Origin: Gemmatimonadaceae bacterium
Lineage (GTDB): Bacteria > Gemmatimonadota > Gemmatimonadetes > Gemmatimonadales > Gemmatimonadaceae
Assembly (NCBI GenBank): GCA_020851035.1
Contig: JADZDM010000020.1
Location: 1-64,000, forward strand
DNA: 64,000 nt
Direction: 5' to 3'
The translations under genes were made by a program, and so were the position numbers. Each line of letters begins with the position of its first letter. The stretch's first letter is position 1. Shown here piece by piece: positions 1-64,000 of this stretch. The notes under the pieces were generated by a model. That model saw only the letters and a list, made by a program, of their open reading frames with translations. It was not told the DNA's origin and made no database searches.

Positions 1-360
1 AGCTTATCGCAGCTTACCACGGCCTTCATCGCCTCTCTGTGCCCAGGCATCCCCCACATGCCATCTCTCGCTTGACCTCCCGTACCGGTCAAGCCGTGCA
101 TGCGCATTCATGCACACTGCAATCACTCAATCGCGAATCGACACGGTTGCCCGTGCCCAGTCGACGATGGGATTCACTTCCCACGATTTCCACACTCATT
201 CCATTGTCAAACAGCGTCCGCTGAACGGCGCATCCAACACGCCCCGCACAGCGTCCCGGGCCATTGTCCCGGGGAGTCTGAATAAAGTAGTGGACGCCAG
301 CGCAGGGTCAAGGGGCTCCGCTCGACCTCACGGCGCCACGGTAGTAGCCTCCGGACACAC
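1..360. other. Left-edge stretch without a supported gene
   Basis: No reading frame here shows credible protein composition or a family motif. It is less GC-rich than the coding regions. It may be intergenic or upstream sequence of the methyltransferase gene that begins at 361. Confidence 0.4.
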
Positions 361-1542
361 ATGACCGCACATACTGCCCTGCCCATCACGACGCTCGCCT
401 CCCGCGGCGCCGAACGCATCCTCCGCGGACACCCCTGGGTCTTCCGCTCCGACATCGCCACCGCCCCGCGCGTCCCCGCCGGACTCACCGACCTCCGAGG
501 CCCCGGCGGCCGCAAGCTCGGCACCGCCCTCTTCAGCCCCACCTCGGAAATCACCATCCGACGCCTCGAGGCAAACCCGGACATCCCCGTCGATGCCCGC
601 TGGTGGCACACCACCCTCGAGCGCGCCATCGCACGCCGGGCCCCCCTCGCGCGCGACGGCAACGCCTATCGCCTCGTCCACGGTGAAGGCGACGGCGCCC
701 CGAGCCTCGTCGTCGATCGCTACGACGACGTCCTCGTCGTCCAGCTCCTCAGCGCCGGCCTCGAGACGCAGCGCGCGCACATCGTCGCCGCACTCCAGGC
801 GCTCCTCACCCCCACCGGCATCCTCGCGCGCAACGACCCCGCCGTGCGCAGCCGCGAGGGACTCGACCGCACCGTCGAGGTGCTCGCCGGCACCGTCCCC
901 GACACGATCCGCGTCACCGAACACGGCGTCCACTACCTCGCCGCCCTGCGCACGGGCCAGAAGACCGGCGCCTTCCTCGACCAGCGCGACAACCGCGCGC
1001 TCATCGGCTCGCTCGCGCGCGGCCGCGCCCTCGACTGCTTCAGCTACCACGGCTCCTTCGCCCTGCACCTGGCTCGGCACGCCGAGCACGTGACGGCGGT
1101 GGACTCCTCCGCCGCCGCGCTCGAGCGCGTCGCCGCCAACGCCGCCCTCAACGGCAGCACGAACATCACACCCGTCGTCGCCGACGCCTTCGCCTGGCTG
1201 CGAGAGGCCCGCGCCAACGGCGACCGCTTCGACACCATCGTCGTGGATCCACCCGCCTTCGCGAAGAACCGCGCCTCGGTGGAACACGCGATGCGCGGCT
1301 ACGCCGACATCAACCGCCTCGCCATGCAGCTCCTCACCCCCGGCGGCATCATGTTCACCGCCAGCTGCAGCCACCACGTGCACGTGCCCGACTTCCTCGA
1401 GGTGCTGGAGTATGCGGCCGCCGAGAGCGGACGGCAGGTCGCGATCCGCACCATCACGCTGCAGCCGCTCGACCATCCCATGCTCCTCACCGTGCCCGAG
1501 ACGGGCTACCTCAAGGGTGCGCTGCTCGAGGCGATGGACTAG
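361..1542 (+). CDS. rlmI: RlmI-type class I rRNA (cytosine-C5) methyltransferase
   Basis: A 393-residue cytoplasmic SAM-dependent methyltransferase of the RlmI/YccW family, which methylates a cytosine of 23S rRNA. A PUA-like RNA-binding domain covers about residues 10-75. The family signature KTGAFLDQRDNR lies at 201-212, SAM motif I (DCFSYHGSF) at 225-233, the DPPAF motif at 296-300 and SCSHH, with the catalytic cysteine, at 335-339. Length matches the family (about 395). Third codon positions are strongly C-biased (CTC and GTC over CTG and GTG), unlike most neighbours but like the 3' half of tgt and yajC-def. It is monocistronic. The exact target base is inferred from the family only. Confidence 0.88.
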   Translation: MTAHTALPITTLASRGAERILRGHPWVFRSDIATAPRVPAGLTDLRGPGGRKLGTALFSPTSEITIRRLEANPDIPVDARWWHTTLERAIARRAPLARDGNAYRLVHGEGDGAPSLVVDRYDDVLVVQLLSAGLETQRAHIVAALQALLTPTGILARNDPAVRSREGLDRTVEVLAGTVPDTIRVTEHGVHYLAALRTGQKTGAFLDQRDNRALIGSLARGRALDCFSYHGSFALHLARHAEHVTAVDSSAAALERVAANAALNGSTNITPVVADAFAWLREARANGDRFDTIVVDPPAFAKNRASVEHAMRGYADINRLAMQLLTPGGIMFTASCSHHVHVPDFLEVLEYAAAESGRQVAIRTITLQPLDHPMLLTVPETGYLKGALLEAMD

Positions 1543-1734
1543 TGGCGTGTTATCGAAGTTCGGAGAGCACGAAGCCGGATGGGGCGCCTGGTTGGCCAGG
1601 CGAACACCACAGCAATACCAGCGGTATTACGAGGTTTTCCAACGTCGGCGGGTGGGATGTCACGGCGGCCGACTGCACCCTGAACGTCGTGTCCAGGCCA
1701 CGAGGCCACGGACCGGCACCCGACGTCACGGCGG

Positions 1735-1759
1735 CTGCGTGGCTGCGTGGCTGCGTGGC
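1735..1759. repeat. Tandem repeat of an 8-bp unit (CTGCGTGG)
   Basis: Three perfect copies of CTGCGTGG plus a partial fourth lie in the gap after the methyltransferase gene, just upstream of the inverted-repeat element at 1784. Copy number is probably variable. No function is apparent. Confidence 0.7.
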
Positions 1760-1783
1760 TCATATGTCGGAGCGGGACTGACT

Positions 1784-1964
1784 GGTTCCCACGGAGCCAC
1801 GGCGCGCACGGAGGCCACGGAGAACAACAAGGGCGTTGCTGGAACTGCTCGCGTGGATGCGACCGCAGCCTCGCGCACGGAAGTTCCCAAGGAGCCCTTC
1901 CAAGGAGCCCTTCCACGGAGCCCTTCTCCGTGGGCTCCGTGATCGCCGTGGCTCCGTGGGAACC
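1784..1964. repeat. MITE-like element, family 1 (181 bp, about 40-bp terminal inverted repeats)
   Basis: The left end begins GGTTCCCACGGAGCCACGG. The reverse complement of the right end begins with the same bases and keeps matching for about 40 bp with only a few mismatches. The ends contain CACGGAG-type words at 8-10 nt spacing. No transposase is encoded inside and no clear target duplication is visible. The element lies between rlmI (+) and mutM (-), so it could also act as a hairpin between convergent genes. It has the same architecture, but not the same sequence, as the elements at 18208, 50679 and 51990. Confidence 0.7.
1887..1925. repeat. Three tandem copies of a 13-bp unit inside the family 1 element
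   Basis: CCAAGGAGCCCTT occurs twice in direct succession, followed by a one-base variant (CCACGGAGCCCTT), inside the right half of the inverted-repeat element. This suggests slippage or partial expansion of one terminal repeat. Confidence 0.7.
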
Positions 1965-2060
1965 CCGATAGCCGAGCCGCGCAGACCACCGGGCATCGCA
2001 CCCGCTCGCGCACACCGCACGACGATTGCCGGCCACCGCGAGGCGCACCCACACGCCGCC

Positions 2061-2837
2061 TCAGCGCTGGCAGCGACGGCACCAGTAGGTGGAGCGCTGA
2101 CCCTGCACCATGCGCGCGATCGGCGTCCCGCACCGCAGGCATGGCTCCGCCGCGCGATCGTAGACGGCGAACCGATCGGTGGCCTCCCCATACTGGTGCC
2201 GACCCTGCTGCTCGAAGGCGAGACCCATCGTCCAGCGGATGCCGGCGAGCACACGTTCCACCCGCACCAGCGACAGCCGGTTCGCAGGTGTCCCGGGATG
2301 GACGCGCGCATGCCACAGCGCCTCGGCCGCATAGATGTTGCCCACGCCGGCCAGCACCCCCTGGTCGAGCAGCACCTGCTTCACCGGTGTGCGGCGCGAC
2401 GCGAATCGTGCCCGCAGGGCTGCGGCGTCGAGCGAGGGGTCGAGTGCGTCGGGACCGACCCGGGAGGACGCCGGCTCACCAGCCAGCCGCACCTCGAGCC
2501 GCGCCAGGGCCCGGGGATCCACCAGCCACAGGTGCTGCCGTCCGCTGAACGCGAAGTGCGCGCGCGCGTGGCGCGGCGCGGTCCCCGTGCGCGTCACCAC
2601 CCAGTCGCCCGTCATGCGGAAGTGCACCACCAGTCGCGCGCCGCCCTCGAAGAGCAGCTCCTGCCATTTGGCGACGCGCTCGGCGCGCTGCACCCTCCGT
2701 CCCACGAGGCTGGAGAGGCGCGCCTGGTCCACACGCTGGATCGCCGGATGCAGCAGCGTCACGTCGCGCAGCGTGCGGCCCGCGACGTGTGCATCCAGGT
2801 AGCGGGCCGCGGCATCGACTTCAGGCAATTCGGGCAT
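2061..2837 (-). CDS. mutM: Formamidopyrimidine-DNA glycosylase (MutM/Fpg)
   Basis: A 258-residue base-excision repair glycosylase/AP lyase that removes 8-oxoguanine and other oxidised purines. The start at 2837 is chosen because the mature enzyme must begin PELPEV, with Pro2 as Schiff-base nucleophile and Glu3 as acid; an upstream in-frame start would add 58 unrelated residues. Lys57 lies at the usual position, and the helix-two-turn-helix motif (LLDQGVLAGVGNIYAAEAL) is at 156-174. The C-terminal zinc finger has Cys233, Cys236, Cys253 and Cys256. Length is slightly below E. coli Fpg (269). A divergent hypothetical gene starts 152 bp away. Fpg versus a close Nei relative cannot be separated with certainty, but the QRSTYWC finger favours Fpg. 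Confidence 0.92.
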   Translation of the reverse strand: MPELPEVDAAARYLDAHVAGRTLRDVTLLHPAIQRVDQARLSSLVGRRVQRAERVAKWQELLFEGGARLVVHFRMTGDWVVTRTGTAPRHARAHFAFSGRQHLWLVDPRALARLEVRLAGEPASSRVGPDALDPSLDAAALRARFASRRTPVKQVLLDQGVLAGVGNIYAAEALWHARVHPGTPANRLSLVRVERVLAGIRWTMGLAFEQQGRHQYGEATDRFAVYDRAAEPCLRCGTPIARMVQGQRSTYWCRRCQR

Positions 2838-2989
2838 GATCCGTGAGCGAAGGCGTTGGGTGTGTTCGCGTCCGTGCCGCGCGCCATGGCACGCCGAACC
2901 GGCCGCGCCGTGCAGGAATGTGCGCGCGAACCTTGCGCTGCGCCGCCGGCCGCGACACCTTGCCGCGCACGCTGACCAACGAGACGCCC

Positions 2990-3769
2990 ATGCCGCTGTC
3001 GACGCCGACACGCTCGCTCAAGCACGAGTATGCAAATTACGTCGATCTCGAGATCGAGCGGTACAAGGAAACGGTCCCGCGCAGCTCGCTGCTGAAGCTC
3101 GCCGACGACGCAGTGGCCTCCATGAGTTCCGGGGCGCAGCTGGAGCTGAGCGAGCTGGTGCTGGTCGACGCGGTGAACGAGTTGATCATGCGGCGCCTGA
3201 AGATCCCGGCATACGACAGGTGGCGCCGCAACCGCCTCAAGATCCTCGAGCAGTTCCGGCGCGCGGATCACTGGGGCCTCTCGGCGGCGCAGCACCTGGT
3301 GGCGGCCGTGCGCCCGGAAGAACATCCGCATGTGGTGGTCGCCGGCCCGCACGTCGAGGAGCGCACGCTGTACCTCGCCGCGCATGGTGCGCACGTGATC
3401 GCCCTCGCGGAACTCGACGAGGAGGATCTCGTGACGCGCGTCCTCGTCTCGGCGGCACAGGCAGGGCTGTCCGGTCAGGTGATCGGCTGCAGCGACGGCC
3501 TCGACGAATGGCTCCCGGACGTGCCGGTGCGGGCCGTCGTCTGGCATGCCGAGCTGCTCGCGTCCCTCACGCCCGAGAAGCGCACGCGCGTGCTGGCACA
3601 CCTGCAGAACGCCACTGCCGCCGGCGGCGTGCACTACATCGAGGGGGTCCCTGCGGCGTCGCGGGCCACGTTCCCGATCCGCTCGCTGATTGCCCAGTAC
3701 CCGGGCTGGCAGGCCCCCGCCGACACCGGCGACGATGTGATCGTCCTACACAAGCCGCGCGTCGCATAA
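2990..3769 (+). CDS. Hypothetical protein with a Rossmann-like core
   Basis: A 259-residue soluble protein I do not recognise. The N-terminal 110 residues are charged and helical. Residues about 113-145 (VVVAGPHVEERTLYLAAHGAH then ALAELDEED) resemble the first strand-helix-strand of a SAM-methyltransferase fold, but the glycine-rich loop is not canonical, so it may be a pseudo-enzyme. The ATG at 2990 is preferred because the 49 residues upstream are Arg/Cys-rich and look non-coding. It is divergent from mutM. No signal peptide or membrane segment is visible. Confidence 0.65.
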   Translation: MPLSTPTRSLKHEYANYVDLEIERYKETVPRSSLLKLADDAVASMSSGAQLELSELVLVDAVNELIMRRLKIPAYDRWRRNRLKILEQFRRADHWGLSAAQHLVAAVRPEEHPHVVVAGPHVEERTLYLAAHGAHVIALAELDEEDLVTRVLVSAAQAGLSGQVIGCSDGLDEWLPDVPVRAVVWHAELLASLTPEKRTRVLAHLQNATAAGGVHYIEGVPAASRATFPIRSLIAQYPGWQAPADTGDDVIVLHKPRVA

Positions 3770-3805
3770 CGACACGACTTGTTCCATGCAGCCGTGTCTA
3801 TTTGA

Positions 3806-3811
3806 TACGGT
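3806..3811 (+). promoter_or_regulatory. TANNNT box (TACGGT) 6 nt before an ATG
   Basis: TACGGT is followed by exactly six bases and then the ATG at 3818. This is the same spacing as before tyrS, rpe, pbp1A and the yajC leader, so it may be the -10 box of a leaderless transcript. No convincing -35 box. Confidence 0.3.
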
Positions 3812-3817
3812 TTGGCC

Positions 3818-3940
3818 ATGGGTGACCCAGCCGATACTCCAGAAGTCATTGTCAATGAACGACTTGGACTTCCAGCCGCGCTGGGCACTTCTCGTGCACT
3901 GAGCTCCACCAGACACGCGTCACACTGTGGCGCCCCGTGA
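3818..3940 (+). CDS. Candidate small protein (40 aa)
   Basis: A possible 40-residue reading frame beginning MGDPADTPEVIVNERLGL. The only support is the promoter-like TACGGT box six bases before its ATG and a first half of plausible acidic composition. Codons are more A/T-rich than in neighbouring genes, and the second half (SSTRHASHCGAP) looks like read-through. I do not recognise it. It could instead be the untranslated leader of the gene at 4014. Confidence 0.25.
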   Translation: MGDPADTPEVIVNERLGLPAALGTSRALSSTRHASHCGAP

Positions 3941-3947
3941 TCCGAGC

Positions 3948-3969
3948 CTGGCGCCAGCATTCATATATA
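3948..3969 (+). promoter_or_regulatory. Perfect 10-bp palindrome next to a TATATA box upstream of the small gene at 4014
   Basis: CTGGCGCCAG (3948-3957) is a perfect palindrome six bases upstream of TATATA (3964-3969), in a promoter position for the 48-residue gene at 4014. The palindrome could be an operator overlapping the -35 region. Inference from position only. Confidence 0.3.
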
Positions 3970-4013
3970 TGTGTGCCCTGCCTCGATCCCGGGATACCGT
4001 TCGGGGAGACAGC

Positions 4014-4160
4014 ATGGCGAAGAAGAAGAGTTCGGTTGCGACGGATGAGCCGATGGGCATCGTCATCTCGCGGGGCGCGGAAGTCGATCCCACGCCGACG
4101 GTGATGGCGTTCGTCTGGGGGCCTGCCGACCCGGAACAAACCGAGCTGGCAGAGGTCTGA
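4014..4160 (+). CDS. Small hypothetical protein (48 aa)
   Basis: Encodes 48 residues beginning MAKKKSSVATDEPMGIVIS and ending in an acidic PEQTELAEV tail. The start is supported by a GGGGAG ribosome-binding site at 4003-4008, five bases before the ATG, and by a TATATA box about 45 bp upstream. A strong hairpin plus T-rich tract follows at 4224, so this is a complete transcription unit. The Lys-rich start and acidic end give a charge-segregated peptide with a hydrophobic middle (PTVMAFVWG). I do not recognise the family. Confidence 0.6.
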   Translation: MAKKKSSVATDEPMGIVISRGAEVDPTPTVMAFVWGPADPEQTELAEV

Positions 4161-4223
4161 GCGGGACAAGGGTGCGCGCTCGTGGCGCGTGCCTGGCGCG
4201 GCGACTCTGAGGTCGCGCCCTGA

Positions 4224-4265
4224 TGGAGGCGATGCCACCCGGTATCGCCTCCATTCTTCTTTCTG
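4224..4265 (+). terminator. Rho-independent terminator after the small gene at 4014
   Basis: A 10-bp perfect stem, TGGAGGCGAT (4224-4233) with ATCGCCTCCA (4044+200 offset, 4244-4253), encloses a 10-nt loop and is followed by a T-rich run (TTCTTCTTTCT). Confidence 0.75.
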
Positions 4266-4284
4266 CACTGCCGGAACACGACGA

Positions 4285-4315
4285 CGGGGGTGACGCGTGA
4301 GCGCCACCCCCGTTT
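4285..4315. terminator. Second hairpin, probable bidirectional terminator
   Basis: CGGGGGTG (4285-4292) pairs with CACCCCCG (4105+200 offset, 4305-4312); an inner CGC/GCG extension closes a GTGA loop. A TTT follows on the plus strand. It sits between the plus-strand small gene and the minus-strand Lys/Ala-rich gene that ends at 4336. Confidence 0.65.
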
Positions 4316-4335
4316 GAACCTCGGGAGACCCGAGA

Positions 4336-4659
4336 TTACATCGCCGGTGCAGGAGCAGCAGCCGGGGCCTTCTTGGAAGCGCGCTTGCCGGCCTTCTTGG
4401 CGCCGCGCTTCGCAGCCTTCTTGGCGCCCTTCTTGGCAGCCTTGCGGCCACCCTTCTTGGCAGCCTTCTTTGCGCCCTTCTTTGCAGCCTTCTTGGCGCC
4501 CTTCTTGGCAGCCTTCTTGGCGCCCTTCTTGGCGGCCTTCTTGGCTCCCTTCTTTGCGCCCTTCTTGGCGACGCGCTTCGTGCCCTTCTTCGCGGCGCGC
4601 TTGGCGCCCTTCTTGGCGGCGCGCTTGGCGCCCTTCTTCGCAGCCTTCTTTGCAGCCAT
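4336..4659 (-). CDS. Lys/Ala-rich histone H1-like DNA-binding protein
   Basis: A 107-residue protein made almost entirely of KKAAKKG/AKRAAKKG repeats (about residues 3-95) and ending in an APAAAPAPAM tail. It is predicted to be extremely basic and to bind DNA without sequence preference, like the C-terminal tail of histone H1 and bacterial AlgP/HC1-type proteins. There is no globular domain. At DNA level the gene is an array of near-identical 12-15 bp units, so its length is likely to vary between strains. It is flanked by hairpins on both sides. Nucleoid binding is an inference from composition. Confidence 0.75.
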   Translation of the reverse strand: MAAKKAAKKGAKRAAKKGAKRAAKKGTKRVAKKGAKKGAKKAAKKGAKKAAKKGAKKAAKKGAKKAAKKGGRKAAKKGAKKAAKRGAKKAGKRASKKAPAAAPAPAM

Positions 4660-4761
4660 TGGAACTACCTCCAGAACTGGAGTGGTGATGCGGCCCGTGC
4701 CTCCCCCGGTGGAGACCGGGCCAAGGGGCCACGCCCGACCGGGCGGGAGGCCCCCATGGCC

Positions 4762-4785
4762 GACTCCTCACCCGAGGAGCCGACT
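4762..4785 (-). terminator. Hairpin downstream of tldE
   Basis: CTCCTC and GAGGAG arms around a short loop, in the 180-bp gap between the tldE stop (4840) and the Lys/Ala-rich gene. No T-run follows on the minus strand, so termination strength is uncertain. Confidence 0.35.
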
Positions 4786-4839
4786 TCCTGCGCGTGCGGC
4801 AATCGTCGCACGCTGAACCCTTCAGACCATCAGCACCTG

Positions 4840-6234
4840 CTAGACGGCATCACTGAGACTGGTGAACGTGAAATCGCGGGCCTTGACTGCCGGCACCACG
4901 ATCGGGATCCCGGCGGACCCGCTCTCACTGGCACTGACGCGCTGCGGCTGGCCGAGCGCCTCGATGTTGTTCAGCAAAAAGACGGGTGACTCGTTGAATC
5001 GTAAATTCTTGATCGCCCGGGTCACACGGCCGCGCTCGATCAGGAAGGTGCCATCTCGCGTCAAACCGGTGTACAGGATGGTGCGCGGATCGACGGGGCG
5101 GATGTACCAGAAGCGCGTGACGAGGATGCCGCGCTCGGTGGAGGCGATCATGTCCTGCACGGACTGCGACCCGCCGGACATCTGCAGCGTCCCCGGGAGC
5201 ACGACGGGCGCGACGCCCTTGCGGCCCGCCCAGAACCGGTCGTAACCGAGCTCCTTCACGGTGCCGTTCTCGATCCAGGTGACGTTCCGGGTGGGCAGGC
5301 CATCGCCGTCGAACGGCACGCCGGGCGCGATGGCGTCCTGCGGGTCGGAGCGCAGCGTGACGCGCTCGTCGACGACCTTGAGGCCGATCTTGGTGCCACC
5401 GCCGGGCTTCGAGAAGAAGCTGCGCCCTTCGTCGGCCTGCCGCGCGTTGGTGGCGAAGGCCATCAGCTGCACGAGGTTCCCGACAGCAGTCGGCTCCAGC
5501 ACGACGGTGTAGCGGCCCGGCTCGATCGCGACGGCGTTCAGCGACCGACGCGCCTTGTCGATGGCGGTGGCGGCGAGGGCAGCACCGTCGATGGCGCCGA
5601 TGTCACGCGCGGCCGCACCCGCCCAGCCGGAGCCGGCCCCGTCGGCGGTGCGGACGGTGGTCGTGAACGCACAGTCGGTGCTGCGATGGTAAGCGAAGAG
5701 CCCGGCCGAGTTCGCGATCGCCGTGGCGGCCGTCACGACTTCGAGATAGCCGGTGGCGCTGAGGCCGGCCGCGCGCGAGGCCTCGGTGACCTTGCGCACG
5801 ATGTCGGCACGCTGCTGGGGCTCGGCGGCCGCGGTGGCGGCATGGAAGGCGTCGACGCGGGTGTACTGCTGCGGACCGAGTTCGGGCATCAGCTCCGGAT
5901 CGTCGGGCTGCAGTCGCGCGATGCGCTCGGCCACCTGCACCACCTGGCGCAGTCCCTCGTCATCGAGCCGGTTGGTGCTGGCGGCGCCGACCTTCTTCCC
6001 GACGGTCACGCGGACGCGGACGCTGACGTCCTCGTTGTCGCCGGAGGTCGAGACCTGGTTGACGGCGAACCGGGTGTTGCCACGGGCGGAGCTCTGCAGC
6101 GAAACGCGGCAGCTGTCGGCCTGCGAGAACCCGACGATGCGCTTCGCCAGCGACTCGGCCTCGGCCTGCGACAGGACGCGGGCGGGCTCGAAGAGCCGGC
6201 GCGGCGAGCTGTCGGCTCGCAGGCGTCGGCTCAT
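4840..6234 (-). CDS. tldE: TldE/PmbA-family metallopeptidase partner subunit
   Basis: A 464-residue protein of the TldD/PmbA family on the TldE side: it lacks the HExxxH zinc motif and ends with the family-typical NNIEALGQP and IPIVVPAVKARDFTFTSL segments. In characterised TldD/TldE pairs the two form a heterodimeric protease that cleaves unfolded peptides, with TldE shaping the chamber. It overlaps the upstream tldD by 4 bp, implying translational coupling and stoichiometric production. The N-terminus (MSRRLRADSSPRRLFEPA) is basic but has no hydrophobic stretch, so no signal peptide is visible, although its partner carries a Tat signal. Its start is fixed by the overlap. Confidence 0.88.
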   Translation of the reverse strand: MSRRLRADSSPRRLFEPARVLSQAEAESLAKRIVGFSQADSCRVSLQSSARGNTRFAVNQVSTSGDNEDVSVRVRVTVGKKVGAASTNRLDDEGLRQVVQVAERIARLQPDDPELMPELGPQQYTRVDAFHAATAAAEPQQRADIVRKVTEASRAAGLSATGYLEVVTAATAIANSAGLFAYHRSTDCAFTTTVRTADGAGSGWAGAAARDIGAIDGAALAATAIDKARRSLNAVAIEPGRYTVVLEPTAVGNLVQLMAFATNARQADEGRSFFSKPGGGTKIGLKVVDERVTLRSDPQDAIAPGVPFDGDGLPTRNVTWIENGTVKELGYDRFWAGRKGVAPVVLPGTLQMSGGSQSVQDMIASTERGILVTRFWYIRPVDPRTILYTGLTRDGTFLIERGRVTRAIKNLRFNESPVFLLNNIEALGQPQRVSASESGSAGIPIVVPAVKARDFTFTSLSDAV

Positions 6235-7883
6235 GCCTTCCGTCCGGTGTTGATGACATTGACCTGCCGGTGCCGCGTGGGCGGGCAGCCGTGGCTGACG
6301 GCATTGGACTGGGCCGGCTGGCCCTTGCCGTCGCCGAACGCGCCGCCCAGCTCGTAGCTGCGCTTCCCGCCGAGCATGTCCATCGCGCCCCAGAACTCCG
6401 GCGTGCGGATCTGGTAGGCGACGTCCTTGAGCATGCCGGTGATCTTGCCGCCCCGGATCTCGTAGAAGAGCTGGCCGCCGAACTGCGCGTTGTAGCGCTG
6501 CTGGTCGATGGAGAAGCTGCCGTCACCGACGATGGCGATGCCGCGGTCGGTGGCGGCGATCAGGTCGTCCCAGGTGTGGTCCTTCTCGCCGGGAAGGAGC
6601 GACACGTTGGGCATGCGCTGGAACTGGACGTCGGCCCAGCTTTGCGCGTAGGAGTTGCCGTGGCTGCGCACCGGCTTGCCCTGCTGCTGGTACCACCAGG
6701 CCAGTTCGCCCGCCTGCTCGCGGGTGGTCTGGTAGTCCACCACGACGCCGCGCCTGATGATGTCGAAGGTCTCGGGTGCGACGCCCTCGTCATCCCAGCC
6801 GATGGCGCCGAGGGAGCCGGCCTCGGTGCGATTGCCCTGCACGTTCATGATCTCGGGGCCGTACTTCAGCTTCCCGAGCACCTTCTGCGGCGGGGCGACG
6901 AAGCTGGTGCCGGCGTAGTTGGCCTCGTAGCCCAGCGCGCGATCGAGCTCGGTGGGGTGGGCCACCGACTCGTGGATCGTGAGCCAGAGGTGCGACGGGT
7001 GGAGCACGAGGTCGTAGCGTCCGACCTCGACGGGCCTGGCGCGCAGTTTCTCGACCGCCTCGGCACCCCAGCGCGGCGCATTCTCGACCAGCTTGCCGTC
7101 CACGACGTGCTCGTATCCCAGGCCGTGGGGCTGGATGTCGGTGGACTGCCGCGACTGGAAGTCGGAGTTGTCGGCGGACACCGCGGTCACGGTCATGCTC
7201 GGCTGCGACCGGTAGATCGTCTGCACGGTGACCGTGCCATCGGTCGACGCGAAGGTCTTCTCCTCGCGCAGGAAGAACATGGCCGAGTTGACGAAGCGGA
7301 CGCCGGCGACGCCGAGGGCGGCTTCGTTGGCGCGGAGCAGCAGGCCGACCTGGTCCTCGATGGCGACGGAGAACGGATCGATGCGGACCGGGCTGCTCCA
7401 GGTGCCGTTCGGCGTCGGCGTGACGGGGGCCAGCTGGACCGGTGCGACCTGCGTGCGGCGGTTGGCCTTTGCCTGCGCGACGGCGAGGCGCGCGGTGCGC
7501 GCGATGGCGTCGGCGGTCAGCTCGCGCGTGGCGGCGAAGCCCCAGGTGCCGTCGACCAGGACGCGGATGCCGCAGCCGAGGGTCTCGTTGTCACTGAGGT
7601 TCTGCACGCGGCGCTCGCGGGTGGCGAGGGTGCGGCTGCGGTTCTGGCTGACGCGGGCGTCGGCGTAGCTGGCACCGGCGCGGCGGGCGGCGTCGATGGC
7701 GGTGAGGACCAGTTCGCGAATGGCAGGGTCGCCGACCGTGGGCGCGATGCGCAGGGCGTCATCGGCAAAGCGCGATGCGGGCGCTGCGGCACCCGCGAGG
7801 CGCGGGGACGCGAGATTCGCCGCGAAGCCGACTGCGGCGACGGTGGCGCTGCTCTTGAGGAATTCGCGACGGGAAGATGTCAC
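6231..7883 (-). CDS. tldD: TldD-family zinc metallopeptidase with Tat signal peptide
   Basis: A 550-residue TldD homologue and catalytic subunit of the pair with the downstream tldE. The zinc motif HESVAH (HExxxH) lies at 304-309, followed by GYEANYAGTSF, as in the family. The GTG at 7883 is chosen because it gives a complete Tat signal (SRREFLK at 4-10, hydrophobic stretch about 12-32 ending LAGA), is preceded by GAGGG about 9 nt upstream, and lies downstream of a good promoter. A Tat signal is notable because E. coli TldD is cytosolic; this copy is probably exported already folded with its zinc. About 70 residues longer than E. coli TldD (481), explained by the signal and short insertions. 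Confidence 0.87.
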   Translation of the reverse strand: MTSSRREFLKSSATVAAVGFAANLASPRLAGAAAPASRFADDALRIAPTVGDPAIRELVLTAIDAARRAGASYADARVSQNRSRTLATRERRVQNLSDNETLGCGIRVLVDGTWGFAATRELTADAIARTARLAVAQAKANRRTQVAPVQLAPVTPTPNGTWSSPVRIDPFSVAIEDQVGLLLRANEAALGVAGVRFVNSAMFFLREEKTFASTDGTVTVQTIYRSQPSMTVTAVSADNSDFQSRQSTDIQPHGLGYEHVVDGKLVENAPRWGAEAVEKLRARPVEVGRYDLVLHPSHLWLTIHESVAHPTELDRALGYEANYAGTSFVAPPQKVLGKLKYGPEIMNVQGNRTEAGSLGAIGWDDEGVAPETFDIIRRGVVVDYQTTREQAGELAWWYQQQGKPVRSHGNSYAQSWADVQFQRMPNVSLLPGEKDHTWDDLIAATDRGIAIVGDGSFSIDQQRYNAQFGGQLFYEIRGGKITGMLKDVAYQIRTPEFWGAMDMLGGKRSYELGGAFGDGKGQPAQSNAVSHGCPPTRHRQVNVINTGRKA

Positions 7884-7925
7884 GCAGTACCCTCGGCTCC
7901 AGGAGCCACTTGACAAGTTGACGCG

Positions 7926-7955
7926 AATATAGAAGGGGCGAAAAACGGGGCGCAA
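7926..7955 (-). promoter_or_regulatory. Sigma-70-type promoter of tldD-tldE
   Basis: On the minus strand TTGCGC (7955-7950) is followed by an 18-bp spacer and TATATT (7931-7926). The predicted transcript has a leader of roughly 35-40 nt before the GTG at 7883. Confidence 0.6.
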
Positions 7956-8405
7956 GACATCGCGCCGAAAAAAATCCGGGCGGCACGTGCGGCGCGACGT
8001 GCGCGACGACGCCGAGCGCGCGGCCGCAGCGAGAGTGTCGGACGCTCGGCGGCACGCATGCAGTGCGCGCCGGCGGTGGTGCCGGCCGCACCGCGCCGGT
8101 CGCATCTCGACGCAGTGCGTCGCATCGAAATGCACGACCTGTGCGGTTTTCTCCATGTGTGCGACCACCGGCGCGCGGTGCGGCGAGCCGTCGCGCGCAC
8201 CGCGCGCAGGGCGGCCGCGGCGGCGCCGGCGCGGTGCGCCGGACGCTGCGCCGGCGGCACGTCAGGGCCCCGCCGCGGCGGTCACGGCACCTTCCGCCGC
8301 CGGTGCGCGTCCGGCACCTTTCGCGCACTCCGGCGCACCGCGACGTGCCGCCGGCACGGTGAACCCGCCGAGAAATTCCCTTCCTCAAGCCACGGAGCAG
8401 TGCTC
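7956..8405. other. 450-bp, extremely GC-rich gap upstream of tdh without a supported gene
   Basis: Open frames exist on both strands but are Arg/Ala-rich and lack any motif, as expected by chance at this GC content. Short inverted and direct repeats of CCGGCG and GCGCACC words occur at 8060-8350. The tdh promoter must lie here, but I cannot place a -10 box confidently. The tdh ribosome-binding site is GGAG at 8394-8397. Confidence 0.5.
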
Positions 8406-9434
8406 GTGCGAGCACTCGTGAAGACCCACGCAGGCCCCGGTTTCGAGCTGCACGACGTGCCGACGCCAACGATTCGCGACGACGAAGTCCTGATCCGCGT
8501 CCGGCGCGCCGGCGTCTGCGGGACCGACGTCCACATCCATCAGTGGGACGCGTGGGCGGCCGGCCGCTGCAAGCCGCCATTCACCGTCGGGCACGAGTTC
8601 GCCGGCGACGTGGTGCAGGCCGGATCGCTCGTGCACCACGTGACGGTGGGCGACCGCGTCACCGCCGAGGGGCACATCGTGGACGAGCGCAGTGTCCTGA
8701 GCCGCACCGGGAATGCGCACGTGGACCAGTCCACGCGCATCATCGGGGTGGACCGCGACGGCTGCTTCGCCGACTTCATCGCCATGCCGGCGTCCAACAT
8801 CTGGCCGCTCGACCCGGCCCTGAGCTACGACATCGGCGGCATCATGGATCCCATGGGCAACGCCTTCCACACCGCGCTGACGGCGAACATCCCCGGCAGC
8901 GTGGTGCTGGTGACGGGGTGCGGACCCATCGGCCTGTTCGCGGTCGGGATCTGCCGGGCGGCCGGTGCGGCGCGCGTGATCGCCGTGGACGTGAACCCCA
9001 CGCGCCTGGCGCTCGCACGCACGATGGGCGCGCATGACGCCGTCCAGCCGCCGGATGCGAAGGCGGCCGTGATGGGCTGGACCAACGGGCTCGGCGCCGA
9101 TGTCGTGCTCGAGATCAGCGGGGCGCCCTCCGCGGTCCACCAGGCATTCGCGCTCGCGCGGCCGGCCGGTCGCGTGCAGATGCTCGGCATCCCGTCGAGG
9201 CCGATCGACGTGGACTTCGCCACCGAGATCATCTTCAAGGGGCTGACGGTCTACGGCGTCGTCGGCCGCCGCATGTACGACACCTGGGACCAGATGTCGC
9301 GCTTCCTCCGCTCCGGCACCTTCGACCCGACCCCCGTGATCACCCACCGGTTCCCGCTCGAGCAGTACGACGAGGCGATGGAGGTGATCATGAACGGGAG
9401 CGCCGGCAAGGTGATCTTCGAGATCAATGACTGA
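8406..9434 (+). CDS. tdh: L-threonine 3-dehydrogenase (zinc MDR family)
   Basis: A 342-residue NAD-dependent dehydrogenase that oxidises threonine to 2-amino-3-ketobutyrate, which Kbl (two genes on) splits to glycine and acetyl-CoA. Catalytic zinc ligands Cys38, His63 and Glu64 and the GCGPIG nucleotide loop (171-176) are present, and the alignment to E. coli Tdh (341 aa) is near-collinear. The GTG at 8406 is chosen from GGAG eight bases upstream and the match to E. coli residue 1. Oddity: the four structural-zinc cysteines of E. coli Tdh (93, 96, 99, 107) are Asp93, Ser96, Ser99 and Asp107 here. It overlaps the next gene by 8 bp. Confidence 0.9.
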   Translation: MRALVKTHAGPGFELHDVPTPTIRDDEVLIRVRRAGVCGTDVHIHQWDAWAAGRCKPPFTVGHEFAGDVVQAGSLVHHVTVGDRVTAEGHIVDERSVLSRTGNAHVDQSTRIIGVDRDGCFADFIAMPASNIWPLDPALSYDIGGIMDPMGNAFHTALTANIPGSVVLVTGCGPIGLFAVGICRAAGAARVIAVDVNPTRLALARTMGAHDAVQPPDAKAAVMGWTNGLGADVVLEISGAPSAVHQAFALARPAGRVQMLGIPSRPIDVDFATEIIFKGLTVYGVVGRRMYDTWDQMSRFLRSGTFDPTPVITHRFPLEQYDEAMEVIMNGSAGKVIFEIND

Positions 9435-10428
9435 GCCGGCCCTCCCCACCTTCGCCGACGTCGAGCGCGCCCGTGCGCGCCTCGCCGGCCACGCCCACCG
9501 CACGCCGGTGGCCACCTCGCGCACCCTCGACGCCCTCGTCGGAGCGCAGGCCTTCCTGAAGTGCGAGAACCTGCAGCGGATGGGCGCGTTCAAGTTCCGG
9601 GGCGCCTACAACGCGCTCAGCGCGCTCCCCGAGTCGGCGCGCGCCGCCGGCGTGGTCGCGTACTCCAGCGGCAACCATGCCCAGGCCGTCGCGCTCTCCG
9701 CGCGCCTCCTCGGCATGCCGGCAACGATCGTGATGCCCTCGAACGCCCCCGCCGCCAAGCGCGCGGCGACGGCCGGATACGGCGCACGGGTCGAGCTGTA
9801 CGACCCGGCCGAGGACAAGCGCGAGGTGGTGGCGCAGGCGATCGTCGCCGAGACCGGCGCCACGCTCATCCCGCCGTTCGATCACGCGGACGTGATCGCC
9901 GGGCAGGGCACCGCGGCGGCGGAGCTGATCGAGGAGGTCGGTCCGCTGGATGCGCTCCTGGTCTGCTGCGGTGGCGGCGGCCTGCTCACCGGCTCCGCGA
10001 TCGCGGCGCACGCCATGTCCCCGGGCTGCCGCGTGATCGGCGTCGAGCCGGAGCTCGGCGACGACATGACCCGCAGCTTCCACACCCGCACACCGCAGCG
10101 CCTGTCGCAGGTGCCGGCGACGATCGCGGATGGTGCCCGCACGATGGGGCCCGGACGCCTGACCTTCCCGCTCCTGCTGGAGCACGTCGACGACATGGTC
10201 ACGGTGTCGGACGCGGATCTCGTGGCGGCGGTGCGCTTCGCCCTGATCCGCATGAAGCTGCTGGTCGAGCCGTCCGGGGCGCTCGGCCTCGCCGCGCTGA
10301 TGAGCGGCAAGGCGCCGGTGCACGGCCGCGTCGGCATCATCGTCTCGGGCGGCAACGTGGACCCGGAGATGCTGCGCTGGATCCTGTTGGACGACGACGC
10401 GCGCCCAGCCGTCGCACCCGAGCCCTGA
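9427..10428 (+). CDS. PLP-dependent threonine/serine ammonia-lyase
   Basis: A 333-residue fold-type II PLP enzyme of the threonine dehydratase/serine racemase group, deaminating Thr to 2-ketobutyrate or acting on a related hydroxy amino acid. The PLP lysine is Lys56 in AFKFRGAYN, substrate loop SSGNHAQ is at 80-86 and the phosphate-binding GGGG loop is near 180. There is no C-terminal ACT regulatory domain, so it is catabolic in type rather than the feedback-inhibited IlvA. It lies inside a threonine operon, overlapping tdh by 8 bp and 7 bp before kbl, giving the cell a second threonine exit. Serine racemase or threo-3-hydroxyaspartate ammonia-lyase activity cannot be excluded. Confidence 0.85.
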   Translation: MTEPALPTFADVERARARLAGHAHRTPVATSRTLDALVGAQAFLKCENLQRMGAFKFRGAYNALSALPESARAAGVVAYSSGNHAQAVALSARLLGMPATIVMPSNAPAAKRAATAGYGARVELYDPAEDKREVVAQAIVAETGATLIPPFDHADVIAGQGTAAAELIEEVGPLDALLVCCGGGGLLTGSAIAAHAMSPGCRVIGVEPELGDDMTRSFHTRTPQRLSQVPATIADGARTMGPGRLTFPLLLEHVDDMVTVSDADLVAAVRFALIRMKLLVEPSGALGLAALMSGKAPVHGRVGIIVSGGNVDPEMLRWILLDDDARPAVAPEP

Positions 10429-10435
10429 GTCTTTC

Positions 10436-11653
10436 ATGTCACTGAACCCGAACTTCACGGCCGAGCTGCAGGCCGGCATCGCGCAGCTGAAGGCCGACCG
10501 CGTCCACAAGACACTGAACCACCTCGACAGCCCGCAGTCGGCCCGGGTGCAGATGGAGGGACACGGCGAGGTCCTGATCCTCTCCTCGAACAACTACCTC
10601 GGCCTCTGTGACGAGCCGAGCGTGATCGAGGCCGGCATCGAGGGGCTGCGCCGCTTCGGCGCCGGCACCGGCTCGGTGCGCTTCATCTGCGGCACCTTCA
10701 CGATCCACCGCGAGCTGGAGACGGCGCTGGCACGCTTCGCCGGCACCGAGGCGGCGCTCAGCTTCGTCTCCGCCTGGACCGCGAACGAGGGGCTGACGCA
10801 CTGCATCGTGCGCGAGGGCGACTTCGTGGTGAGCGACGCACTCAACCACGCCAGCATCATCGACAGCATCCGGCTGGCGAAGTCGATCACCAAGTGCACG
10901 ACGGCCGTCTACCGGCACGGCGACCTGGACGACCTCCGCGACAAGCTGGCGGCCAACGCCACGGCGCGGCGCCGGGTGATCTGGACGGATGGTGTCTTCA
11001 GCATGGAAGGGAGCATCGCGCGCCTGCCCGACCTGCTCCAGATCGCGCGCGACACGAACTCCATCCTGGTGATGGACGACAGCCACGCGACGGGCGTGCT
11101 CGGCCGGACCGGGCGCGGCACCGCGGAGCACTTCGGTGTGCTCGGTGAGGTGGACGTGATCACCAGCACGCTGGGGAAGGCGCTGGGCGGCGCGGCCGGC
11201 GGCTTCGTGGCCGGCAGCGCCGCGCTCTGTGACACGCTGATCCAGTCGAGCCGCCCGCAGCTCTTCTCGAACGCCCTGCCCCCGACGGTGGCTGCGAGTG
11301 CGCTGCAGGCCGTGCGGGTGATCGAGGCGCAGCCGGAGCGCGTCACGCGCCTCCGCGAGAACGCCGACTGGTTCCGCGCGGCGATCACCGAGGCCGGGTT
11401 CTCGCCGCTGCCGGGTGAGACGCCCATCGTGCCGATCATCGTCGGCGAGACGGCCACCGCGATCGCGATGAGCCAGGCGCTGCTGGCCGAAGGCGTCTTC
11501 GTGACCGGCTTCGGGTTCCCGGTGGTGCCGCAGGGCCAGGCGCGCGTGCGATGCCAGATCTCCTCGGCGCACTCGCGTGAGGACCTGGAGTTCGCCGTGC
11601 AGGCGTTCATCACGGTGGGAGAGCGGCTCGGCATCCGGGGCGCGCAGGGCTGA
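10436..11653 (+). CDS. kbl: 2-amino-3-ketobutyrate CoA ligase (glycine C-acetyltransferase)
   Basis: A 405-residue fold-type I PLP enzyme of the alpha-oxoamine synthase family. Motifs: SVRFICGT (80-87), DDSHATG (214-220) and the PLP lysine Lys248 in STLGKALGG. The VRFICGT segment and operon context with tdh favour Kbl over BioF. It converts the Tdh product plus CoA to glycine and acetyl-CoA. Length matches Kbl (398 in E. coli) with a few extra N-terminal residues. Last gene of the operon; a 17-bp-stem hairpin follows. Confidence 0.9.
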   Translation: MSLNPNFTAELQAGIAQLKADRVHKTLNHLDSPQSARVQMEGHGEVLILSSNNYLGLCDEPSVIEAGIEGLRRFGAGTGSVRFICGTFTIHRELETALARFAGTEAALSFVSAWTANEGLTHCIVREGDFVVSDALNHASIIDSIRLAKSITKCTTAVYRHGDLDDLRDKLAANATARRRVIWTDGVFSMEGSIARLPDLLQIARDTNSILVMDDSHATGVLGRTGRGTAEHFGVLGEVDVITSTLGKALGGAAGGFVAGSAALCDTLIQSSRPQLFSNALPPTVAASALQAVRVIEAQPERVTRLRENADWFRAAITEAGFSPLPGETPIVPIIVGETATAIAMSQALLAEGVFVTGFGFPVVPQGQARVRCQISSAHSREDLEFAVQAFITVGERLGIRGAQG

Positions 11654-11674
11654 CCGGCGTTGCCTCGCCGGCAA

Positions 11675-11713
11675 CACGACGGGCCCGGAGCGTGGTGCTC
11701 CGGGCCCGTCGTG
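11675..11713. terminator. Strong hairpin between convergent kbl and the kinase gene
   Basis: A perfect 17-bp stem (11675-11691 with 11697-11713) with a 5-nt loop, GC-rich and without a T-run. It lies between convergent genes and is probably used in both directions. Confidence 0.75.
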
Positions 11714-11737
11714 CTGCGGGACTTTGCGGGACCGCGG

Positions 11738-13690
11738 TTACGGCCGGATGCCGCCGTCGTTGTCGATGAAGCAGCGCGCCGTCCCCCACGCCGTGCCCCG
11801 CTTCTCGACGACGGAACGGATCTCGGCGCGGAACGACCGGCCGGCATCGGCGTCACCGCGGATGTGGAGGAGGACCCCGGCGCGGGTCGTGACGCTCGTC
11901 GCGACGTCGTTCACCTCGTGGCGGATTCCGAGAGCCGCACCGGCCTCCAGCCGGTTGTCGAGCGCGACCCGCCGGATGTTGTTCCGGTTGTCCTTCCCGA
12001 AGCGCTCCTCGATGGTCCGGACATTCTGCCCGGCCAGCACGCCGACGCACTCGCGGATGGCGGCCGTGCCTTTCTGCTCCGCCTCACGCCGCTCGGCGGC
12101 CGTGGGGCCGGTGGTGGCGGCACCGGGCAGCGCAAAGGCGGTGGCAGCGGCGATCGAGTCCGCGCGCGCCTTGCGGACGGAATCACGCTGTGCCCGCCGC
12201 ACCGCCCGCACCGAGTCGGCGACGGCCTTGCGGACCGCGGCACTGTCCACGGAATCGGCGGATGGCGCCGGCACGATCGGCGCGGCAGCCGGCTGCGGTG
12301 TCACCGACGGCACCGCGGGGGCCGTCACCACCGGAGGCGCCGCAGCGGCGGCACTCGCCGCCGTGGAGTCGGCTGTGGCCGCACGTTCCTCACGCGCGCT
12401 CACCTTGCGCGTCAGCATCATCCCGGCAGCGAGGACGGTCGCGATCGCCACCCCACCGATCACCAGGCGCGACCCGCCGCTGCGTCGCGGCGCTGCGACG
12501 GATGCACCGGCGGCAGCGGGCGGTGCATCGATCGTCGAGTGATACTCCGGTGTCGGCGCGGCGTCGCTCGACGCAGCCGCCACGACAGGCTCTCCCGACT
12601 CCGGCATCGGCAGTGCGCCGGGTGAGGAGAGTCCCGCCGGAACGATCAGGTCGATCGGCGTCGCGCCAGCGGGCTCGAGCGAGAACGGCACCGGCGTGAC
12701 ACTCATCGCCGACTCGACGGGCGTCAGCAGTGCCGACGAGGACGGTGATGGCGTGACGGCCGCCTCGGCCTTCGCTCCCGCCACGGGCAACGCAGACGGG
12801 GTGCCGCGAGTGCCGCCATTCCCCGGCACGGGCATGGAGCCCGCCGCCGGCGTGCCATACGGGCGGAGCACGCCATGCTCGCGCTCCAGCTCCTCGAGGG
12901 CATCGCGGAAGTCACCGGAGGTGGCGAAACGATCCTCGGGCTCCTTCTGCAGTGCCCGCGCGACGATCACGTCCAGCCCCGGCGGAAGTGCCGGGTTGTG
13001 CGTGCTTGGCGCGACCGGGACCTGCTGCAGCTGCGCGATCATGCGCAGGTAGTCGCCCTCGACCTCGAACGGCAGGTGGCCTGTGGTGAGTTCGAAGAGC
13101 AGCGTGCCAACGGCGTACACGTCGGCCCGGCCATCCACCTCCTGGCCGAGGAGCTGCTCGGGCGACATGTAGGAGGGGGTGCCGACGGCGGCGCCGGTGC
13201 GCGTCTGGCGCTGCGCGCCGACGAGCCGTGCGATACCGAAGTCCATGACCTTCACGCGACCGGCACGCGTGATCATCACGTTGGCGGGCTTGATGTCGCG
13301 GTGGATGACGCCGCTCTCGTGCGCGTGGTCGAGCGCGTCGAGCACGGCGCGGGTGATGCGCGTGGCCTCGGGCCAGGGCAGCGCCCCGTGCACGGCCAGG
13401 CGCGTGTCGAGCGTCTCGCCATCGACGAACTCCATCACCATCACGAACTCGTCGCCCCGCTTCTCCAGCCCGTAGAGGGCGGCGATGCACGGGTGCTGGA
13501 GGCGCGCCAGCACGATGGCCTCGGAGCGGAACCGCTCGGCCAGCCCCGGACGCGACATCAGCTCGGGCCGGATCACCTTGAGGGCGACATGGCGGTCGAG
13601 CAGTTCGTCCACGGCGTGCCAGACGGCCCCCATGCCACCGACGCCGATGGACGCGATGACTCGCAGGTGGCCGATGCGTTCTCCGATCAT
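11738..13690 (-). CDS. Membrane Ser/Thr protein kinase (Hanks type, no PASTA)
   Basis: A 650-residue kinase. The catalytic domain (about 8-270) has glycine loop GVGGMGAV (16-23), Lys38, HRDIKPAN (130-137), DFG (150-152) and APE-equivalent SPEQ; it looks fully active. A Pro/Ala/Ser-rich linker (275-405) leads to one membrane helix (about 409-426). The outer domain is first Ala/Val/Pro-rich, then charged (about 490-650) with a conserved-looking KGTAAIRECVGVLAGQ region of unknown fold. No PASTA repeats are present, although a PASTA-only protein is encoded at 58204. Monocistronic and convergent with kbl. The substrate is unknown. Confidence 0.88.
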   Translation of the reverse strand: MIGERIGHLRVIASIGVGGMGAVWHAVDELLDRHVALKVIRPELMSRPGLAERFRSEAIVLARLQHPCIAALYGLEKRGDEFVMVMEFVDGETLDTRLAVHGALPWPEATRITRAVLDALDHAHESGVIHRDIKPANVMITRAGRVKVMDFGIARLVGAQRQTRTGAAVGTPSYMSPEQLLGQEVDGRADVYAVGTLLFELTTGHLPFEVEGDYLRMIAQLQQVPVAPSTHNPALPPGLDVIVARALQKEPEDRFATSGDFRDALEELEREHGVLRPYGTPAAGSMPVPGNGGTRGTPSALPVAGAKAEAAVTPSPSSSALLTPVESAMSVTPVPFSLEPAGATPIDLIVPAGLSSPGALPMPESGEPVVAAASSDAAPTPEYHSTIDAPPAAAGASVAAPRRSGGSRLVIGGVAIATVLAAGMMLTRKVSAREERAATADSTAASAAAAAPPVVTAPAVPSVTPQPAAAPIVPAPSADSVDSAAVRKAVADSVRAVRRAQRDSVRKARADSIAAATAFALPGAATTGPTAAERREAEQKGTAAIRECVGVLAGQNVRTIEERFGKDNRNNIRRVALDNRLEAGAALGIRHEVNDVATSVTTRAGVLLHIRGDADAGRSFRAEIRSVVEKRGTAWGTARCFIDNDGGIRP

Positions 13691-13772
13691 GCGTCGCCCA
13701 GACCCCGTGACTCAGGATTGCATGCTGCCCGCGTGAGGCGCCGGCTGCGCCCCCCACGACAAATATGGCGGA

Positions 13773-14975
13773 TCAGGGTGCCCGCTGGAGGACGAACGGT
13801 CCGAACCAGAGCGCCCTCTCACCCGACACATCGACCATCAATCGTACCGCATCGGTGTCCGTTTCGGGCGGGGTGAACTCGAGGGCCATGCGCGCAGACT
13901 CCAGTTCCCGGAGCGGCACCTCCGCCTTCCGCCGCCAGCCAGCCACCCGCTGCTCGGCGTTCGCCGTGACGAGGGTCTCCGCCGCGCGCCGCCTGCGCCG
14001 GGTGCTGTCGGTGAGGTCGCCGCCGCTGACGGCGAAGGTGGCGCTGCGGGCGAGGTTCGTGACCCGCAGGTAGCAGTAGACCTTCCGCCTGGACTCGAGA
14101 CGCGCACATCCGAAGAGCTCCACGGCCCAGGTGCCGGCGGTGTCGCCGCCGATGGCCACGCCATAGCGCTCGGGGAATATGCCGCGCCCCGCTGCGGGCT
14201 CGGTGCCGCGACCGGCAGCGATGGCGGGGGCGCCGGCGCGTCCATCCGGGATGGCGGCCCGCGACGCCGCGATCGTGCCGTCGACCGCGGGCAGTCCCAG
14301 GCGCACCGGCGGCCGTGCGAGCAGGTCCCGGATCGCACTCACGTCGACCGCGGCGTCGTTGTAGTCGCGTGCGGGCATGGTGCCGAGTGCGATCGCAACC
14401 AGTTCGCCACGGGCATTGACGAGGGGCGACCCAGCTGCCGCGCCAGGCACGGGAGCACCGATGCGCAGCACGGTGCGACCGGCGTCGTCGGGCTCGACGT
14501 GGGTGACGACGCGTTCCACGATCGTACTTGCCGCTCCACGGCGCGGCTCGAGCAGGCTGAGCTTCTGGGCCGGCCCTGCCGCGCGACGGGCAAGCGTGAG
14601 GCGCGCACCGGGGCCGGTGAGCTGGCCGATGACGGCGAGGTCCAGCGTCACCTCGGCCTGCTCCAGGCCTGTGGCCGTGCCCAGCAGGTCACCGCGCGCA
14701 TCGAACACCTCGGCACGCACCGCGCCGCGGAGGTGACGCAGCGTCGTGAGCACGCGGCCGTCGCTCACACGGACCCCGACGGCGCTGGTCACCTCGCTGG
14801 TGCCGGCGCGGTACGCGACGATGGTCACGACAGCCGCCGCCGCTCGCGTGACCAGCGCACCTGGTGCCCCCGCACGGCGCGGGGCCGACTGCGCCCATGC
14901 CGGCGACAGGCCCGCGTGCAGCGTCGCGGCGATCAGCACCAGCAGCTGCGCGCGACTCGGCCGTGGCGGCATCAT
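13773..14975 (-). CDS. Secreted trypsin-like (S1-fold) protease, possibly degenerate
   Basis: A 400-residue exported protein. Signal peptide at about 1-29 (LLVLIAATLHAGLSPAWAQ). Residues 40-230 resemble a trypsin-like core with candidate triad His81 (LTTLRHL), Asp112 (LDLAVIG) and Ser183 (AAGSPLVNARGELVAI). The serine loop lacks the usual GNSGGP, and the oxyanion glycines differ, so activity is doubtful. The C-terminal 150 residues form a beta-rich domain with a FGCARLES-VYCYLRV segment that may be ligand- or surface-binding. Two adjacent ATGs (14975, 14972) are possible. It starts 212 bp downstream of the HIRAN gene. Confidence 0.7.
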   Translation of the reverse strand: MMPPRPSRAQLLVLIAATLHAGLSPAWAQSAPRRAGAPGALVTRAAAAVVTIVAYRAGTSEVTSAVGVRVSDGRVLTTLRHLRGAVRAEVFDARGDLLGTATGLEQAEVTLDLAVIGQLTGPGARLTLARRAAGPAQKLSLLEPRRGAASTIVERVVTHVEPDDAGRTVLRIGAPVPGAAAGSPLVNARGELVAIALGTMPARDYNDAAVDVSAIRDLLARPPVRLGLPAVDGTIAASRAAIPDGRAGAPAIAAGRGTEPAAGRGIFPERYGVAIGGDTAGTWAVELFGCARLESRRKVYCYLRVTNLARSATFAVSGGDLTDSTRRRRRAAETLVTANAEQRVAGWRRKAEVPLRELESARMALEFTPPETDTDAVRLMVDVSGERALWFGPFVLQRAP

Positions 14976-15187
14976 GTCGCGTACACCCGGACAGGTCCCA
15001 CAAGAGAACATGGTCGAGCTCGATATCGTGGTTCCACCGGCGGCGCCAGCACCGGTCGCGCGCGCGGCTGGATACAACGTGGGAGCCACCATCCTGACAA
15101 GCGTGCGGACTCGGTGAGCCATACGGGTGGAGGCAACGCGGGATTCAGCGAAAGTGTCTCGTGCCGCGGCACTCGGCGGCCCATGCG

Positions 15188-15550
15188 TCAGGGTTCGCGG
15201 CGCTCGAGCTCGATTTCGATGCGGTTCCAGCTCGCGACGTCCGGACCTCCGACGTGCAGGACCGTGGCCTGGCACCGTCCTCCGCCCAGCATCCAGGGCG
15301 CGAGCCAGGATGCAACCTGCACCGGGAGGTGGCCGAGGATGTCGCCGCCGGCCACGTGGACCCAGACGGCGGGCGCCTCGTCATCGACCGGTGGATCCGG
15401 GACGAGCAGCAGCCGCTCGCCCGGCGCGAGCCGCTCGACCACCGCGGCGCGGGCAGCGAAAACCGTCCCGTGCACGTTGGTCCGCAGACGCAGTTCCCGC
15501 GGTGGCATCGATGGCGACAACGCGCTGTGCTCCCGAGTAGTGTGTGGCAT
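15188..15550 (-). CDS. Small stand-alone HIRAN-domain protein
   Basis: A 120-residue protein whose residues about 22-110 match a HIRAN pattern: an initial strand (NVHGTVFA), a LAPGERLLLVPDP hairpin, an AVWVHVAGGDILGHLP strand pair and a helix before the last strands. HIRAN domains bind 3' DNA ends in HLTF-type helicases and also occur alone in bacteria. No helicase or nuclease domain is attached. The ATG at 15550 (GGAG about 14 nt upstream) is used; an internal ATG at 15508 would give 106 residues. It is divergent from the M14 peptidase gene. Confidence 0.6.
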   Translation of the reverse strand: MPHTTREHSALSPSMPPRELRLRTNVHGTVFAARAAVVERLAPGERLLLVPDPPVDDEAPAVWVHVAGGDILGHLPVQVASWLAPWMLGGGRCQATVLHVGGPDVASWNRIEIELERREP

Positions 15551-15627
15551 GGCCGACGCCGGCTCCGCCACGTTGCGTCCGACCCGCGGCCGCCGGCCGT
15601 GTTCCTTCCACCTGGTCACACCGAACC

Positions 15628-18186
15628 ATGACTCCTGGTCGCCAGATTCCTGCAGTCCTGCGCCTGCTGTCCGCCTCACTGCTGCTGGCCGCACCGCTCA
15701 CGCAGCTCGCGGCCCAGGGCACGGTGCCCGCGCCGTCCGAGGTGCTCGGGATTCCGGTCGGTGCCGATCGCACCCTTGCCGACTGGCCGCAGATCCTGCG
15801 CTACTTCTCGACACTCGCGCAGCGGAGCCCGAGCGTCAAGCTGGACACCATCGGCCGGACGACGCAAGGCAAGCCGATGATCGTGGCGTCCATCTCGACG
15901 CCGGCGAACATCCGCCGGCTGGACGCGATCCTCGCGGCGCAGAAGCGCCTGTCCGACCCGCGCACCCTGAGTGCCGCGGCCGAGGACTCGCTGGTGGCCT
16001 CGCAGCCGATGGTGCTGTTCATCAGCTGCAACCTGCACAGCAGCGAGATCGCATCGAGCCAGATGGCGATGGAGCTGGCCCATGCACTGGTCACGCAGGA
16101 CACGCTGCAGGCCGCGCTGCAGAACGTGGTGGTGGCGCTGGTGCCGTCGATGAACCCGGACGGCATGCAGATGATCGTGGACTGGTACCGGAAGGGCGTG
16201 GGCACACCGTTCGAGGGCGGGCCGATGCCGTGGCTGTACCACGAGTACGTGGGCCACGACAACAACCGGGACTGGTACATGGTGACGCAGCAGGAGAGCC
16301 GGAACGTGAGTGCGGCGCTCTACGGCAAGTACTTTCCCCAGGTGTTCTACGACGTGCACCAGCAGGGCAGCAACGGGATGCGCCTGACCGTGCCGCCGCA
16401 CATCGACCCGATCAACCAGAACGTCGACCCACGGATCGTGCGCGGCATCAACCTGGTGGGGCAGCGGATGTCATGGGCGCTCCAGCAGGCGGGGAAGACC
16501 GGCGTGGGTGACGGCATCACGTACGACCTGTGGTGGAACGGCGGGGCCCGCTCCACGCCCACGCGGCACAACATGATCGGCCTGCTGACCGAGGCGGCGA
16601 GCGCCCGCATCGCCACACCGATCACGCTCACGGCGGCGGAGGTCTCGGCCAACCCTCGCGGGCTGCGCAACGAACCGCGCGTCAACTACCCGAGCCCGTG
16701 GAAGGGCGGGACCTGGCGGCTGCGCGACATCATGGATTACGAGCTGATCGCGGCGCAGGCACTGGTGAAGATGTCGTCGGAGATGCGCGGCGACATCGTG
16801 CGGTCGATGGTGCAGGTGGCGCGCACGCAGGTCGCGAACGGCAAGGGGCAGCAGTACGTGATCGAGTCGAAGCAGCACGACCCGGCGGCGGCCTACGCGC
16901 TGGTGCAGGTGTTGCGCCGTGGCGCCGTGGAAGTGACGGGCGATGACGACGTGGTGCGTTCCACCGGCGGGGCGTGGACGGTGTCGCTGGACCAGCCGTA
17001 TGCCGCACACGTGCGCGACCTGTTCGAGGAGCAGAAGTGGCCGGCCAGCGCCGGCGACCGACCGTACGACGTGGCGGGCTGGACGCTGCCGTACCAGATG
17101 GGCGTGGCGGTGCGGCTCGAGACCGGGGCGCAGCGCACCGCGGCGGCGACGGCGAATGGTCCGGCGCGTTGCGCCGCACCGGCGGGGAGCAACGTGACGC
17201 TCGACCTGCGCGACTCGCGCGCCTTCCCGGCAGCCTTCGCGGCACTGAAGAAGGGCGCCCGCGTCGACATGCACCGCGGCAGCGAGACATCATCGGTGAC
17301 GATCCCCGGCTCGTTCGCACGCGGCTACAGCCCGGAAGGTGGCTGGTGTGGTGCTGCGACCCTCGCATCCGCCAGTGGCGAGCGCACACGCCTGACCCGT
17401 CCGACGCGCGTCGGGCTCTACAAGCCATGGACGGCGAGCATGGATGAAGGGTGGACGCGGTGGCTGTTCGACCAGAAGGGGGTGCCGTACAGCAACGTGA
17501 GCGACAGCACCATCCGCGGCGGCAACCTGCGCGCGGCGTACGACGTGCTGATCGTGGCCGACATCCCGCTGCGCGAGGCGAAGGACGGGCTCAACGCACG
17601 CATGGCGCCCGCGGGATACGCCGGTGGCCTGGGGGCGGACGGCGTGAAGGCGATCGGCGACTTCGTCGCGGCCGGCGGCGTGCTGATGACCTTCGACCGC
17701 GGCAGCGAGGTGGCGATGGACGCCGTCCCCGGGCTGCCGGTGCGCCGCATCTCGCCGCAGGCGCGGGCCCGTGGGCGGGGTGACGACTCGACGGCCGCGG
17801 CACCGGGGGCGAGCATCGTGGCGCCGGGCTCGATCCTGCGCACCATCGCCACGCCGGGCAGCCTGACGATGGGGATGCCGGACACGGTCGGCGTGTACTT
17901 CACGAACTCGACGGCCTTCGACGTGGCGCAGGATGCGGCCGTGAGCGTGCCGCTGCGCTATCCTGGCGACGCGGGCTCGATCCTGATGAGCGGCTACCTG
18001 TCAGGCGGCGAGGCGATCGCCGGCAAGGCCGCTGCGGTGGACATCACCGTCGGCGCGGGGCGGGTGGTGATGTTCGGCTTCCGGCCGCAGTATCGCGGGC
18101 AGAGCTGGGGCACGTTCAAGCTCGTCTACAACGCGATCCTGACGTCGGGTGAGCGGTCGAAGAATCCGGTCGCGCTGGTGCCCTGA
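15628..18186 (+). CDS. Secreted M14-family zinc carboxypeptidase
   Basis: An 852-residue exported peptidase. The ATG at 15628 gives a clean signal peptide (LLSASLLLAAPLTQLAAQG). The catalytic domain (about 35-370) has zinc ligands His137 and Glu140 (NLHSSE) and His244 (FYDVHQQ), plus NPDG (176-179) and NNRDW (212-216), typical of large M14 proteins of Bacteroidota and Gemmatimonadota. The C-terminal 400 residues include a glutamine-amidotransferase-like fold region (LIVADIPLREAKDGL, FVAAGGVLMTFDRGSE), as in several giant M14 members. A palindromic element follows its stop by 22 bp. Probable role: extracellular or periplasmic peptide degradation. Confidence 0.85.
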   Translation: MTPGRQIPAVLRLLSASLLLAAPLTQLAAQGTVPAPSEVLGIPVGADRTLADWPQILRYFSTLAQRSPSVKLDTIGRTTQGKPMIVASISTPANIRRLDAILAAQKRLSDPRTLSAAAEDSLVASQPMVLFISCNLHSSEIASSQMAMELAHALVTQDTLQAALQNVVVALVPSMNPDGMQMIVDWYRKGVGTPFEGGPMPWLYHEYVGHDNNRDWYMVTQQESRNVSAALYGKYFPQVFYDVHQQGSNGMRLTVPPHIDPINQNVDPRIVRGINLVGQRMSWALQQAGKTGVGDGITYDLWWNGGARSTPTRHNMIGLLTEAASARIATPITLTAAEVSANPRGLRNEPRVNYPSPWKGGTWRLRDIMDYELIAAQALVKMSSEMRGDIVRSMVQVARTQVANGKGQQYVIESKQHDPAAAYALVQVLRRGAVEVTGDDDVVRSTGGAWTVSLDQPYAAHVRDLFEEQKWPASAGDRPYDVAGWTLPYQMGVAVRLETGAQRTAAATANGPARCAAPAGSNVTLDLRDSRAFPAAFAALKKGARVDMHRGSETSSVTIPGSFARGYSPEGGWCGAATLASASGERTRLTRPTRVGLYKPWTASMDEGWTRWLFDQKGVPYSNVSDSTIRGGNLRAAYDVLIVADIPLREAKDGLNARMAPAGYAGGLGADGVKAIGDFVAAGGVLMTFDRGSEVAMDAVPGLPVRRISPQARARGRGDDSTAAAPGASIVAPGSILRTIATPGSLTMGMPDTVGVYFTNSTAFDVAQDAAVSVPLRYPGDAGSILMSGYLSGGEAIAGKAAAVDITVGAGRVVMFGFRPQYRGQSWGTFKLVYNAILTSGERSKNPVALVP

Positions 18187-18207
18187 TCGGTGTTGCTCGA
18201 GCATCCG

Positions 18208-18527
18208 GAACAGCTTTGACGCAAAGACGCAAAGAACAGCCGCAAGGACGCAATGGGTCGGTTCGCGCGGCGCGGCTCCGCTCGCACGAGCACCGAAGGA
18301 GTTGAGGGGAACTGCCAGAGCGGTGTGAGTTCGTACGAAGTCACGAGGCCCCGGTTCGCATGGAGATATCCAATGCACACCGGGGCTTCGTCGTCACGAG
18401 GGAGGCTTCCATGTCCACCGCAGTCCCCTTCAAGCCCTTTCAATGCCCTTCGCCAGACGGCTGCCGATCGCGCCGACCCCTTTGCGTCCTTGCGGCTGTT
18501 CTTTGCGTCTTTGCGTTCAAGCTGTTC
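18208..18527. repeat. MITE-like element, family 2 (320-bp imperfect palindrome)
   Basis: The left end (GAACAGCTTTGACGCAAAG) and the reverse complement of the right end match for about 55 bp, including the words ACGCAAAGACGCAAAGAAC and GCCGCAAGGACGCAA. Complementarity continues inward: AGGGGAACTGC near 18303 pairs with sequence near 18420, and GCCCCGGT with ACCGGGGC around a centre near 18370. The whole unit could therefore fold as one long hairpin. No protein is encoded. It fills the gap between convergent M14 and M19 peptidase genes. Confidence 0.75.
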
Positions 18528-18553
18528 GCTGTTCGAGGATCGAAGATCGACGA

Positions 18554-19855
18554 TCAGCGCCGCCGCTCAGTGGGGTCGATGGCGGCTTCGAGCACGCGCA
18601 GCATGTTGCCGCCGAGAACCTTCTTGATGTCGGTGTCGCTGTACCCGCGGTCGATCAGCGCCTGTGCGATGCGCGGGAGCATCGTGACATCCTCCATGCC
18701 GGTGGGCAATGCGGTCACGCCGTCGAAGTCGGAGCCGATACCGACGTGGTCCACGCCCGCAACCTTCGCGACGTGATCGATGTGGTCGACCAGCACCGAC
18801 AGCGCGGTGCTCGGCAGCGAGTCGAGCAGGCGCTGGCGCAAGGCGATCACGCTGGTGCGGATGGACTCGTTCGGCGTGCCGGCGTCGCGCAGGCGACGGT
18901 CTTCCGCACGCAGCCGGCGCTCAATCGCGGCGTTGCGGGTGTTGTAGGTGGAATCGATGAACTGGCTGAAGAAGTTCACGTTCACCACACCCCCGGTCTT
19001 CGCGACCGCCACCAGCATGCTGTCGGTGAGGTTGCGGCGGTGGAAGCTCAGCGCGCGGGCGCTGGAGTGCGAGGCGATCAGCGGCCTGGTGGTCGTCTGG
19101 ATCGCATCCCAGAATGTGGCGTCCGAGGTATGCGAGATGTCCACCAGGATCCCGATCCGGTTCATCTCCTGCACGACCTGGCGCCCGAAGGGCGTGAGGC
19201 CGCCGGTGCGCGTGTTGTTGCTGCCGGCCGCGGCACCAGCCCACGCGTTGCCGTTGTTCCACGTCAGGGTCATGTAGCGCACCCCGGCGGCATGCAGTCG
19301 ACGCAGGCGCGCGATGGATCCCTGGATGGCATGTCCGCCCTCGACACCGACGAAGACGGCCACCCTGCCCTCCCGCTTGGCGCGGCGCAGGTCGGCGCCG
19401 CTGGTGGCGAAGAGCAGCCGGTCGGGGTGACGCCTCACGAAGGCGTGCACCTGGCTGGTGAGCAGCATCGCGCGTGCGAACGAGCTGTCGGGCCGCATGA
19501 ACGCATAGGGGGCATCGACGAACGCCGAGAAGAACACGCCGGTGATGCCGCTCTGCAGCAGGCGGGGATAGTCCGTCGAGCCCTTGCCCGGGCCGAACCC
19601 GATCGGGTTGCGGATGTCGGCGTCGTAGCGCTCGTCGGCCACCTTGGTGGGCATGTCGTTGTGCGTGTCCAGCACGATCGCCTCGCGCCACACCCGCATG
19701 GCGTGCGGCGACACGTCGGTGAGCGAGTCCCGTTGGTCCGCCACAGGACGTGACGTCGGTGCCGGACGCCGCTGGGCACCTGGCTGCTGTGCGGGCAGTG
19801 CCGGCACCGCGATGCCGAACAGGAGCGCCGTGCGGATCACGATCGATGCAGTCAT
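18554..19855 (-). CDS. Secreted M19-family (renal-type) dipeptidase
   Basis: A 433-residue exported zinc dipeptidase. Signal peptide at 1-22 (IRTALLFGIAVPALPAQ). The first metal motif HND (65-67 in VLDTHNDMP) is followed by the family-typical GGVEGG-like segment (VGVEGGHAIQGS), LTWNNGN, a SHSSARAL metal loop and DHVAKVAGVDHVGIGSDFDGV. Length fits M19 enzymes with leader. It hydrolyses dipeptides, often with broad or D-residue tolerance. The start at 19855 overlaps the upstream DNA glycosylase gene by 4 bp, so the two form an unlikely-looking operon. Confidence 0.9.
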   Translation of the reverse strand: MTASIVIRTALLFGIAVPALPAQQPGAQRRPAPTSRPVADQRDSLTDVSPHAMRVWREAIVLDTHNDMPTKVADERYDADIRNPIGFGPGKGSTDYPRLLQSGITGVFFSAFVDAPYAFMRPDSSFARAMLLTSQVHAFVRRHPDRLLFATSGADLRRAKREGRVAVFVGVEGGHAIQGSIARLRRLHAAGVRYMTLTWNNGNAWAGAAAGSNNTRTGGLTPFGRQVVQEMNRIGILVDISHTSDATFWDAIQTTTRPLIASHSSARALSFHRRNLTDSMLVAVAKTGGVVNVNFFSQFIDSTYNTRNAAIERRLRAEDRRLRDAGTPNESIRTSVIALRQRLLDSLPSTALSVLVDHIDHVAKVAGVDHVGIGSDFDGVTALPTGMEDVTMLPRIAQALIDRGYSDTDIKKVLGGNMLRVLEAAIDPTERRR

Positions 19856-20505
19856 GGCAGGAATGGGGTGACGACGAAGTGCCTGGGCGTGCTGGACACG
19901 AAGACACTGTCCTTCACGAAGAACCGCAACGGCCAGTCGGCCGCGCGGGTGATGCCGATCCGCGGCGAGCGGGCGACCTCCGCATCCGGGATGGACGCCC
20001 CACCCGCGATGCGCACGTCGCCTCGCTGCAGCGACGCGCCGTCGTCGGCCCCCGTGATGCCGTACGCGGCGCACAGCTTCCCGGGCCCGTTGGTGAGGTC
20101 GCGGTCACGCCGCGCCGCCGGACGGCGCTGCCGGAGCGGGCGGAGGTCACCCAGCGGCTCGACCGCGCGCAGCAGGACCGCCGAGCCGACACCGTGCGGC
20201 AACGTGACCGCGTTGAGGCACCAGTGCATGCCATAGATGCGGTACACGTACGCGACGCCGGGTGGTCCATGCAGGTGTGCGGTCCGTCGGGTGATGCCGG
20301 CCACGGCGTGGCACGCCGGATCGTGCGGGCCGAGGTATGCCTCCGTTTCCACGATGCGCGCGCGCAGCGGAGACTCACCCGCGCGGTGCACGACGAGGTG
20401 CGTGCCGAGCAGCTCGCGCGCGACGAGCGCCGGATCACGATCGTAGAACGACGCGGGCAGCACCCCCCGCGTGTTCACGACGCGCACCGGCGGTGCATGA
20501 AGCAC
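19852..20505 (-). CDS. 3-methyladenine DNA glycosylase (AAG/MPG family)
   Basis: A 217-residue alkyladenine glycosylase. The catalytic Glu53 lies in IVETEAYLGPHD, followed by GVAYVYRIYGMHWCLN (83-98) with the tyrosine that intercalates into the DNA minor groove, and LTNGPGKLCAAYGI near the substrate pocket. It excises alkylated purines and hypoxanthine. The GTG at 20505 is my best choice; later GTGs are possible and the upstream frame is an antisense shadow of the NYN gene tail. It overlaps the dipeptidase start by 4 bp. Base-excision partner MutM is 17 kb away. Confidence 0.85.
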   Translation of the reverse strand: MLHAPPVRVVNTRGVLPASFYDRDPALVARELLGTHLVVHRAGESPLRARIVETEAYLGPHDPACHAVAGITRRTAHLHGPPGVAYVYRIYGMHWCLNAVTLPHGVGSAVLLRAVEPLGDLRPLRQRRPAARRDRDLTNGPGKLCAAYGITGADDGASLQRGDVRIAGGASIPDAEVARSPRIGITRAADWPLRFFVKDSVFVSSTPRHFVVTPFLP

Positions 20506-20575
20506 GTCGCCCGCGCCACCGGAATCGATGGCGCGGGCGAGTCCGGCAGGTGCCGGCAACGATCCTGCGTACGGC

Positions 20576-22525
20576 TCAGCGTCGTGCTGCCTTCTTTGCA
20601 GGCGCCTTTGCCGCGGCCTTCTTCGCGGGTGCGGCTGGCTTCCTGGCGACCACCGCCGGCTTTGCGGGAGCGGCCTTTGCCTGCTTGGCGGGCGCCGGCT
20701 TGGCGGGCGCCGGCTTCGCGGGCGCCTTCTTCGCAGCGGCGCGACCGGCCGGTGCCTTGGCCTGCGGCGTCTTCGGTGCCGGCTTGCCGGCGGGTGCCCT
20801 GACAGCGGGCGGTGCAGCCACGGCGACCGGATCCGGCGTGGGTGCAGCGGCCGGCGCCGCGACATCATCCACCACACCGACCATCAACAGGCCCGGGGGG
20901 GGTGCCGAGAGACGGCCACGCATGCCGCCGCGCGACACCATGCCGCGTGGAGCGGGCGGTCCGGCCGGTGCCTTCGGCGCGTGCGTCTCCTCGTGTTTCG
21001 CGAGCTGTTCCGAGACGCCGGCGACTTCCTGCACCGGTGCCACTTCCCAGGTATCGCCACGCTTGCGCAGGTCGACGACGTCCGCGTCATGTGCATCCTG
21101 GAGGATGCGCGTGAAGTTCCGCTCGCTGAGGCTCTCGCTGTCACGGCCGAGGATGCCAGCGGCGCTTTCGCGCACCAGCTGCATGGCGACCGGCCGGTCG
21201 TCCGTGACGGTGGCGGCGACCGCCTTGCGCACGAGGTCGAATGCCTCGTTGCGGGTGAGGCGCTCACCGGCGAGGCCGATGGTGTCACGTCCCTGTGCGA
21301 CCCGTGCGGCAGGCTCGGGGGCCCGCGGCGCGGGCTCCGGGCGCGGCGTCTCGCTGCGCGGGGTGTGCTCGCGGCGGGGCGGCCGGTCCGGCCGCGGGGC
21401 GCGGGCCGGCGGCGCGGCGACCACCGCCACCTCGTCCGGCGCGTCGTCGTCGGACGGGGCGGCCTCGATGCCGTCGATCGCGACATCGGTGCCGGCGGCG
21501 ACCGCCGTCGAGACCACGTCACCGAGAGCACGCTCGGCGCGCGGCTCGCGGTCACGACCGCCGCGTCCACGCCCGCGGCCGCGGCGCCGGCGACCACTGC
21601 GCTCCTCGCCGTCCTTCTCCTCCTTCTCGGCCGCCTCGTCCAGCGCACCGGCGACGTCGCTGCTGGCGATGGCCGGCGCGGTGCCGGCCCGTGCGCCCGG
21701 CGGGGCGATCTCGAACTGGCCGTTCTCGAGGCGGGTGAGCGTGAGCAGCCCCTTCTGCGCGGCCTCCTGCACGAACTTGGAGAACTTCGACATGCCGAGG
21801 TTCTTCTCGTCGAACCCGTTGTCGATGTCCTGCATGACCTGCTTGAGCCGGTCGGCGCGCATCACGTCGCCGTTGCGCACCATGCGTGCGAGCGACTCGG
21901 TGACGAGTTCCCAGGGGTCGCGCTTCACTGTCTCCTCGTCGCTGGTCTTCACCAGGCCGGCGAGGGCGTTGTAGCTGTAGTATTCGTCGCAGTTCATCAC
22001 CAGCAGATCGCTGGAGCTCTCGCGGATGCCGACGCCGATGACGTACTTGCCGTACTCCTTGAGCTTCATGACCATGCTCGAGAAGTCGGAGTCGCCGGAG
22101 AGCAGGATGAAGGTCCCGATCTCGGGGCGCGTGAACATCAGCTCGACGGCGTCGATGGCGAGGCGGATGTCGGTGGCGTTCTTCTTGGAGCTGCCATAGG
22201 CCGGCGCCATGATCATGTCGATCGACGACTCGGCGAGCGGCACGACGTATTGCGGGTAGCGGCGCCAGTCCGCGTAGGCGCGCTGGACGGCGACCTTGCC
22301 CTTGATGATGTCCGACGAGAGGAGGTTCTTGAGCTCCGTCTGCAGGTCGGAGCGGATGCCCATCGTGACGTTGTCGAAGTCGATGAGCAGGGCGGCGTTG
22401 GGCGCCTGGCCGTAGTGCTGGTAACTCGGGGAGGCCGAAGCATTCGTGCTGCTGGCCTGCGGCCCGCGGTGCACCGGGGCGATGGGCCCTCGGGGTGCTC
22501 CCGGGCGCGACGTGCGTCCGTTCAT
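20576..22525 (-). CDS. NYN-domain ribonuclease with two OST-HTH/LOTUS domains and Lys/Ala/Pro tail
   Basis: A 649-residue protein. NYN/LabA PIN-like nuclease domain at about 44-190, with acidic metal-site residues Asp49 and Asp51 (LLIDFDN), Asp119 (KNATDIRLAIDA) and Asp145 and Asp147 (SGDSDF). A first OST-HTH/LOTUS domain lies at about 203-275, then a basic Arg/Gly-rich region (311-330), an acidic/Pro linker, a second LOTUS domain (about 423-497) and a PAKPAPAK-type basic tail (565-649). LOTUS domains bind RNA, often G-rich, so an RNA-processing or RNA-silencing role is likely. The ATG at 22525 has only a weak ribosome-binding site. Divergent from the histidine kinase operon. Confidence 0.85.
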   Translation of the reverse strand: MNGRTSRPGAPRGPIAPVHRGPQASSTNASASPSYQHYGQAPNAALLIDFDNVTMGIRSDLQTELKNLLSSDIIKGKVAVQRAYADWRRYPQYVVPLAESSIDMIMAPAYGSSKKNATDIRLAIDAVELMFTRPEIGTFILLSGDSDFSSMVMKLKEYGKYVIGVGIRESSSDLLVMNCDEYYSYNALAGLVKTSDEETVKRDPWELVTESLARMVRNGDVMRADRLKQVMQDIDNGFDEKNLGMSKFSKFVQEAAQKGLLTLTRLENGQFEIAPPGARAGTAPAIASSDVAGALDEAAEKEEKDGEERSGRRRRGRGRGRGGRDREPRAERALGDVVSTAVAAGTDVAIDGIEAAPSDDDAPDEVAVVAAPPARAPRPDRPPRREHTPRSETPRPEPAPRAPEPAARVAQGRDTIGLAGERLTRNEAFDLVRKAVAATVTDDRPVAMQLVRESAAGILGRDSESLSERNFTRILQDAHDADVVDLRKRGDTWEVAPVQEVAGVSEQLAKHEETHAPKAPAGPPAPRGMVSRGGMRGRLSAPPPGLLMVGVVDDVAAPAAAPTPDPVAVAAPPAVRAPAGKPAPKTPQAKAPAGRAAAKKAPAKPAPAKPAPAKQAKAAPAKPAVVARKPAAPAKKAAAKAPAKKAARR

Positions 22526-22757
22526 GTAACTGGGGATGTAGAAGAAGAAGCGTGTAGGGCACGCGCCGCAGCGGCACGATTGCCGGGCGGCTGCGCGGTC
22601 GCTCTCCCCGGCGCCCCGCCCGGTGTACGGGGCGAGGCCGGCCGGAGGCCGCGACAGCGGAAGTGCACCGAATAAACTAGCGAGTGTCACGGCACAATGG
22701 CACCAGCGTCCACGCCAGCGGCTCCGCCGGCGCCCCGCCGCCGCACGGCACAGCGCA

Positions 22758-22763
22758 TAGAAT
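22758..22763 (+). promoter_or_regulatory. Candidate -10 box (TAGAAT) of the histidine kinase operon
   Basis: TAGAAT lies 39 bp upstream of the GTG at 22803 in the 277-bp gap between the divergent NYN and kinase genes. No clear -35 partner. Confidence 0.3.
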
Positions 22764-22802
22764 GCCCGAAACCTCCACGTCCCTCCTCCCGTACTCGACT
22801 CA

Positions 22803-24035
22803 GTGACCCGCCTGGGGTTCCGCACCCGCCTGCTGCTGATCCTGATGGCGTTCGCCATCCTGCCGGCAGCGGCACTCACCACCGTCGGGCTCCTGGCGGC
22901 GAACCGGGCGCTGCCGTTCATGGCGTCCGGCGGCGCGTGGTCTCGTGTGGCCGAGACCGGTAACCGGGCGCTCGTCACGGCCCGCGCCGGCACGACCGAC
23001 CGGGAGGCGCGGGCCGCGCTGGATGCACACGAGGCGGAACTGCGCGCGTCGCTCGACCAGGCGAAGCGGCTGGAGTTTCTCGCGCCACGCGTGATCCGGC
23101 CGGTGCTGGTGGTGGTGGCGGTGCTCTTCCTCGGTCTCGCGCTGCTGGCGGGTCGAGCGGCCGGCCACCTGAGCCGCCAGCTCAGCCGGCCGCTGGATGA
23201 GGTGGTGGACTGGACCGAGCGCATCGCACGGGCCGACCCGTTGCCGTCGGGGCCGCCGAGTCGCGGTGCCCCGGAGTTCGACGTACTTCGATCGAGGATG
23301 CGGACGATGGCCATGCAGCTCGACGCCGGACGCACGGCCGCCACCGAGGCGGCCCGGCTCGGTGCGTTCCGCGAGACGGCCCGTCGGGTGGCGCACGAGC
23401 TGAAGAACCCGCTCACGCCCATCCGCTTCGCCGTCGCCCGCCTGCGCCAGTCGGCCGCGCCCGACCTGCACGACACCATCGACGTGCTCGAGACCGAGGT
23501 GCAGCGCCTCGACACGCTGGCCCGCAGCTTCGCACAGTTCGGCCGCCTGCCGGACGGCCCCGCCGCCGACGTGGACATCGCCGAACTGCTGCGCTACGCC
23601 GCACGCACCACGCTGCCACCCACGGCGACCGTCACGCTCGACATCGCCGACGGACTGCCGTTCGTGCCGGGCCACCACGACGCGCTGGCCCGCGCCGTCA
23701 GCAACGTGCTGCTGAACGCCGCCGATGCCGCAGGCCCGCAGGCCACCATCACCATCTCCGCGCGCGCCATCGACACGCCGGTCCCGTCGGTGCGCGTCCA
23801 GGTGCACGACAGCGGACCGGGCATCGCCGCCGACACGCTGCAGCGCATCTGGGAGCCGTACGTCACCACCAAGCCGGGCGGCACCGGCCTCGGGCTCGCC
23901 ATCGTGCGGCAGACGATCCTTGCACACGGCGGCAGTGTCGACGCGCGGAGCGCCGGCAATGGCGCAGGCACCACCATCTCCCTCACCCTGCCAGTGATGC
24001 GCGACGCACCGGAGCCCGGGCACCACAGTGGATGA
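22803..24035 (+). CDS. NtrY-like membrane sensor histidine kinase
   Basis: A 410-residue kinase. Two membrane helices (about 9-31 and 97-117) enclose a short (about 65-residue) Ala/Arg-rich outer loop; a HAMP-like segment follows (118-145). The H-box RRVAHELKNPLTPI has phospho-accepting His198, and the ATPase domain has DSGPGIA and GGTGLGLAI. The short loop suggests it senses a membrane or protein partner rather than a large ligand. First gene of a seven-to-eight gene block: four paralogous membrane proteins follow, then an NtrC-type activator that is its obvious partner. It overlaps the next gene by 8 bp. Confidence 0.9.
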   Translation: MTRLGFRTRLLLILMAFAILPAAALTTVGLLAANRALPFMASGGAWSRVAETGNRALVTARAGTTDREARAALDAHEAELRASLDQAKRLEFLAPRVIRPVLVVVAVLFLGLALLAGRAAGHLSRQLSRPLDEVVDWTERIARADPLPSGPPSRGAPEFDVLRSRMRTMAMQLDAGRTAATEAARLGAFRETARRVAHELKNPLTPIRFAVARLRQSAAPDLHDTIDVLETEVQRLDTLARSFAQFGRLPDGPAADVDIAELLRYAARTTLPPTATVTLDIADGLPFVPGHHDALARAVSNVLLNAADAAGPQATITISARAIDTPVPSVRVQVHDSGPGIAADTLQRIWEPYVTTKPGGTGLGLAIVRQTILAHGGSVDARSAGNGAGTTISLTLPVMRDAPEPGHHSG

Positions 24036-24348
24036 AGACATCATCGTCCCGGTCGCCTTCTTCCTCACGGTGATCGTGATGGGACTCGGCATTCCCCTCG
24101 TTCGCGCGGCGATCCGCCGCGGGGATCGCCAGGCGCTGCCCACCGGCATGTCGCCGGAACTGGCGAGCCGGCTCGACCGACTCGAGGCGATGGTGGAGAC
24201 GGTGGCGATCGAGGTGGAGCGGATGGCCGAGGGCCAGCGGTTCACCACGCGACTGATGACGGAGGGCGCGGCGCGCATGGTGCCGCCGCCGCCCGCAGCG
24301 ATGCAGCCCGCGCCCGTGCGGGACAACCCCGAGGTGACGCATGCGTGA
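24028..24348 (+). CDS. Small membrane protein, paralog 1 of 4 (EVERxxEGQR family)
   Basis: 106 residues: an N-terminal membrane helix (about 6-27), basic RAAIRRGDR flank, then the shared amphipathic helix (44-79) with the core ETVAIEVERMAEGQRFTTRL. It ends in a Pro-rich tail. It is the only one of the four paralogs without the DG-hairpin domain on the other side of the membrane. It overlaps the kinase and the next paralog by 8 bp each, so the set is translated as one coupled unit. I do not recognise a named family. By the positive-inside rule the conserved helix is cytoplasmic. Confidence 0.8.
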   Translation: MDEDIIVPVAFFLTVIVMGLGIPLVRAAIRRGDRQALPTGMSPELASRLDRLEAMVETVAIEVERMAEGQRFTTRLMTEGAARMVPPPPAAMQPAPVRDNPEVTHA

Positions 24349-24937
24349 ACTGACACAGGCTGGCAGTGCGCCGGCACAGGCGGCCGCGCCGACCGCCGCC
24401 GAGATGGCGCGCATCGATGCGCAGCTGGAGCTGGCCGCGAAGAAGGCCGCGCTGGCCGGCATGGAACGCGCGGCGCAGGGCGGCGATGCCACGGCGCCCG
24501 CTGCGCCACCGCCGCCGGGTGAAGGGGTCACGGTGATCACGGTGGACCAGGACGGCCGCACCACCACGCTCACCAATCCGTCGGCCGAGCAATTGGCACA
24601 GGCCGGCGTCGGCACGGCTCCGGCGCCGATGCCGAACGGGAACCTGATCGTGACACTGACCGTCGCGTCGCTGACGGCGATCGTGCTGGTGGTGTGGATG
24701 GTGCTCAACTACCTCAAGCGCGGGCGCGGCAGCGCCCCATCGCGTGCTGACCAGGAGACCGCGGCGCGGATGGCGCGCATCGAGAACGCGGTGGAGTCGA
24801 TCGCGGTCGAGGTCGAGCGGATCAGTGAGGGGCAGCGCTACACTTCGCGCATGCTGTCCGAAGGGGCAGCGGAGCCAGTCAGGGTGGAGGCGCCGGCACA
24901 TGCCGGTGTCGTCCTGCAGAACCAGGGAGGGCTGTGA
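24341..24937 (+). CDS. Small membrane protein, paralog 2 of 4 (EVERxxEGQR family)
   Basis: 198 residues: N-terminal helical segment (15-46, Ala/Lys/Glu-rich), Pro-rich spacer, a short beta-hairpin-like motif (VTVITVDQDGRTTTL, 63-77), one membrane helix (101-124) followed by KRGRG, then the shared helix (142-173, ESIAVEVERISEGQRYTSR) and a C-terminal tail. The N-terminal part is predicted outside and the shared helix inside, without a cleavable signal. It overlaps paralog 1 by 8 bp and paralog 3 by 4 bp. Function unknown; candidate kinase-associated adaptor. Confidence 0.8.
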   Translation: MRELTQAGSAPAQAAAPTAAEMARIDAQLELAAKKAALAGMERAAQGGDATAPAAPPPPGEGVTVITVDQDGRTTTLTNPSAEQLAQAGVGTAPAPMPNGNLIVTLTVASLTAIVLVVWMVLNYLKRGRGSAPSRADQETAARMARIENAVESIAVEVERISEGQRYTSRMLSEGAAEPVRVEAPAHAGVVLQNQGGL

Positions 24938-25533
24938 GGATGCACGCAGGGTCGAGTCAGTCCCCACGCGAGGCGGCGGCCGTGGCACGCGAGCAGGCCC
25001 AGGCGGCGCGCGCCGAGGCGCAGGAGCAGGCACAGGCGGTGCGCGCGGAGGCGCAGGAACAGGCGCAGGCCGCCCGCGAGCAGGCCCAGGCGGCACGCGA
25101 GGAGGCGCAGGCGGCGCGCGAGTCGGCCCGTGAGGGCCAGGCCGACGGCGCCAGCGATGCCGTGGTGACGATCACGAAGGACGGCCAGACCATCACGCTC
25201 AAGGGCGCGTCACCGGAGGCGGTGGCGACGGCGCTCGGCATGCCCCTGCCGGAACAGCGGGAAGAGAGCGATGGTCCCTATGTCGTCGGTGCGCTGGCGA
25301 TTCTGTCGACGGCAGCGGTGGTGCTGGCCGCCGTGACGATGTGGTACCGCACGAGGATGCGCACCCTCTCCGGCGGTGCCACGCCGATGCCGGCCGAGCT
25401 CACGCAGCGGATGGCCCGCATGGAGACCGCCATCGAGTCGGTGGCCATCGAAGTCGAACGCATCAGCGAGGGACAGCGGTTCACGACCCGCCTGCTCTCG
25501 GATCGCTCTCCAGTGGAGGTTCCGCGTGGTTGA
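24934..25533 (+). CDS. Small membrane protein, paralog 3 of 4, with long coiled coil
   Basis: 199 residues: a long Ala/Gln/Glu/Arg coiled-coil region (13-70, repeated AREQAQAAR and AEAQEQAQ units), the DG-hairpin motif (VVTITKDGQTITLKG, 77-91), one membrane helix (116-137) with RTRMR on its inner side, and the shared helix (156-189, ESVAIEVERISEGQRFTTR). A GTG start overlapping the previous stop (GTGA) is used. The DNA of the coiled coil is internally repetitive and may vary in length. The coiled coil suggests this paralog drives oligomerisation in the envelope. Confidence 0.8.
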   Translation: MRMHAGSSQSPREAAAVAREQAQAARAEAQEQAQAVRAEAQEQAQAAREQAQAAREEAQAARESAREGQADGASDAVVTITKDGQTITLKGASPEAVATALGMPLPEQREESDGPYVVGALAILSTAAVVLAAVTMWYRTRMRTLSGGATPMPAELTQRMARMETAIESVAIEVERISEGQRFTTRLLSDRSPVEVPRG

Positions 25534-26011
25534 GGTCCCCATGGCGCAGTCCGGCCCAGCCCAGGCTCCCGCCCCGCCGGCACCGGCGCAGGCCCCCGAG
25601 GCACCGGCCGTCGGCGTCGGCACCGAGCAACCGGCGCCGGGGCGCATCACGATCCAGAAGGATGGCAAGACGATCACGCTCGACGGGGCCACCGGCGCCG
25701 GCGGGGACGTGGCCACGGTCGGCTTTCCCGGCGGCCCCCCGGACATCCCGTCGAACGTGTACATGCTGGCGAAGGACGGCATCGTCGGCTTCACGCTCAT
25801 GGTCATCGCCTTCCCGGTGTTCGGCTTCCTGAAGGCGCTGGTCGTGCGCCGCGCGAACACGCAGGCGGCGCTGCCGGCGCGGGACACCACCGACCGCCTG
25901 CAGCGCATCGAGGCCGCCGTCGAGGCGATGTCGGTGGAAGTCGAGCGCATCAGCGAGGGCCAGCGTTTCGTGACCCGCGTGCTCAGCGAGCGCAGTTCGG
26001 CGCAGCCCTGA
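25526..26011 (+). CDS. Small membrane protein, paralog 4 of 4 (EVERxxEGQR family)
   Basis: 161 residues: Pro/Ala-rich N-terminus (8-38), DG-hairpin motif (ITIQKDGKTITLDG, 41-54), one membrane helix (about 86-106) with VVRRAN flank, and the shared helix (121-155, EAMSVEVERISEGQRFVTR). The GTG at 25526 reproduces the 8-bp overlap seen between the other members; an ATG at 25541 with GAGG five bases upstream is the alternative. It ends 9 bp before the response-regulator gene. Confidence 0.8.
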   Translation: MVEVPMAQSGPAQAPAPPAPAQAPEAPAVGVGTEQPAPGRITIQKDGKTITLDGATGAGGDVATVGFPGGPPDIPSNVYMLAKDGIVGFTLMVIAFPVFGFLKALVVRRANTQAALPARDTTDRLQRIEAAVEAMSVEVERISEGQRFVTRVLSERSSAQP

Positions 26012-26020
26012 CCGCCGGCA

Positions 26021-27445
26021 ATGCCCAGCGTCCTGATCGTCGACGACGAGCCGAACATCCGCCGGATGGTCGGGGCGCTGCTCGCAGGCGAGGGCTACGA
26101 AGTGCGTGATGCGCCGGACGGTCATGCCGCCTTCACCCGGGCGCTCGACGCCGAGCCGGACGTGGTCCTGATGGACCTGATGATGCCCAACGACACCGAT
26201 GGGCTGGAGACGCTGGCGAAGTTCCGCGAACGTTTTCCCGAGCTGCCGGTGGTGATGATGAGCGGGCGCGCCGGCCTGAGCGACGCCGTGAAGGCGACGC
26301 GCCTGGGCGCCTTCACCTTCCTCGAGAAGCCGCTCACCCCCGAGGGCACGCTGCTGGCGCTGGCCTCGGCGCTGGAACTGCGGCAGGCCCGCCGCGCGGC
26401 ACGCACGCTGCGCGAGGATCTCGGGCTGGCCGGTGGCCTCGTGGGCGACAGTCCGGCCATGCAGCAGGTGCGTGAACTGATCGCCCGCGTGGCGCCGAGC
26501 GATGCCCGGGTGCTGATCAGCGGCGAGTCGGGCACGGGCAAGGAGCTGGTGGCCGGCGCCCTGCACACCGGCAGCCCACGGCGTGACCGGGCGTACGTGC
26601 GCACCAACTGCGCTGCGATCCCGCGCGACCTGGTGGAGAGCGAGATGTTCGGCCACGAACGCGGCGCCTTCACCGGCGCCACCGATCGCCGCATCGGCCG
26701 CTTCGAGCTGGCGCACGGCGGCACGCTGTTCCTGGACGAGGTGGGCGACCTGGGCGTCGAGGCGCAGGCCAAGCTGCTGCGCGCGATCGAGGCGAAGGAG
26801 ATCGAGCGTGTGGGTGGCGGGAAGCCGATCCGCGTGGACGTGCGCATCATCGCCGCCACCAATCGCGACCTCGAGGCGGCGGTGCGCGACGGCAGCTTCC
26901 GCGAGGATCTCTTCTTCCGGCTGAACGTGATCCCGATGACGCTGCCGCCGCTGCGTGACCGTCCCGAGGACATCGGGCAGCTGGTGCTGCACTTCACCGC
27001 GCTCCATCGCGCGCGGACCGGCCGGCCGGCCCCGACGTTCAGCGTCGAGGCGCTGGCGGCGCTGCGGGCGCACCGCTGGCCGGGCAACGTGCGCGAGCTG
27101 GCGAACATCGTGGAGCGGCTGGCGATCCTGCACCCGGGTCGCGAGCTGCGCGTGGGTGACGTGCACGACGTGCTGCCGGCGCCTCGAACTGGCGATGCGG
27201 CATCGTCGCCGGGGCTGCCGCGCCTGGATGGAACGGCGCTGCCGCTGAGCGACGCGCTGGACGCCTACGAGCGCCAGCTGATCGTGCGTGCGCTGGACGA
27301 CACCGCCGGCAACGTGGCCGAGGCCGCGCGACGGCTGCAGACGGATCGCCCCAACCTGTACCGGCGAATGAAGCGACTTGGCATCGGTGGTGGCATGCAG
27401 GACTTGCGGGCCGTGCCCCACGGCGAGCTGCGGCGGGACGCGTGA
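26021..27445 (+). CDS. NtrC-family sigma-54-dependent response regulator
   Basis: 474 residues: receiver domain (1-120) with Asp8, Asp9, phospho-acceptor Asp52 and Lys103; AAA+ domain with Walker A GESGTGKE (168-175), the sigma-54-contacting GAFTGA loop (215-220) and Walker [11 protein letters not shown]-terminal Fis-type helix-turn-helix (about 408-455, [22 protein letters not shown]). It therefore activates sigma-54 promoters when phosphorylated, presumably by the kinase at 22803. It resembles NtrX/NtrC more than AtoC. An RpoN gene is not in this window. Confidence 0.92.
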
Positions 27446-27465
27446 CGCGGCACCGCGGGAGAGGC

Positions 27466-29208
27466 ATGCACACGGTCGCCGGCGCGGCCGCCTGCGTGGT
27501 GATCGTGACGGCGCTGGCCCCGACGGTGCGCGCGCAGCAGCCGACGTGGACCACCTGCGTCGATTCCGCGGGGGGCGCAACCTGCACGCCGACGCGCGGC
27601 ACCACGCGCTGGGAGCGCGCGCAGGCGCAGGCCGTGTACAATGCGCCGGCGACCCGTCGTGAGAAGGGGCCGTTCCTGCTGGTGCGAGACTCCGTGCTGC
27701 ACACGTCGCTGGCGGTGCTCGGCGGGCCGGTCGAGATCGCGGGCACGGTGGAGGGTGCGCTGCTGGTGCTGAATGGCGACGTGCATTTTGCGCCGACGGC
27801 ACGCGTGACCGGCAGGATCGCGGTGCTGGGCGGCCGCGTGACGGGCGCCGACAGCGCGCAGCTCGGCCCGATGCGGGTGGAGGGCGACTCCGTGCGCTAC
27901 GCCGTGGACGATGGCGAGCTGCACCTCGAGGCGCCCCTGGACGAGATCTGGCACCTGATCGGCCGCGGCGAGCCGAAGGCGGGCATCGGCATGCGGCTGG
28001 CGCTCACGCGCACGTACAACCGGGTCGAGGGGCTGCCGATCGAGTTCGGGCCGCGGCTGCGCTATCGCACGCCGCTGGGCACTGTGGCGGCGGACCTGTT
28101 CGGGATCTTCCGCACCGGATCGCGCATCGAGTGGAACGGCAACAACGTGGGTCATAGCGCGAAGATGGAGCTGCGCATGGGCCGCAGTGAACACTGGAGC
28201 ATCGGCGGCCGCCTGTTCGACGTCGCGGCGCCGGTGGAGGACTGGCAGCTCAGCGACGTGGAAGTGGGGCTGTCGGCGTTCCTGGCCCACAGCGACTACC
28301 GCGACTACTACGACCGCCATGGCGGCAGCGGGTTCATCGGCTTCCGCGATGGCCGTGCCGTGCGCGCATCGCTGGAGCTGAGCGATGAGCTGTGGCGGCC
28401 GCGGCGCACGCTGAACCCGGTGACGCTGTGGCGCAACGACGAGCCGTGGCGCGACAACCCGCAATTCGACCGCGCCAGGTACACGCGCGGGATCGCGCGC
28501 GCCAGCTACGACACGCGCACCGATCCCCTGCGCCCACGCTCGGGGTGGTGGCTGCAAGGCGAGTACGAGTACGGCGACGGCACGCACGAGACGTACGGCA
28601 CGGAGACGGCGGTCGCCGTGGCCTCGGGAGCGCGGAGCGTGACCTACGGTCGCGGGATGCTGGACCTGCGCCGCTACACACGCCTCTCGCGCTCGGTGCA
28701 GGTCAACACCAGGCTGATCGCCGGGGGCTGGCTCCACGGGGACGCCCTGCCGCTGCAGCGGCGGCTCTCACTGAGCGGGCCGGGGGCCAACACCGGCTTC
28801 GCGTTCCGGGAACGCGTGACGACGCCCGATCGGCTGCAGTGTGCCGGCACGGTGGCGCTGGACGGATCACCGGCGCTCTGCGATCGCATGCTGCTGCTGA
28901 GCGTGGACTACCGCCACGACATCAACTGGAACCTCGACCTGTTCGCGGGGCGGCGGATGATCCAGCCGGACCGCAGCGGCTACGCCGGGTGGGTGCTGTT
29001 CACGGACGTCGGCCGCGGCTGGCTGGTCACGCCGCGCAGCGTACCGGCGCCGCGCGATCCCGACGCGCCCGCCGGGATCGATGCCCTGCAGACCAGCGTG
29101 GGCTTCGGGCTGGAGCTCGGCCAGGGCGGCGTGTACGTGGCGAAGGCGCTCGGTGCGCCGCCCTCGCGCGGTGTGCAGGTGTTCCTGCGCCTGGTGCGGC
29201 GCTACTAG
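27466..29208 (+). CDS. Outer-membrane beta-barrel protein with N-terminal beta-helix-like stalk
   Basis: 580 residues. The ATG at 27466 is chosen for GGGAGAGG just upstream and a proper signal peptide (1-25, ending TVRAQ). Residues about 75-130 contain hexad-like repeats (SLAVLGGPVEIAGTVEGALL, VHFAPTARVTGRIAVLGG) resembling polymer-forming or beta-helix modules. The remainder is a strand-rich barrel ending in FLRLVRRY, with a terminal aromatic as the outer-membrane assembly signal. Overall it resembles BamA/Omp85 surface-antigen barrels but lacks recognisable POTRA domains. It directly follows the NtrC-type gene and is a possible regulated target or partner of that system. Confidence 0.75.
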   Translation: MHTVAGAAACVVIVTALAPTVRAQQPTWTTCVDSAGGATCTPTRGTTRWERAQAQAVYNAPATRREKGPFLLVRDSVLHTSLAVLGGPVEIAGTVEGALLVLNGDVHFAPTARVTGRIAVLGGRVTGADSAQLGPMRVEGDSVRYAVDDGELHLEAPLDEIWHLIGRGEPKAGIGMRLALTRTYNRVEGLPIEFGPRLRYRTPLGTVAADLFGIFRTGSRIEWNGNNVGHSAKMELRMGRSEHWSIGGRLFDVAAPVEDWQLSDVEVGLSAFLAHSDYRDYYDRHGGSGFIGFRDGRAVRASLELSDELWRPRRTLNPVTLWRNDEPWRDNPQFDRARYTRGIARASYDTRTDPLRPRSGWWLQGEYEYGDGTHETYGTETAVAVASGARSVTYGRGMLDLRRYTRLSRSVQVNTRLIAGGWLHGDALPLQRRLSLSGPGANTGFAFRERVTTPDRLQCAGTVALDGSPALCDRMLLLSVDYRHDINWNLDLFAGRRMIQPDRSGYAGWVLFTDVGRGWLVTPRSVPAPRDPDAPAGIDALQTSVGFGLELGQGGVYVAKALGAPPSRGVQVFLRLVRRY

Positions 29209-29237
29209 TGCGACACGCCGTGCCGCGACGGGTGGCC

Positions 29238-29891
29238 ATGCGCCGGCTGCTGCTGGGGTGCGCCGCGGCCGTCGCGCTGCTGTCGCCGGTGACCGCCGCG
29301 GTGGCGCAGGTGGACGCGCGACTCGAGCTGTCGCTGCCGCCGCGCGCCGTCGGTGGCGCCGAGGGCCCGGCCTTCACGCCGCATGCGGCCCTCGCGACAC
29401 GCGACCTGCGCGACCTGGTCCGCGGCGGCTTTCCCGCCCGGCTGCACTTCCGCTGCGAGCTGTGGCGCGATGAACGGCTCAACAACAACATCGCGGCGGC
29501 GGTGGAGTGGGACATGCTGGTGCGCTTCGACCAGCTGAGCCGCAAGTACGAGGTCTTCCGCATCGCCGAGAACAGGGTGAGCCGCCTGGGGCGCTTCGAC
29601 ACGGCCGAGGAGATGGAGGCGCTGGTGGGGCGGCCATACCGGATCATGGCGCCACCGATGGTGCGCGGCCGGCGGTACTACTACGACGCCAGCCTCGACA
29701 TCGAGGTCCTGAGCCTGAGTGACCTGGACGAAGTGGAGCGGTGGCTGCGCGGCGAGGTGCGGCCGGCGCTGCGTGGCGACCGCAACCCCGGGACGGCGGT
29801 CACGCGCACAGTGCGCAGTTTCTTCGTCAAGCTGCTGGGCGGCGAGCGGCGGCACTACCAGACGCAGTCGCGCACGTTCACGGCCGAATAG
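29238..29891 (+). CDS. Secreted DUF4390-like protein
   Basis: 217 residues with a signal peptide (1-23, LLLGCAAAVALLSPVTAAVAQ). The mature protein has the pattern of DUF4390: a strand-rich core (FPARLHFRCELWR, WDMLVRFDQLSRKYEVFR) followed by ALVGRPYRI and YYYDASLDIEVLSLSDLDEVERWLRG. In Proteobacteria DUF4390 genes commonly sit beside NtrY/NtrX-type two-component genes, which fits this position. The ATG at 29238 lies 29 bp after the barrel gene. Its function is unknown; it may be a periplasmic input for the kinase. Confidence 0.65.
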   Translation: MRRLLLGCAAAVALLSPVTAAVAQVDARLELSLPPRAVGGAEGPAFTPHAALATRDLRDLVRGGFPARLHFRCELWRDERLNNNIAAAVEWDMLVRFDQLSRKYEVFRIAENRVSRLGRFDTAEEMEALVGRPYRIMAPPMVRGRRYYYDASLDIEVLSLSDLDEVERWLRGEVRPALRGDRNPGTAVTRTVRSFFVKLLGGERRHYQTQSRTFTAE

Positions 29892-29909
29892 GCGCTTCCC
29901 CACCCGCCG

Positions 29910-30584
29910 TCAGGCCGCGCCGGCGGCCTCCATGAATGCGGCGAGACGGCGCGGGTCGAGCGCGCCGTCGGTGCGCACGCCGGTGCACAGGTCGAGCCCG
30001 AACGGCTCGACGGCCCGGATGGCGTCGCCCACGTTGCCGGCGTGCAGGCCGCCGGCGAGGAAGACGGGGCGGCCGCAGCCGTCCCGGATGCGGCGCGAGA
30101 GGCCCCAGTCATGGGTGCGGCCGGTGCCGCCGAGTTCCCGCACGGGAGCCGTGAGCCGTCCCGAGTCGAGCAGCAGGGCATCCACCGAGGGGGCCACGGC
30201 GAGGGCGTACGCCACGCTCGCCTCGTCCTCCACGTGCACCACCTGCACGAGCGTGATGCCGGGAAGTTCGGCTCGCAGCGCGCGATGCACGTCGGGGGTG
30301 AGGTGATCCACGAGCTGCAGCGTGGTGGGCCGCGTGTGATGCTGCTGTGCCACGATCGCCTCGACGGTGACGGCGCTGGTGAGCAGGAAGGTCGCCACCG
30401 CGGGCGGCACGGTGGCGACGATCGCGGCGATGGTGTCCTCGTCCACGACGCCGGGGCCGCTGGGCATCCGGCTCACGAGCCCGAGCGCCGACGCGCCGTG
30501 CGCCACGGCGACGGCGGCTTCGTGCACACTGCTGATGCAACAGACCTTGACGCGTGGCGCGGTGACCACGTGGCGCGAGATCAC
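29910..30584 (-). CDS. trpF: Phosphoribosylanthranilate isomerase (TrpF) or TrpF-like protein
   Basis: 224 residues, TIM-barrel PRA isomerase family (tryptophan pathway step 3). Recognisable segments: VKVCCIS (13-19, family KICGIT, with general-base Cys15), LLLDSG (137-142, general-acid Asp140), GGTGRTHDW (152-160) and FLAGGLHAGNVGDAI (175-189). Deviations: second Cys for Gly in the first motif, LQLVD for VQLHG, and TGVRTDG for SGVE. The catalytic pair is retained, so activity is plausible. A GTG at 30584 overlapping the HNH gene stop (GTGA) is used. No other trp gene is nearby. Confidence 0.75.
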   Translation of the reverse strand: MISRHVVTAPRVKVCCISSVHEAAVAVAHGASALGLVSRMPSGPGVVDEDTIAAIVATVPPAVATFLLTSAVTVEAIVAQQHHTRPTTLQLVDHLTPDVHRALRAELPGITLVQVVHVEDEASVAYALAVAPSVDALLLDSGRLTAPVRELGGTGRTHDWGLSRRIRDGCGRPVFLAGGLHAGNVGDAIRAVEPFGLDLCTGVRTDGALDPRRLAAFMEAAGAA

Positions 30585-31168
30585 GCCGTCTGGCCCGCGG
30601 CGGGCGACCCCTCGATGCGGCGGATCTGGGCGAGCATGTCGTCGCCGTAGAACACCTTGATGTAGCGTGCCTGCTTGGGCGTGAGCCGTCGCACCGCCCA
30701 ACTCAGGTGCACGAAGTGCGGCTCCACCGGGATCGTGAGCGGGTGCATTCCGATCTCGTGCGGCATGCGGTTGGCCTTGCGCGTGTTGCAGGGGCTGCAC
30801 GCGGTGACGACGTTGTTCCACTCGTTCAGCCCGCCGCGCGAGATCGGGATCAGGTGGTCGCGTGTGAGCTGCTCGCGCGGCTTGAGCTCCGACTGCACGC
30901 GACCGCAGTACTGGCACTTGTAGCCATCGCGGGCGAAGAGGAAGGTGTTCGTCACCTGCCGCCGGAACCGCCGCGGCACGTGGATGAACTTCGTGAGGCG
31001 GATGACCACCGGGCGCGGGAAGGAGAGCTTCTCCGAACGCACCACCTTCCCGTCGTCCGATTCCACGATCTCGGCCTTGCCGTCGAGCAGCAGGCGGAGC
31101 GCACGTCGCATCGGGACCAGCGTGAGCGGTTCGTACGAAGCGTTGAGCGCAAGACAGCCTACGTTCAC
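30581..31168 (-). CDS. HNH endonuclease family protein
   Basis: 195 residues. HNH fold at about 78-135: zinc-binding Cys85 and Cys88 (CQYCG) and Cys124 and Cys127 (CSPCN), with catalytic DH at 104-105 (RDHLIPISRGG) and Asn118 in LNEWNNV. The N-terminus (NASYEPLTLVPMRRALRLLL) is typical of the chromosomal HNH group found widely in Gram-negative bacteria, probably a DNA repair or housekeeping nuclease rather than a restriction enzyme. A GTG at 31168 is chosen from an excellent GGAGGG site a few bases upstream. Operonic with the TrpF-like gene. Confidence 0.85.
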   Translation of the reverse strand: MNVGCLALNASYEPLTLVPMRRALRLLLDGKAEIVESDDGKVVRSEKLSFPRPVVIRLTKFIHVPRRFRRQVTNTFLFARDGYKCQYCGRVQSELKPREQLTRDHLIPISRGGLNEWNNVVTACSPCNTRKANRMPHEIGMHPLTIPVEPHFVHLSWAVRRLTPKQARYIKVFYGDDMLAQIRRIEGSPAAGQTA

Positions 31169-31334
31169 GTACCCTCCGTCCGTCAGGAAAGTGAAACGCC
31201 CCTCGCACACGAGGCGTGGCGAGAGGCGCGATTCGACACCGTGGGGGTGCCGGCGTGGGCGTGGGCATGGCGGCGACTGGAGTGCCAGTCGGCGCCATGA
31301 CGCAGCAGGCTGCTGCTCACCACCCGCACGCGAG

Positions 31335-32294
31335 TCATCGCGCGGCTCCCACCGGTTCGGCCACCGGGGTGAGCCAGCCGTGCCGGTCCTCGATCGTCCC
31401 GCGGGCGATGCCGAGGAACTCCGTCTGGATGGCGCGACAGATCGGGCCGGGCTTGCCTGTGCCCACCGGGATCCGGTCGATGCTGCGGATCGGGGTGATC
31501 TCGGCGGCGGTGCCCGTGAAGAACACTTCGTCGGCCACGTACAGGAACTCCCGCGGGAGGGCCTGCTCCCGCACCTCGTACCCCAGGTCGCGCGCAATGG
31601 TCGAGACCGAGTCGCGCGTGATGCCATTCAGGATGCCGTGGGCGAGTGGTGCCGTGTAGAGCACGTCGTCCCGGATCACGAACAGGTTCTCGCCGCTGCC
31701 CTCCGACACCAGGCCCTGGTTGTCGAGCATGATGCCCTCGACGTAGCCATCGAGGCGGGCCTGCATCTTGGAGAGCTGCGAGTTCAGGTAGTTGCCGCCG
31801 GCCTTCGCCATGGTCGGGAAGGTGTCGGGGGCGGCACGCCGCCAGCTCGACACGCACACGTCCACGCCGTTCTCGAGCGCCTCGGGACCGAGATAGGCGC
31901 CCCAGTTGTAGGCCACGATGAACGTCTCCGTCATCTCGGGATCCTGCGACGGCAGGACGCCCATCTGCTCACCGGTCCGCGCCATGAGCGGGCGCAGGTA
32001 GCACTGCGACAGCCCGTTCGCGTTCACCGTGTCGACCACCGCCTGCATCAGCTCGTCCACCGTGTAGCGGGTGGGCATGCGGTAGATGCGGGCGCTGTCC
32101 ACCAGCCGGCGCATGTGGTCGCGCAGGCGGAAGACGGCGCCGCCGCCGGGCGTCTCGTAGCAGCGGATGCCCTCGAAGACGCTCGACCCGTAGTGGACGA
32201 CGTGCGACATCACGTGGATGTTCGCATCCTTCCAGGCGACGAGCTGCCCGTCTCGCCAGATCTTGTCGGTGGGTCCGGGCTTCGGGGCGGCCAT
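31335..32294 (-). CDS. ilvE: Branched-chain amino acid aminotransferase
   Basis: 319 residues, fold-type IV PLP aminotransferase. The N-terminal VMSHVVHYGSSVFEGIRCY and the R-rich substrate loop are typical of IlvE. PLP lysine is Lys164 (MAKAGGNYLNSQ), with Glu198 in EGSGENLF contacting the PLP pyridine. It makes or degrades Leu, Ile and Val using glutamate. Length matches E. coli IlvE (309). A TACTAT box lies about 35 bp upstream of the ATG on the minus strand. D-amino acid aminotransferase or ADC lyase are less likely because the IlvE signature is complete. Confidence 0.92.
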   Translation of the reverse strand: MAAPKPGPTDKIWRDGQLVAWKDANIHVMSHVVHYGSSVFEGIRCYETPGGGAVFRLRDHMRRLVDSARIYRMPTRYTVDELMQAVVDTVNANGLSQCYLRPLMARTGEQMGVLPSQDPEMTETFIVAYNWGAYLGPEALENGVDVCVSSWRRAAPDTFPTMAKAGGNYLNSQLSKMQARLDGYVEGIMLDNQGLVSEGSGENLFVIRDDVLYTAPLAHGILNGITRDSVSTIARDLGYEVREQALPREFLYVADEVFFTGTAAEITPIRSIDRIPVGTGKPGPICRAIQTEFLGIARGTIEDRHGWLTPVAEPVGAAR

Positions 32295-32412
32295 GGGCAG
32301 GTCGGGGAAAGGGTGACCCGGGATAGTAACCGGTTCCAGACGACTGGCGCCACGGCACAAGCTGTCACGGCACGGCGACGGGGCCGCGCCACCGAACGGG
32401 GCGGCCGCACGC

Positions 32413-33078
32413 TCAGGACACGGCGTCCCCTCGATCGAGGCGCTGGGCGATGCTGTCTGTGAGGGTGGTCAGCCGCGCCCGCGTGGCCCGGACGGAGCGG
32501 TTCCACACGGCGCGGGCGGCGACTCCGGCGGACGCGAGCGCAAGCAGACCGCCCGCGACGCCGACCACCGGTGTGGCGACGGATGCGACGGAGAGGCCGG
32601 TTGCGACAGCCGTGACGAGGGCGCCGAACCCGAGAACGAACTGACGCCCGTCGGCGCGGGCGTCGGCGCGGACGACGGTGCCATTCTTATCCGGCACGAT
32701 CGACAAGGCGAGCGCACTGAAACCGTTGTCATACCGCCACTCGGTCCCACCACCGACGTTGTGCACGGTCCCGGTCTCACCCAGCGCCTGGCGTGCGAGC
32801 GCGATGGCGGCCATGGCGTCCGACGCGCTCGCGGGTCGCCCCACGCGGCAGCCGATCTGCATCCCGGCGGGCTCGATCCAGCGAGCATTGCCGGCCCTTT
32901 CAGGCGTCATCGCCAGGCGCTCGGCGGCCCGCACCACGTGCTCAGGCGCGATCTCGGCCCCGGCCGCAATGGACTGAATCTCCTGCAACGAGTAGCGCGG
33001 CGTGTCGTCGGTCGACAGCTGCGCCGCATCGCGCAGGATGCGGTCCAGTTCCTCGGGGGAGTACTCGCGATCTGCCAT
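32413..33078 (-). CDS. Hypothetical membrane protein
   Basis: 221 residues I do not recognise. N-terminal 65 residues are charged and helical (YSPEELDRILRDAAQLS, SLQEIQSIAAGAEIAPEHV) and look like a small DNA- or protein-binding helical bundle also seen in kinase-associated proteins. Residues 70-140 form a compact mixed domain, followed by a hydrophobic hairpin of two membrane helices (about 148-190) and an Arg-rich C-terminus. Monocistronic; minus strand. Confidence 0.65.
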   Translation of the reverse strand: MADREYSPEELDRILRDAAQLSTDDTPRYSLQEIQSIAAGAEIAPEHVVRAAERLAMTPERAGNARWIEPAGMQIGCRVGRPASASDAMAAIALARQALGETGTVHNVGGGTEWRYDNGFSALALSIVPDKNGTVVRADARADGRQFVLGFGALVTAVATGLSVASVATPVVGVAGGLLALASAGVAARAVWNRSVRATRARLTTLTDSIAQRLDRGDAVS

Positions 33079-33195
33079 GGTGAGTGCGGCTGGCGCGTCA
33101 GGCCATCGGACCCGGGCGGTGCGGCGTGTGCTGGCGCGGTCCGGACTGCATGCAGTCTGCGCACTTTCGGACTCGCCTGCAATGCGCGCCCGTGG

Positions 33196-34557
33196 TCACG
33201 TCTGGGCGCTGCGAGCGACCAGCAGCCGTTGTGTCCGCCCCGCGATGCGCCGCCGGTCCGCCAGGTGCGCCTCGGTGTCACACAGGACTCCATCGGCGAC
33301 GGCGATGCGCCCACCCGCGACCGTCATGCGCGCCGGGCTGCCGGCCACGCCGTGCAGTAGCGAATCGCAGACATCTCTGACCGGCAACGCTGCCAGGCCA
33401 TCCAGCGGAAAGGCGCAGAGGTCTGCCGGTGCCCCGACCGCCAGCCGCCCGAGCCCCGGCCAGAGTCCGAGCGCGTCCGCGCCGCCGGCCGTGGCGTGCT
33501 GCAGTGCAATCGCCGCCGGGAAGGCGCGCCACGTCTGGTCACGCGTGCACGCCATCAGGTGCGCCACGCGCGCCTCGTCGAGTAGGTCCATGCGGTTGTT
33601 GCTGGCCACGCTGTCGGTGCCGATGCCGACGCGCAGGCCCGCATCGAGCATGGCTTGCAACGGCGCGATGCCGTGCCCGAAGCGGGCGTTCGACACGGGG
33701 CAGTGCGCCACCGCGCAGCCGGCAGCGGCCAGCAGTGCGATGTCGGCGGCGTCCGTGCGCACGCCGTGGATGATCAGCGGCCGCGCGCCGAGTGCACCGG
33801 CATCGTGCAACAGCTGCACGCTCGAGCGCGCGTGCGCACCGGCGGGATCGATGCCGCGACTGCGCCACAGGTCGGCGTACGGTCCCTCGCCGCGCGTGAC
33901 CAGTGCCTCCTCGAACGCGCTCTCGGCCAGGTGCACCGCCATCGGCAGCGATTCGGCGAGTGCGTACGCGGCGGCGGCACCGAACAGCGCCGCCGACACC
34001 GAGTACGGTGCATGTGGCGAGATGCCCACCCGCACCGCATCGGTCTGCAGTGCGCGGAGCGCGGTGACGGCGAAGCGCAGGCCCGCCATCGACGCATCAC
34101 ACTGCGCGGGCGATGGGCCGAACACTTCCTTGTACACGACGCCACGCACGCCCATCGCCGTCATCGCGCGCAACACCGGCGCGCCGGTGTCGGTGGTGTC
34201 GGCGTACGTCGTGATGCCGCGCAGCAGCCCCTCGGCAATGCCGATCCGCGCGCCCGCCTCGACGTCGTCGGGGTCAGCGAGTTCGGTGCGACGCAGGTGC
34301 GTCAGCGTGCGGATCCACTGCGCGAAGTCGAGCCCCTCGAGCAGGTGGCGCAGCGGCGTGAGCTCGAGGTGCGAGTGCACGTTGACCAGGCCCGGCAGGA
34401 TCGCCGCGTCACCGAGGTCGAGGACGTCGTCCACCGCCGGGGCGCCGGCGGCGGTGCCGACGCGGGTGATGATCGCGCCGTCGGTGGTGACGGCACCATT
34501 GGGGATCGGCGGCCCGTTCATCGGCAGCACCCAGGCCGCCCGATAGCTGCGACGCAC
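33196..34557 (-). CDS. Amidohydrolase (SsnA/MtaD/TRZ-type deaminase)
   Basis: 453 residues, metal-dependent amidohydrolase. Metal ligands: His61 and His63 (GLVNVHSHLEL), a third His in AVHLAES, a fourth in IIHGVR and the Asp of GTDSVASNN. The sequence resembles S-adenosylhomocysteine/5-methylthioadenosine or related aminohydrolases, but the substrate cannot be assigned. The GTG at 34557 is chosen for GGGAG eight bases upstream and its position one base after the stop of the PHP gene. Third gene of a pbp1A-PHP-amidohydrolase operon. Confidence 0.82.
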   Translation of the reverse strand: MRRSYRAAWVLPMNGPPIPNGAVTTDGAIITRVGTAAGAPAVDDVLDLGDAAILPGLVNVHSHLELTPLRHLLEGLDFAQWIRTLTHLRRTELADPDDVEAGARIGIAEGLLRGITTYADTTDTGAPVLRAMTAMGVRGVVYKEVFGPSPAQCDASMAGLRFAVTALRALQTDAVRVGISPHAPYSVSAALFGAAAAYALAESLPMAVHLAESAFEEALVTRGEGPYADLWRSRGIDPAGAHARSSVQLLHDAGALGARPLIIHGVRTDAADIALLAAAGCAVAHCPVSNARFGHGIAPLQAMLDAGLRVGIGTDSVASNNRMDLLDEARVAHLMACTRDQTWRAFPAAIALQHATAGGADALGLWPGLGRLAVGAPADLCAFPLDGLAALPVRDVCDSLLHGVAGSPARMTVAGGRIAVADGVLCDTEAHLADRRRIAGRTQRLLVARSAQT

Positions 34558-34558
34558 G

Positions 34559-35308
34559 TCAGCTCCCGCGCGTGCCGTGGACGGCCGGGTCGTACAGGTC
34601 GGCATCCGCGACGCCCAGCGCGCGCGTCAGCGCCAGCGGCCACTCGATGTTGCCGACCTGCGGTGGCTGGTGCCCATCGGAGCCGAGCGAGAGGCGCACG
34701 CCCCGCGCCACGGCGCGCTGCACCAGGCGCGGGTGTGCGCGGTAGCGGTTGGAGACCTCGAAGCAGATGCCGTTGCGATGCAGCGCCTCGACCAGCCGCT
34801 CCTCGTGCCACTCCTGCCACAGCTCCTCGGCGGGCACCTCGCGCAGCTCGTGCGGCAGCAGCGTCGGGTGCGCGAAGATCTCGACCGGCATGCCATCGGC
34901 GAGGGCCTCCACGGCGTCCACGTGGAGGGCCATGTAGGCCTCGCGGGTGAGGCCGGCGGGGAGGGCGCGCTGGAACATGCGCACGAGGGAGCCATCGGCC
35001 AGCGGCACCGCGTGGAGTGAGCCGATGCGGTGGGTGAAGCGTGCGAGCTGGTCACGCGTGAGGTCTCGCCAGAGCGAGTCGTGCGAGCAGAACTCGGCGC
35101 TGCGGTACGGGAGGTGGGCGATGCGGGCGGCGTACTCGTCCACCGACGCGGGGCTCTTGAGCGAGAATCGCACGTCGCGGCTGGCGTGGTCGCTGACGGT
35201 GCCGCGCACGCCGCGCAGGGCGGCGGTGGCGATCACCTCATCCGGGCTGAGGACGCCGTCCGAGCAGGTGCTGTGCGCGTGGCAGTCGAGTGGTTGCCAG
35301 TCGCTCAC
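34559..35308 (-). CDS. PHP-domain phosphoesterase
   Basis: 249 residues of the polymerase-and-histidinol-phosphatase superfamily. Metal residues: His10, His12 and Asp17 (DCHAHSTCSDG), Asp40-His41 (VSDHA), the His of IFAHPTLLP and the C-terminal SDGH. It is probably a phosphatase for a small metabolite (histidinol phosphate or a 3',5'-nucleotide). Middle gene of an operon: overlaps pbp1A by 4 bp and is followed one base later by the amidohydrolase. Confidence 0.8.
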   Translation of the reverse strand: MSDWQPLDCHAHSTCSDGVLSPDEVIATAALRGVRGTVSDHASRDVRFSLKSPASVDEYAARIAHLPYRSAEFCSHDSLWRDLTRDQLARFTHRIGSLHAVPLADGSLVRMFQRALPAGLTREAYMALHVDAVEALADGMPVEIFAHPTLLPHELREVPAEELWQEWHEERLVEALHRNGICFEVSNRYRAHPRLVQRAVARGVRLSLGSDGHQPPQVGNIEWPLALTRALGVADADLYDPAVHGTRGS

Positions 35309-37503
35309 GGCAGGCGGAACGGATTCGTCGTGTCGGCCGCCGGCTTCTTCACGCGCGGCGTGACGACGGTGCCGCCCCCCGGGAGCGTCATCACGTTGGT
35401 GAGGCTGTCACCACCGTCGCCCGGTGCCCCCGGCAGCGAGCCATCACACTCCTGCGTGGGCTCGGTGCCGGCGACGAAGTAGTCGATGTAGACGCGATCG
35501 GCGGGGCAGAGCGGTCCGGCGCGGAAGCCGGTGAGCCGGTCGACGGGCACCGCGACCAGGCCGCCCGGGCCGGCGAAGTCGCCGGGGTTCGCGCGGCGCC
35601 GGTACACCTCGTTCATGAAGGCGGTCCATGCCGGCGCCGCGAGTTCACCGCCCTGCGCGTTCCGCATGATCGTGCGCGGCTTGTCGAGCCCCATCCACAC
35701 GCCGGCGACGAGGTCGGGGGTGAAGCCGATGAACCAGACGTCGGCGCCGTCGTTGGTGGTGCCGGTCTTGCCGCCCGAGGGAATGCGCAGGCTGGCGACG
35801 GCGCGCGCGGCGGTGCCACGCCGGACAACATCGCGCAGCATGTCGGTCATCAGCCAGGCCTCGCCGGTGGAGAGGACGGCGGTGCGCACCGGCTTCGGCT
35901 CCCAGAGTACCTCGCCCTTCGCATTCTCGACGCGCACGATGCCGGTGGGCCGGGCACGGATGCCGCCGGCGGCGAACGTGGTGTAGGCGGCGATCATCTC
36001 GAGCGGGTAGACGTCGGCGGCCCCGAGGTGGAGGCTGGGGAACGGCGGCATCGGCGTGCTGAGCCCGAAGCGCCGTGCCATGGCCGCCACGCTCTCCTCG
36101 CCCAGGCTCATGCCGAGGCGCACCGTGGCCTGGTTGCGCGAGAGGTACAGGGCGCGCCGCATCGGGATGTAGCCCATGCTGCGGCCGTCGAAGTTCTGCG
36201 GCGACCAGGTGCCACCACCCGACTGCGGCACGCTGAGCGGGCTGTCCTCGAGCGCCTCGGCGGTGGTGTGGCCGTTCTGGATCGCGTCGGCGTAGACCAG
36301 CGGCTTGAAGGTCGACCCCGGCTGCCGCAGCGCCTGCGTGGCGCGGTTGAACTTCGAGTCGCCGTAGTCGCGGCCTCCGACCATCGCGCGCACGCCGCCG
36401 GTGCGCGGGTCGAGCGCCACGAACGCGCCCTGCAGGTAGGGGGTGATGCCCGACTCGGCGCGGTCGTCGTCACCGGCGCGGGCGAAGTGCTGCTCGTAGG
36501 TGAGGAACTTGTAGGCCCCGAACCGGCCGCCCTCGATGGCGCGCAGCTGCTGCTCCATCGCGCGCTCGGCGGCCAGCTGCATGTCGATGTCGAGCGTCGT
36601 GTAGACCTTGAGGCCCTGCTCGTAGAGCTGGCGGCCGAACTGCTCGTCGAGCTGCTTGCGCACCCACTCCACGAAGTAGGGTGCGATGTCGCCCGTCTCC
36701 GTCCGCTGCGCGAGCTGCAGCGGGTACGCCTTGGCCAGCGAGGCGTCGGCGTCGCTGATGATGTGCTGCTCGCGCAGCAGCTCCAGGACCGTGTTGCGTC
36801 GCTGGACGGCGCGATCCGGCTCCACCCGCGGGTTGTAGCGGTTGGGCGCCTTCGGCAGCGCGGCCAGCAGGGAGGCCTCGGCGAGGTTCAGCTCGCGCAC
36901 GTTCTTGCCGAAGTAGCGCTGCGCGGCCGACTCCACGCCGTAGGCGCCGTTGCCGAGGTAGATCTGGTTCAGGTACAGCTCGAGGATCTTCTGCTTGGAG
37001 TACTTCCGCTCGATCGCCAGCGCGACCTTGCCCTCGCGCATCTTGCGCACGACCGACTTGGCGCGCTCGAGCCGCTCGGGGAAGATGTTCCGCGCGAGCT
37101 GCATGGTGATGGTGGAGAACCCCTGCGCGTAGCCGCCGCGCACGACGTTGACGAGCAGCGAGCCGAAGACGCGGTAGAAGTCGATGCCGTGGTGGCTGAA
37201 GAAGCGGCGGTCCTCGGTGTAGACGAAGGCGTTCTGCACCAGCGGCGGGATGTCCGCCAGCCGCGCGACGGTGCGCCGCTCGAGGCCGAGCTCGGAGATG
37301 AAGCGGCCGTCGGCGGCGTAGAGCTTGGAGGTCTGGCGCGGCTGGTAGAGCTCCAGCACGTCCACGCTGGGGCACTGCCCGCCCGCGCAGACCAGCGTCC
37401 AGCCGGCGGTGAAGGCGCCGGCTCCGAGCGTGGTGCCGAGGGTCGCCAGCAGCAGCGCGCCACGGATGAACCGGTTCTGGAGGATGCCAGCGACTGAGGC
37501 CAT
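35305..37503 (-). CDS. Class A penicillin-binding protein (PBP1A type)
   Basis: 732 residues, bifunctional peptidoglycan glycosyltransferase/transpeptidase anchored by one helix (about 14-34). The GT51 domain (60-250) has catalytic Glu97 in TEDRRFF and the GFSTITMQLARN motif. The transpeptidase has STFK (397-400), SRN (455-457) and KTGTT (about 570). The C-terminal tail is Gly/Pro-rich. The ATG at 37503 sits exactly six bases after a TACCTT box, so it may be leaderless. Divergent from tyrS, and first gene of the operon with PHP and amidohydrolase genes. Confidence 0.93.
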   Translation of the reverse strand: MASVAGILQNRFIRGALLLATLGTTLGAGAFTAGWTLVCAGGQCPSVDVLELYQPRQTSKLYAADGRFISELGLERRTVARLADIPPLVQNAFVYTEDRRFFSHHGIDFYRVFGSLLVNVVRGGYAQGFSTITMQLARNIFPERLERAKSVVRKMREGKVALAIERKYSKQKILELYLNQIYLGNGAYGVESAAQRYFGKNVRELNLAEASLLAALPKAPNRYNPRVEPDRAVQRRNTVLELLREQHIISDADASLAKAYPLQLAQRTETGDIAPYFVEWVRKQLDEQFGRQLYEQGLKVYTTLDIDMQLAAERAMEQQLRAIEGGRFGAYKFLTYEQHFARAGDDDRAESGITPYLQGAFVALDPRTGGVRAMVGGRDYGDSKFNRATQALRQPGSTFKPLVYADAIQNGHTTAEALEDSPLSVPQSGGGTWSPQNFDGRSMGYIPMRRALYLSRNQATVRLGMSLGEESVAAMARRFGLSTPMPPFPSLHLGAADVYPLEMIAAYTTFAAGGIRARPTGIVRVENAKGEVLWEPKPVRTAVLSTGEAWLMTDMLRDVVRRGTAARAVASLRIPSGGKTGTTNDGADVWFIGFTPDLVAGVWMGLDKPRTIMRNAQGGELAAPAWTAFMNEVYRRRANPGDFAGPGGLVAVPVDRLTGFRAGPLCPADRVYIDYFVAGTEPTQECDGSLPGAPGDGGDSLTNVMTLPGGGTVVTPRVKKPAADTTNPFRLP

Positions 37504-37509
37504 TGGCGG

Positions 37510-37515
37510 AAGGTA
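37510..37515 (-). promoter_or_regulatory. -10 box (TACCTT) of the PBP1A operon, likely leaderless
   Basis: On the minus strand TACCTT is six bases from the ATG at 37503. TTGGCC lies 18 bp upstream as a possible -35 box. Confidence 0.5.
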
Positions 37516-37563
37516 GCCATGCGCCGGGGGTGCGGCCAACGCGGAGGGGACTGGCCGGGAGGT

Positions 37564-37569
37564 TAGTTT
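37564..37569 (+). promoter_or_regulatory. -10 box (TAGTTT) of tyrS, likely leaderless
   Basis: TAGTTT ends six bases before the tyrS ATG at 37576. No ribosome-binding site is visible between them. Confidence 0.5.
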
Positions 37570-37575
37570 GCCGGC

Positions 37576-38847
37576 ATGACCGGCCACACTTTCCTCGAGG
37601 AACTCGCCTGGCGCGGGTTGCTGTTCCAGCACACGGAGGGCGCTGCGGCCGCCATGGCACGCGGCCCCGTGACCGGGTACTGCGGCTTCGACCCGACGGC
37701 GTCCAGCCTGCACGTCGGCAGCCTGGTGCCGATGATGACGCTCGTCCACCTGCAGCGGTCGGGGCACCGGCCGGTGGCGCTGGTGGGCGGCGGCACGGGG
37801 ATGATCGGCGACCCGAGCGGCAAGGCCAGCGAACGCCAACTCCTCACCACGGCGCTCGTCGACGAGAACGTCGCCGGCATCCGCGAGCAGCTCGCCCGCG
37901 TGCTCGACTTCAGCGGCCCGCGGGCGGCGCTGATGCGCAACAATGCGGACTGGCTCCGTCCGCTCGACCTGATCGGCTTCCTGCGCGACGTGGGCAAGCA
38001 CTTCACGGTCAACTACATGCTGCAGAAGGACTCGGTGGACTCGCGCATCGGCAGCGAGGCCGGGATCAGCTTCACCGAGTTCTCGTACATGCTGCTGCAG
38101 GCGTACGACTACGCGGAGCTGTACCGCCGCGACGGCGTCACGCTGCAGGTCGGTGGCAGCGACCAGTGGGGCAACATCACCGCCGGCACGACGCTGATCC
38201 GCAAGCTGCACGGGGCCGAGGCCCATGCGGTGACCGTGCCGCTGATGACGACGGCCGCCGGCACGAAGTTCGGCAAGAGCGAGGCCGGCGCCGTCTGGCT
38301 CGACGCCGGCCGCACCTCGCCGTACCAGTTCTACCAGTTCTGGATCGGCAGCGACGACCGCGATGCCGGCCGCTTCCTGCGCACCTTCACGCTGCTCTCA
38401 CGCCCCGAGATCGAGGCGCTGGACGAGACCATCGTCACCGCCGCCGGCAAGCGCGAGGCGCAACAGGTGCTGGCCCGCGAGGTGACGACGATGATCCACG
38501 GAGCCGAGGCCGCGCAGGCCGCGGCGGAGGTGTCCGCGTTGCTGTTCGCGAAGGGCGACCCGTCGGTGCTCTCCGCCGCCGCGCTCGCCGCACTGGCGCG
38601 CGAGGTGCCGACGGCGCCGGTCGCGCGCGCCGACACCTTCGACACCCTGGCGCTGTTCGTGACCGCCGGCCTCACCGCCAGCAAGGGCGAGGCGCGGCGC
38701 CTGCTGCAGCAGGGTGGCCTGTCGGTGAACGGGGCGAGGCTCTCGGCCGATGACGCGACACTGGCCGCAGACCGGCTCCTCCGCGGGCAATACCTGCTGC
38801 TGCGGAAAGGCGCGCGCGACTACGCCCTCATCGACGCCGCAGGCTGA
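37576..38847 (+). CDS. tyrS: Tyrosyl-tRNA synthetase
   Basis: 423 residues, class I synthetase charging tRNA-Tyr. The HIGH-equivalent HVGS is at 46-49, tyrosine-binding GYCGFDPT at 34-41 and the KMSKS-equivalent KFGKSE near 235. The C-terminal S4-like RNA-binding domain carries ASKGEARRLLQQGGLSVNG. Length equals E. coli TyrS (424). No Shine-Dalgarno sequence precedes the ATG; a TANNNT box six bases upstream suggests a leaderless message. Convergent with the aminotransferase, six bases away, without a visible terminator. Confidence 0.96.
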   Translation: MTGHTFLEELAWRGLLFQHTEGAAAAMARGPVTGYCGFDPTASSLHVGSLVPMMTLVHLQRSGHRPVALVGGGTGMIGDPSGKASERQLLTTALVDENVAGIREQLARVLDFSGPRAALMRNNADWLRPLDLIGFLRDVGKHFTVNYMLQKDSVDSRIGSEAGISFTEFSYMLLQAYDYAELYRRDGVTLQVGGSDQWGNITAGTTLIRKLHGAEAHAVTVPLMTTAAGTKFGKSEAGAVWLDAGRTSPYQFYQFWIGSDDRDAGRFLRTFTLLSRPEIEALDETIVTAAGKREAQQVLAREVTTMIHGAEAAQAAAEVSALLFAKGDPSVLSAAALAALAREVPTAPVARADTFDTLALFVTAGLTASKGEARRLLQQGGLSVNGARLSADDATLAADRLLRGQYLLLRKGARDYALIDAAG

Positions 38848-38853
38848 CGCGGT

Positions 38854-40008
38854 TCACCCGGGCAGCAACAGCCCGAGGACCGTCTCCCACTGCGCCGGCG
38901 TGGTGTACCAGTGGGGCGCGAGCCGGATGCAGCGTTCACGGACGGAGTGGATCACGTCGTGTGCGCGGAGGCGGGCCGACGTGGCGTCGAGGTCGGGGGG
39001 CTGCACGGCGAACACGCCCGCACGCCGGTCGCGGGCGCGCGGCGTGACGAGCCGGATCTCCGGGTGGGCGTCGCAGAACGCCACCAGCCGGTCGCCCAGC
39101 GATGCGATGTGCTCCGCGATCGCCGCGGGCCCGAGTTCAAGGAACAGCGCGAGGCTGGCGTTCATCCCGGCGAAGTCGGGGAATGGCAGCGTGATCACCT
39201 CGAAGCGGCGCGCGTCGTCGAACCACGCCGGTTCGTAGGTGAGCATGTTGAACAGGTCGTCGGAGCCCATGGTGGACATCCATCCCACCACCGGTGGCTC
39301 GAGCTGCGTGACCAGCGCGCGGCGCACGTAGGTGAACGCGCTGCCCCACGGCGACTGGAGCCACTTCTGCGCGCCGCACGAGAGGATGTCGATGTGCGTG
39401 CGGCTGACGTCCAACGGCAGTGCGCCAAGCCCCTGGATGGCATCCACCACGAAGTAGATGCCGCGCGCCTTGCAGGCCTGGCCCACCGCTTCGAGGTCGA
39501 TGCGCGCGCCGCTGCAGAACGAGACCCAGCTCACCGCCACGATCTTCACGTTCGGCCGCGTCGCGATGGCGTCGAGCAGCGCCGGCACATCCGGCACGTC
39601 GTCCACACACGGCAGCCGCACGATGCTCGCGCCGACGCGCTCGGCGCGCTTGATCCAGGGGAACACGTTGGCCGGGAACTCGCGGTCGACGGTCAGGATC
39701 TCGTCGCCCGCCGAGAGTGGGAGCGCGAAGGCGGCGAGGTTCAGGCCGTGCGAGGTGTTGGTGGTGAGGGCGATCTCGCCCGGCGTGGCCCCGATCAGCG
39801 TCGCGACCAGCTCACGCGACCGCTGCAGCACGGCGAAGAAGTGCTCTCCGCGGAGCGTGTGCGGCATGTGCCGGAGCTGCACGTAGGACGCCGCCACATC
39901 GGCGGTGCACTTCGGGTAGGCACCGGTCGAGGCGTGGTCGAGGTAGATGACGGGGCTGTCCGTCATCCACGGGTACTCGCGCTGGCGGAGTGCGGCGAAG
40001 TCGCTCAT
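38854..40008 (-). CDS. Class V PLP aminotransferase (cysteine desulfurase/isopenicillin epimerase-like)
   Basis: 384 residues, fold-type I. PLP lysine is Lys215 in SCGAQKWLQSPWG; Asp189 and Gln192 (VVDAIQGLG) contact PLP. The DHASTGAYP start and lack of the SufS active-site Cys loop point to the CsdB/isopenicillin-N-epimerase-like group of uncertain substrate rather than an Fe-S desulfurase. Last gene of a six-gene minus-strand operon, overlapping the permease gene by 4 bp. Confidence 0.82.
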   Translation of the reverse strand: MSDFAALRQREYPWMTDSPVIYLDHASTGAYPKCTADVAASYVQLRHMPHTLRGEHFFAVLQRSRELVATLIGATPGEIALTTNTSHGLNLAAFALPLSAGDEILTVDREFPANVFPWIKRAERVGASIVRLPCVDDVPDVPALLDAIATRPNVKIVAVSWVSFCSGARIDLEAVGQACKARGIYFVVDAIQGLGALPLDVSRTHIDILSCGAQKWLQSPWGSAFTYVRRALVTQLEPPVVGWMSTMGSDDLFNMLTYEPAWFDDARRFEVITLPFPDFAGMNASLALFLELGPAAIAEHIASLGDRLVAFCDAHPEIRLVTPRARDRRAGVFAVQPPDLDATSARLRAHDVIHSVRERCIRLAPHWYTTPAQWETVLGLLLPG

Positions 40009-40901
40009 GGTGTGGCCTGCCGGGCCAGCCGGCGGGTGATCTGGCGTGGGTCGGTGGCGTCGCGCAGCGCGTCACCGAGCAGGTTGAAGGCGAGCACGGC
40101 ACACCCGATGGTGATGCCGGGCGCGAGGGATGTCCACGGGGCGCGCCGCAGCTGCGACAGGTCGCGGGCATCGGCGATCATGCCACCCCAGCTGGGCGTT
40201 GGTGGCTGCACGCCGAGCCCCAGGAAGCTAAGGGACGATTCGGCCATGATCGCAGCCGCGATGCCGAGGGTGCCGACGATCACGAGCGGCCCGGTGACCG
40301 CGGGCAGCACATGGCGGAGCAGGATGCGCAGGTCGGTGAGTCCGAGGGCGCGCGCGGCCTGCACGTATTCCAGTCCGCGCACGACCATCACCTGTCCGCG
40401 CACCAGGCGCGCCACCCCCGCCCATCCGACCACGCCGATGGTGACCGTCACCACGGTGAGGCTGGGCTGGAACGCCGCCACCATCGCGATCAGGAGCAGC
40501 AGTGTCGGGAAGGCCAGCGTGACGTCGGCGACGCGCATCACGAGCTCGTCGATCCAGCGCCCGTAGAAGCCGCTGAGGAGGCCGAGCGTGCCCCCCACGA
40601 GGAGGGCGATGGCCTGCGCCCCGAGGCCGACGGCGAGGGAGATGCGTGCGCCGAAGAGCAGGCGCGCCAGGATGTCGCGCCCCTGGATGTCGGTGCCGAG
40701 CCAGTGCTGCGCCGACGGCCGCGCCAGCTGCTGCGCGAGGTCGATCGCGATCGGGTCGTGCGAGGTGAGGAGCGGCGCCGCGATGGCGGCAATGACCAGC
40801 GCCGCCACCAGCAGCGCACCGGTCAGGGCCCGGCCATCCTGTCGCATCACCGCCCATCCCGTCGTGCGCGGCGCGCCGGTGGCGGCGGCCACCGCGCTCA
40901 C
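40005..40901 (-). CDS. DppC/OppC-type ABC transporter permease (orphan)
   Basis: 298 residues with about six membrane helices. The N-terminal OppC-type helix is followed by HWLGTDIQGRDILARLLFGARISL, the BPD_transp_1 domain and the EAA loop (EYVQAARALGLTDLRILLRHVLP) that binds the ATPase. It should pair with a DppB-type permease, two ATPases and a binding protein, none of which lies in this window. Embedded by 4-bp overlaps between the acyltransferase and aminotransferase genes. Confidence 0.88.
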   Translation of the reverse strand: MSAVAAATGAPRTTGWAVMRQDGRALTGALLVAALVIAAIAAPLLTSHDPIAIDLAQQLARPSAQHWLGTDIQGRDILARLLFGARISLAVGLGAQAIALLVGGTLGLLSGFYGRWIDELVMRVADVTLAFPTLLLLIAMVAAFQPSLTVVTVTIGVVGWAGVARLVRGQVMVVRGLEYVQAARALGLTDLRILLRHVLPAVTGPLVIVGTLGIAAAIMAESSLSFLGLGVQPPTPSWGGMIADARDLSQLRRAPWTSLAPGITIGCAVLAFNLLGDALRDATDPRQITRRLARQATP

Positions 40902-41815
40902 ATCCCCTCCGGCAGCGGCGGGGCGCCGTCCGGCTGGTACTTCCAGCGCCGGTGCTGCCAGAAGTACTGGCCGGGATACTCGCGCACCCAGTGCTCGAGC
41001 CGTTCGGTGTAGGCGGTGACGAGGCGCAGCACGTCGGCCTCGCGATCGCCGCTGTCCTGCACCTCGAGCGGTTCGACCACGAGGCGGTAGTGTCCCGACG
41101 CCTGCCGCACGGCCGCGACGAAGACCATCGGCACGCCGAGGCGCAGCGCGAACACCGCCGGGCCGCGCGGCGTCTTCGCCACACGCCCGAAGAACGGCAC
41201 GAACAGGGACGCGAGGCCGAGCACCCCCTGGTCCGACAGGAAGCCGACGATCCGGTTGTGGCGCACGCTGCGCGGGGTCTGCCGCACGGCCTGCTCGTCG
41301 AACACGACCTGCACGCCGAAGCGCTGGCGGACCCGCGTGAGGTAGCGCTCGAAGACGCGGTTGCCCATGTGGCGCGCGATGGCATCGATCGGTACGCCCC
41401 GCGCCGCGATGTAGCTGCCCCCCAGCTCCCAGTTGCCAAGGTGCCCCGTGACGAGCAGGCCACCGCGCCCCGCCTGCAGGATGGCGTCGAGGTGCTCCCA
41501 GCCATCCACCCGGTCGAACAAGGCGAGCAGGTCGGCCGGCGTGGCCCCCTCCATCAGCGCCGCCTCGATCGACGTGCGGCCGAGGTTCTCGTACGATTCG
41601 CGCGCCAGCGCCGTCACCTGTGCGTGCGTCAGCGTGGGGAAGGCGAAGGCGATCTGGGTCTCGGTGACGCGGGCGCGGATGCCGAGCCGGTAGGCCAGCC
41701 GGCCCAGCGCGGCGCCCACTGCGGAGCCGGCGCGGAACGGCAGGAATCGCAGGGCGAAGACCACCGCGCGGATTCCGGCGTACTCGAGGTGGTGTTGCAG
41801 CGTGGGGGCACGCAC
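40898..41815 (-). CDS. LpxL/HtrB-family lipid A (or glycolipid) acyltransferase
   Basis: 305 residues, inner-membrane lysophospholipid acyltransferase superfamily. N-terminal hydrophobic segment (VVFALRFLPFRAGSAVGA), active-site HLGNWE (HxxxxE), LSDQ and VFFGR-type segments, and a C-terminal WVREYPGQYFWQHRRWK that matches lipid A acyltransferases. It transfers a fatty acyl chain to a lipid A precursor or similar glycolipid. The GTG at 41815 is the first usable start after the glycosyltransferase stop; no clear ribosome-binding site. Works with the MsbA-type flippase encoded two genes upstream. Confidence 0.85.
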   Translation of the reverse strand: MRAPTLQHHLEYAGIRAVVFALRFLPFRAGSAVGAALGRLAYRLGIRARVTETQIAFAFPTLTHAQVTALARESYENLGRTSIEAALMEGATPADLLALFDRVDGWEHLDAILQAGRGGLLVTGHLGNWELGGSYIAARGVPIDAIARHMGNRVFERYLTRVRQRFGVQVVFDEQAVRQTPRSVRHNRIVGFLSDQGVLGLASLFVPFFGRVAKTPRGPAVFALRLGVPMVFVAAVRQASGHYRLVVEPLEVQDSGDREADVLRLVTAYTERLEHWVREYPGQYFWQHRRWKYQPDGAPPLPEGM

Positions 41816-41847
41816 GGCCGGCGCAGGCTCGTGCGGGTCGATCGCGG

Positions 41848-42924
41848 TCAGGCCGCCACCCGCGCCGCCGTGGCCTGGTCGAGCACCGTCATGATGGCAT
41901 CCGCCACGGTCGAGAGCGTGCGGCGCGCACGCGCGTCCACGCCGGCGACATCCGCGAGGCGATCGAGCTGCGCAGGATCGTCGAGGAGGTGCGTGAGCGT
42001 GGCGGCGTTCGCCATCGCGTCCTCGCGATCCACGATCATGCCGGTCTCGCCGTGGCGGATGTAGCGCTCGGCCATCGCGCCGCGCGTCGAGATCACGGGG
42101 CGCCGGAGCGCCATCGCGTCCAGCACCGCGATGCCGCCATCGTCGTGATCGGCCGCCACCCACACCAGGTCGGCCGCGGCGAGCAGGGGGGCGCGATCGA
42201 TCGGGTCGCCGACCAGTGCCAGCGCATCGCCCAGGCCAAGCGCCGTGGCGTGCACCCGCACCTCGTTGGCGTCCGGTGGCGTGCCGATGAGCAGGGCGCG
42301 GATCGGATGCCCGCGGCTGCGCATGGCTGCGATGGTGCGGAGCGCGGCCGCTGTGGCGCGCCGCGCATCCGGGTCGGTGACGATGGCGATGGTGGTGGTG
42401 CCGATCGGCGTCGGTGAGGCGAGGACGCGGTCGAATTGTGCCGGGTCGATCGCGAGGTCGGCCACGATCCGGCCGCGCAGGCCCTTCACCGGGGCCGAGG
42501 CGGTGGCCTCGGCGGCGGAGCTGTGCATGAACCAGGTGGGGGCCAGGCGCACGGCGAGCCGGGTGCGGAAGGTGACCGGTGAGACGATGCCGGTGGGCAT
42601 GCGGCGGAGCACCGCCGTGCCGCGGCCGTTGCGGCGCAGGGCCCAGGCGGCGAGTGCGTGGGCCTCGTCCCCCGCGACCACCACCGTGTTGGCCCGGAAC
42701 TCCCGGACCATCGTGGCGAACCGCATCGTGTCGCCGAACCACGACTCCCGCGGCTCGAAGGGCAGGAGGTCGAATGCCGTGCAGCCCGACGCCACGTCCG
42801 ACGCCGGCGGGCACGCGATGCCGACCGTCACCCCGCGTGCCGCGAGCGCGTGGCCGGCCTCGACGAAGACCCGCGCCAGCCCGTCCCACTCCGGTGACGG
42901 GTGGAAGAACATGATCTGCTTCAT
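41848..42924 (-). CDS. GT-B-fold glycosyltransferase
   Basis: 358 residues. The N-terminal domain starts KQIMFFHPSPEWDGLARVF, a GT4-like opening. The C-terminal nucleotide-sugar domain contains ALVGDPIDRAPLLAAADL and DDGGIAVLDAMALRRPVI, with the glutamate of the usual GT4 EPFG motif replaced by the DGGIAVLDAMA version. Lipid- or LPS-linked sugar addition is inferred from neighbours: msbA (overlap 4 bp) upstream and the acyltransferase downstream. Confidence 0.8.
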   Translation of the reverse strand: MKQIMFFHPSPEWDGLARVFVEAGHALAARGVTVGIACPPASDVASGCTAFDLLPFEPRESWFGDTMRFATMVREFRANTVVVAGDEAHALAAWALRRNGRGTAVLRRMPTGIVSPVTFRTRLAVRLAPTWFMHSSAAEATASAPVKGLRGRIVADLAIDPAQFDRVLASPTPIGTTTIAIVTDPDARRATAAALRTIAAMRSRGHPIRALLIGTPPDANEVRVHATALGLGDALALVGDPIDRAPLLAAADLVWVAADHDDGGIAVLDAMALRRPVISTRGAMAERYIRHGETGMIVDREDAMANAATLTHLLDDPAQLDRLADVAGVDARARRTLSTVADAIMTVLDQATAARVAA

Positions 42925-44756
42925 GCGTCCACCCCGGCGGCGGCAAGGGGTTCGCGCTCGCGGAACTGCAGGGTGTAGAGCCGATGGTAGGCCCCGCGCT
43001 GCGCCAGCAGCGCGGCGTGCGTGCCGCGCTCGATGATGCGGCCGCGATCGAGCACCAGGATCTGCTGCGCGTGCTCGACGGTGCTGAGTCGGTGCGCGAT
43101 CACGAAGACCGTGCGGCCGGCCAGGAGGCGGTCGATCGCGTCCTGCACCAGCCGCTCGCTCTCGGTGTCCAGCGCCGAGGTGGCCTCGTCGAGGATCAGG
43201 ATCGGGGGATCGCTGAGGAGGGCGCGGGCGATGGCGATGCGCTGCCGCTGCCCGCCGCTCAGCCGCGTTCCGCGCTCGCCGAGCACCGTGTCGTACCCCT
43301 GCGGCAGCGCGGTGATGAACTCGTGCGCATTGGCGGCACGGGCGGCGGCCTCCACCTGCGGCTGCGTGTAGCGGCCGGGGGCACCGAAGGCGATGTTGGC
43401 GCGGACGGTGTCGTTGAACAGCACCGTGTCCTGGCTCACGATGCCGGTGAGCCCGCGCAGCGACCGGAGCGTGATCTCCTGCAGGTCCACGCCGTCGAGC
43501 AGGATGCGGCCCGACGTCGGCGTGATGAAGCGCGGGACGAGGTCCACGAGGGTGCTCTTCCCCGCGCCGCTGGCCCCGACCAGGGCCACGATCTCCCCGC
43601 GGGGCGCCTCGAACGTGAGGTCACGCAGCACCGGCTCGTCACCGTAGGTGAACGACACGCCCTCGAAGCGGACGCCCTGCGCCACCGCCGCGACGGTGCG
43701 CGTGCCCCGGTCGAGGCTCGCCTCGGTCGGCTCGTCGAGCACCTCGAAGAGCCGCTCCGCGCTGGCCAGCGACTGCTGCGCGGTGGCCGGCACCTGCGAG
43801 ACCTGCTTCAGCGGCTGCAGCATGCGGAGCACCACCAGCAGGAACGTGATCAGGTCGGCACCGTTGAGCGAGCCGTCGACGAGGACCTGGCGCGCGCCGA
43901 TCCAGAGCACCAGCACGGCGATACCGGTGCCGGCGATCTCGGTCAGCGGCTGCGAGAGGGCGCCGAGCGCCGAGACCCGCGTCATGGCACGCGCATAGCG
44001 TCCGCTGGCATCGGTGAAGCGCGTCGTCTCGTGCGGCTCGGCCCCACTCGCCTTCACCAGCCGGATGCCGCTCACCGCCTCCTGCACGATGCTCGTCATC
44101 TCGCCGTACTCGTTGCTCAGGCGGCGGTGCCGCTTGCGGAGCTTCCGGATGATCGGCTGGAGCGCCCCGATGAGCAGCGGGGCCAGCACCAGCGCCACCA
44201 CCGTCAGCCGCCAGCTCAGCGAGATGAGGTAGGTGATGCTCACCACGATCGTGGCGGCACTCTGCAGCGAGCGGGTGACCAGCTCGGTCACGAGCGCCTT
44301 GCTCTGCGACGTGTCGGAGAGGACGCGGGAGACCACCTGCCCCACCTTCGTGCGCTGGAAGTACGAGAGCGGGAGCTGCACCAGGTGGCGGTACACCGTG
44401 TCGCGCAGATCGCGCGTGACCAGCTCCTGCAGGCTCGCGCCGAGCTGTCCGCTGAGCCACGCGAAGGCGTTCTTCAGCGCGACCACGCCGAGGATGATGA
44501 GCACGACGACCTGCAACGATCCCATCTTGTCGGCCGGGTCGAGGAACCGGCCAAGGTACGCGTTGAGGGTGCCCTGGATGCCACCGGTCGCGGCCTGCTG
44601 CGCGGCACCGGGGGCGGTGCCGAAGAGCAGCTGCAGGAACGGGATCAGCAGCGTGAGCGAGAAGACGTCGAGCCCGGCGACCAGCAGGTTGCACGCGATC
44701 GTCGCGGCCATCCGCCAGGCGTGCGGACGCAGGATTCCAAGCAGGCGACGGTACAC
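42921..44756 (-). CDS. MsbA-type lipid ABC exporter
   Basis: 611 residues, half-transporter with six membrane helices (about 15-310) fused to an ATPase. Walker A GASGAGKST (near 395), Q-loop SQDTVLF, signature LSGGQ, Walker B PILILDEAT and H-loop IAHRLST are all intact. Sequence is closest to MsbA/LmrA-like lipid flippases; with an LpxL-type acyltransferase and glycosyltransferase in the same operon it probably flips a lipid A core or glycolipid. GTG start two bases after the PorX-like gene stop. Confidence 0.9.
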   Translation of the reverse strand: MYRRLLGILRPHAWRMAATIACNLLVAGLDVFSLTLLIPFLQLLFGTAPGAAQQAATGGIQGTLNAYLGRFLDPADKMGSLQVVVLIILGVVALKNAFAWLSGQLGASLQELVTRDLRDTVYRHLVQLPLSYFQRTKVGQVVSRVLSDTSQSKALVTELVTRSLQSAATIVVSITYLISLSWRLTVVALVLAPLLIGALQPIIRKLRKRHRRLSNEYGEMTSIVQEAVSGIRLVKASGAEPHETTRFTDASGRYARAMTRVSALGALSQPLTEIAGTGIAVLVLWIGARQVLVDGSLNGADLITFLLVVLRMLQPLKQVSQVPATAQQSLASAERLFEVLDEPTEASLDRGTRTVAAVAQGVRFEGVSFTYGDEPVLRDLTFEAPRGEIVALVGASGAGKSTLVDLVPRFITPTSGRILLDGVDLQEITLRSLRGLTGIVSQDTVLFNDTVRANIAFGAPGRYTQPQVEAAARAANAHEFITALPQGYDTVLGERGTRLSGGQRQRIAIARALLSDPPILILDEATSALDTESERLVQDAIDRLLAGRTVFVIAHRLSTVEHAQQILVLDRGRIIERGTHAALLAQRGAYHRLYTLQFREREPLAAAGVDA

Positions 44757-44758
44757 GA

Positions 44759-46318
44759 TCAGCGGCGGGGCACGAGACGCACGAGCGGCAGGATCATCTC
44801 CTCGGGGCTGACACCGCCATGGAAGAAGCCACCGCGGTACCGGCCCTGGTACTCGCGGAGCTTGGTCGGATACACAAAGTAGCAGTCCCCGGCCGCCAGC
44901 AGCGTGTTCTTGCCCAGCCCGCGGCGCGGCAGCCGGAGCGCATCGGCGTTCGGGAAGAGCAGCGCCTGCTCCGCCTTCTCGGCGCGCAGGTCCTCACCGA
45001 ACTTGTAGCGCAGGTTGTGCGTCGCATCGCGGCGCGCGAACACCGTGGCCGGCGTCTGGCAGAGGATGGAGCCGTGGTCGCTGGTGAGGATCACGGTGAT
45101 CCCCTTCCGCGCCGCCTCCTTCAGCACGCTGAAGAGGCTCGAGCGCTCGAACCACTGCCGCGTGAGCCGCCGCAGCGCCACCTCGTCCTTCGCCACCTCC
45201 AGCAGCACCGAGTTGTCGGAGCGGCTGTGCGTGAGCAGGTCCACGAAGTTGAACACGAACGCGCTCACCCCCTCGGGCGCCACCGCGGTGGTCACCTTGC
45301 GCTCCAGTTCCTCGGACTCGTGCGGGGTGCTGATCTTGTGGTAGCGCACCGGCACGTTGTGCCCCAGTTCCTTGAGCTGCAACTCCAGCAGCTGCCGCTC
45401 GTGGGCATTCAGCGACTCGTCCTCGCGCTCCTTCCACCAGTCGGGGTGCATCCCCGCCATCTCGCCCGGAAAGAGGCCGCTGAAGAGTGCATTCCGCGAG
45501 TACGGCGTGGCGGTGGGCAGGATCGAGTAATAGTGCGAGCGCTCCTCGGTGAACCACTGGCCGAGCAGGGGCGCCAGCCCGGCCCACTGGTCGAGGCGCA
45601 GGCAGTCCACCACGATGAAGCAGGCCGCCTTCTCGGTGGTGAGCAGCGGCGCGACGTGCTCGGCGACGATGTCGATCGAGAGGGGCGGGCGGTCGCCCTG
45701 CAGGTCGGCCAGCCAGAGAGGGTACTGCCGCCGGATGAAGTGGGCGAACTCGCGCCGCATGGCGGGATAGAGACCCACCAGCGACTCGCGCAGCCCCCCC
45801 TCGCCGGCCTCGTCCAGCGCCACGTCCCAGCGCGTGACCTCGGCGGTGCGGTCCACCCAGCCCCGCCAGTCGGCACTGTAGCCTTCCGCCTCGAACGCGC
45901 GGAACCGCTCCACGAACTCGCGTGCCAGGGCCTGTTGCCGGAGGCGCGTGCCGTCGAGGATCCGGGTGATGGCGGTGAGCACCTGGCGCGGGTTCACCGG
46001 CTTCACGAGGTAGTCGTGCACGGCCGCGCCCAGCGCCTCGCGCAGCGTGCCATCCTCCTCGCTCTTGGTGATCATCACCACCGGCAGCATCGGGTCGATG
46101 GCCTGCACGTCACGCCAGGTCTCCAGGCCACGCTTGCCGGGCATCTGCTCGTCGAGCAGGAGCACGTCGAAGCGCCGGCGCCGGAGCAGCTCGAGGGCGT
46201 CTTCCGAGTTCCGGGCCATCTCGACGGCGTAGCCCTTGTCCATGAGGAAGATGCGGTGGGCCTCGAGCATCTCGGCCTCGTCATCGACCCACAGGACGGC
46301 TTTGGCGGTGGTGGTCAT
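44759..46318 (-). CDS. PorX-like response regulator with PglZ (phosphatase-fold) effector
   Basis: 519 residues. Receiver domain (1-120): Asp12, Asp13, phospho-acceptor Asp56 and Lys106. A helical linker (120-215) precedes a PglZ alkaline-phosphatase-like domain (230-519) with metal and nucleophile candidates Asp236 (VVDCLRLDQW), Thr269 (TATPYSRNALFSG), Asp412-His413 (TSDHGS) and His498 (FFHGGVSPEE). This is the architecture of PorX, the type IX secretion regulator of Bacteroidota, shown there to be a zinc phosphodiesterase on nucleotide substrates. First gene of the six-gene envelope operon; no cognate kinase adjacent. Confidence 0.88.
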   Translation of the reverse strand: MTTTAKAVLWVDDEAEMLEAHRIFLMDKGYAVEMARNSEDALELLRRRRFDVLLLDEQMPGKRGLETWRDVQAIDPMLPVVMITKSEEDGTLREALGAAVHDYLVKPVNPRQVLTAITRILDGTRLRQQALAREFVERFRAFEAEGYSADWRGWVDRTAEVTRWDVALDEAGEGGLRESLVGLYPAMRREFAHFIRRQYPLWLADLQGDRPPLSIDIVAEHVAPLLTTEKAACFIVVDCLRLDQWAGLAPLLGQWFTEERSHYYSILPTATPYSRNALFSGLFPGEMAGMHPDWWKEREDESLNAHERQLLELQLKELGHNVPVRYHKISTPHESEELERKVTTAVAPEGVSAFVFNFVDLLTHSRSDNSVLLEVAKDEVALRRLTRQWFERSSLFSVLKEAARKGITVILTSDHGSILCQTPATVFARRDATHNLRYKFGEDLRAEKAEQALLFPNADALRLPRRGLGKNTLLAAGDCYFVYPTKLREYQGRYRGGFFHGGVSPEEMILPLVRLVPRR

Positions 46319-46327
46319 GTGTCGCGG

Positions 46328-46333
46328 AAGTTA
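46328..46333 (-). promoter_or_regulatory. Candidate -10 box (TAACTT) of the PorX-led operon
   Basis: On the minus strand TAACTT ends nine bases before the ATG at 46318. It faces a divergent TAAGTT box at 46392. Confidence 0.4.
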
Positions 46334-46391
46334 CCCCATCGCGGGTCGGCGGGGTTTCCGCGGGGGCGTCCGGTGGTGCGCCGCGCGAGGA

Positions 46392-46397
46392 TAAGTT
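46392..46397 (+). promoter_or_regulatory. -10 box (TAAGTT) of the gene at 46404, likely leaderless
   Basis: TAAGTT ends six bases before the GTG at 46404, the same spacing as at tyrS and rpe. Confidence 0.45.
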
Positions 46398-46403
46398 TGC
46401 GGC

Positions 46404-46820
46404 GTGCAACGTCCCGCCACCCTCCTGCCGCCCGTGGCCGCGCCCCTGAAGGCGCTGGTGACGCTGGCGGCCGCCCTGCCCCAGCCGCGTGACCGGACGA
46501 CCGTGCTCGCCTGCTGGATGCTGGCGCGCATGGCGTTGCCCCGGGTGCAGCGGGAGTCGGAATTCAGCGACCCCGACGCCCTCCACCAGCGCGCCGAGGC
46601 GACGCGGCGCTGGATCGGGACCCAGTCGCTGCCCGGCGAGGTGTCTCGCGCCGCCAGCCGCGCCTGCGACGCGGCGGGCGAGCGCGACCCTGCCCACCTG
46701 GCCGACGCGCTCGATACCCTGCGCGATGCCGCCGATCCCGTGCTCAACAACGGCTCCCGTGCCGAGCTGACCACCCTCGCGCAGTTGCTCCGCCGGACCT
46801 CCCTCGCCGCGATGCGCTGA
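46404..46820 (+). CDS. Hypothetical helical protein upstream of a DnaB-like ATPase
   Basis: 138 residues, GTG start six bases after a TANNNT box. All-alpha in appearance, Ala/Leu/Arg-rich, with no motif I recognise (LACWMLARMALPRV, RAEATRRWIGTQSLPGE). It overlaps the following ATPase gene by one base (TGATG), so it is probably its partner or regulator. Confidence 0.65.
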   Translation: MQRPATLLPPVAAPLKALVTLAAALPQPRDRTTVLACWMLARMALPRVQRESEFSDPDALHQRAEATRRWIGTQSLPGEVSRAASRACDAAGERDPAHLADALDTLRDAADPVLNNGSRAELTTLAQLLRRTSLAAMR

Positions 46821-47659
46821 TGACCACCAGCAAGGAACTCCTCTCGCACGTGCTGCACCGGCTGGCGTCGGACCTGAAGCCGACGCCGGCTGCCGACCTC
46901 GTCGGCACTGGCTATCCCTCGCTCGACCGGCTCCTTGCCGGCGGGCTGCGGCGCGGCGAACTGGCGATCCTCGGCGGCGACGCGGGCGCCGGCAAGACGG
47001 CACTCGCCCTCGGCATCGCAATCCGCGCCGCTGTGCAAGGGGTGCCGGTCCTGATCCTGAGCCACGAGTCGAGCGTGGAGCAGTGCTGGGAGCGCATCGT
47101 GTCGGCCGAGTCCGGTGTCACCCACATCGCCATGCGGACGGGCGTCCTGCCGAACGGCGGGGCGGACGCGTTGCGCTCCGCCGCGGATGTGCTGCGCCGC
47201 CTGCCCATCACCGTGGAACGGGCCCCGCACACGCCGGCGCTGCTGGCGGAGCGGATCGAGGACCAGCCCCTGCCGCCGCTCGTCCTGATCGATGGCCTGG
47301 CCGGACTGGATCAGCCGCCGCGTCCCGTGGCCGAGGCGCACGCGCAGGTGGTGCGGATGGCCAAGCGCGCGGCGGTGGACCAGGGGGTCGCGATCCTGCT
47401 CACCGCGCCGCTGGCGGCCGACCGGTCACGCCGTCCCCCGCCGCGTCCTGTGCTGGCCGACTTCGGGATGCTGGGCAGCGCGGCCGCCGTGGCGGATGCG
47501 GTGCTGGGGGTGTTCCGCGAGGCGCTGTATGACGACGCGCCCGACGTCGCGGGGGCCTTCGAGGTGCATGTCCTGAAGCATCGTTCCACGGTGGCGGCCT
47601 TCGCCGACCTCTACATCGAGCCCGGCGCCGGCCGGGTCGAGGACCTGATCGAGTCGTAA
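46820..47659 (+). CDS. Stand-alone DnaB-helicase-like RecA-fold ATPase
   Basis: 279 residues resembling the C-terminal ATPase domain of DnaB or RadA/KaiC-type proteins. Walker A GDAGAGKT (53-60), a VPVLILSHESSVEQCWERI segment equivalent to DnaB motif 1a, Walker B PLVLIDGL, and a DnaB-like ending with FGMLGSAAAVADAVLGVFREALY and HVLKHR. There is no DnaB N-terminal domain. Possible replication- or recombination-associated loader; it lies just upstream of yebC-ruvCAB. Function inferred from fold only. Confidence 0.75.
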   Translation: MTTSKELLSHVLHRLASDLKPTPAADLVGTGYPSLDRLLAGGLRRGELAILGGDAGAGKTALALGIAIRAAVQGVPVLILSHESSVEQCWERIVSAESGVTHIAMRTGVLPNGGADALRSAADVLRRLPITVERAPHTPALLAERIEDQPLPPLVLIDGLAGLDQPPRPVAEAHAQVVRMAKRAAVDQGVAILLTAPLAADRSRRPPPRPVLADFGMLGSAAAVADAVLGVFREALYDDAPDVAGAFEVHVLKHRSTVAAFADLYIEPGAGRVEDLIES

Positions 47660-47675
47660 CCGGGCCCGGCCGCCT

Positions 47676-47681
47676 TATCTT
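47676..47681 (+). promoter_or_regulatory. Candidate -10 box (TATCTT) of yebC-ruvC-ruvA
   Basis: TATCTT lies 39 bp upstream of the yebC ATG, giving a leader of about 33 nt that contains the AACGGAG ribosome-binding site. Confidence 0.45.
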
Positions 47682-47720
47682 TCACGGCTGACCCTCACAT
47701 GCAGACCGAACGGAGTTGTC

Positions 47721-48458
47721 ATGGCTGGCCATAGCAAATGGAAAACGATCAAGCACGCGAAGGCGGCGACGGACGCCAAGCGCGGTGCCGTCTTCACGAA
47801 GCTGATCCGGGAGATCACGGTCGCGGCCAAGTCGGGCGGCGGTGATCCCGGCGGCAATCCGCGGCTCCGCACGGCGATCGACGCCGCGCGCTCGGTGTCG
47901 ATGCCGAAGGACAACATCGATCGCGCGATCAAGAAGGGGACCGGCGAGCTCGAGGGCGTGGAGTACACGGAGGTCACGTACGAGGCCTACGGGCCCGGCG
48001 GCGTGGCCCTCATGATCCAGGCGCTCACCGACAACCCCACGCGCACGGTCGCGGACGTCCGCGCCAAGCTCACGCGCAACGGCGGGAACCTGGGCACCAG
48101 CGGTTCGGTGGCGTTCATGTTCGACCGCCGGGGGCGCATCTACCTTCCCGCCAGCGGCGACGAGGATGCGATGATGGAGCTCGCCCTGGACTGCGGCGCG
48201 AGCGACTTCGCGCACGAGGACGGGACGTTCGCCATCACCACCGAGTCGTCCGACCTGCACGCCGTGAAGGAGGCGCTGGAGGCGAAGGGGATGAAGGTCA
48301 CCGAGGCGAAGCTGGAGTGGATCCCGCAGAGCACGGTGCACGTCACCGGTGAGAACGCGAAGACGCTGGTGAAGCTGCTGGACGTGCTCGAGGACCTGGA
48401 CGACGTGCAGAATGTCGAGGGCAACTTCGACATCGATGACGCCGCGCTCGAGGACTGA
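47721..48458 (+). CDS. yebC: YebC/PmpR-family translation or transcription regulator
   Basis: 245 residues, clear YebC family: N-terminal MAGHSKWKTIKHAKAATDAKRG, then VSMPKDNIDRAIKKG and the acidic C-terminal DDVQNVEGNFDIDD. The family is annotated as a transcriptional regulator and more recently linked to relief of ribosome stalling at proline stretches. A CGGAG ribosome-binding site precedes the ATG. The yebC-ruvC-ruvA order is conserved in many bacteria. Its stop lies in the same frame as ruvC, 15 bases before the probable ruvC start. Confidence 0.95.
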   Translation: MAGHSKWKTIKHAKAATDAKRGAVFTKLIREITVAAKSGGGDPGGNPRLRTAIDAARSVSMPKDNIDRAIKKGTGELEGVEYTEVTYEAYGPGGVALMIQALTDNPTRTVADVRAKLTRNGGNLGTSGSVAFMFDRRGRIYLPASGDEDAMMELALDCGASDFAHEDGTFAITTESSDLHAVKEALEAKGMKVTEAKLEWIPQSTVHVTGENAKTLVKLLDVLEDLDDVQNVEGNFDIDDAALED

Positions 48459-48473
48459 CGTGCCGGAGCCCCG

Positions 48474-48986
48474 CTGCTGATCCTGGGGATCGATCCCGGC
48501 ACCGCCGTCACGGGATTCGGGGTCGTGCGCGGCGAGGGCGTGGGCGCGGCCACGCTGGTGGAGTGTGGCGTGCTCCGCACGTCGCCGCGCCACGGGCTGC
48601 CGGATCGCCTCTGCGAGCTCTTCGACGGCGTGACGGCGCTGCTGGAGCGGCACCGCCCCGACGCGGTGGCGGTCGAGTCGATCTTCTACGCGCGGAACGT
48701 GCGCACGACGATCACGCTCGGGCACGCGCGCGGCGTGCTGCTGCTGGCGGCTGCGAAGGCGGCCCTCCCGATCCACGAGTATCCGCCGGCCGAGATCAAG
48801 AAGGCGATCACCGGCACCGGCGCCGCCACCAAGGAACAGGTGCAGTACATGGTCAAGACGCTGTTGCGCCTCAAGACGGTGCCGAGCCCGAACGACGCCG
48901 CCGACGGCGTGGCGGCAGCACTCACCTGCCTGCTCACCGCGCGCACGCAGGCGCGGATCGCCGGCCAGCTGGAGCGCGCGCGATGA
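48474..48986 (+). CDS. ruvC: Holliday junction resolvase RuvC (apparent CTG start)
   Basis: 170 residues from the proposed start. The catalytic core is intact: Asp7 in LILGIDPGT, Glu in AVESIFYARNV, and the C-terminal PSPNDAADGVAAALT acidic pair. Between the yebC stop (48456-48458) and codon 48525 there is no ATG, GTG or TTG in frame. Starting at the GTG at 48525 would delete the first strand and Asp7. A CTG at 48474, 5 nt after GGAG (48465-48468), places Asp7 exactly at position 7 as in E. coli. I therefore propose CTG initiation. Overlaps ruvA by 4 bp. Confidence 0.85.
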   Translation: MLILGIDPGTAVTGFGVVRGEGVGAATLVECGVLRTSPRHGLPDRLCELFDGVTALLERHRPDAVAVESIFYARNVRTTITLGHARGVLLLAAAKAALPIHEYPPAEIKKAITGTGAATKEQVQYMVKTLLRLKTVPSPNDAADGVAAALTCLLTARTQARIAGQLERAR

Positions 48987-49582
48987 TCACGCTGCTGGTG
49001 GGCACGCTGCTCGAGCGCGACCTCGCGAGCGTGGAGCTGCTGACGTCGGGCGGGGTGGGCTACACGCTCGCGATCCCGCTCTCGACGTTCGAGGGGCTGC
49101 CGAAGGCGGGCGAGCCGGTGCGGTTGCACACGCACCTGGTGGTGAAGGAGGATGGCTGGCAGCTCTTCGGCTTCGGGACGACGTACGAGCGCAACGTCTT
49201 CATGCGGCTGCTGAACGCGAAGGGCTTCGGCCCGCAGCTCGCGCTGAACATGCTCTCGGCGCTCAGCGCGGAGCGGCTGGTGCGGGCGATCCGCGAGCGC
49301 GACGTGGCCACGCTGCAGCAGGTGAAGGGGCTGGGGAAGAAGAAGGCGGACCAGCTCATCCTCGACCTGGCCGACAAGCTGGACGACCTGCAGCGTGGCG
49401 CGGCATCGGTGGCCGCGACCGGCGGGGCAGGCGTGGACGACGCCGTGCGCGCGCTGCAGTCACTGGGCTACGCCGCCGCCGAGGCCGAGTCGGGCATCCG
49501 GGCAGCACTGGATGCGGGCGAGGGCCGCGAGAGCACGGCGGCACTGATCCGGGCAGCGCTGGCGCGGATCGGGGCGCGCTAG
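48983..49582 (+). CDS. ruvA: Holliday junction branch-migration protein RuvA
   Basis: 199 residues: OB-fold domain I ([13 protein letters not shown]), domain II with helix-hairpin-helix motifs ([17 protein letters not shown] and [15 protein letters not shown]), and C-terminal domain III ([20 protein letters not shown]) that contacts RuvB. The tetramer binds Holliday junctions. The ATG at 48983 overlaps the ruvC stop (ATGA). Confidence 0.95.
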
Positions 49583-49615
49583 TGCGCCGGGTTGGCGCTC
49601 CGGTGTTTCTTCGGG

Positions 49616-49621
49616 TATCGT
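49616..49621 (+). promoter_or_regulatory. Candidate -10 box (TATCGT) of ruvB
   Basis: TATCGT ends seven bases before the ATG at 49629, which supports that ATG over the GTG at 49620 and implies a separate, near-leaderless ruvB transcript. Confidence 0.4.
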
Positions 49622-49628
49622 GTCCGGC

Positions 49629-50660
49629 ATGACGCGCGCCGAGATCACGACCCCTGACGCACTGGACGACGACTCGCTGGTGGAGCTGTCCCTGCGTCCG
49701 CAGCGGCTGGCCGAGTTCATCGGCCAGCCGAAGGTGAAGGACTCGCTGCGCATCTACATCGACGCGGCGCAGAGCCGGAAGGAGCAGCTCGACCACGTGC
49801 TGTTCTTCGGGCCCCCGGGCCTGGGCAAGACCACGCTGGCGGAGCTGATCGCGCGCGAGATGGGCGTGAACATCCGCACCATGGCGGGGCCGGCGCTGGA
49901 GAAGCCGGGAGACCTGGTGGGCACGCTCACCAACCTGCGTGCAGGGGACATCCTGTTCATCGACGAGATCCACCGGCTGCGCCCGGTGATCGAGGAGTTC
50001 CTGTACCCGGCGATGGAGGACTTCAAGGTCGACATCCGCCTGTCGGACGGCCCGAAGGCGCAGACGATCACAATGCCGGTGGAGAAGTTCACCCTGATCG
50101 GCGCCACGACGCGGCTCGGCATGCTGACGGCGCCGATGCGTGCGCGCTTCGGCATCGAGCAGCGACTGAACTACTACCCGACGTCGGACCTCGAGCAGGT
50201 CGTGAAGCGCACGGCGTTCGTGCTGGACTGCACCATCACGCCCGATGGTGCGCACGAACTGGCGCGTCGCGCACGGGGCACGCCGCGGGTGGCCAACCGC
50301 CTGCTGCGCCGCGTGCGCGACTACGCGCAGGTGAAGGCGAACGGCGTGATCGACAAGGCGGTGGCCGACGCCGCGCTGGAGCTGCTGGAGGTGGACTCGT
50401 TCGGCCTCGACGACATGGATGCGCGGATCCTGCGCGCGATCATCGAGAAGTTCGAGGGTGGGCCGGTCGGGCTGAAGACGATCGCCGCCGCGGTGGGCGA
50501 GGACGAGGGGACGATCGAGGAGGTGTACGAGCCGTTCCTGGTGCAGAACGGCTTCCTGCAGCGCACGCCGCGCGGGCGGATGGCGACGGCGATCGCGTAC
50601 CGGCACTTCGGGTATACGCCGCCTGGCGATGCGTCGTCGTCACAGCCGTCGCTGCTCTAG
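49629..50660 (+). CDS. ruvB: Holliday junction ATP-dependent DNA helicase RuvB
   Basis: 343 residues, AAA+ motor that drives branch migration with RuvA. Walker [10 protein letters not shown] (61-69), Walker [11 protein letters not shown] (108-117), sensor [11 protein letters not shown], arginine finger in PMRARFG and a C-terminal winged helix ([17 protein letters not shown]). The ATG at 49629 is preferred over a GTG at 49620 because of the upstream TANNNT box. Lies 46 bp after ruvA, followed by an inverted-repeat element 18 bp after its stop. Confidence 0.96.
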
Positions 50661-50678
50661 CGGTCGTGTGCGTTCGAG

Positions 50679-50892
50679 ATCGTCAACAGTGTTCACGCGG
50701 AATGCGCGGAAGCACGGAAGGCACTCCTCACCAGCCAGCACGGTCGCAGTTCGATGGAACAAGTCTGGAAGGAACTACGAGCCCGCACTCGCAGTTCCCA
50801 TGAATTCAAGCCTTCGAATGGGCAGAGATGTGGGCAGCACCGCTGCAGTCTTTCCGTGCTACCGCGCCCTCCGCGTGAACACTGTTAACGAT
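50679..50892. repeat. MITE-like element, family 3, copy A (214 bp)
   Basis: The left end (ATCGTCAACAGTGTTCACGC) and the reverse complement of the right end agree for about 40 bp, apart from a few mismatches. The ends carry GCGGAATGC-GCGGAAGCA-CGGAAGGCA words at 9-nt period. The right end stops 8 bp before the queA start codon, so any queA promoter must lie in or overlap the element. Copy B lies beyond queA at 51990. No protein and no obvious target duplication. Confidence 0.8.
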
Positions 50893-50900
50893 CCAGCCAC

Positions 50901-51950
50901 GTGAGCGACCGCAGGCCAGACGGCACGAAAGTCAGCGACTACGACTTCGCCCTGCCAGAGTGCCTGATCGCACAGGAGCCGATGGCCCGCCGCGACGAGA
51001 GCCGGCTGCTGGTCGTGCATCGTGCCACGGGCATCATCGAGCACCGACGGTTCCGCGACATCGTGGACTACGTCCCGGCCGGTGATGCGCTGGTGGTGAA
51101 CACGACGAAGGTGATCCGCGCGCGGCTGCTGGGCACGCGACCCAGCGGGGCGCCTGCGGAGGTGCTGCTGCTGAAGGCACTGGGTGACGATGTGTGGGAG
51201 GCGATGGTGCAGCCCGGGGCGAAGCTGCAGGCGGGCAAGATGGTGACGATCGGCGAGGGGTTCCACGTCGAGATGCTCGACGCCACCGATCGCGGCACCA
51301 GGCGCGTGCGGCTACACGCAACGATGGGCGCCGCCGCGGCGATCGAGCACTTCGGGCACATCCCCCTGCCGCCGTACATGACACGCGGCGACACGCCGAC
51401 GGATGCGATGCGCTACCAGACGGTGTACGCACACGAGGCGGGCTCGGTGGCGGCGCCGACGGCAGGGCTGCATTTCACCGACGCGGTGCTCGACGCGCTC
51501 TCGGCGAAGGGCGTGCGGCGCGCGGACGTGCTGCTGCACGTTGGCGCGGGCACCTTCCGGCCGATCAGCGTGGACGACCCGGCGGAGCATGTGATGCACG
51601 AGGAGTCGTACGACGTGTCGGCGGCGACGGCCGCGGTGCTGAACGAGGTGAAGCGCACCGGGCACGCGGTGTGGGCCGTGGGCACGACGTCCACGCGCAC
51701 CCTCGAGAGTGCGACCGATGCGCAGGGTCAGCTGGCGGCCTGCGCCGGTGACACCCGCATCTTCATCCATCCGCCGTACCGCTTCCGCATGGTGGATCAC
51801 CTCCTCACGAACTTCCACCTGCCGAAGTCCACGCTGGTGATGCTGGTGGCGGCGTTCGCGGGGTATGAGCTGACGATGCGGGCGTATCGCGAGGCGATCG
51901 AGGCGGAGTACCGGTTCTATTCGTACGGCGACGCGATGCTGATCGTCTGA
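50901..51950 (+). CDS. queA: S-adenosylmethionine:tRNA ribosyltransferase-isomerase
   Basis: 349 residues, makes epoxyqueuosine by transferring the ribosyl moiety of SAM to preQ1 in tRNA. The family hallmarks are present: DYDFALPECLIAQEP, NTTKVIRARLLG, HIPLPPYMTRGDT, TAGLHFT, LHVGAGTFRPI and TTSTRTLES with HPPYRFRMVDHLLTNFHLPKST. GTG start 8 bp after the inverted-repeat element, no Shine-Dalgarno sequence. It functions before tgt product maturation in the queuosine pathway; tgt follows after a second copy of the same element. Confidence 0.95.
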   Translation: MSDRRPDGTKVSDYDFALPECLIAQEPMARRDESRLLVVHRATGIIEHRRFRDIVDYVPAGDALVVNTTKVIRARLLGTRPSGAPAEVLLLKALGDDVWEAMVQPGAKLQAGKMVTIGEGFHVEMLDATDRGTRRVRLHATMGAAAAIEHFGHIPLPPYMTRGDTPTDAMRYQTVYAHEAGSVAAPTAGLHFTDAVLDALSAKGVRRADVLLHVGAGTFRPISVDDPAEHVMHEESYDVSAATAAVLNEVKRTGHAVWAVGTTSTRTLESATDAQGQLAACAGDTRIFIHPPYRFRMVDHLLTNFHLPKSTLVMLVAAFAGYELTMRAYREAIEAEYRFYSYGDAMLIV

Positions 51951-51989
51951 GTTCGGCTGCGCTTGCAAGCGCATCGTCGTCGGGCGGGC

Positions 51990-52202
51990 ATCGTCAACAG
52001 TGTTCGCGCGGAATGCACGGAAGCACGGAAGGCACTACTCACCAGCCGGCACCGCTCGGGTTCAATGGGACAAAGGGAAGAGGAAGTGCGAGCCCGCTCT
52101 CGCAGTTCCCTGACGTCTTGTCGATTCGAAGAATCACGGGGGCAGGTGACGCGGTAGTGCATTCCGTGCTTCCGCGCCCTCCGCGCGAACACTGTTGACG
52201 AT
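51990..52202. repeat. MITE-like element, family 3, copy B (213 bp)
   Basis: Terminal inverted repeats match copy A and extend about 55 bp here. The two copies agree at both ends and share internal words (CGAGCCCGC, CTCGCAGTTCCC) but differ elsewhere, so they are diverged copies in the same orientation. The 40-bp flank on each side is unrelated. It lies between queA and tgt. Confidence 0.8.
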
Positions 52203-52292
52203 GCCGACTCATCACCGACCAAAGCGCAGCGCACGACGCCAGGGAGCCGCTAGGTTTCAGGACGCAACCGATCCGAAACCAATGCCAGACCG

Positions 52293-53522
52293 ATGACAGA
52301 TTTCGCCTTCCGCACCTCGCACGACTCCGGCAGTGCCCGCCTGGGCTGGTTCACGACACCACACGGCGTGGTGGAGACCCCCGCGTTCATGCCCGTCGGC
52401 ACACACGGCACGATCAAGGGGCTGAGTGTCGGCGAGGTGAAGGAGGCAGGCGGGCAGATGATCCTGTCGAACGCCTACCACCTGTACCTGCGGCCGGGCG
52501 ACATGATGGTGCGCGCGCTGGGCGGGCTGCACGCCTTCACGCGCTGGGATGGGCCGATGCTGACCGACTCGGGCGGGTTCCAGGTGTTCTCGCTGTCGGG
52601 GCTGCGGAAGGTCCGCGAGGAGGGGGTGGAGTTCCAGAGCCACATCGACGGGTCGATCCACCAGTACACGCCCGAGGGCGTGATGCGGATCGAGCGGAAC
52701 ATCGGGGCGGACGTGATCATGCAGCTGGACGAGCTGATCGCGGGGCAGGCGGAGAGGGCGGCGAGCCGTGCGGCGATGGAGCGGAGCCTGCGGTGGCTGG
52801 ACCGGTGCCGGGTGGAGTTCGACCGGATTTCGCGCGAGGGTCGGGGGGCCCCCCCCCACTTCGAAGTTCCGGCCGGCGCCCCGCCCATGGCAACTCACGA
52901 TCCCGCCACCGACATCGTTCCACCGCGCCAGACCCTCTTCCCCATCATCCAGGGCGGCGTCCACCCCGAACTCCGCGTCGCCTCCGCCCGCGGCATCCTC
53001 GACCGCGGCCCCTGGGACGGCATCGCCATCGGCGGCCTCTCCGTCGGCGAGTCCAAGCCCGACATGTACGCCACCCTCGAGGTCGTGGACCCGGTCATCC
53101 CACGCACTCTCCCCCGCTACATGATGGGCGTCGGCTTCCCGGACGACCTCGTCGAGGCCGTCCGCCGCGGCGTCGACCTCTTCGACTGCGTTGCCCCCAC
53201 CCGCATGGGCCGCAACGGCACCGCCTTCACCCCCGACGGCAAGGTCCAGGTCCGCAAGAGCACCTTCCGCCACGACCGGCGCCCCCTCGTCGAGGGGTGC
53301 CCCTGCCAGTGCTGCCAGCACTACGACCGCGCCTACCTGCGGCACCTCTTCGTCAGCGAGGAGATGCTCGGCCTCCGCCTGCTGTCGCTCCACAACGTGT
53401 CGTACCTCATCACGCTCATGGCCGACGCCCGCGCCGCCCTGCGCGCCGGCACCTTCGCGTCATGGAGCGCCGACTGGCTCACCCGGTACCGGGCGGCCGA
53501 CCTCCCTGCCACCCGCGCCTGA
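52293..53522 (+). CDS. tgt: tRNA-guanine(34) transglycosylase (mosaic gene)
   Basis: 409 residues, exchanges guanine-34 for preQ1 in tRNA. Core motifs: LSNAYHLYLRPG, DSGGFQVFSLS with the first catalytic Asp, IIQGGVHPELR, GIAIGGLSVGE, DCVAPTRMGRNG with the nucleophile Asp, and the zinc site CPCQCC with a following His. About 30 extra residues (near 190-215, GRGAPPHFEVPAGAPP onward) precede LFPIIQGG compared with E. coli Tgt (375 aa). Codon usage changes sharply at this insertion, which begins with a G6C9 tract. A TAGGTT box lies at 52249. Convergent with the DedA-like gene, 2 bp away. Confidence 0.95.
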   Translation: MTDFAFRTSHDSGSARLGWFTTPHGVVETPAFMPVGTHGTIKGLSVGEVKEAGGQMILSNAYHLYLRPGDMMVRALGGLHAFTRWDGPMLTDSGGFQVFSLSGLRKVREEGVEFQSHIDGSIHQYTPEGVMRIERNIGADVIMQLDELIAGQAERAASRAAMERSLRWLDRCRVEFDRISREGRGAPPHFEVPAGAPPMATHDPATDIVPPRQTLFPIIQGGVHPELRVASARGILDRGPWDGIAIGGLSVGESKPDMYATLEVVDPVIPRTLPRYMMGVGFPDDLVEAVRRGVDLFDCVAPTRMGRNGTAFTPDGKVQVRKSTFRHDRRPLVEGCPCQCCQHYDRAYLRHLFVSEEMLGLRLLSLHNVSYLITLMADARAALRAGTFASWSADWLTRYRAADLPATRA

Positions 53523-53524
53523 CG

Positions 53525-54058
53525 TCACGGCACCAGCCACGGCACCAGCTGCGGGACCAGCGCGACGGCGCTGAACCGGATCGCGCGTCCCGCGAACGCG
53601 GTCAGCAGGAACAGCCCGACCGGTGCGCGCACGATGCCGGCACCGATGACCGTGAGGTGGAAGGGTGGCAGGCTCACCAGCGCGCTGCTGAGCAGGGTTG
53701 CACCGCTGAGTCGCGGATGCCGGCGGGCCACGGCGGCCGAGGTGTCCACCTGCCGCCGAAGCCACGCGTTCGTCACCCGGCCATGCTGCGTGCCAAGCCA
53801 GTACCAGAGCAGCTTGCCGAGCACGTGCCCGAACGCGTTGAGTAAGACCAGCGGCACCACGAGCGCCGGCGGTTGCACGGTGGCGAGCACCAGCACCGCC
53901 GCCTCGGCGGCCCCGATCGGGACCGCACCGAGCAGCCAGCCCAGTCCGAAGGCCGAGGCCATCGCGGCGCCGGGCGACGGGAATGCCGCGATCGCGTGCC
54001 CGAAGATGCGAAGCGGCTCGAGCCCGGTGTCAGGAAGGATCACGGTGGCGAGCCTCAC
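53525..54058 (-). CDS. DedA/VTT-family (YqaA-like) membrane protein
   Basis: 177 residues with four to five membrane segments: LGWLLGAVPIGAAEAAVLVLA, LVVPLVLLNAFGHVLGKLLWYWLG and LTVIGAGIVRAPVGLFLL. The central GHVLGKLLWYWLG and the reentrant-helix character match the VTT/SNARE-associated (DedA) family, whose members act as lipid scramblases or flippases. The GTG at 54058 follows a GGAG site by 4 bases. Convergent with tgt. Confidence 0.65.
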   Translation of the reverse strand: MRLATVILPDTGLEPLRIFGHAIAAFPSPGAAMASAFGLGWLLGAVPIGAAEAAVLVLATVQPPALVVPLVLLNAFGHVLGKLLWYWLGTQHGRVTNAWLRRQVDTSAAVARRHPRLSGATLLSSALVSLPPFHLTVIGAGIVRAPVGLFLLTAFAGRAIRFSAVALVPQLVPWLVP

Positions 54059-54198
54059 GAGTCTCCGCGGGTGAGGATGGGTGGGACGCGACGCGGCGCG
54101 GCGGAAGTTACCGCGCCTGTCCACCGCCATGGACGAACAGGTCAGCCGCGGCCGCGAAACCCGCCCACCCGGATGCGGGGACTGCGCCCGGCACCAAC

Positions 54199-54204
54199 TA
54201 TCTT
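54199..54204 (+). promoter_or_regulatory. -10 box (TATCTT) upstream of yajC
   Basis: TATCTT ends six bases before an ATG at 54211 that opens a 22-codon frame leading directly into yajC. Confidence 0.45.
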
Positions 54205-54210
54205 GTGGGG

Positions 54211-54279
54211 ATGACCCGCGCCGGTACGCGCGCCCCCGCGCGCCGTCCGCCGGACCACCGACCCCAGCCGCTCACCTGA
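54211..54279 (+). CDS. Putative 22-residue leader peptide coupled to yajC
   Basis: Short frame MTRAGTRAPARRPPDHRPQP plus two residues, beginning six bases after a TATCTT box and ending in TGATG, which contains the yajC start codon. The spacing suggests a leaderless message whose first cistron is this Arg/Pro-rich peptide, coupling translation to yajC. Low complexity and chance are real alternatives. Confidence 0.35.
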   Translation: MTRAGTRAPARRPPDHRPQPLT

Positions 54280-54641
54280 TGACCTCCCTGCCGCTCCCGA
54301 CCCTCGCCATCCTCCAGCTCCCCGGCGGACAGTCGCTCGTCGCGCCGCTGCTCATGTACGGCGGCATCTTCGCGATCTTCTACTTCCTGCTCATCCGCCC
54401 GCAGCAGCAGCAGCGGAAGAAGCACGAGTCGGCCGTCCTGCAGCTCAAGAAGGGCGACCGCGTCGTGACCGCCGGCGGGATCATCGGCGAGGTGCAGCAC
54501 ATCAAGGCCGCCGCCACCCCGTCGCCCGAGGACGAGGTCACCGTCAAGAGCGGCGAGTCACGCCTCGTCGTCGAGCGCGGCCGCATCGCCAAGATCTTCT
54601 CCGCCACCGGTGCCGCCACCAGCGCGGACAAGGTCGCCTGA
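54279..54641 (+). CDS. yajC: Preprotein translocase subunit YajC
   Basis: 120 residues, small SecDF-associated inner-membrane protein. One N-terminal membrane helix (about 22-40, LLMYGGIFAIFYFLLIRP) followed by the family QQQQRKK, LKKGDRVVTAGGIIGEV and VERGRIAKI segments. The start is fixed by the TGATG overlap with the upstream peptide. It overlaps def by one base (TGATG). secD and secF are not in this window. Confidence 0.92.
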   Translation: MTSLPLPTLAILQLPGGQSLVAPLLMYGGIFAIFYFLLIRPQQQQRKKHESAVLQLKKGDRVVTAGGIIGEVQHIKAAATPSPEDEVTVKSGESRLVVERGRIAKIFSATGAATSADKVA

Positions 54642-55231
54642 TGGCCGTGCTCGACATCCAGGTGCTGGGCAGCCCGATCCTCCGCCGCGAGACGCAGCCC
54701 GTGCAGCAGATGACCCCCGAACTGCGCAAGCTCGTCTCGGACATGTTCGACACCATGTACGCCGCCCGCGGCATCGGCCTCGCCGCCCCGCAGGTCGGAC
54801 GCAGCGAACGCATCGCCGTCGTGGACCTCGAGAAGAATCCGATCACCCTCATCAACCCGGTCGTCACCACCCGCGCCGGACGCAGCAGGCGCGAAGAGGG
54901 ATGCCTCTCCATCCCAGACATCCACTACGAAGTCGAGCGCGCCGCACGCGTCACCGTGCAGGCCCTCGACATCGACATGCAGCCGATCACGCTCGAAGGC
55001 ACCGACCTGTTCAGCGCCTGCCTGCAGCACGAGATCGACCACCTGCACGGCAAGCTGTTCCTGGACTACCTCTCCATCCTCAAGCGCCGCCAGGCGATGC
55101 GCGAGTGGGACGAGCAGCGTGACGACTTCCCCGACTTCATCCGCCGCCTCACCCCCGACGTGATCGCACGGCTCAAGGCCGAGGACGAGGAAGCCGGCGA
55201 GTCGGAGCAGCATCACGCCGATTCGCTCTGA
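54641..55231 (+). CDS. def: Peptide deformylase
   Basis: 196 residues, removes formyl from nascent N-termini. All three motifs are present: GIGLAAPQVG (44-53), EEGCLSIP (85-92) with metal ligand Cys88, and QHEIDHLHG (129-137) with His130, Glu131 and His134. It is followed 24 bp later by fmt, the opposing formyltransferase, an ancient pairing. C-biased codon usage like yajC and the 3' half of tgt. Confidence 0.96.
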   Translation: MAVLDIQVLGSPILRRETQPVQQMTPELRKLVSDMFDTMYAARGIGLAAPQVGRSERIAVVDLEKNPITLINPVVTTRAGRSRREEGCLSIPDIHYEVERAARVTVQALDIDMQPITLEGTDLFSACLQHEIDHLHGKLFLDYLSILKRRQAMREWDEQRDDFPDFIRRLTPDVIARLKAEDEEAGESEQHHADSL

Positions 55232-55255
55232 CCTCGACACGCCGGAACTGACCAC

Positions 55256-56203
55256 GTGCGCATCCTCTTCTGGGGCACCCCCGAATTCGCCGTGCCGCCC
55301 CTCGAGGCGCTGCTCGGTGAAGGATTCGACGTTGTCGGCGTCGTCACCCAGCCCGACCGGCCGGTGGGCCGCACGCGCACCCTGACGCCGCCGCCGGTGA
55401 AGGAGGTCGCGCTGCGAGAGGGGCTGCCCGTGCTGCAGCCGGAACGGCCGCGCGGCGAAGCGTTCCTCGCCGAGCTGACGGCACTCGGCGCGGACCTGAA
55501 CGTCGTCGTCGCCTACGGGCACATCCTGCCCGCCGACGTGATCGAGTACCCGCCGCGCGGCACCATCAACATCCACGCCTCGCTGCTGCCCGAACTCCGC
55601 GGTGCCGCGCCGATCGAGACCGCCATCCGCCGCGGCCACACCGAGACCGGTGTGACGATCATGCGGATGGTGCTGGCGATGGACGCCGGCCCGATCCTGC
55701 ACGTTGCGCGCGTCCCGATCCTCGCCGACGAGACCGGCGGCGAGCTCCGCAACCGGCTCGCCGAGGTCGGCGCGCAGGCGCTGATCGAGGCGCTCGCGCT
55801 GCTGGAGATGGACCGGCTGCCGGACATCGAGCAGGACCACGACCGCGCCACCTTCGCCCCCAAGATCGGGCGCGAGGACGCGCGCATCGACTGGGCGCAG
55901 CCGGCCCCCGTCGTGGCGAACCTCATCCGCGCCTACGACCCGAAGCCCGGCGCGTTCACCACCCACGGCGGCGGTGACGTGAAGTGCTTCGGCGTGCGGC
56001 CGTCACACATGCACACCCATGTGGACGCCCCAGGCACCGTCATCGCCGTCGACGGCGACGGCCTGCTCGTCGCCTGCGGCGAAGGCACGGTGCGCATCGC
56101 CGACGTGCACCCGGCGGGGAAGCGACGCCAGGCAGCGCGGGAATGGGCCGCCGGCCGCGGCGTGGCGATCAATGACGTGCTCGGGCTGGTGAGTCAGGCG
56201 TGA
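55256..56203 (+). CDS. fmt: Methionyl-tRNA formyltransferase
   Basis: 315 residues, formylates initiator Met-tRNA using 10-formyl-THF. N-terminal RILFWGTPEFAVPPL, formyl-folate site VVVAYGHILP and NIHASLLPELRGAAPIE with catalytic Asn-His, and TGVTIM. The C-terminal OB-like domain begins near residue 205. GTG start; overlaps the next gene by 4 bp. Part of the def-fmt-ThiE-like-rsmB-PASTA block. Confidence 0.96.
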   Translation: MRILFWGTPEFAVPPLEALLGEGFDVVGVVTQPDRPVGRTRTLTPPPVKEVALREGLPVLQPERPRGEAFLAELTALGADLNVVVAYGHILPADVIEYPPRGTINIHASLLPELRGAAPIETAIRRGHTETGVTIMRMVLAMDAGPILHVARVPILADETGGELRNRLAEVGAQALIEALALLEMDRLPDIEQDHDRATFAPKIGREDARIDWAQPAPVVANLIRAYDPKPGAFTTHGGGDVKCFGVRPSHMHTHVDAPGTVIAVDGDGLLVACGEGTVRIADVHPAGKRRQAAREWAAGRGVAINDVLGLVSQA

Positions 56204-56832
56204 CACGCGGGACCGTCCCGTCGCTGCACGCGCTCACGACGGACGTCATCCTGGCCGATCCGGGGTTCGTGGCATCCGCCCACGCGCTGATGCACGCCTG
56301 TGATGCCCGCGTCGCCATTCACCTCCGCGCCACCGCGGTGACGGCGCACCGCCTGCTCGAACTCGCGCTGGAGCTGCGCGTGGTGGCCGAGCGCACCGGG
56401 AGCTGGGTGCTCGTGCACGACCGGCTGGATGTGGCGATGGTCGCCGGCGTCACCGGGGCGCAGCTCACCTCGCGCTCCCTCTCGCTCGCGGATGCACGCC
56501 GCATCGCCCCCGCCCTCGCCCTTGGCGCCAGCGTGCACGAGTCGGCCGACGCCTGGGTCACCGCGCAGAGCGGCGCCACCTTCCTCGTCGCGGGCCACCG
56601 TGACGACGGGGCGCGGATGGCGACGGATCAGGTGACGTTCGTGTCGGAAATCGTCGAGGCAGCGGACGGCTGCCCCGTCATCGCGGTCGGCGGCATGACG
56701 CCGGAGCGCGCCAGCAGCATCGGCCGGACCGGCGCGGCGGGGATCGCGGCCATGCGCGGCATCTGGTTCGACGATGCTCCCAGGGCAGCCCGTCGCTATC
56801 TTGCGGCGTATGACGAGGGATTCCGCGGGTGA
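56200..56832 (+). CDS. ThiE/TenI-like thiamine phosphate synthase family protein
   Basis: 210 residues, TIM barrel of the ThiE/TenI family. The C-terminal PVIAVGGMTPERASSIGRTGAAGIAAMRGIW is the phosphate-binding end of the barrel. The N-terminal half retains ILADPGFVASAHAL but the ThiE pyrophosphate residues (QLR-K and DR..L.) are weak, so it may be a TenI-type aminohydrolase or a degenerate ThiE. Overlaps fmt by 4 bp and the rsmB start by 23 bp. Confidence 0.7.
   Translation: MTRGTVPSLHALTTDVILADPGFVASAHALMHACDARVAIHLRATAVTAHRLLELALELRVVAERTGSWVLVHDRLDVAMVAGVTGAQLTSRSLSLADARRIAPALALGASVHESADAWVTAQSGATFLVAGHRDDGARMATDQVTFVSEIVEAADGCPVIAVGGMTPERASSIGRTGAAGIAAMRGIWFDDAPRAARRYLAAYDEGFRG
56797..56802 (+). 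promoter_or_regulatory. Candidate -10 box (TATCTT) of rsmB inside the ThiE-like gene
   Basis: TATCTT ends seven bases before the ATG at 56810, within the 3' end of the preceding gene. Confidence 0.4.
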
Positions 56833-58207
56833 GGCTCCTGTGACGCTCGCGGCGGCCCCGGCCCGCGGCACGCTGATCACCGAATCGCGCATCGCTGCGG
56901 CGGAGATCCTCGCCGCGCTGCGCGGCGGCACGCTGCTCGACGCCGCCTTCGAGCGCACCACCACCGCCCTCGACCCACGCGACCGCCGCTGGGTGCAGGA
57001 ACTGGTGTACGGACTGTTGCGCTCGCGCGGCTGGATGGACGCGATCCTCGCCCCACGCATCACCGGTGGCCTGGCGCGCCTCGACGCCGACCTCGGCGAC
57101 CTCCTGCGACTTGGCAGCTACCAGCTCCTCGCCATGGGCAGCGTGCCGGCATACGCCGCCATCGCGCAGACCGTCGAGCTGGCGAAGCGGCGGCACGGGA
57201 TCGGCGCCAGCAAGCTGGTGAACGCCGTCCTCCGGCGCATCGATCGTGAGCGGGAGCAGCCCGCCGTCGCCACGGCCGAGGGTGCGGCAGCGGCGCTGGA
57301 CCGGCACCACGACCAGGACGAACGCCTCGCCATCCGGAGCAGCCATCCGCGCTGGCTCCTCGAACGCTGGATCGCCCAGTTCGGGCGCGAGGCCACGGAG
57401 CGGCTCACCGCGCACAACAACACGGAGGCACCGATCATCGTGCGGCCGTTCGGCATCACGGTGGATGCCCTGCGTGCGATGCTCGAGGAGCGCGACGTCG
57501 TCACCACCGCGCCGGCGCTGCTCGACGACGGGCTGCAGCTCCCGGCCGGCGTGTCGCTCACGCAGCTGGGCGCCTTCCAGCGCGGGCAGCTGTTCGTGCA
57601 GGATGCCGGCAGTGCGCTGGTGGTGCAGTACGCACACATCCCGCCAGGCGCCGTCGCCGCCGACCTCTGTGCCGCGCCGGGCGGCAAGACGCTCGCCCTG
57701 CATCGCGCCGGCGCCCAGGTCATCGCCAGCGACCGCTCCGCCGCCCGCCTGCAACGCCTGCACGCGAACCTGGACCGGATGCAGGTCACCGACGTGGATG
57801 TGCGCGAGATGGATGCGACCGCGCCCACCCTCGAACCCGTGGATGCGATCCTCGTGGACGTGCCCTGCACCGGCACCGGCACCTTCCGCCGGCACCCCGA
57901 CGCACGCTGGCGGCTGCGCGTGAGCGACATCGCCCTCCTGCCGGTGCTGCAGCGTGACATCCTCGCGGCCGCCAGCAGCAGCGTGAAGCCGGGGGGGCTG
58001 CTGGTCTACAGCACCTGCTCGCTGGAGCGTGAGGAGAACGAGGCCGTGGTGCACGACTTCCTCGCCGACGACGACGCCTTCGTGCTCGAGCCACCGCCGG
58101 CGGGCACCGTGCCCGCCAGTGTGCTCGACGGCGGCATGTTGCGCGTGCTGCCGCAGGAACACGGCGTGGATGGCGCGTTCGCGGCCCGGCTGCGGCGGGT
58201 GCGGTGA
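56810..58207 (+). CDS. rsmB: 16S rRNA (cytosine-967-C5) methyltransferase RsmB
   Basis: 465 residues: N-terminal NusB-like helical domain (about 15-160, with RRWVQELVYGLLR) and a C-terminal SAM methyltransferase with AAPGGKTLAL, the PCTGTGTFRRHP motif (catalytic region Cys) and YSTCSLEREENE with the nucleophilic Cys. The ATG at 56810 is preferred because of the TATCTT box; an upstream in-frame start at 56774 would add 12 residues. Overlaps the PASTA gene by 4 bp. Confidence 0.92.
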   Translation: MTRDSAGEAPVTLAAAPARGTLITESRIAAAEILAALRGGTLLDAAFERTTTALDPRDRRWVQELVYGLLRSRGWMDAILAPRITGGLARLDADLGDLLRLGSYQLLAMGSVPAYAAIAQTVELAKRRHGIGASKLVNAVLRRIDREREQPAVATAEGAAAALDRHHDQDERLAIRSSHPRWLLERWIAQFGREATERLTAHNNTEAPIIVRPFGITVDALRAMLEERDVVTTAPALLDDGLQLPAGVSLTQLGAFQRGQLFVQDAGSALVVQYAHIPPGAVAADLCAAPGGKTLALHRAGAQVIASDRSAARLQRLHANLDRMQVTDVDVREMDATAPTLEPVDAILVDVPCTGTGTFRRHPDARWRLRVSDIALLPVLQRDILAAASSSVKPGGLLVYSTCSLEREENEAVVHDFLADDDAFVLEPPPAGTVPASVLDGGMLRVLPQEHGVDGAFAARLRRVR

Positions 58208-58995
58208 GTCCGACCGTCGTGGCGGGACGCGACCGGCGCGGGGGCACGCTCCGCCAGCGACTGGCGCGGCGTCCGTTCCTCACGACGGGGATCGCCGGCT
58301 TCGTGCTCGGCTTCATCGCCGTGGCGCTCTACCTCGTGCCCGGCGCGATGGCGCGGAGCGCCTCCGCGGTGCCGAACGTGGTCGGCCTGCTGTACAACGA
58401 CGCGGCGGCCCGCCTCACGGCGGCCGGCTTCTCGGTGAAGATCGGCGAGTCGCTGAACCACGCCACCGCCCCGCGCAACTCGGTGCTGGGGCAGAACCCG
58501 GCGCCGGGCGTCAAGTCGCTCAAGGGCAACGAGGTGGTGCTCGACATCTCCCTCGGTGCGAAGCGCGGCACCGTGCCGAACGTGATCGGGTTGTCGCGCA
58601 GCGACGCCATCACGGAGATCGAGGCGGCCGGGTTCGACACGCCGCGCGAGTTCATCGAGAAGCTCGACCAGCACCCCCGCGGCGAGGTGCTGGCCACGCT
58701 GCCGCGCGGGGGCGCGACGGTGCCGCAACCATCCACGGTGCGCCTCACGGTCAGCGCCGGCCCGGATGCCATCGGCGTTCCCTCCCTCGTCGGCATGCCG
58801 GTGGAGGACGCACTGGCGCTCCTCGGCCAGCTCGGCCTGACCCCCGGTGCCACCCGCACCGACAGCAGCAGTTCGCAGCCTGACGGCTTCGTGAGCGCAC
58901 AGCGACCCGGGGCCAGCGCGCCGATCGTGCCCGGTGGCACGGTGACGCTCACCGTGTCGCACCCACGCGCGCCGCGCGACAGCGTTGCACCCTGA
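58204..58995 (+). CDS. Membrane-anchored protein with three PASTA domains
   Basis: 263 residues: short basic cytoplasmic tail, one membrane helix (about 24-50) and three PASTA domains (about 52-118, 119-185, 186-251), each beginning with a VPNVVG/VPSLVG-type motif. PASTA domains bind muropeptides or beta-lactams and normally sit on PrkC-type kinases or PBPs. No kinase or transpeptidase domain is attached. It is translationally coupled to rsmB and followed 48 bp later by rpe, the chromosomal position of prkC in Firmicutes. Probable peptidoglycan sensor or cell-wall adaptor. Confidence 0.85.
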   Translation: MSPTVVAGRDRRGGTLRQRLARRPFLTTGIAGFVLGFIAVALYLVPGAMARSASAVPNVVGLLYNDAAARLTAAGFSVKIGESLNHATAPRNSVLGQNPAPGVKSLKGNEVVLDISLGAKRGTVPNVIGLSRSDAITEIEAAGFDTPREFIEKLDQHPRGEVLATLPRGGATVPQPSTVRLTVSAGPDAIGVPSLVGMPVEDALALLGQLGLTPGATRTDSSSSQPDGFVSAQRPGASAPIVPGGTVTLTVSHPRAPRDSVAP

Positions 58996-59031
58996 CGCCA
59001 GACGACCCACGGCAGCCGCCACGGGCACCGC

Positions 59032-59037
59032 TATCTT
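59032..59037 (+). promoter_or_regulatory. -10 box (TATCTT) of rpe, likely leaderless
   Basis: TATCTT ends six bases before the rpe ATG at 59044; no ribosome-binding site between them. Confidence 0.5.
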
Positions 59038-59043
59038 TCGCAC

Positions 59044-59712
59044 ATGACCGTCCGAATCGCCCCCTCGCTGCTCTCCGTCGACTTCGCGCGCATGGCCGAC
59101 GACCTCGCCATGATCGAGGCCGGCGGCGCCGACTGGCTGCACGTCGACGTGATGGACGGCGTGTTCGTGCCGAACATCACCTTCGGCCTCAAGGTCATCG
59201 AGACCGTGCGCCGGCTCACGTCGCTGCCGCTCGACGTGCACCTGATGACCGTGGAGCCGGAGAAGTACTTCGAGAGTTTCGCGAAGGCGGGCGTGAACGG
59301 CCTCACCGTGCACGTCGAGACGGCACCGCACCTGCACCGCCAGCTCATGCGCATCAAGGAGCTCGGGTGCCTCGCGGGGGCGACGCTCAATCCCTCCACC
59401 TCGCTCGAGACCGTGCGCGAGGTGGCCGGTGACCTGGACCTGCTCCTGATCATGACGGTCAACCCCGGCTTCGGCGGGCAGAAGTTCATCCCGCAGTCGC
59501 TCGACAAGATCCGGCGCGCGCGGCAGCTGCTGGACGGCATCGGCAGCCGGGCGATGCTCGAGGTGGATGGCGGCGTGGCGCGCGAGACCATCCGCGCCTG
59601 CCACGCGGCGGGTGCCGACACCTTCGTGGCGGGCAACGCGATCTTCAGTGCCGCCGATCCGGCAGCCGAGGTGAAGGCGCTCCGCGACCTCTGCCTGCTG
59701 GAGCCGGCATGA
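59044..59712 (+). CDS. rpe: Ribulose-phosphate 3-epimerase
   Basis: 222 residues, TIM-barrel epimerase of the pentose phosphate and Calvin pathways. Metal ligands His33 and Asp35 (WLHVDVMDGVFVPN), the His of PLDVHLM and the Asp of EVDGGV, plus VNPGFGGQKF loop. Leaderless by its TANNNT-N6-ATG upstream sequence. Overlaps the thioredoxin gene by 4 bp. Confidence 0.96.
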   Translation: MTVRIAPSLLSVDFARMADDLAMIEAGGADWLHVDVMDGVFVPNITFGLKVIETVRRLTSLPLDVHLMTVEPEKYFESFAKAGVNGLTVHVETAPHLHRQLMRIKELGCLAGATLNPSTSLETVREVAGDLDLLLIMTVNPGFGGQKFIPQSLDKIRRARQLLDGIGSRAMLEVDGGVARETIRACHAAGADTFVAGNAIFSAADPAAEVKALRDLCLLEPA

Positions 59713-60260
59713 CGGCAGGACAGCAGTGGAGCGTGGTCGGCGCCATCGTCGCCGTGCTTGGCGGCGCGCTCTGGTTCGGCTCGTACACGCTGAGGGACGA
59801 GCTCGTCGGCGTGGACGTCGGCACGCAAGCGCCCGCATTCGCCGGCGCAACGCTGACGGAACCCAGCCGGTCGAAGTCCCTTGCCGACTACCGGGGCAAG
59901 GTCGTCCTGCTCAACGTCTGGGCCACCTGGTGCGGCCCGTGCCGCACGGAGATGCCGAGCATCGAGGCGCTGCACAAGGAGATGGGACCGAAAGGGCTGC
60001 ACGTGGTCGCCGTGAGCATCGACAGCGCCGGCTCGGCGCCCGAGATCGCGAAGTTCGTGGAGAGTTTCAAGCTCACGTTCGAGGTGCTGCACGATGCCAG
60101 CGGCATCATCCAGCAGGCGTACCAGACCACCGGCGTGCCGGAGACGTTCGTCATCGCCGCCGACGGCACGATCCGGAAGAAGAGCATCGGCGCCTCGGAC
60201 TGGAACTCGGGACCGAACCGCGCCCTGATCACGCAGCTGCTGAAGGACGCCGGCCAGTAG
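59709..60260 (+). CDS. TlpA/ResA-type membrane-anchored thioredoxin
   Basis: 183 residues: uncleaved N-terminal anchor (about 7-26) and a thioredoxin fold with WATWCGPC (Cys75, Cys78) and the cis-Pro in TTGVPETFVIA. Typical of periplasm-facing thiol reductants for cytochrome c maturation or general disulfide control. It is coupled to rpe by a 4-bp overlap and lies 16 bp before tsaD. Confidence 0.88.
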   Translation: MTAGQQWSVVGAIVAVLGGALWFGSYTLRDELVGVDVGTQAPAFAGATLTEPSRSKSLADYRGKVVLLNVWATWCGPCRTEMPSIEALHKEMGPKGLHVVAVSIDSAGSAPEIAKFVESFKLTFEVLHDASGIIQQAYQTTGVPETFVIAADGTIRKKSIGASDWNSGPNRALITQLLKDAGQ

Positions 60261-60276
60261 TGGCGGCCCGCGCCTG

Positions 60277-61314
60277 ATGCGCATCCTCGGCATCGAGACG
60301 AGCTGCGACGAGACGTCGGCGTCGGTGCTCAGCGGCAGCGGCGACACGGTGACGCTCGAGTCGCTGGTGATCCTCTCGCAGGACGTCCATCGCATCTTCG
60401 GCGGCGTGGTGCCGGAGATCGCGAGCCGGCAGCACCTCACCTCCATCCTCCCGGTGATCGACCAGGCCCTGGGCGATGCCGGCGTCGGACTCCCGGCGCT
60501 CGACGCGATCGCCGTCACGCACGCACCCGGGCTGGTGGGTGCGCTGCTGGTGGGCGTCGCCGCCGCCAAGGGGCTGGCCATGACGAGCGGCGTCCCGCTG
60601 GTGGGAGTGCACCACCTCGAAGGCCACCTCTTCGCCACCAGTCTCGAGCACGCCGATGCCGTGCCGCCGTTCGTGGCGCTCCTGGTGAGCGGTGGGCACA
60701 CGATGCTGATCGACGTGGCCGAATGGGGTCGCTACGAGCTCCTTGGTGCCACGCGCGACGACGCGGCGGGCGAGGCGTTCGACAAGGCGGCAAAACTGCT
60801 CGGGCTGCCGTATCCCGGCGGTCGGCATCTCGAGGCCCTCGCCGCCTCGGGCGACGCGTCGCGGTTCCGCTTCACCCGGCCGATGCTGCGGCGCGACCAG
60901 CGCCCGGGCGATGACGATTACTACGATGTGTCGTTCAGCGGGCTCAAGACTGCGGTGATGCTGGCGGTACGGGGATCCGCGGACGTCGCTGCCGACGCGC
61001 CACACATCGCTCGCGGATTCCAGGACGCGCTGACCGAGACACTGGCGGAGAAGGTGGCGCGCGCGGTCCGCGCCGGCGGTCGCCAGCGCGTGGTGCTGGG
61101 CGGTGGGGTGGCCTGCAACCGGGCACTGGTGGCCGAGGTGTGCCGGCGGGTCGGACCGACGGTCGCGGTGCGGGCGCCGTCGCCACGCATTGCCACGGAC
61201 AATGCCGCCATGATCGCACGCGCCGGCCTCTTCCATGCTGAACGCGGCAACTGGGCTGGCCTGGACCTCCCGGCGACGTCCGGCGCACCGATCCCGGGAA
61301 TGATCCGCCGCTGA
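60277..61314 (+). CDS. tsaD: tRNA threonylcarbamoyladenosine synthase TsaD
   Basis: 345 residues, ASKHA-fold protein that transfers the threonylcarbamoyl group to A37 of tRNAs reading ANN codons, with TsaB, TsaE and TsaC (not in this window). RILGIETSCDETS start, metal ligands His113 and His117 in HHLEGHLFA, LLVSGGHT, DVSFSGLKTA and ATDNAAMIA. Length and motifs are complete. Confidence 0.96.
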   Translation: MRILGIETSCDETSASVLSGSGDTVTLESLVILSQDVHRIFGGVVPEIASRQHLTSILPVIDQALGDAGVGLPALDAIAVTHAPGLVGALLVGVAAAKGLAMTSGVPLVGVHHLEGHLFATSLEHADAVPPFVALLVSGGHTMLIDVAEWGRYELLGATRDDAAGEAFDKAAKLLGLPYPGGRHLEALAASGDASRFRFTRPMLRRDQRPGDDDYYDVSFSGLKTAVMLAVRGSADVAADAPHIARGFQDALTETLAEKVARAVRAGGRQRVVLGGGVACNRALVAEVCRRVGPTVAVRAPSPRIATDNAAMIARAGLFHAERGNWAGLDLPATSGAPIPGMIRR

Positions 61315-61365
61315 GCCGGGTCCGCACGATGGCCCTCTCCCGGTACGGCTCACATCTTCCACCGC

Positions 61366-62130
61366 ATGACGCCTTCGGCCACGACCACGGCGCACGTCCG
61401 AGCCCTGCGGCAGCGTGCCTGCGGTATTGCCGTCGCAGCGCTGGCGCTGACGCTGGCCCGGGCCGGCGCGCTGCCGGCGCAGCCCGCGCCGCGTCAGGTG
61501 CGGGTGGAGGTGCGTGATCGCGACGGCCGCATGCTGCCCGGCGTGCGGGTGGACTTCCTCCCGCGCGGCGACTCCACCAGCACCGACTCGAGCGGGGTCG
61601 CGCTGGCCGAGGTGGAGGCAGACAGCACCCTGACCATCAGCGTCCGCAAGATCGGGTTCGAACCGCGTGCGGCACGCTTCCCGGTCGGGAGCGCGCCCGC
61701 GTTCCTCGTGCGGGTGACCCTCGGGCAACTCGGCGTGCGGCTGCCGGAGGTGAGCGTGGTCGCCGAGTATCCCGGTGAGCCGTGGCGCCGCGCCTACGAG
61801 GAACGGAAGCACCGCGCGAGCGGTTCTTTCCGCGACCGCAGCTTCTTCACCGGCCGCCCCCCGATGGTGCTCGACGACTGGTTCAACGGCATGCCCGGTG
61901 TGCAGATGACGGCGCGTGGGCTGCGCATCAACCGCTGCCCCAGGCTCGGCGTCTGGATCGATGGCATGCACGTCACCGGCCCCGGGCTGTCATCGAGCCT
62001 CGCCCTGATGCAGCTCACCGCCACCGACATCGCGGCCGTGGAGCTGTACCGCATGTCGCAGCAGCAATCGCAGTACAGTGACCCGGCCAAGGAGGACTGC
62101 TCACTCCTCGTCTGGACCCGCAGCCGCTGA
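61366..62130 (+). CDS. Secreted CarboxypepD_reg + plug-like protein, paralog 1
   Basis: 254 residues. Signal peptide (about 14-39, ending LPAQP). A beta-sandwich of the carboxypeptidase regulatory type (45-125: VRVEVRDRDGRMLPGVRVD, TDSSGVALAEV) is followed by a TonB-plug-like part (130-250): YPGEPWRRAYEERK, DWFNGMPGV, CPRLGVWIDGMHVTGPG and a terminal EDCSLLVWTRSR. The outer-membrane barrel that normally follows a plug is absent. Tandem with a close paralog 34 bp downstream. Function unknown. Confidence 0.75.
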   Translation: MTPSATTTAHVRALRQRACGIAVAALALTLARAGALPAQPAPRQVRVEVRDRDGRMLPGVRVDFLPRGDSTSTDSSGVALAEVEADSTLTISVRKIGFEPRAARFPVGSAPAFLVRVTLGQLGVRLPEVSVVAEYPGEPWRRAYEERKHRASGSFRDRSFFTGRPPMVLDDWFNGMPGVQMTARGLRINRCPRLGVWIDGMHVTGPGLSSSLALMQLTATDIAAVELYRMSQQQSQYSDPAKEDCSLLVWTRSR

Positions 62131-62164
62131 CCGGCCCGTCCCTGCCACCACAGCCTCCTCCGCC

Positions 62165-62899
62165 ATGCCCCGTGTCCCCCGCGTCCTGCTGACCCTCGGC
62201 CTGCCCGTCCTGCTGGGCGCCGTGTGCACGCACGCCGCACAGGCGCAACGCACCCCTCGCGACATCCGCATCGAGGTGCGTGACCGGGCCGGCAAGCCCG
62301 TGCCCGACGCGCATGTGGGGTTCTTCCTCACCGGCGACTCCGTGCGCACCGACTCCAGCGGCGTCGCCAGCATCACCGTCGAGGCGGACACCGCCATCAA
62401 CATCACCGTGCGAAAGATCGGCTTCAGCGAGCGGAATGCGCGCTTCGTCATCGGCCGGGCACCGGCGTTCCGGATCCGCGTGGCACTTGGCGAGGAGGGG
62501 CAGTCCCTGCCGGAAGTCGAGATCAAGGACCAGTATCCCGGTGAGCCGTGGCGACCGGCGTTCGAGACGCGGCGCAAGCGCGGCGGCGGCCAGTTCCGTG
62601 ACATCGCCTACTTCCCGGGCGGGGTGCCGTTCAGCATGAACGACTGGTTCAACGGGCTGCCGGGTGTGCGCACGGGCGGCGGCTCGGGCTCCGAGATCAA
62701 CGTGCCGCGCTGCCGCAATCTCGGCGTCTGGATCGACGGGCAGCACGTCACGTCACCGGGCAGCGGTTACCGCTTCGCCCTCGCGTCGGTGCCGCCGCAG
62801 GACATCGGCGCGTTCGAGCTGTACACGTCCAACACACCGGCGCAGTACACCGGCCAGAACGAGGACTGCTCGCTGCTCATCTGGACGCGAATGCGCTGA
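62165..62899 (+). CDS. Secreted CarboxypepD_reg + plug-like protein, paralog 2
   Basis: 244 residues. The ATG at 62165 gives a signal peptide (VLLTLGLPVLLGAVCTHAAQAQ). Same layout as the upstream gene: beta-sandwich (IRIEVRDRAGKPVPDAHVG, TDSSGVASITV), then YPGEPWRPAFETRRK, GQFRDIAYFPGG, DWFNGLPGV, CRNLGVWIDGQHVTSPG and NEDCSLLIWTRMR. Near-identical boundaries indicate a recent tandem duplication with divergence in loops. Convergent with the PhoX-like gene 3 bp away. Confidence 0.75.
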   Translation: MPRVPRVLLTLGLPVLLGAVCTHAAQAQRTPRDIRIEVRDRAGKPVPDAHVGFFLTGDSVRTDSSGVASITVEADTAINITVRKIGFSERNARFVIGRAPAFRIRVALGEEGQSLPEVEIKDQYPGEPWRPAFETRRKRGGGQFRDIAYFPGGVPFSMNDWFNGLPGVRTGGGSGSEINVPRCRNLGVWIDGQHVTSPGSGYRFALASVPPQDIGAFELYTSNTPAQYTGQNEDCSLLIWTRMR

Positions 62900-62902
62900 G
62901 CG

Positions 62903-64000
62903 CTATCGCGGCAGGCCGGTGAGCAGCACCAGCTGGCTGCCCTGGTTCTCCGACGCGTCGATGACGGGGTCCGGGTGGCTGCCGGCCAGCCGCAGGAACC
63001 GCCCGTCCCGCCAGCCATGCGGCTGGATGGCCAGCAGGAAGGCATCGCGAATTCCGGTTTGCGCCGAGACGTCGATCATCGCACCGAACTCCCACGACCC
63101 GAGCGGGGTCGCGGCGCCGCCCCAGGGCTCCGCCACCGGGGTGTCGCGCCGGTGGTCCAGCTCCAGCACCACGCGCAGCACGCCGGTCGCGAGCGCATAC
63201 TGGTAGATGTACGCGTCGTGGGTCTCGTCGCCGTAGACGTGCGGATCCTCCTGGATGTACAGGTGGTTGGTGCCGGCGACGATGTTGTCGGGATTCTGGA
63301 AGAGGCGCGCCGGGCCGCTGCGGTCGTCGCCATCGAGCAGGACGTGCAGCGTGCCGCGCAGCGGGGTGCCGGCGTCGAGGACGAGGCGATAGGTGCGTCC
63401 ATGCACCGACCGGCTCGCGTCGGCATTCACGCCGGTGGCCGCCTGCCCCGTGACGTTGAAGTACAGCTCACGGCCGCCGCCGGTGCCCTTGCGGTAGTCG
63501 ATGTCCTCCACGCGGCCGAAACGCATCATGTGCTGCGCGGCACCGGCGGCCTCGACCTGCGCGCCGGTGGTGGTGGCGCCGTTCGGCACCGGCCGGAATT
63601 GCACCGTATACGGTCCGCCGGCCGTCGTCATGTCCATCTCGCGCGTGTTGTCGTCGGCGCGCGCGAGCACGTACAGCGTGCCGTGTGCCAGGTCACCCAC
63701 GGCGTCGCCGACATACATCGCAAGCTGGCCACCATTGGCGCCACCGTCGTCATCGCCGATGAGGATCACGGTGCGCCCGGGATACGCCGTGCCCGGGAGA
63801 GGCAGCACCTGCTCCGCGCTCCAGCGGCCCAGCGCCGGTCGCAGCATGCCGTCGTCCGGTGCGGTGCGCGGGGCCATGCGCGGGTCGACGGCCTGCACCA
63901 CCGATTCGATGCCGCCCTCGATTCCGCTCAGGAACAGCGGGCCGAATCCATGTTCCGCCACCGTGGCGAGCGTGGCCGAGCAGCGCCGCCAGATGCCTGC
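62903..64000 (-). CDS. PhoX/DUF839-like phosphatase-family protein (5' end beyond the window)
   Basis: At least 365 residues, running off the right edge, so its N-terminus and signal are unseen. Family segments: GPLFLSGIEGGIESVV, a VILIGDDDGGANGGQLAMYVGDAVGD-type blade (in two parts), TYRLVLDA-TLHVLLDGDD, NIVAG...LYIQEDPHVYGDETH and a C-terminal FGAMIDVSAQTGIRDAFLLAIQ. These match the beta-propeller DUF839/PhoX group, calcium-dependent alkaline phosphatases or related secreted proteins. The C-terminus is complete. Metal-site residues cannot all be checked because the start is missing. Confidence 0.75.
   Translation of the reverse strand, partial: AGIWRRCSATLATVAEHGFGPLFLSGIEGGIESVVQAVDPRMAPRTAPDDGMLRPALGRWSAEQVLPLPGTAYPGRTVILIGDDDGGANGGQLAMYVGDAVGDLAHGTLYVLARADDNTREMDMTTAGGPYTVQFRPVPNGATTTGAQVEAAGAAQHMMRFGRVEDIDYRKGTGGGRELYFNVTGQAATGVNADASRSVHGRTYRLVLDAGTPLRGTLHVLLDGDDRSGPARLFQNPDNIVAGTNHLYIQEDPHVYGDETHDAYIYQYALATGVLRVVLELDHRRDTPVAEPWGGAATPLGSWEFGAMIDVSAQTGIRDAFLLAIQPHGWRDGRFLRLAGSHPDPVIDASENQGSQLVLLTGLPR

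Follow-up and report, generated by a model that had tools for sequence, protein, structure and literature searches.

What are four small membrane-protein genes doing between a histidine kinase and the response regulator that follows it, and are they part of that signalling system or merely neighbours within its operon? The locus lies in a stretch of 64,000 nucleotides from a Gemmatimonadaceae bacterium (the whole of the DNA analysed, referred to below as the window) and comprises the following genes.

22803..24035, + strand: histidine kinase (from Pfam, an AlphaFold2 model and alignments), in the order TM1, a helical periplasmic hairpin of ~60 residues, TM2, HAMP, HisKA (HELKNPLTPI), HATPase
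24028..24348, + strand: p1, GTG start; short tail, predicted N-out; transmembrane (TM) segment 24040-24096; shared helix, predicted cytoplasmic, 24169-24264
24341..24937, + strand: p2, ATG start; DGRTTTL hairpin in an N-tail of ~100 residues; TM 24647-24703; shared helix 24767-24862
24934..25533, + strand: p3, start at GTG 24934 or ATG 24940; N-terminal part with an Ala/Gln/Arg/Glu-rich repeat (24984-25134) and then a DGQTITL hairpin; TM 25282-25338; shared helix 25408-25503
25526..26011, + strand: p4, start at GTG 25526 or ATG 25541; hairpin RITIQKDGKTITL at 25643-25684; TM 25790-25846; shared helix 25895-25990
26021..27445, + strand: NtrC/NtrX-type response regulator with receiver, sigma-54 AAA+ domain with GAFTGA, and Fis HTH
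27466..29208, + strand: exported outer-membrane barrel protein, a conserved operon member with a sub-threshold Omp85 match
29232..29891, + strand: exported DUF4390 (PlrP-like) orthologue, by search and synteny

A sequence-only reading of this DNA had described four overlapping tandem reading frames at 24028-26011 between the kinase and its sigma-54 activator, and these were present as claimed, with kinase, p1-p4 and regulator all on one strand and a gap of 9 bp from p4 to the regulator. Of the overlaps of 4 to 8 bp that it gave for the four genes and the kinase, three are of 8 bp (kinase/p1, p1/p2 and p3/p4), while the 4 bp overlap of p2 and p3 exists only if p3 uses its GTG start. As the genes overlap, translational coupling of p1-p4 is likely. 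Comparison with congeneric orthologues showed codon position 3 to be the most variable in all four, which indicates that p1-p4 are all real genes, and in most of these comparisons the C-terminal helix was the most conserved part.

Each of p1-p4 has one strong TM segment followed by a common helix (RLxRIE...EVERxSEGQRF.TRLLSE), the presence of which in all four paralogues, as had been proposed, is far beyond chance; its hydrophobic residues have a near-perfect 3-4 spacing and it carries additional invariant surface residues. A family profile (A1, built from 31 members) found matches in 134 of 200 Gemmatimonadota genomes. Lys and Arg were more frequent after the TM helix than before it in 65 of 66 kinase-linked members, suggesting an N-out/C-in topology in which the shared helix is cytoplasmic. 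In p3 this topology would call for a charged N-tail that has no signal peptide to be exported. The anatomy first described, with p1 beginning with its TM helix and a DG hairpin carried by p2-p4, was borne out: the N-tail is short in p1 and in most linked members (median 8 residues) and long in p2-p4, and in the model of p4 a two-stranded hairpin at residues 40-53 precedes the TM helix (76-115) and another long helix (119-159), with pLDDT > 90 over most of both helices.

Searches of Pfam, NCBIfam, PHROG and PADLOC yielded no convincing family for p1-p4, in agreement with the first reading, which knew of no named family for them. A mobile or viral origin was rejected (p1 had no plasmid match and there was no meaningful PHROG match), as was a defence system (PADLOC). 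Foldseek with the p4 model found no significant fold match, a PDB sequence search gave chance matches only, and no kinase fusions were noticed on reading the ORF lists. The sole suggestive weak match was that of PF06667 (PspB) to p2 (E 0.04), and it could be argued that p1-p4 are diverged true PspB proteins, as the short members match PspB in size and layout, with an N-terminal TM segment and then a predicted cytoplasmic helix in p1 and most linked members, and relatives are linked to pspA (described below). However, the best PF06667 score in the window was 14.4 bits against a gathering threshold of 25.6, PF06667 stayed below its cut-off in all 30 family genomes scanned, and even at E 1 only 1 of 31, 0 of 14 and 0 of 11 family members were among the matches listed. 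Comparison by hhalign with E. coli PspB, in which a single PspB sequence and not a deep profile was the comparator, gave probabilities of 4, 10 and 29% over 14-24 columns, and the window members are without pspA/pspC/pspF company, PspA being encoded on another contig. Membership of PspB was rejected on these sub-threshold Pfam scores and low profile-comparison probabilities, and we regard it as very improbable. By their sequences p1-p4 appear instead to be a tandem set of diverged proteins from a Gemmatimonadota family not described before, whose members cross the membrane once (predicted N-out, C-in) and have a putative cytoplasmic coiled-coil-like helix terminating in ExQxFxxRLL.

The best 80 loci of a GTDB scan, made with one peptide pattern that relatives in other phyla could escape, had Gemmatimonadota titles save for L081, L087 and Roseisolibacter, itself a Gemmatimonadota genus. 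A member was called at 72 GTDB loci, 48 of them adjoining the orthologous kinase, regulator or both, the other 24 lying elsewhere; multiple copies occurred at 25 of the 48 (range 1-4) and at none of the 24 solo loci, which always had one. Searching with a profile of the helix for multi-copy runs beside two-component genes had been proposed as a check, and every multi-copy run in the 72-locus set lies beside the orthologous kinase/regulator. A single tandem pair without two-component neighbours was seen at L039, in another sample. The solo copies had no consistent neighbour gene. Within the Gemmatimonadaceae, 1-4 copies lay exactly between kinase and regulator, on the same strand, at 32 of 35 examined loci (one copy in 9, two in 11, three in 10 and four in 2), mostly overlapping or spaced by < 30 bp, part of this 35-locus sample having been picked because of family matches. 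A less biased count, made by hand, showed that at least 35 of the 42 Gemmatimonadaceae genomes with a DUF4390 orthologue carry a family member shortly before it on that contig, and the linkage to two-component genes that had been noticed at this one locus is conserved across the Gemmatimonadaceae.

The suggestion that the small genes were inserted proved to be literally right. An orthologous kinase-regulator-barrel-DUF4390 operon is present in families f2, f3, f4, f5 and f6 of the same class, where the kinase directly adjoins the regulator (intact f2, f3 and f5 loci and one f6 locus) or is separated from it by a gap without a called gene (the other f6 locus) or by one or two unrelated genes (f4); the helix family was absent from the kinase-regulator position in the loci of all five. 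Because these related families have the operon without helix genes, the kinase-regulator-barrel-DUF4390 unit is the older operon and the helix genes a single insertion specific to the Gemmatimonadaceae, then amplified to 1-4 distinct paralogues. In a tree of kinase plus regulator the Gemmatimonadaceae group together (support 93) and three family-less loci fall inside them, two of these firmly placed, and since the tree nests them there, one gain followed by losses at three loci is the simplest history. These three loci still hold kinase and regulator, suggesting that the helix genes are not essential for the pair. The paralogues are old and have been kept distinct, as expected of different subunits: for 57 of 60 tandem copies the most similar helix belonged to a different locus, not to one of the copy's own neighbours. 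Identity within a locus averaged 0.44.

The description of the kinase as NtrY-type held in part. Pfam matched HisKA and HATPase, and HAMP weakly, but the Pfam scan found no PAS domain, and the AlphaFold2 model shows nothing but long helices outside the membrane and lacks a folded periplasmic domain, so that the periplasmic PDC sensor, HAMP, PAS and HisKA of NtrYX kinases are not all present and the kinase, as modelled, seems to have no folded sensor domain of its own. No residues of the HAMP or H-box regions obviously track family presence, these being alike with and without it. The regulator has the NtrX-like receiver-AAA+-Fis layout (Pfam); its best PDB match, over the full length, was 5m7n ('Nitrogen assimilation regulatory protein') and its NCBIfam scores were 444 for ntrC and 407 for NtrX, both under cut-off. 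rpoN is present in the genome. For the last gene, PF14334 (DUF4390) was the top match in 10 of 10 scanned orthologues (above the cut-off in 4 of them and at no better than E 0.03-0.06 in 2) and Pfam gave no DUF4390 match to the window copy; a DUF4390 gene beside the kinase-regulator pair, a feature of a subset of NtrYX/PlrSR systems, was recognised here by orthology and synteny. A sigma-54 promoter-like -24/-12 element was found before the barrel gene, mostly 36-65 bp from it, at 15 of the 24 loci with a gap of at least 100 bp against 0.11 expected from mononucleotide shuffles, a contrast somewhat flattered because the pattern was written after viewing the best-scoring sites. At the window locus, where the gap has shrunk to 20 bp, there is no such site before the barrel gene, and a genome-wide scan for a regulon with the pattern gave 94 matches, fewer than the 181 of a reversed control, and so was uninformative.

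Short TM-plus-helix proteins with the ExQxFxxRLL ending are also encoded directly before CesT_Tir and pspA in families f3, f6, f7 and f9, in f3 as tandem arrays of up to five, and f2, f3, f4 and f5 have a single copy flanked by a BshC-like gene and murJ (BshC and MurJ named by eye from sequence). Profiles of the window, pspA-linked and murJ-linked sets matched each other with 97-99% probability (98.4, 98.4 and 99.1%), whereas reversed controls reached no more than 5% and block-shuffled controls no more than 65%. There is some selection bias, as the pspA- and murJ-linked sets were first gathered with window-family models; run in reverse, the murJ-linked profile matched exactly the five G000 members. 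This similarity, being well above the controls, indicates that the three sets form one Gemmatimonadota helix family. PspA was found in 29 of 30 Gemmatimonadaceae genomes, and all ten Gemmatimonadaceae loci read retain CesT_Tir-pspA but lack a helix gene there; no sigma-54 site was found before the CesT_Tir-pspA genes.

Comparison of the helix in 81 kinase-linked and 34 solo copies showed that the distal EVERxSEGQRF part was equally invariant in both, in copies found by a search pattern that fixed E16 and Q24, limited other motif positions to one or two choices and left RLxRIE untouched. With the homologues diverged into pspA operons and before murJ, this goes against the idea that the EVERxxEGQR helix is tied to this kinase system. 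In contrast, the membrane-proximal RLxRIE was tighter in linked copies (R 100 against 64%, R 95 against 70%, E 98 against 73%), a difference that is a lead rather than a test because the sequences are related. This suggests that the distal part serves a common partner or self-assembly, while the proximal RLxRIE possibly makes a locus-specific contact.

Our preferred reading, held tentatively, is that p1-p4 are accessory membrane subunits which tune an envelope-stress NtrYX-like kinase. In the mechanism that we infer, an older NtrYX/PlrSR-like operon received the family once, between its kinase and regulator genes, where it was then amplified; the small proteins would associate through their helices in the inner membrane, with each other, as a putative hetero-oligomer or array, and with the kinase TM/HAMP region; a membrane or envelope disturbance would be the signal upon which they shift the kinase/phosphatase balance, and phosphorylated regulator would then direct sigma-54 transcription of the barrel-DUF4390 genes. 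For it we counted the 32/35 linkage, multiple copies only at kinase/regulator loci in the 72-locus set, the distinct old paralogues, the sensorless kinase model, the tighter RLxRIE of linked copies, the DUF4390 orthologue, the sigma-54 site and the PspB-ArcB and MgrB-PhoQ precedents; against it, the sameness of EVERxxEGQRF in solo copies, the three family-less loci, the unchanged HAMP/H-box and the window's lack of a sigma-54 site. It is rather doubtful that p1-p4 form, more specifically, a hetero-oligomeric inner-membrane sensor, recruited once from the pspA-linked PspB-like family, which together with the periplasmic DUF4390 protein stands in for the sensor domain that the kinase lacks, as a sensing module of interchangeable paralogous single-helix proteins. 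If true, a sensorless kinase would have had its input rebuilt from small membrane proteins of a Psp-type system. Relatives alive today preserve both the state without the insert and that with it, at copy numbers from 0 to 4, which would make it possible to test how auxiliary sensing proteins arose.

The main rival, which we hold to be somewhat unlikely, is that these are membrane-maintenance partners with no signalling role, encoded in the operon only so as to be co-expressed with an envelope-stress system. Their helix would serve to dock PspA, an ESCRT-III-like membrane remodeller, or some other shared cytoplasmic partner, in the way that E. coli PspA is held by PspB/PspC. The homologues and arrays directly before CesT_Tir and pspA are what it would lead one to expect, as are the siting of the family elsewhere in Gemmatimonadaceae whose CesT_Tir-pspA lacks a helix gene and the distal helix that is equally invariant in solo copies, which would point to one common partner. 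However, in genus g17, where both PspA and this kinase-regulator pair are present, no family member was detected, and the sigma-54 site is absent before CesT_Tir-pspA. Both this rival and the kinase-subunit reading are compatible with the data, and even if the rival holds, a membrane family spread through the phylum, with links to PspA and MurJ, would have been named. It is distinctly unlikely that p1-p4 are a self-assembling scaffold or passenger genes, as homo- or hetero-oligomers of structural role whose operon place is a historical accident: solo copies without a consistent neighbour, the losses at the kinase-regulator locus and the 3-4 spacing with invariant surface residues would fit this, but tight, mostly overlapping genes are retained at 32 of 35 loci across deep divergence and RLxRIE is under added constraint in kinase-linked copies.

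Known systems offer partial parallels to the proposed kinase subunits. PspB binds the histidine kinase ArcB (PMC2764110), and PspB duplicates occur in psp operons (PMC11237479). The window family resembles PspB in its single TM segment, then a predicted cytoplasmic helix with leucine-zipper spacing, and in having relatives in the pspA operon, but it differs in its ExQxFxxRLL motif and lack of sequence membership, and its kinase-regulator insertion and multi-paralogue set are undescribed for PspB. MgrB contacts PhoQ through its TM segment (PMC8404706). Like MgrB, SafA and MzrA, p1-p4 are short single-pass proteins tied to one kinase, and TM/helix contacts tune the kinase there as proposed for p1-p4, although the window family has up to four paralogues between kinase and regulator. 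LiaF and LiaS are a further membrane regulator-kinase pair, LiaF being larger than the short single-pass proteins. The operon as a whole is closest in plan to NtrYX/PlrSR with PlrP, a DUF4390 protein that serves PlrSR, one of the NtrYX systems, as a third component, in work covering Proteobacteria (PMC13001219): both have a kinase with H-box and HAMP, an NtrC/NtrX-type AAA+ regulator and a DUF4390 gene. The window kinase differs in having neither PAS nor a folded PDC-like sensor, and its operon, in a different phylum, adds genes for the outer-membrane barrel and the helix family. This would extend DUF4390-containing NtrYX-like operons to another phylum, with the barrel gene as a probable sigma-54 target.

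Genes of the helix family, which encode small single-TM proteins with a shared predicted cytoplasmic helix, also occur in other Gemmatimonadota families, where the order BshC-like, helix-family gene, MurJ-like, UvrC-like (names assigned by eye) is conserved (loci L188, L190, L208, L210, L211, L213, L215, L216, L219, L221 and L224), and this order suggests a connection with cell-wall precursor export. A tandem array is found in a genome of f3, a family of the same class as Gemmatimonadaceae whose kinase-regulator operon lacks the helix family:

L197:9536-10995, (-) strand, array of five helix-family-like genes, followed immediately by CesT_Tir and pspA

In f4, another such family, the kinase-regulator interval holds a different insertion in the same place as the helix-family insertion, consisting of an endonuclease/exonuclease/phosphatase-family gene and one unknown gene in L262 (9433-11030) and of one unknown gene in L267 (6773-7447).

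Upstream, the kinase is preceded by an NYN gene in most Gemmatimonadaceae loci examined, and likewise in both f3 loci. The protein in the window matches OST-HTH/LOTUS weakly and carries a long tail that is rich in Lys, Ala and Pro and resembles histone H1:

Window 20576-22474, (-) strand, NYN-domain protein, divergent from the kinase

Two other ORFs were recorded:

Window 4336-4659, (-) strand, 107-residue histone-H1-like protein with abundant KKAAKKG-type repeats

Window 29910-30584, (-) strand, trpF-like (phosphoribosylanthranilate isomerase) ORF, directly after the operon

A Pfam scan of the 107-residue protein gave no match. The trpF-like ORF is present after the operon in the window's genus and absent there in most other loci examined.
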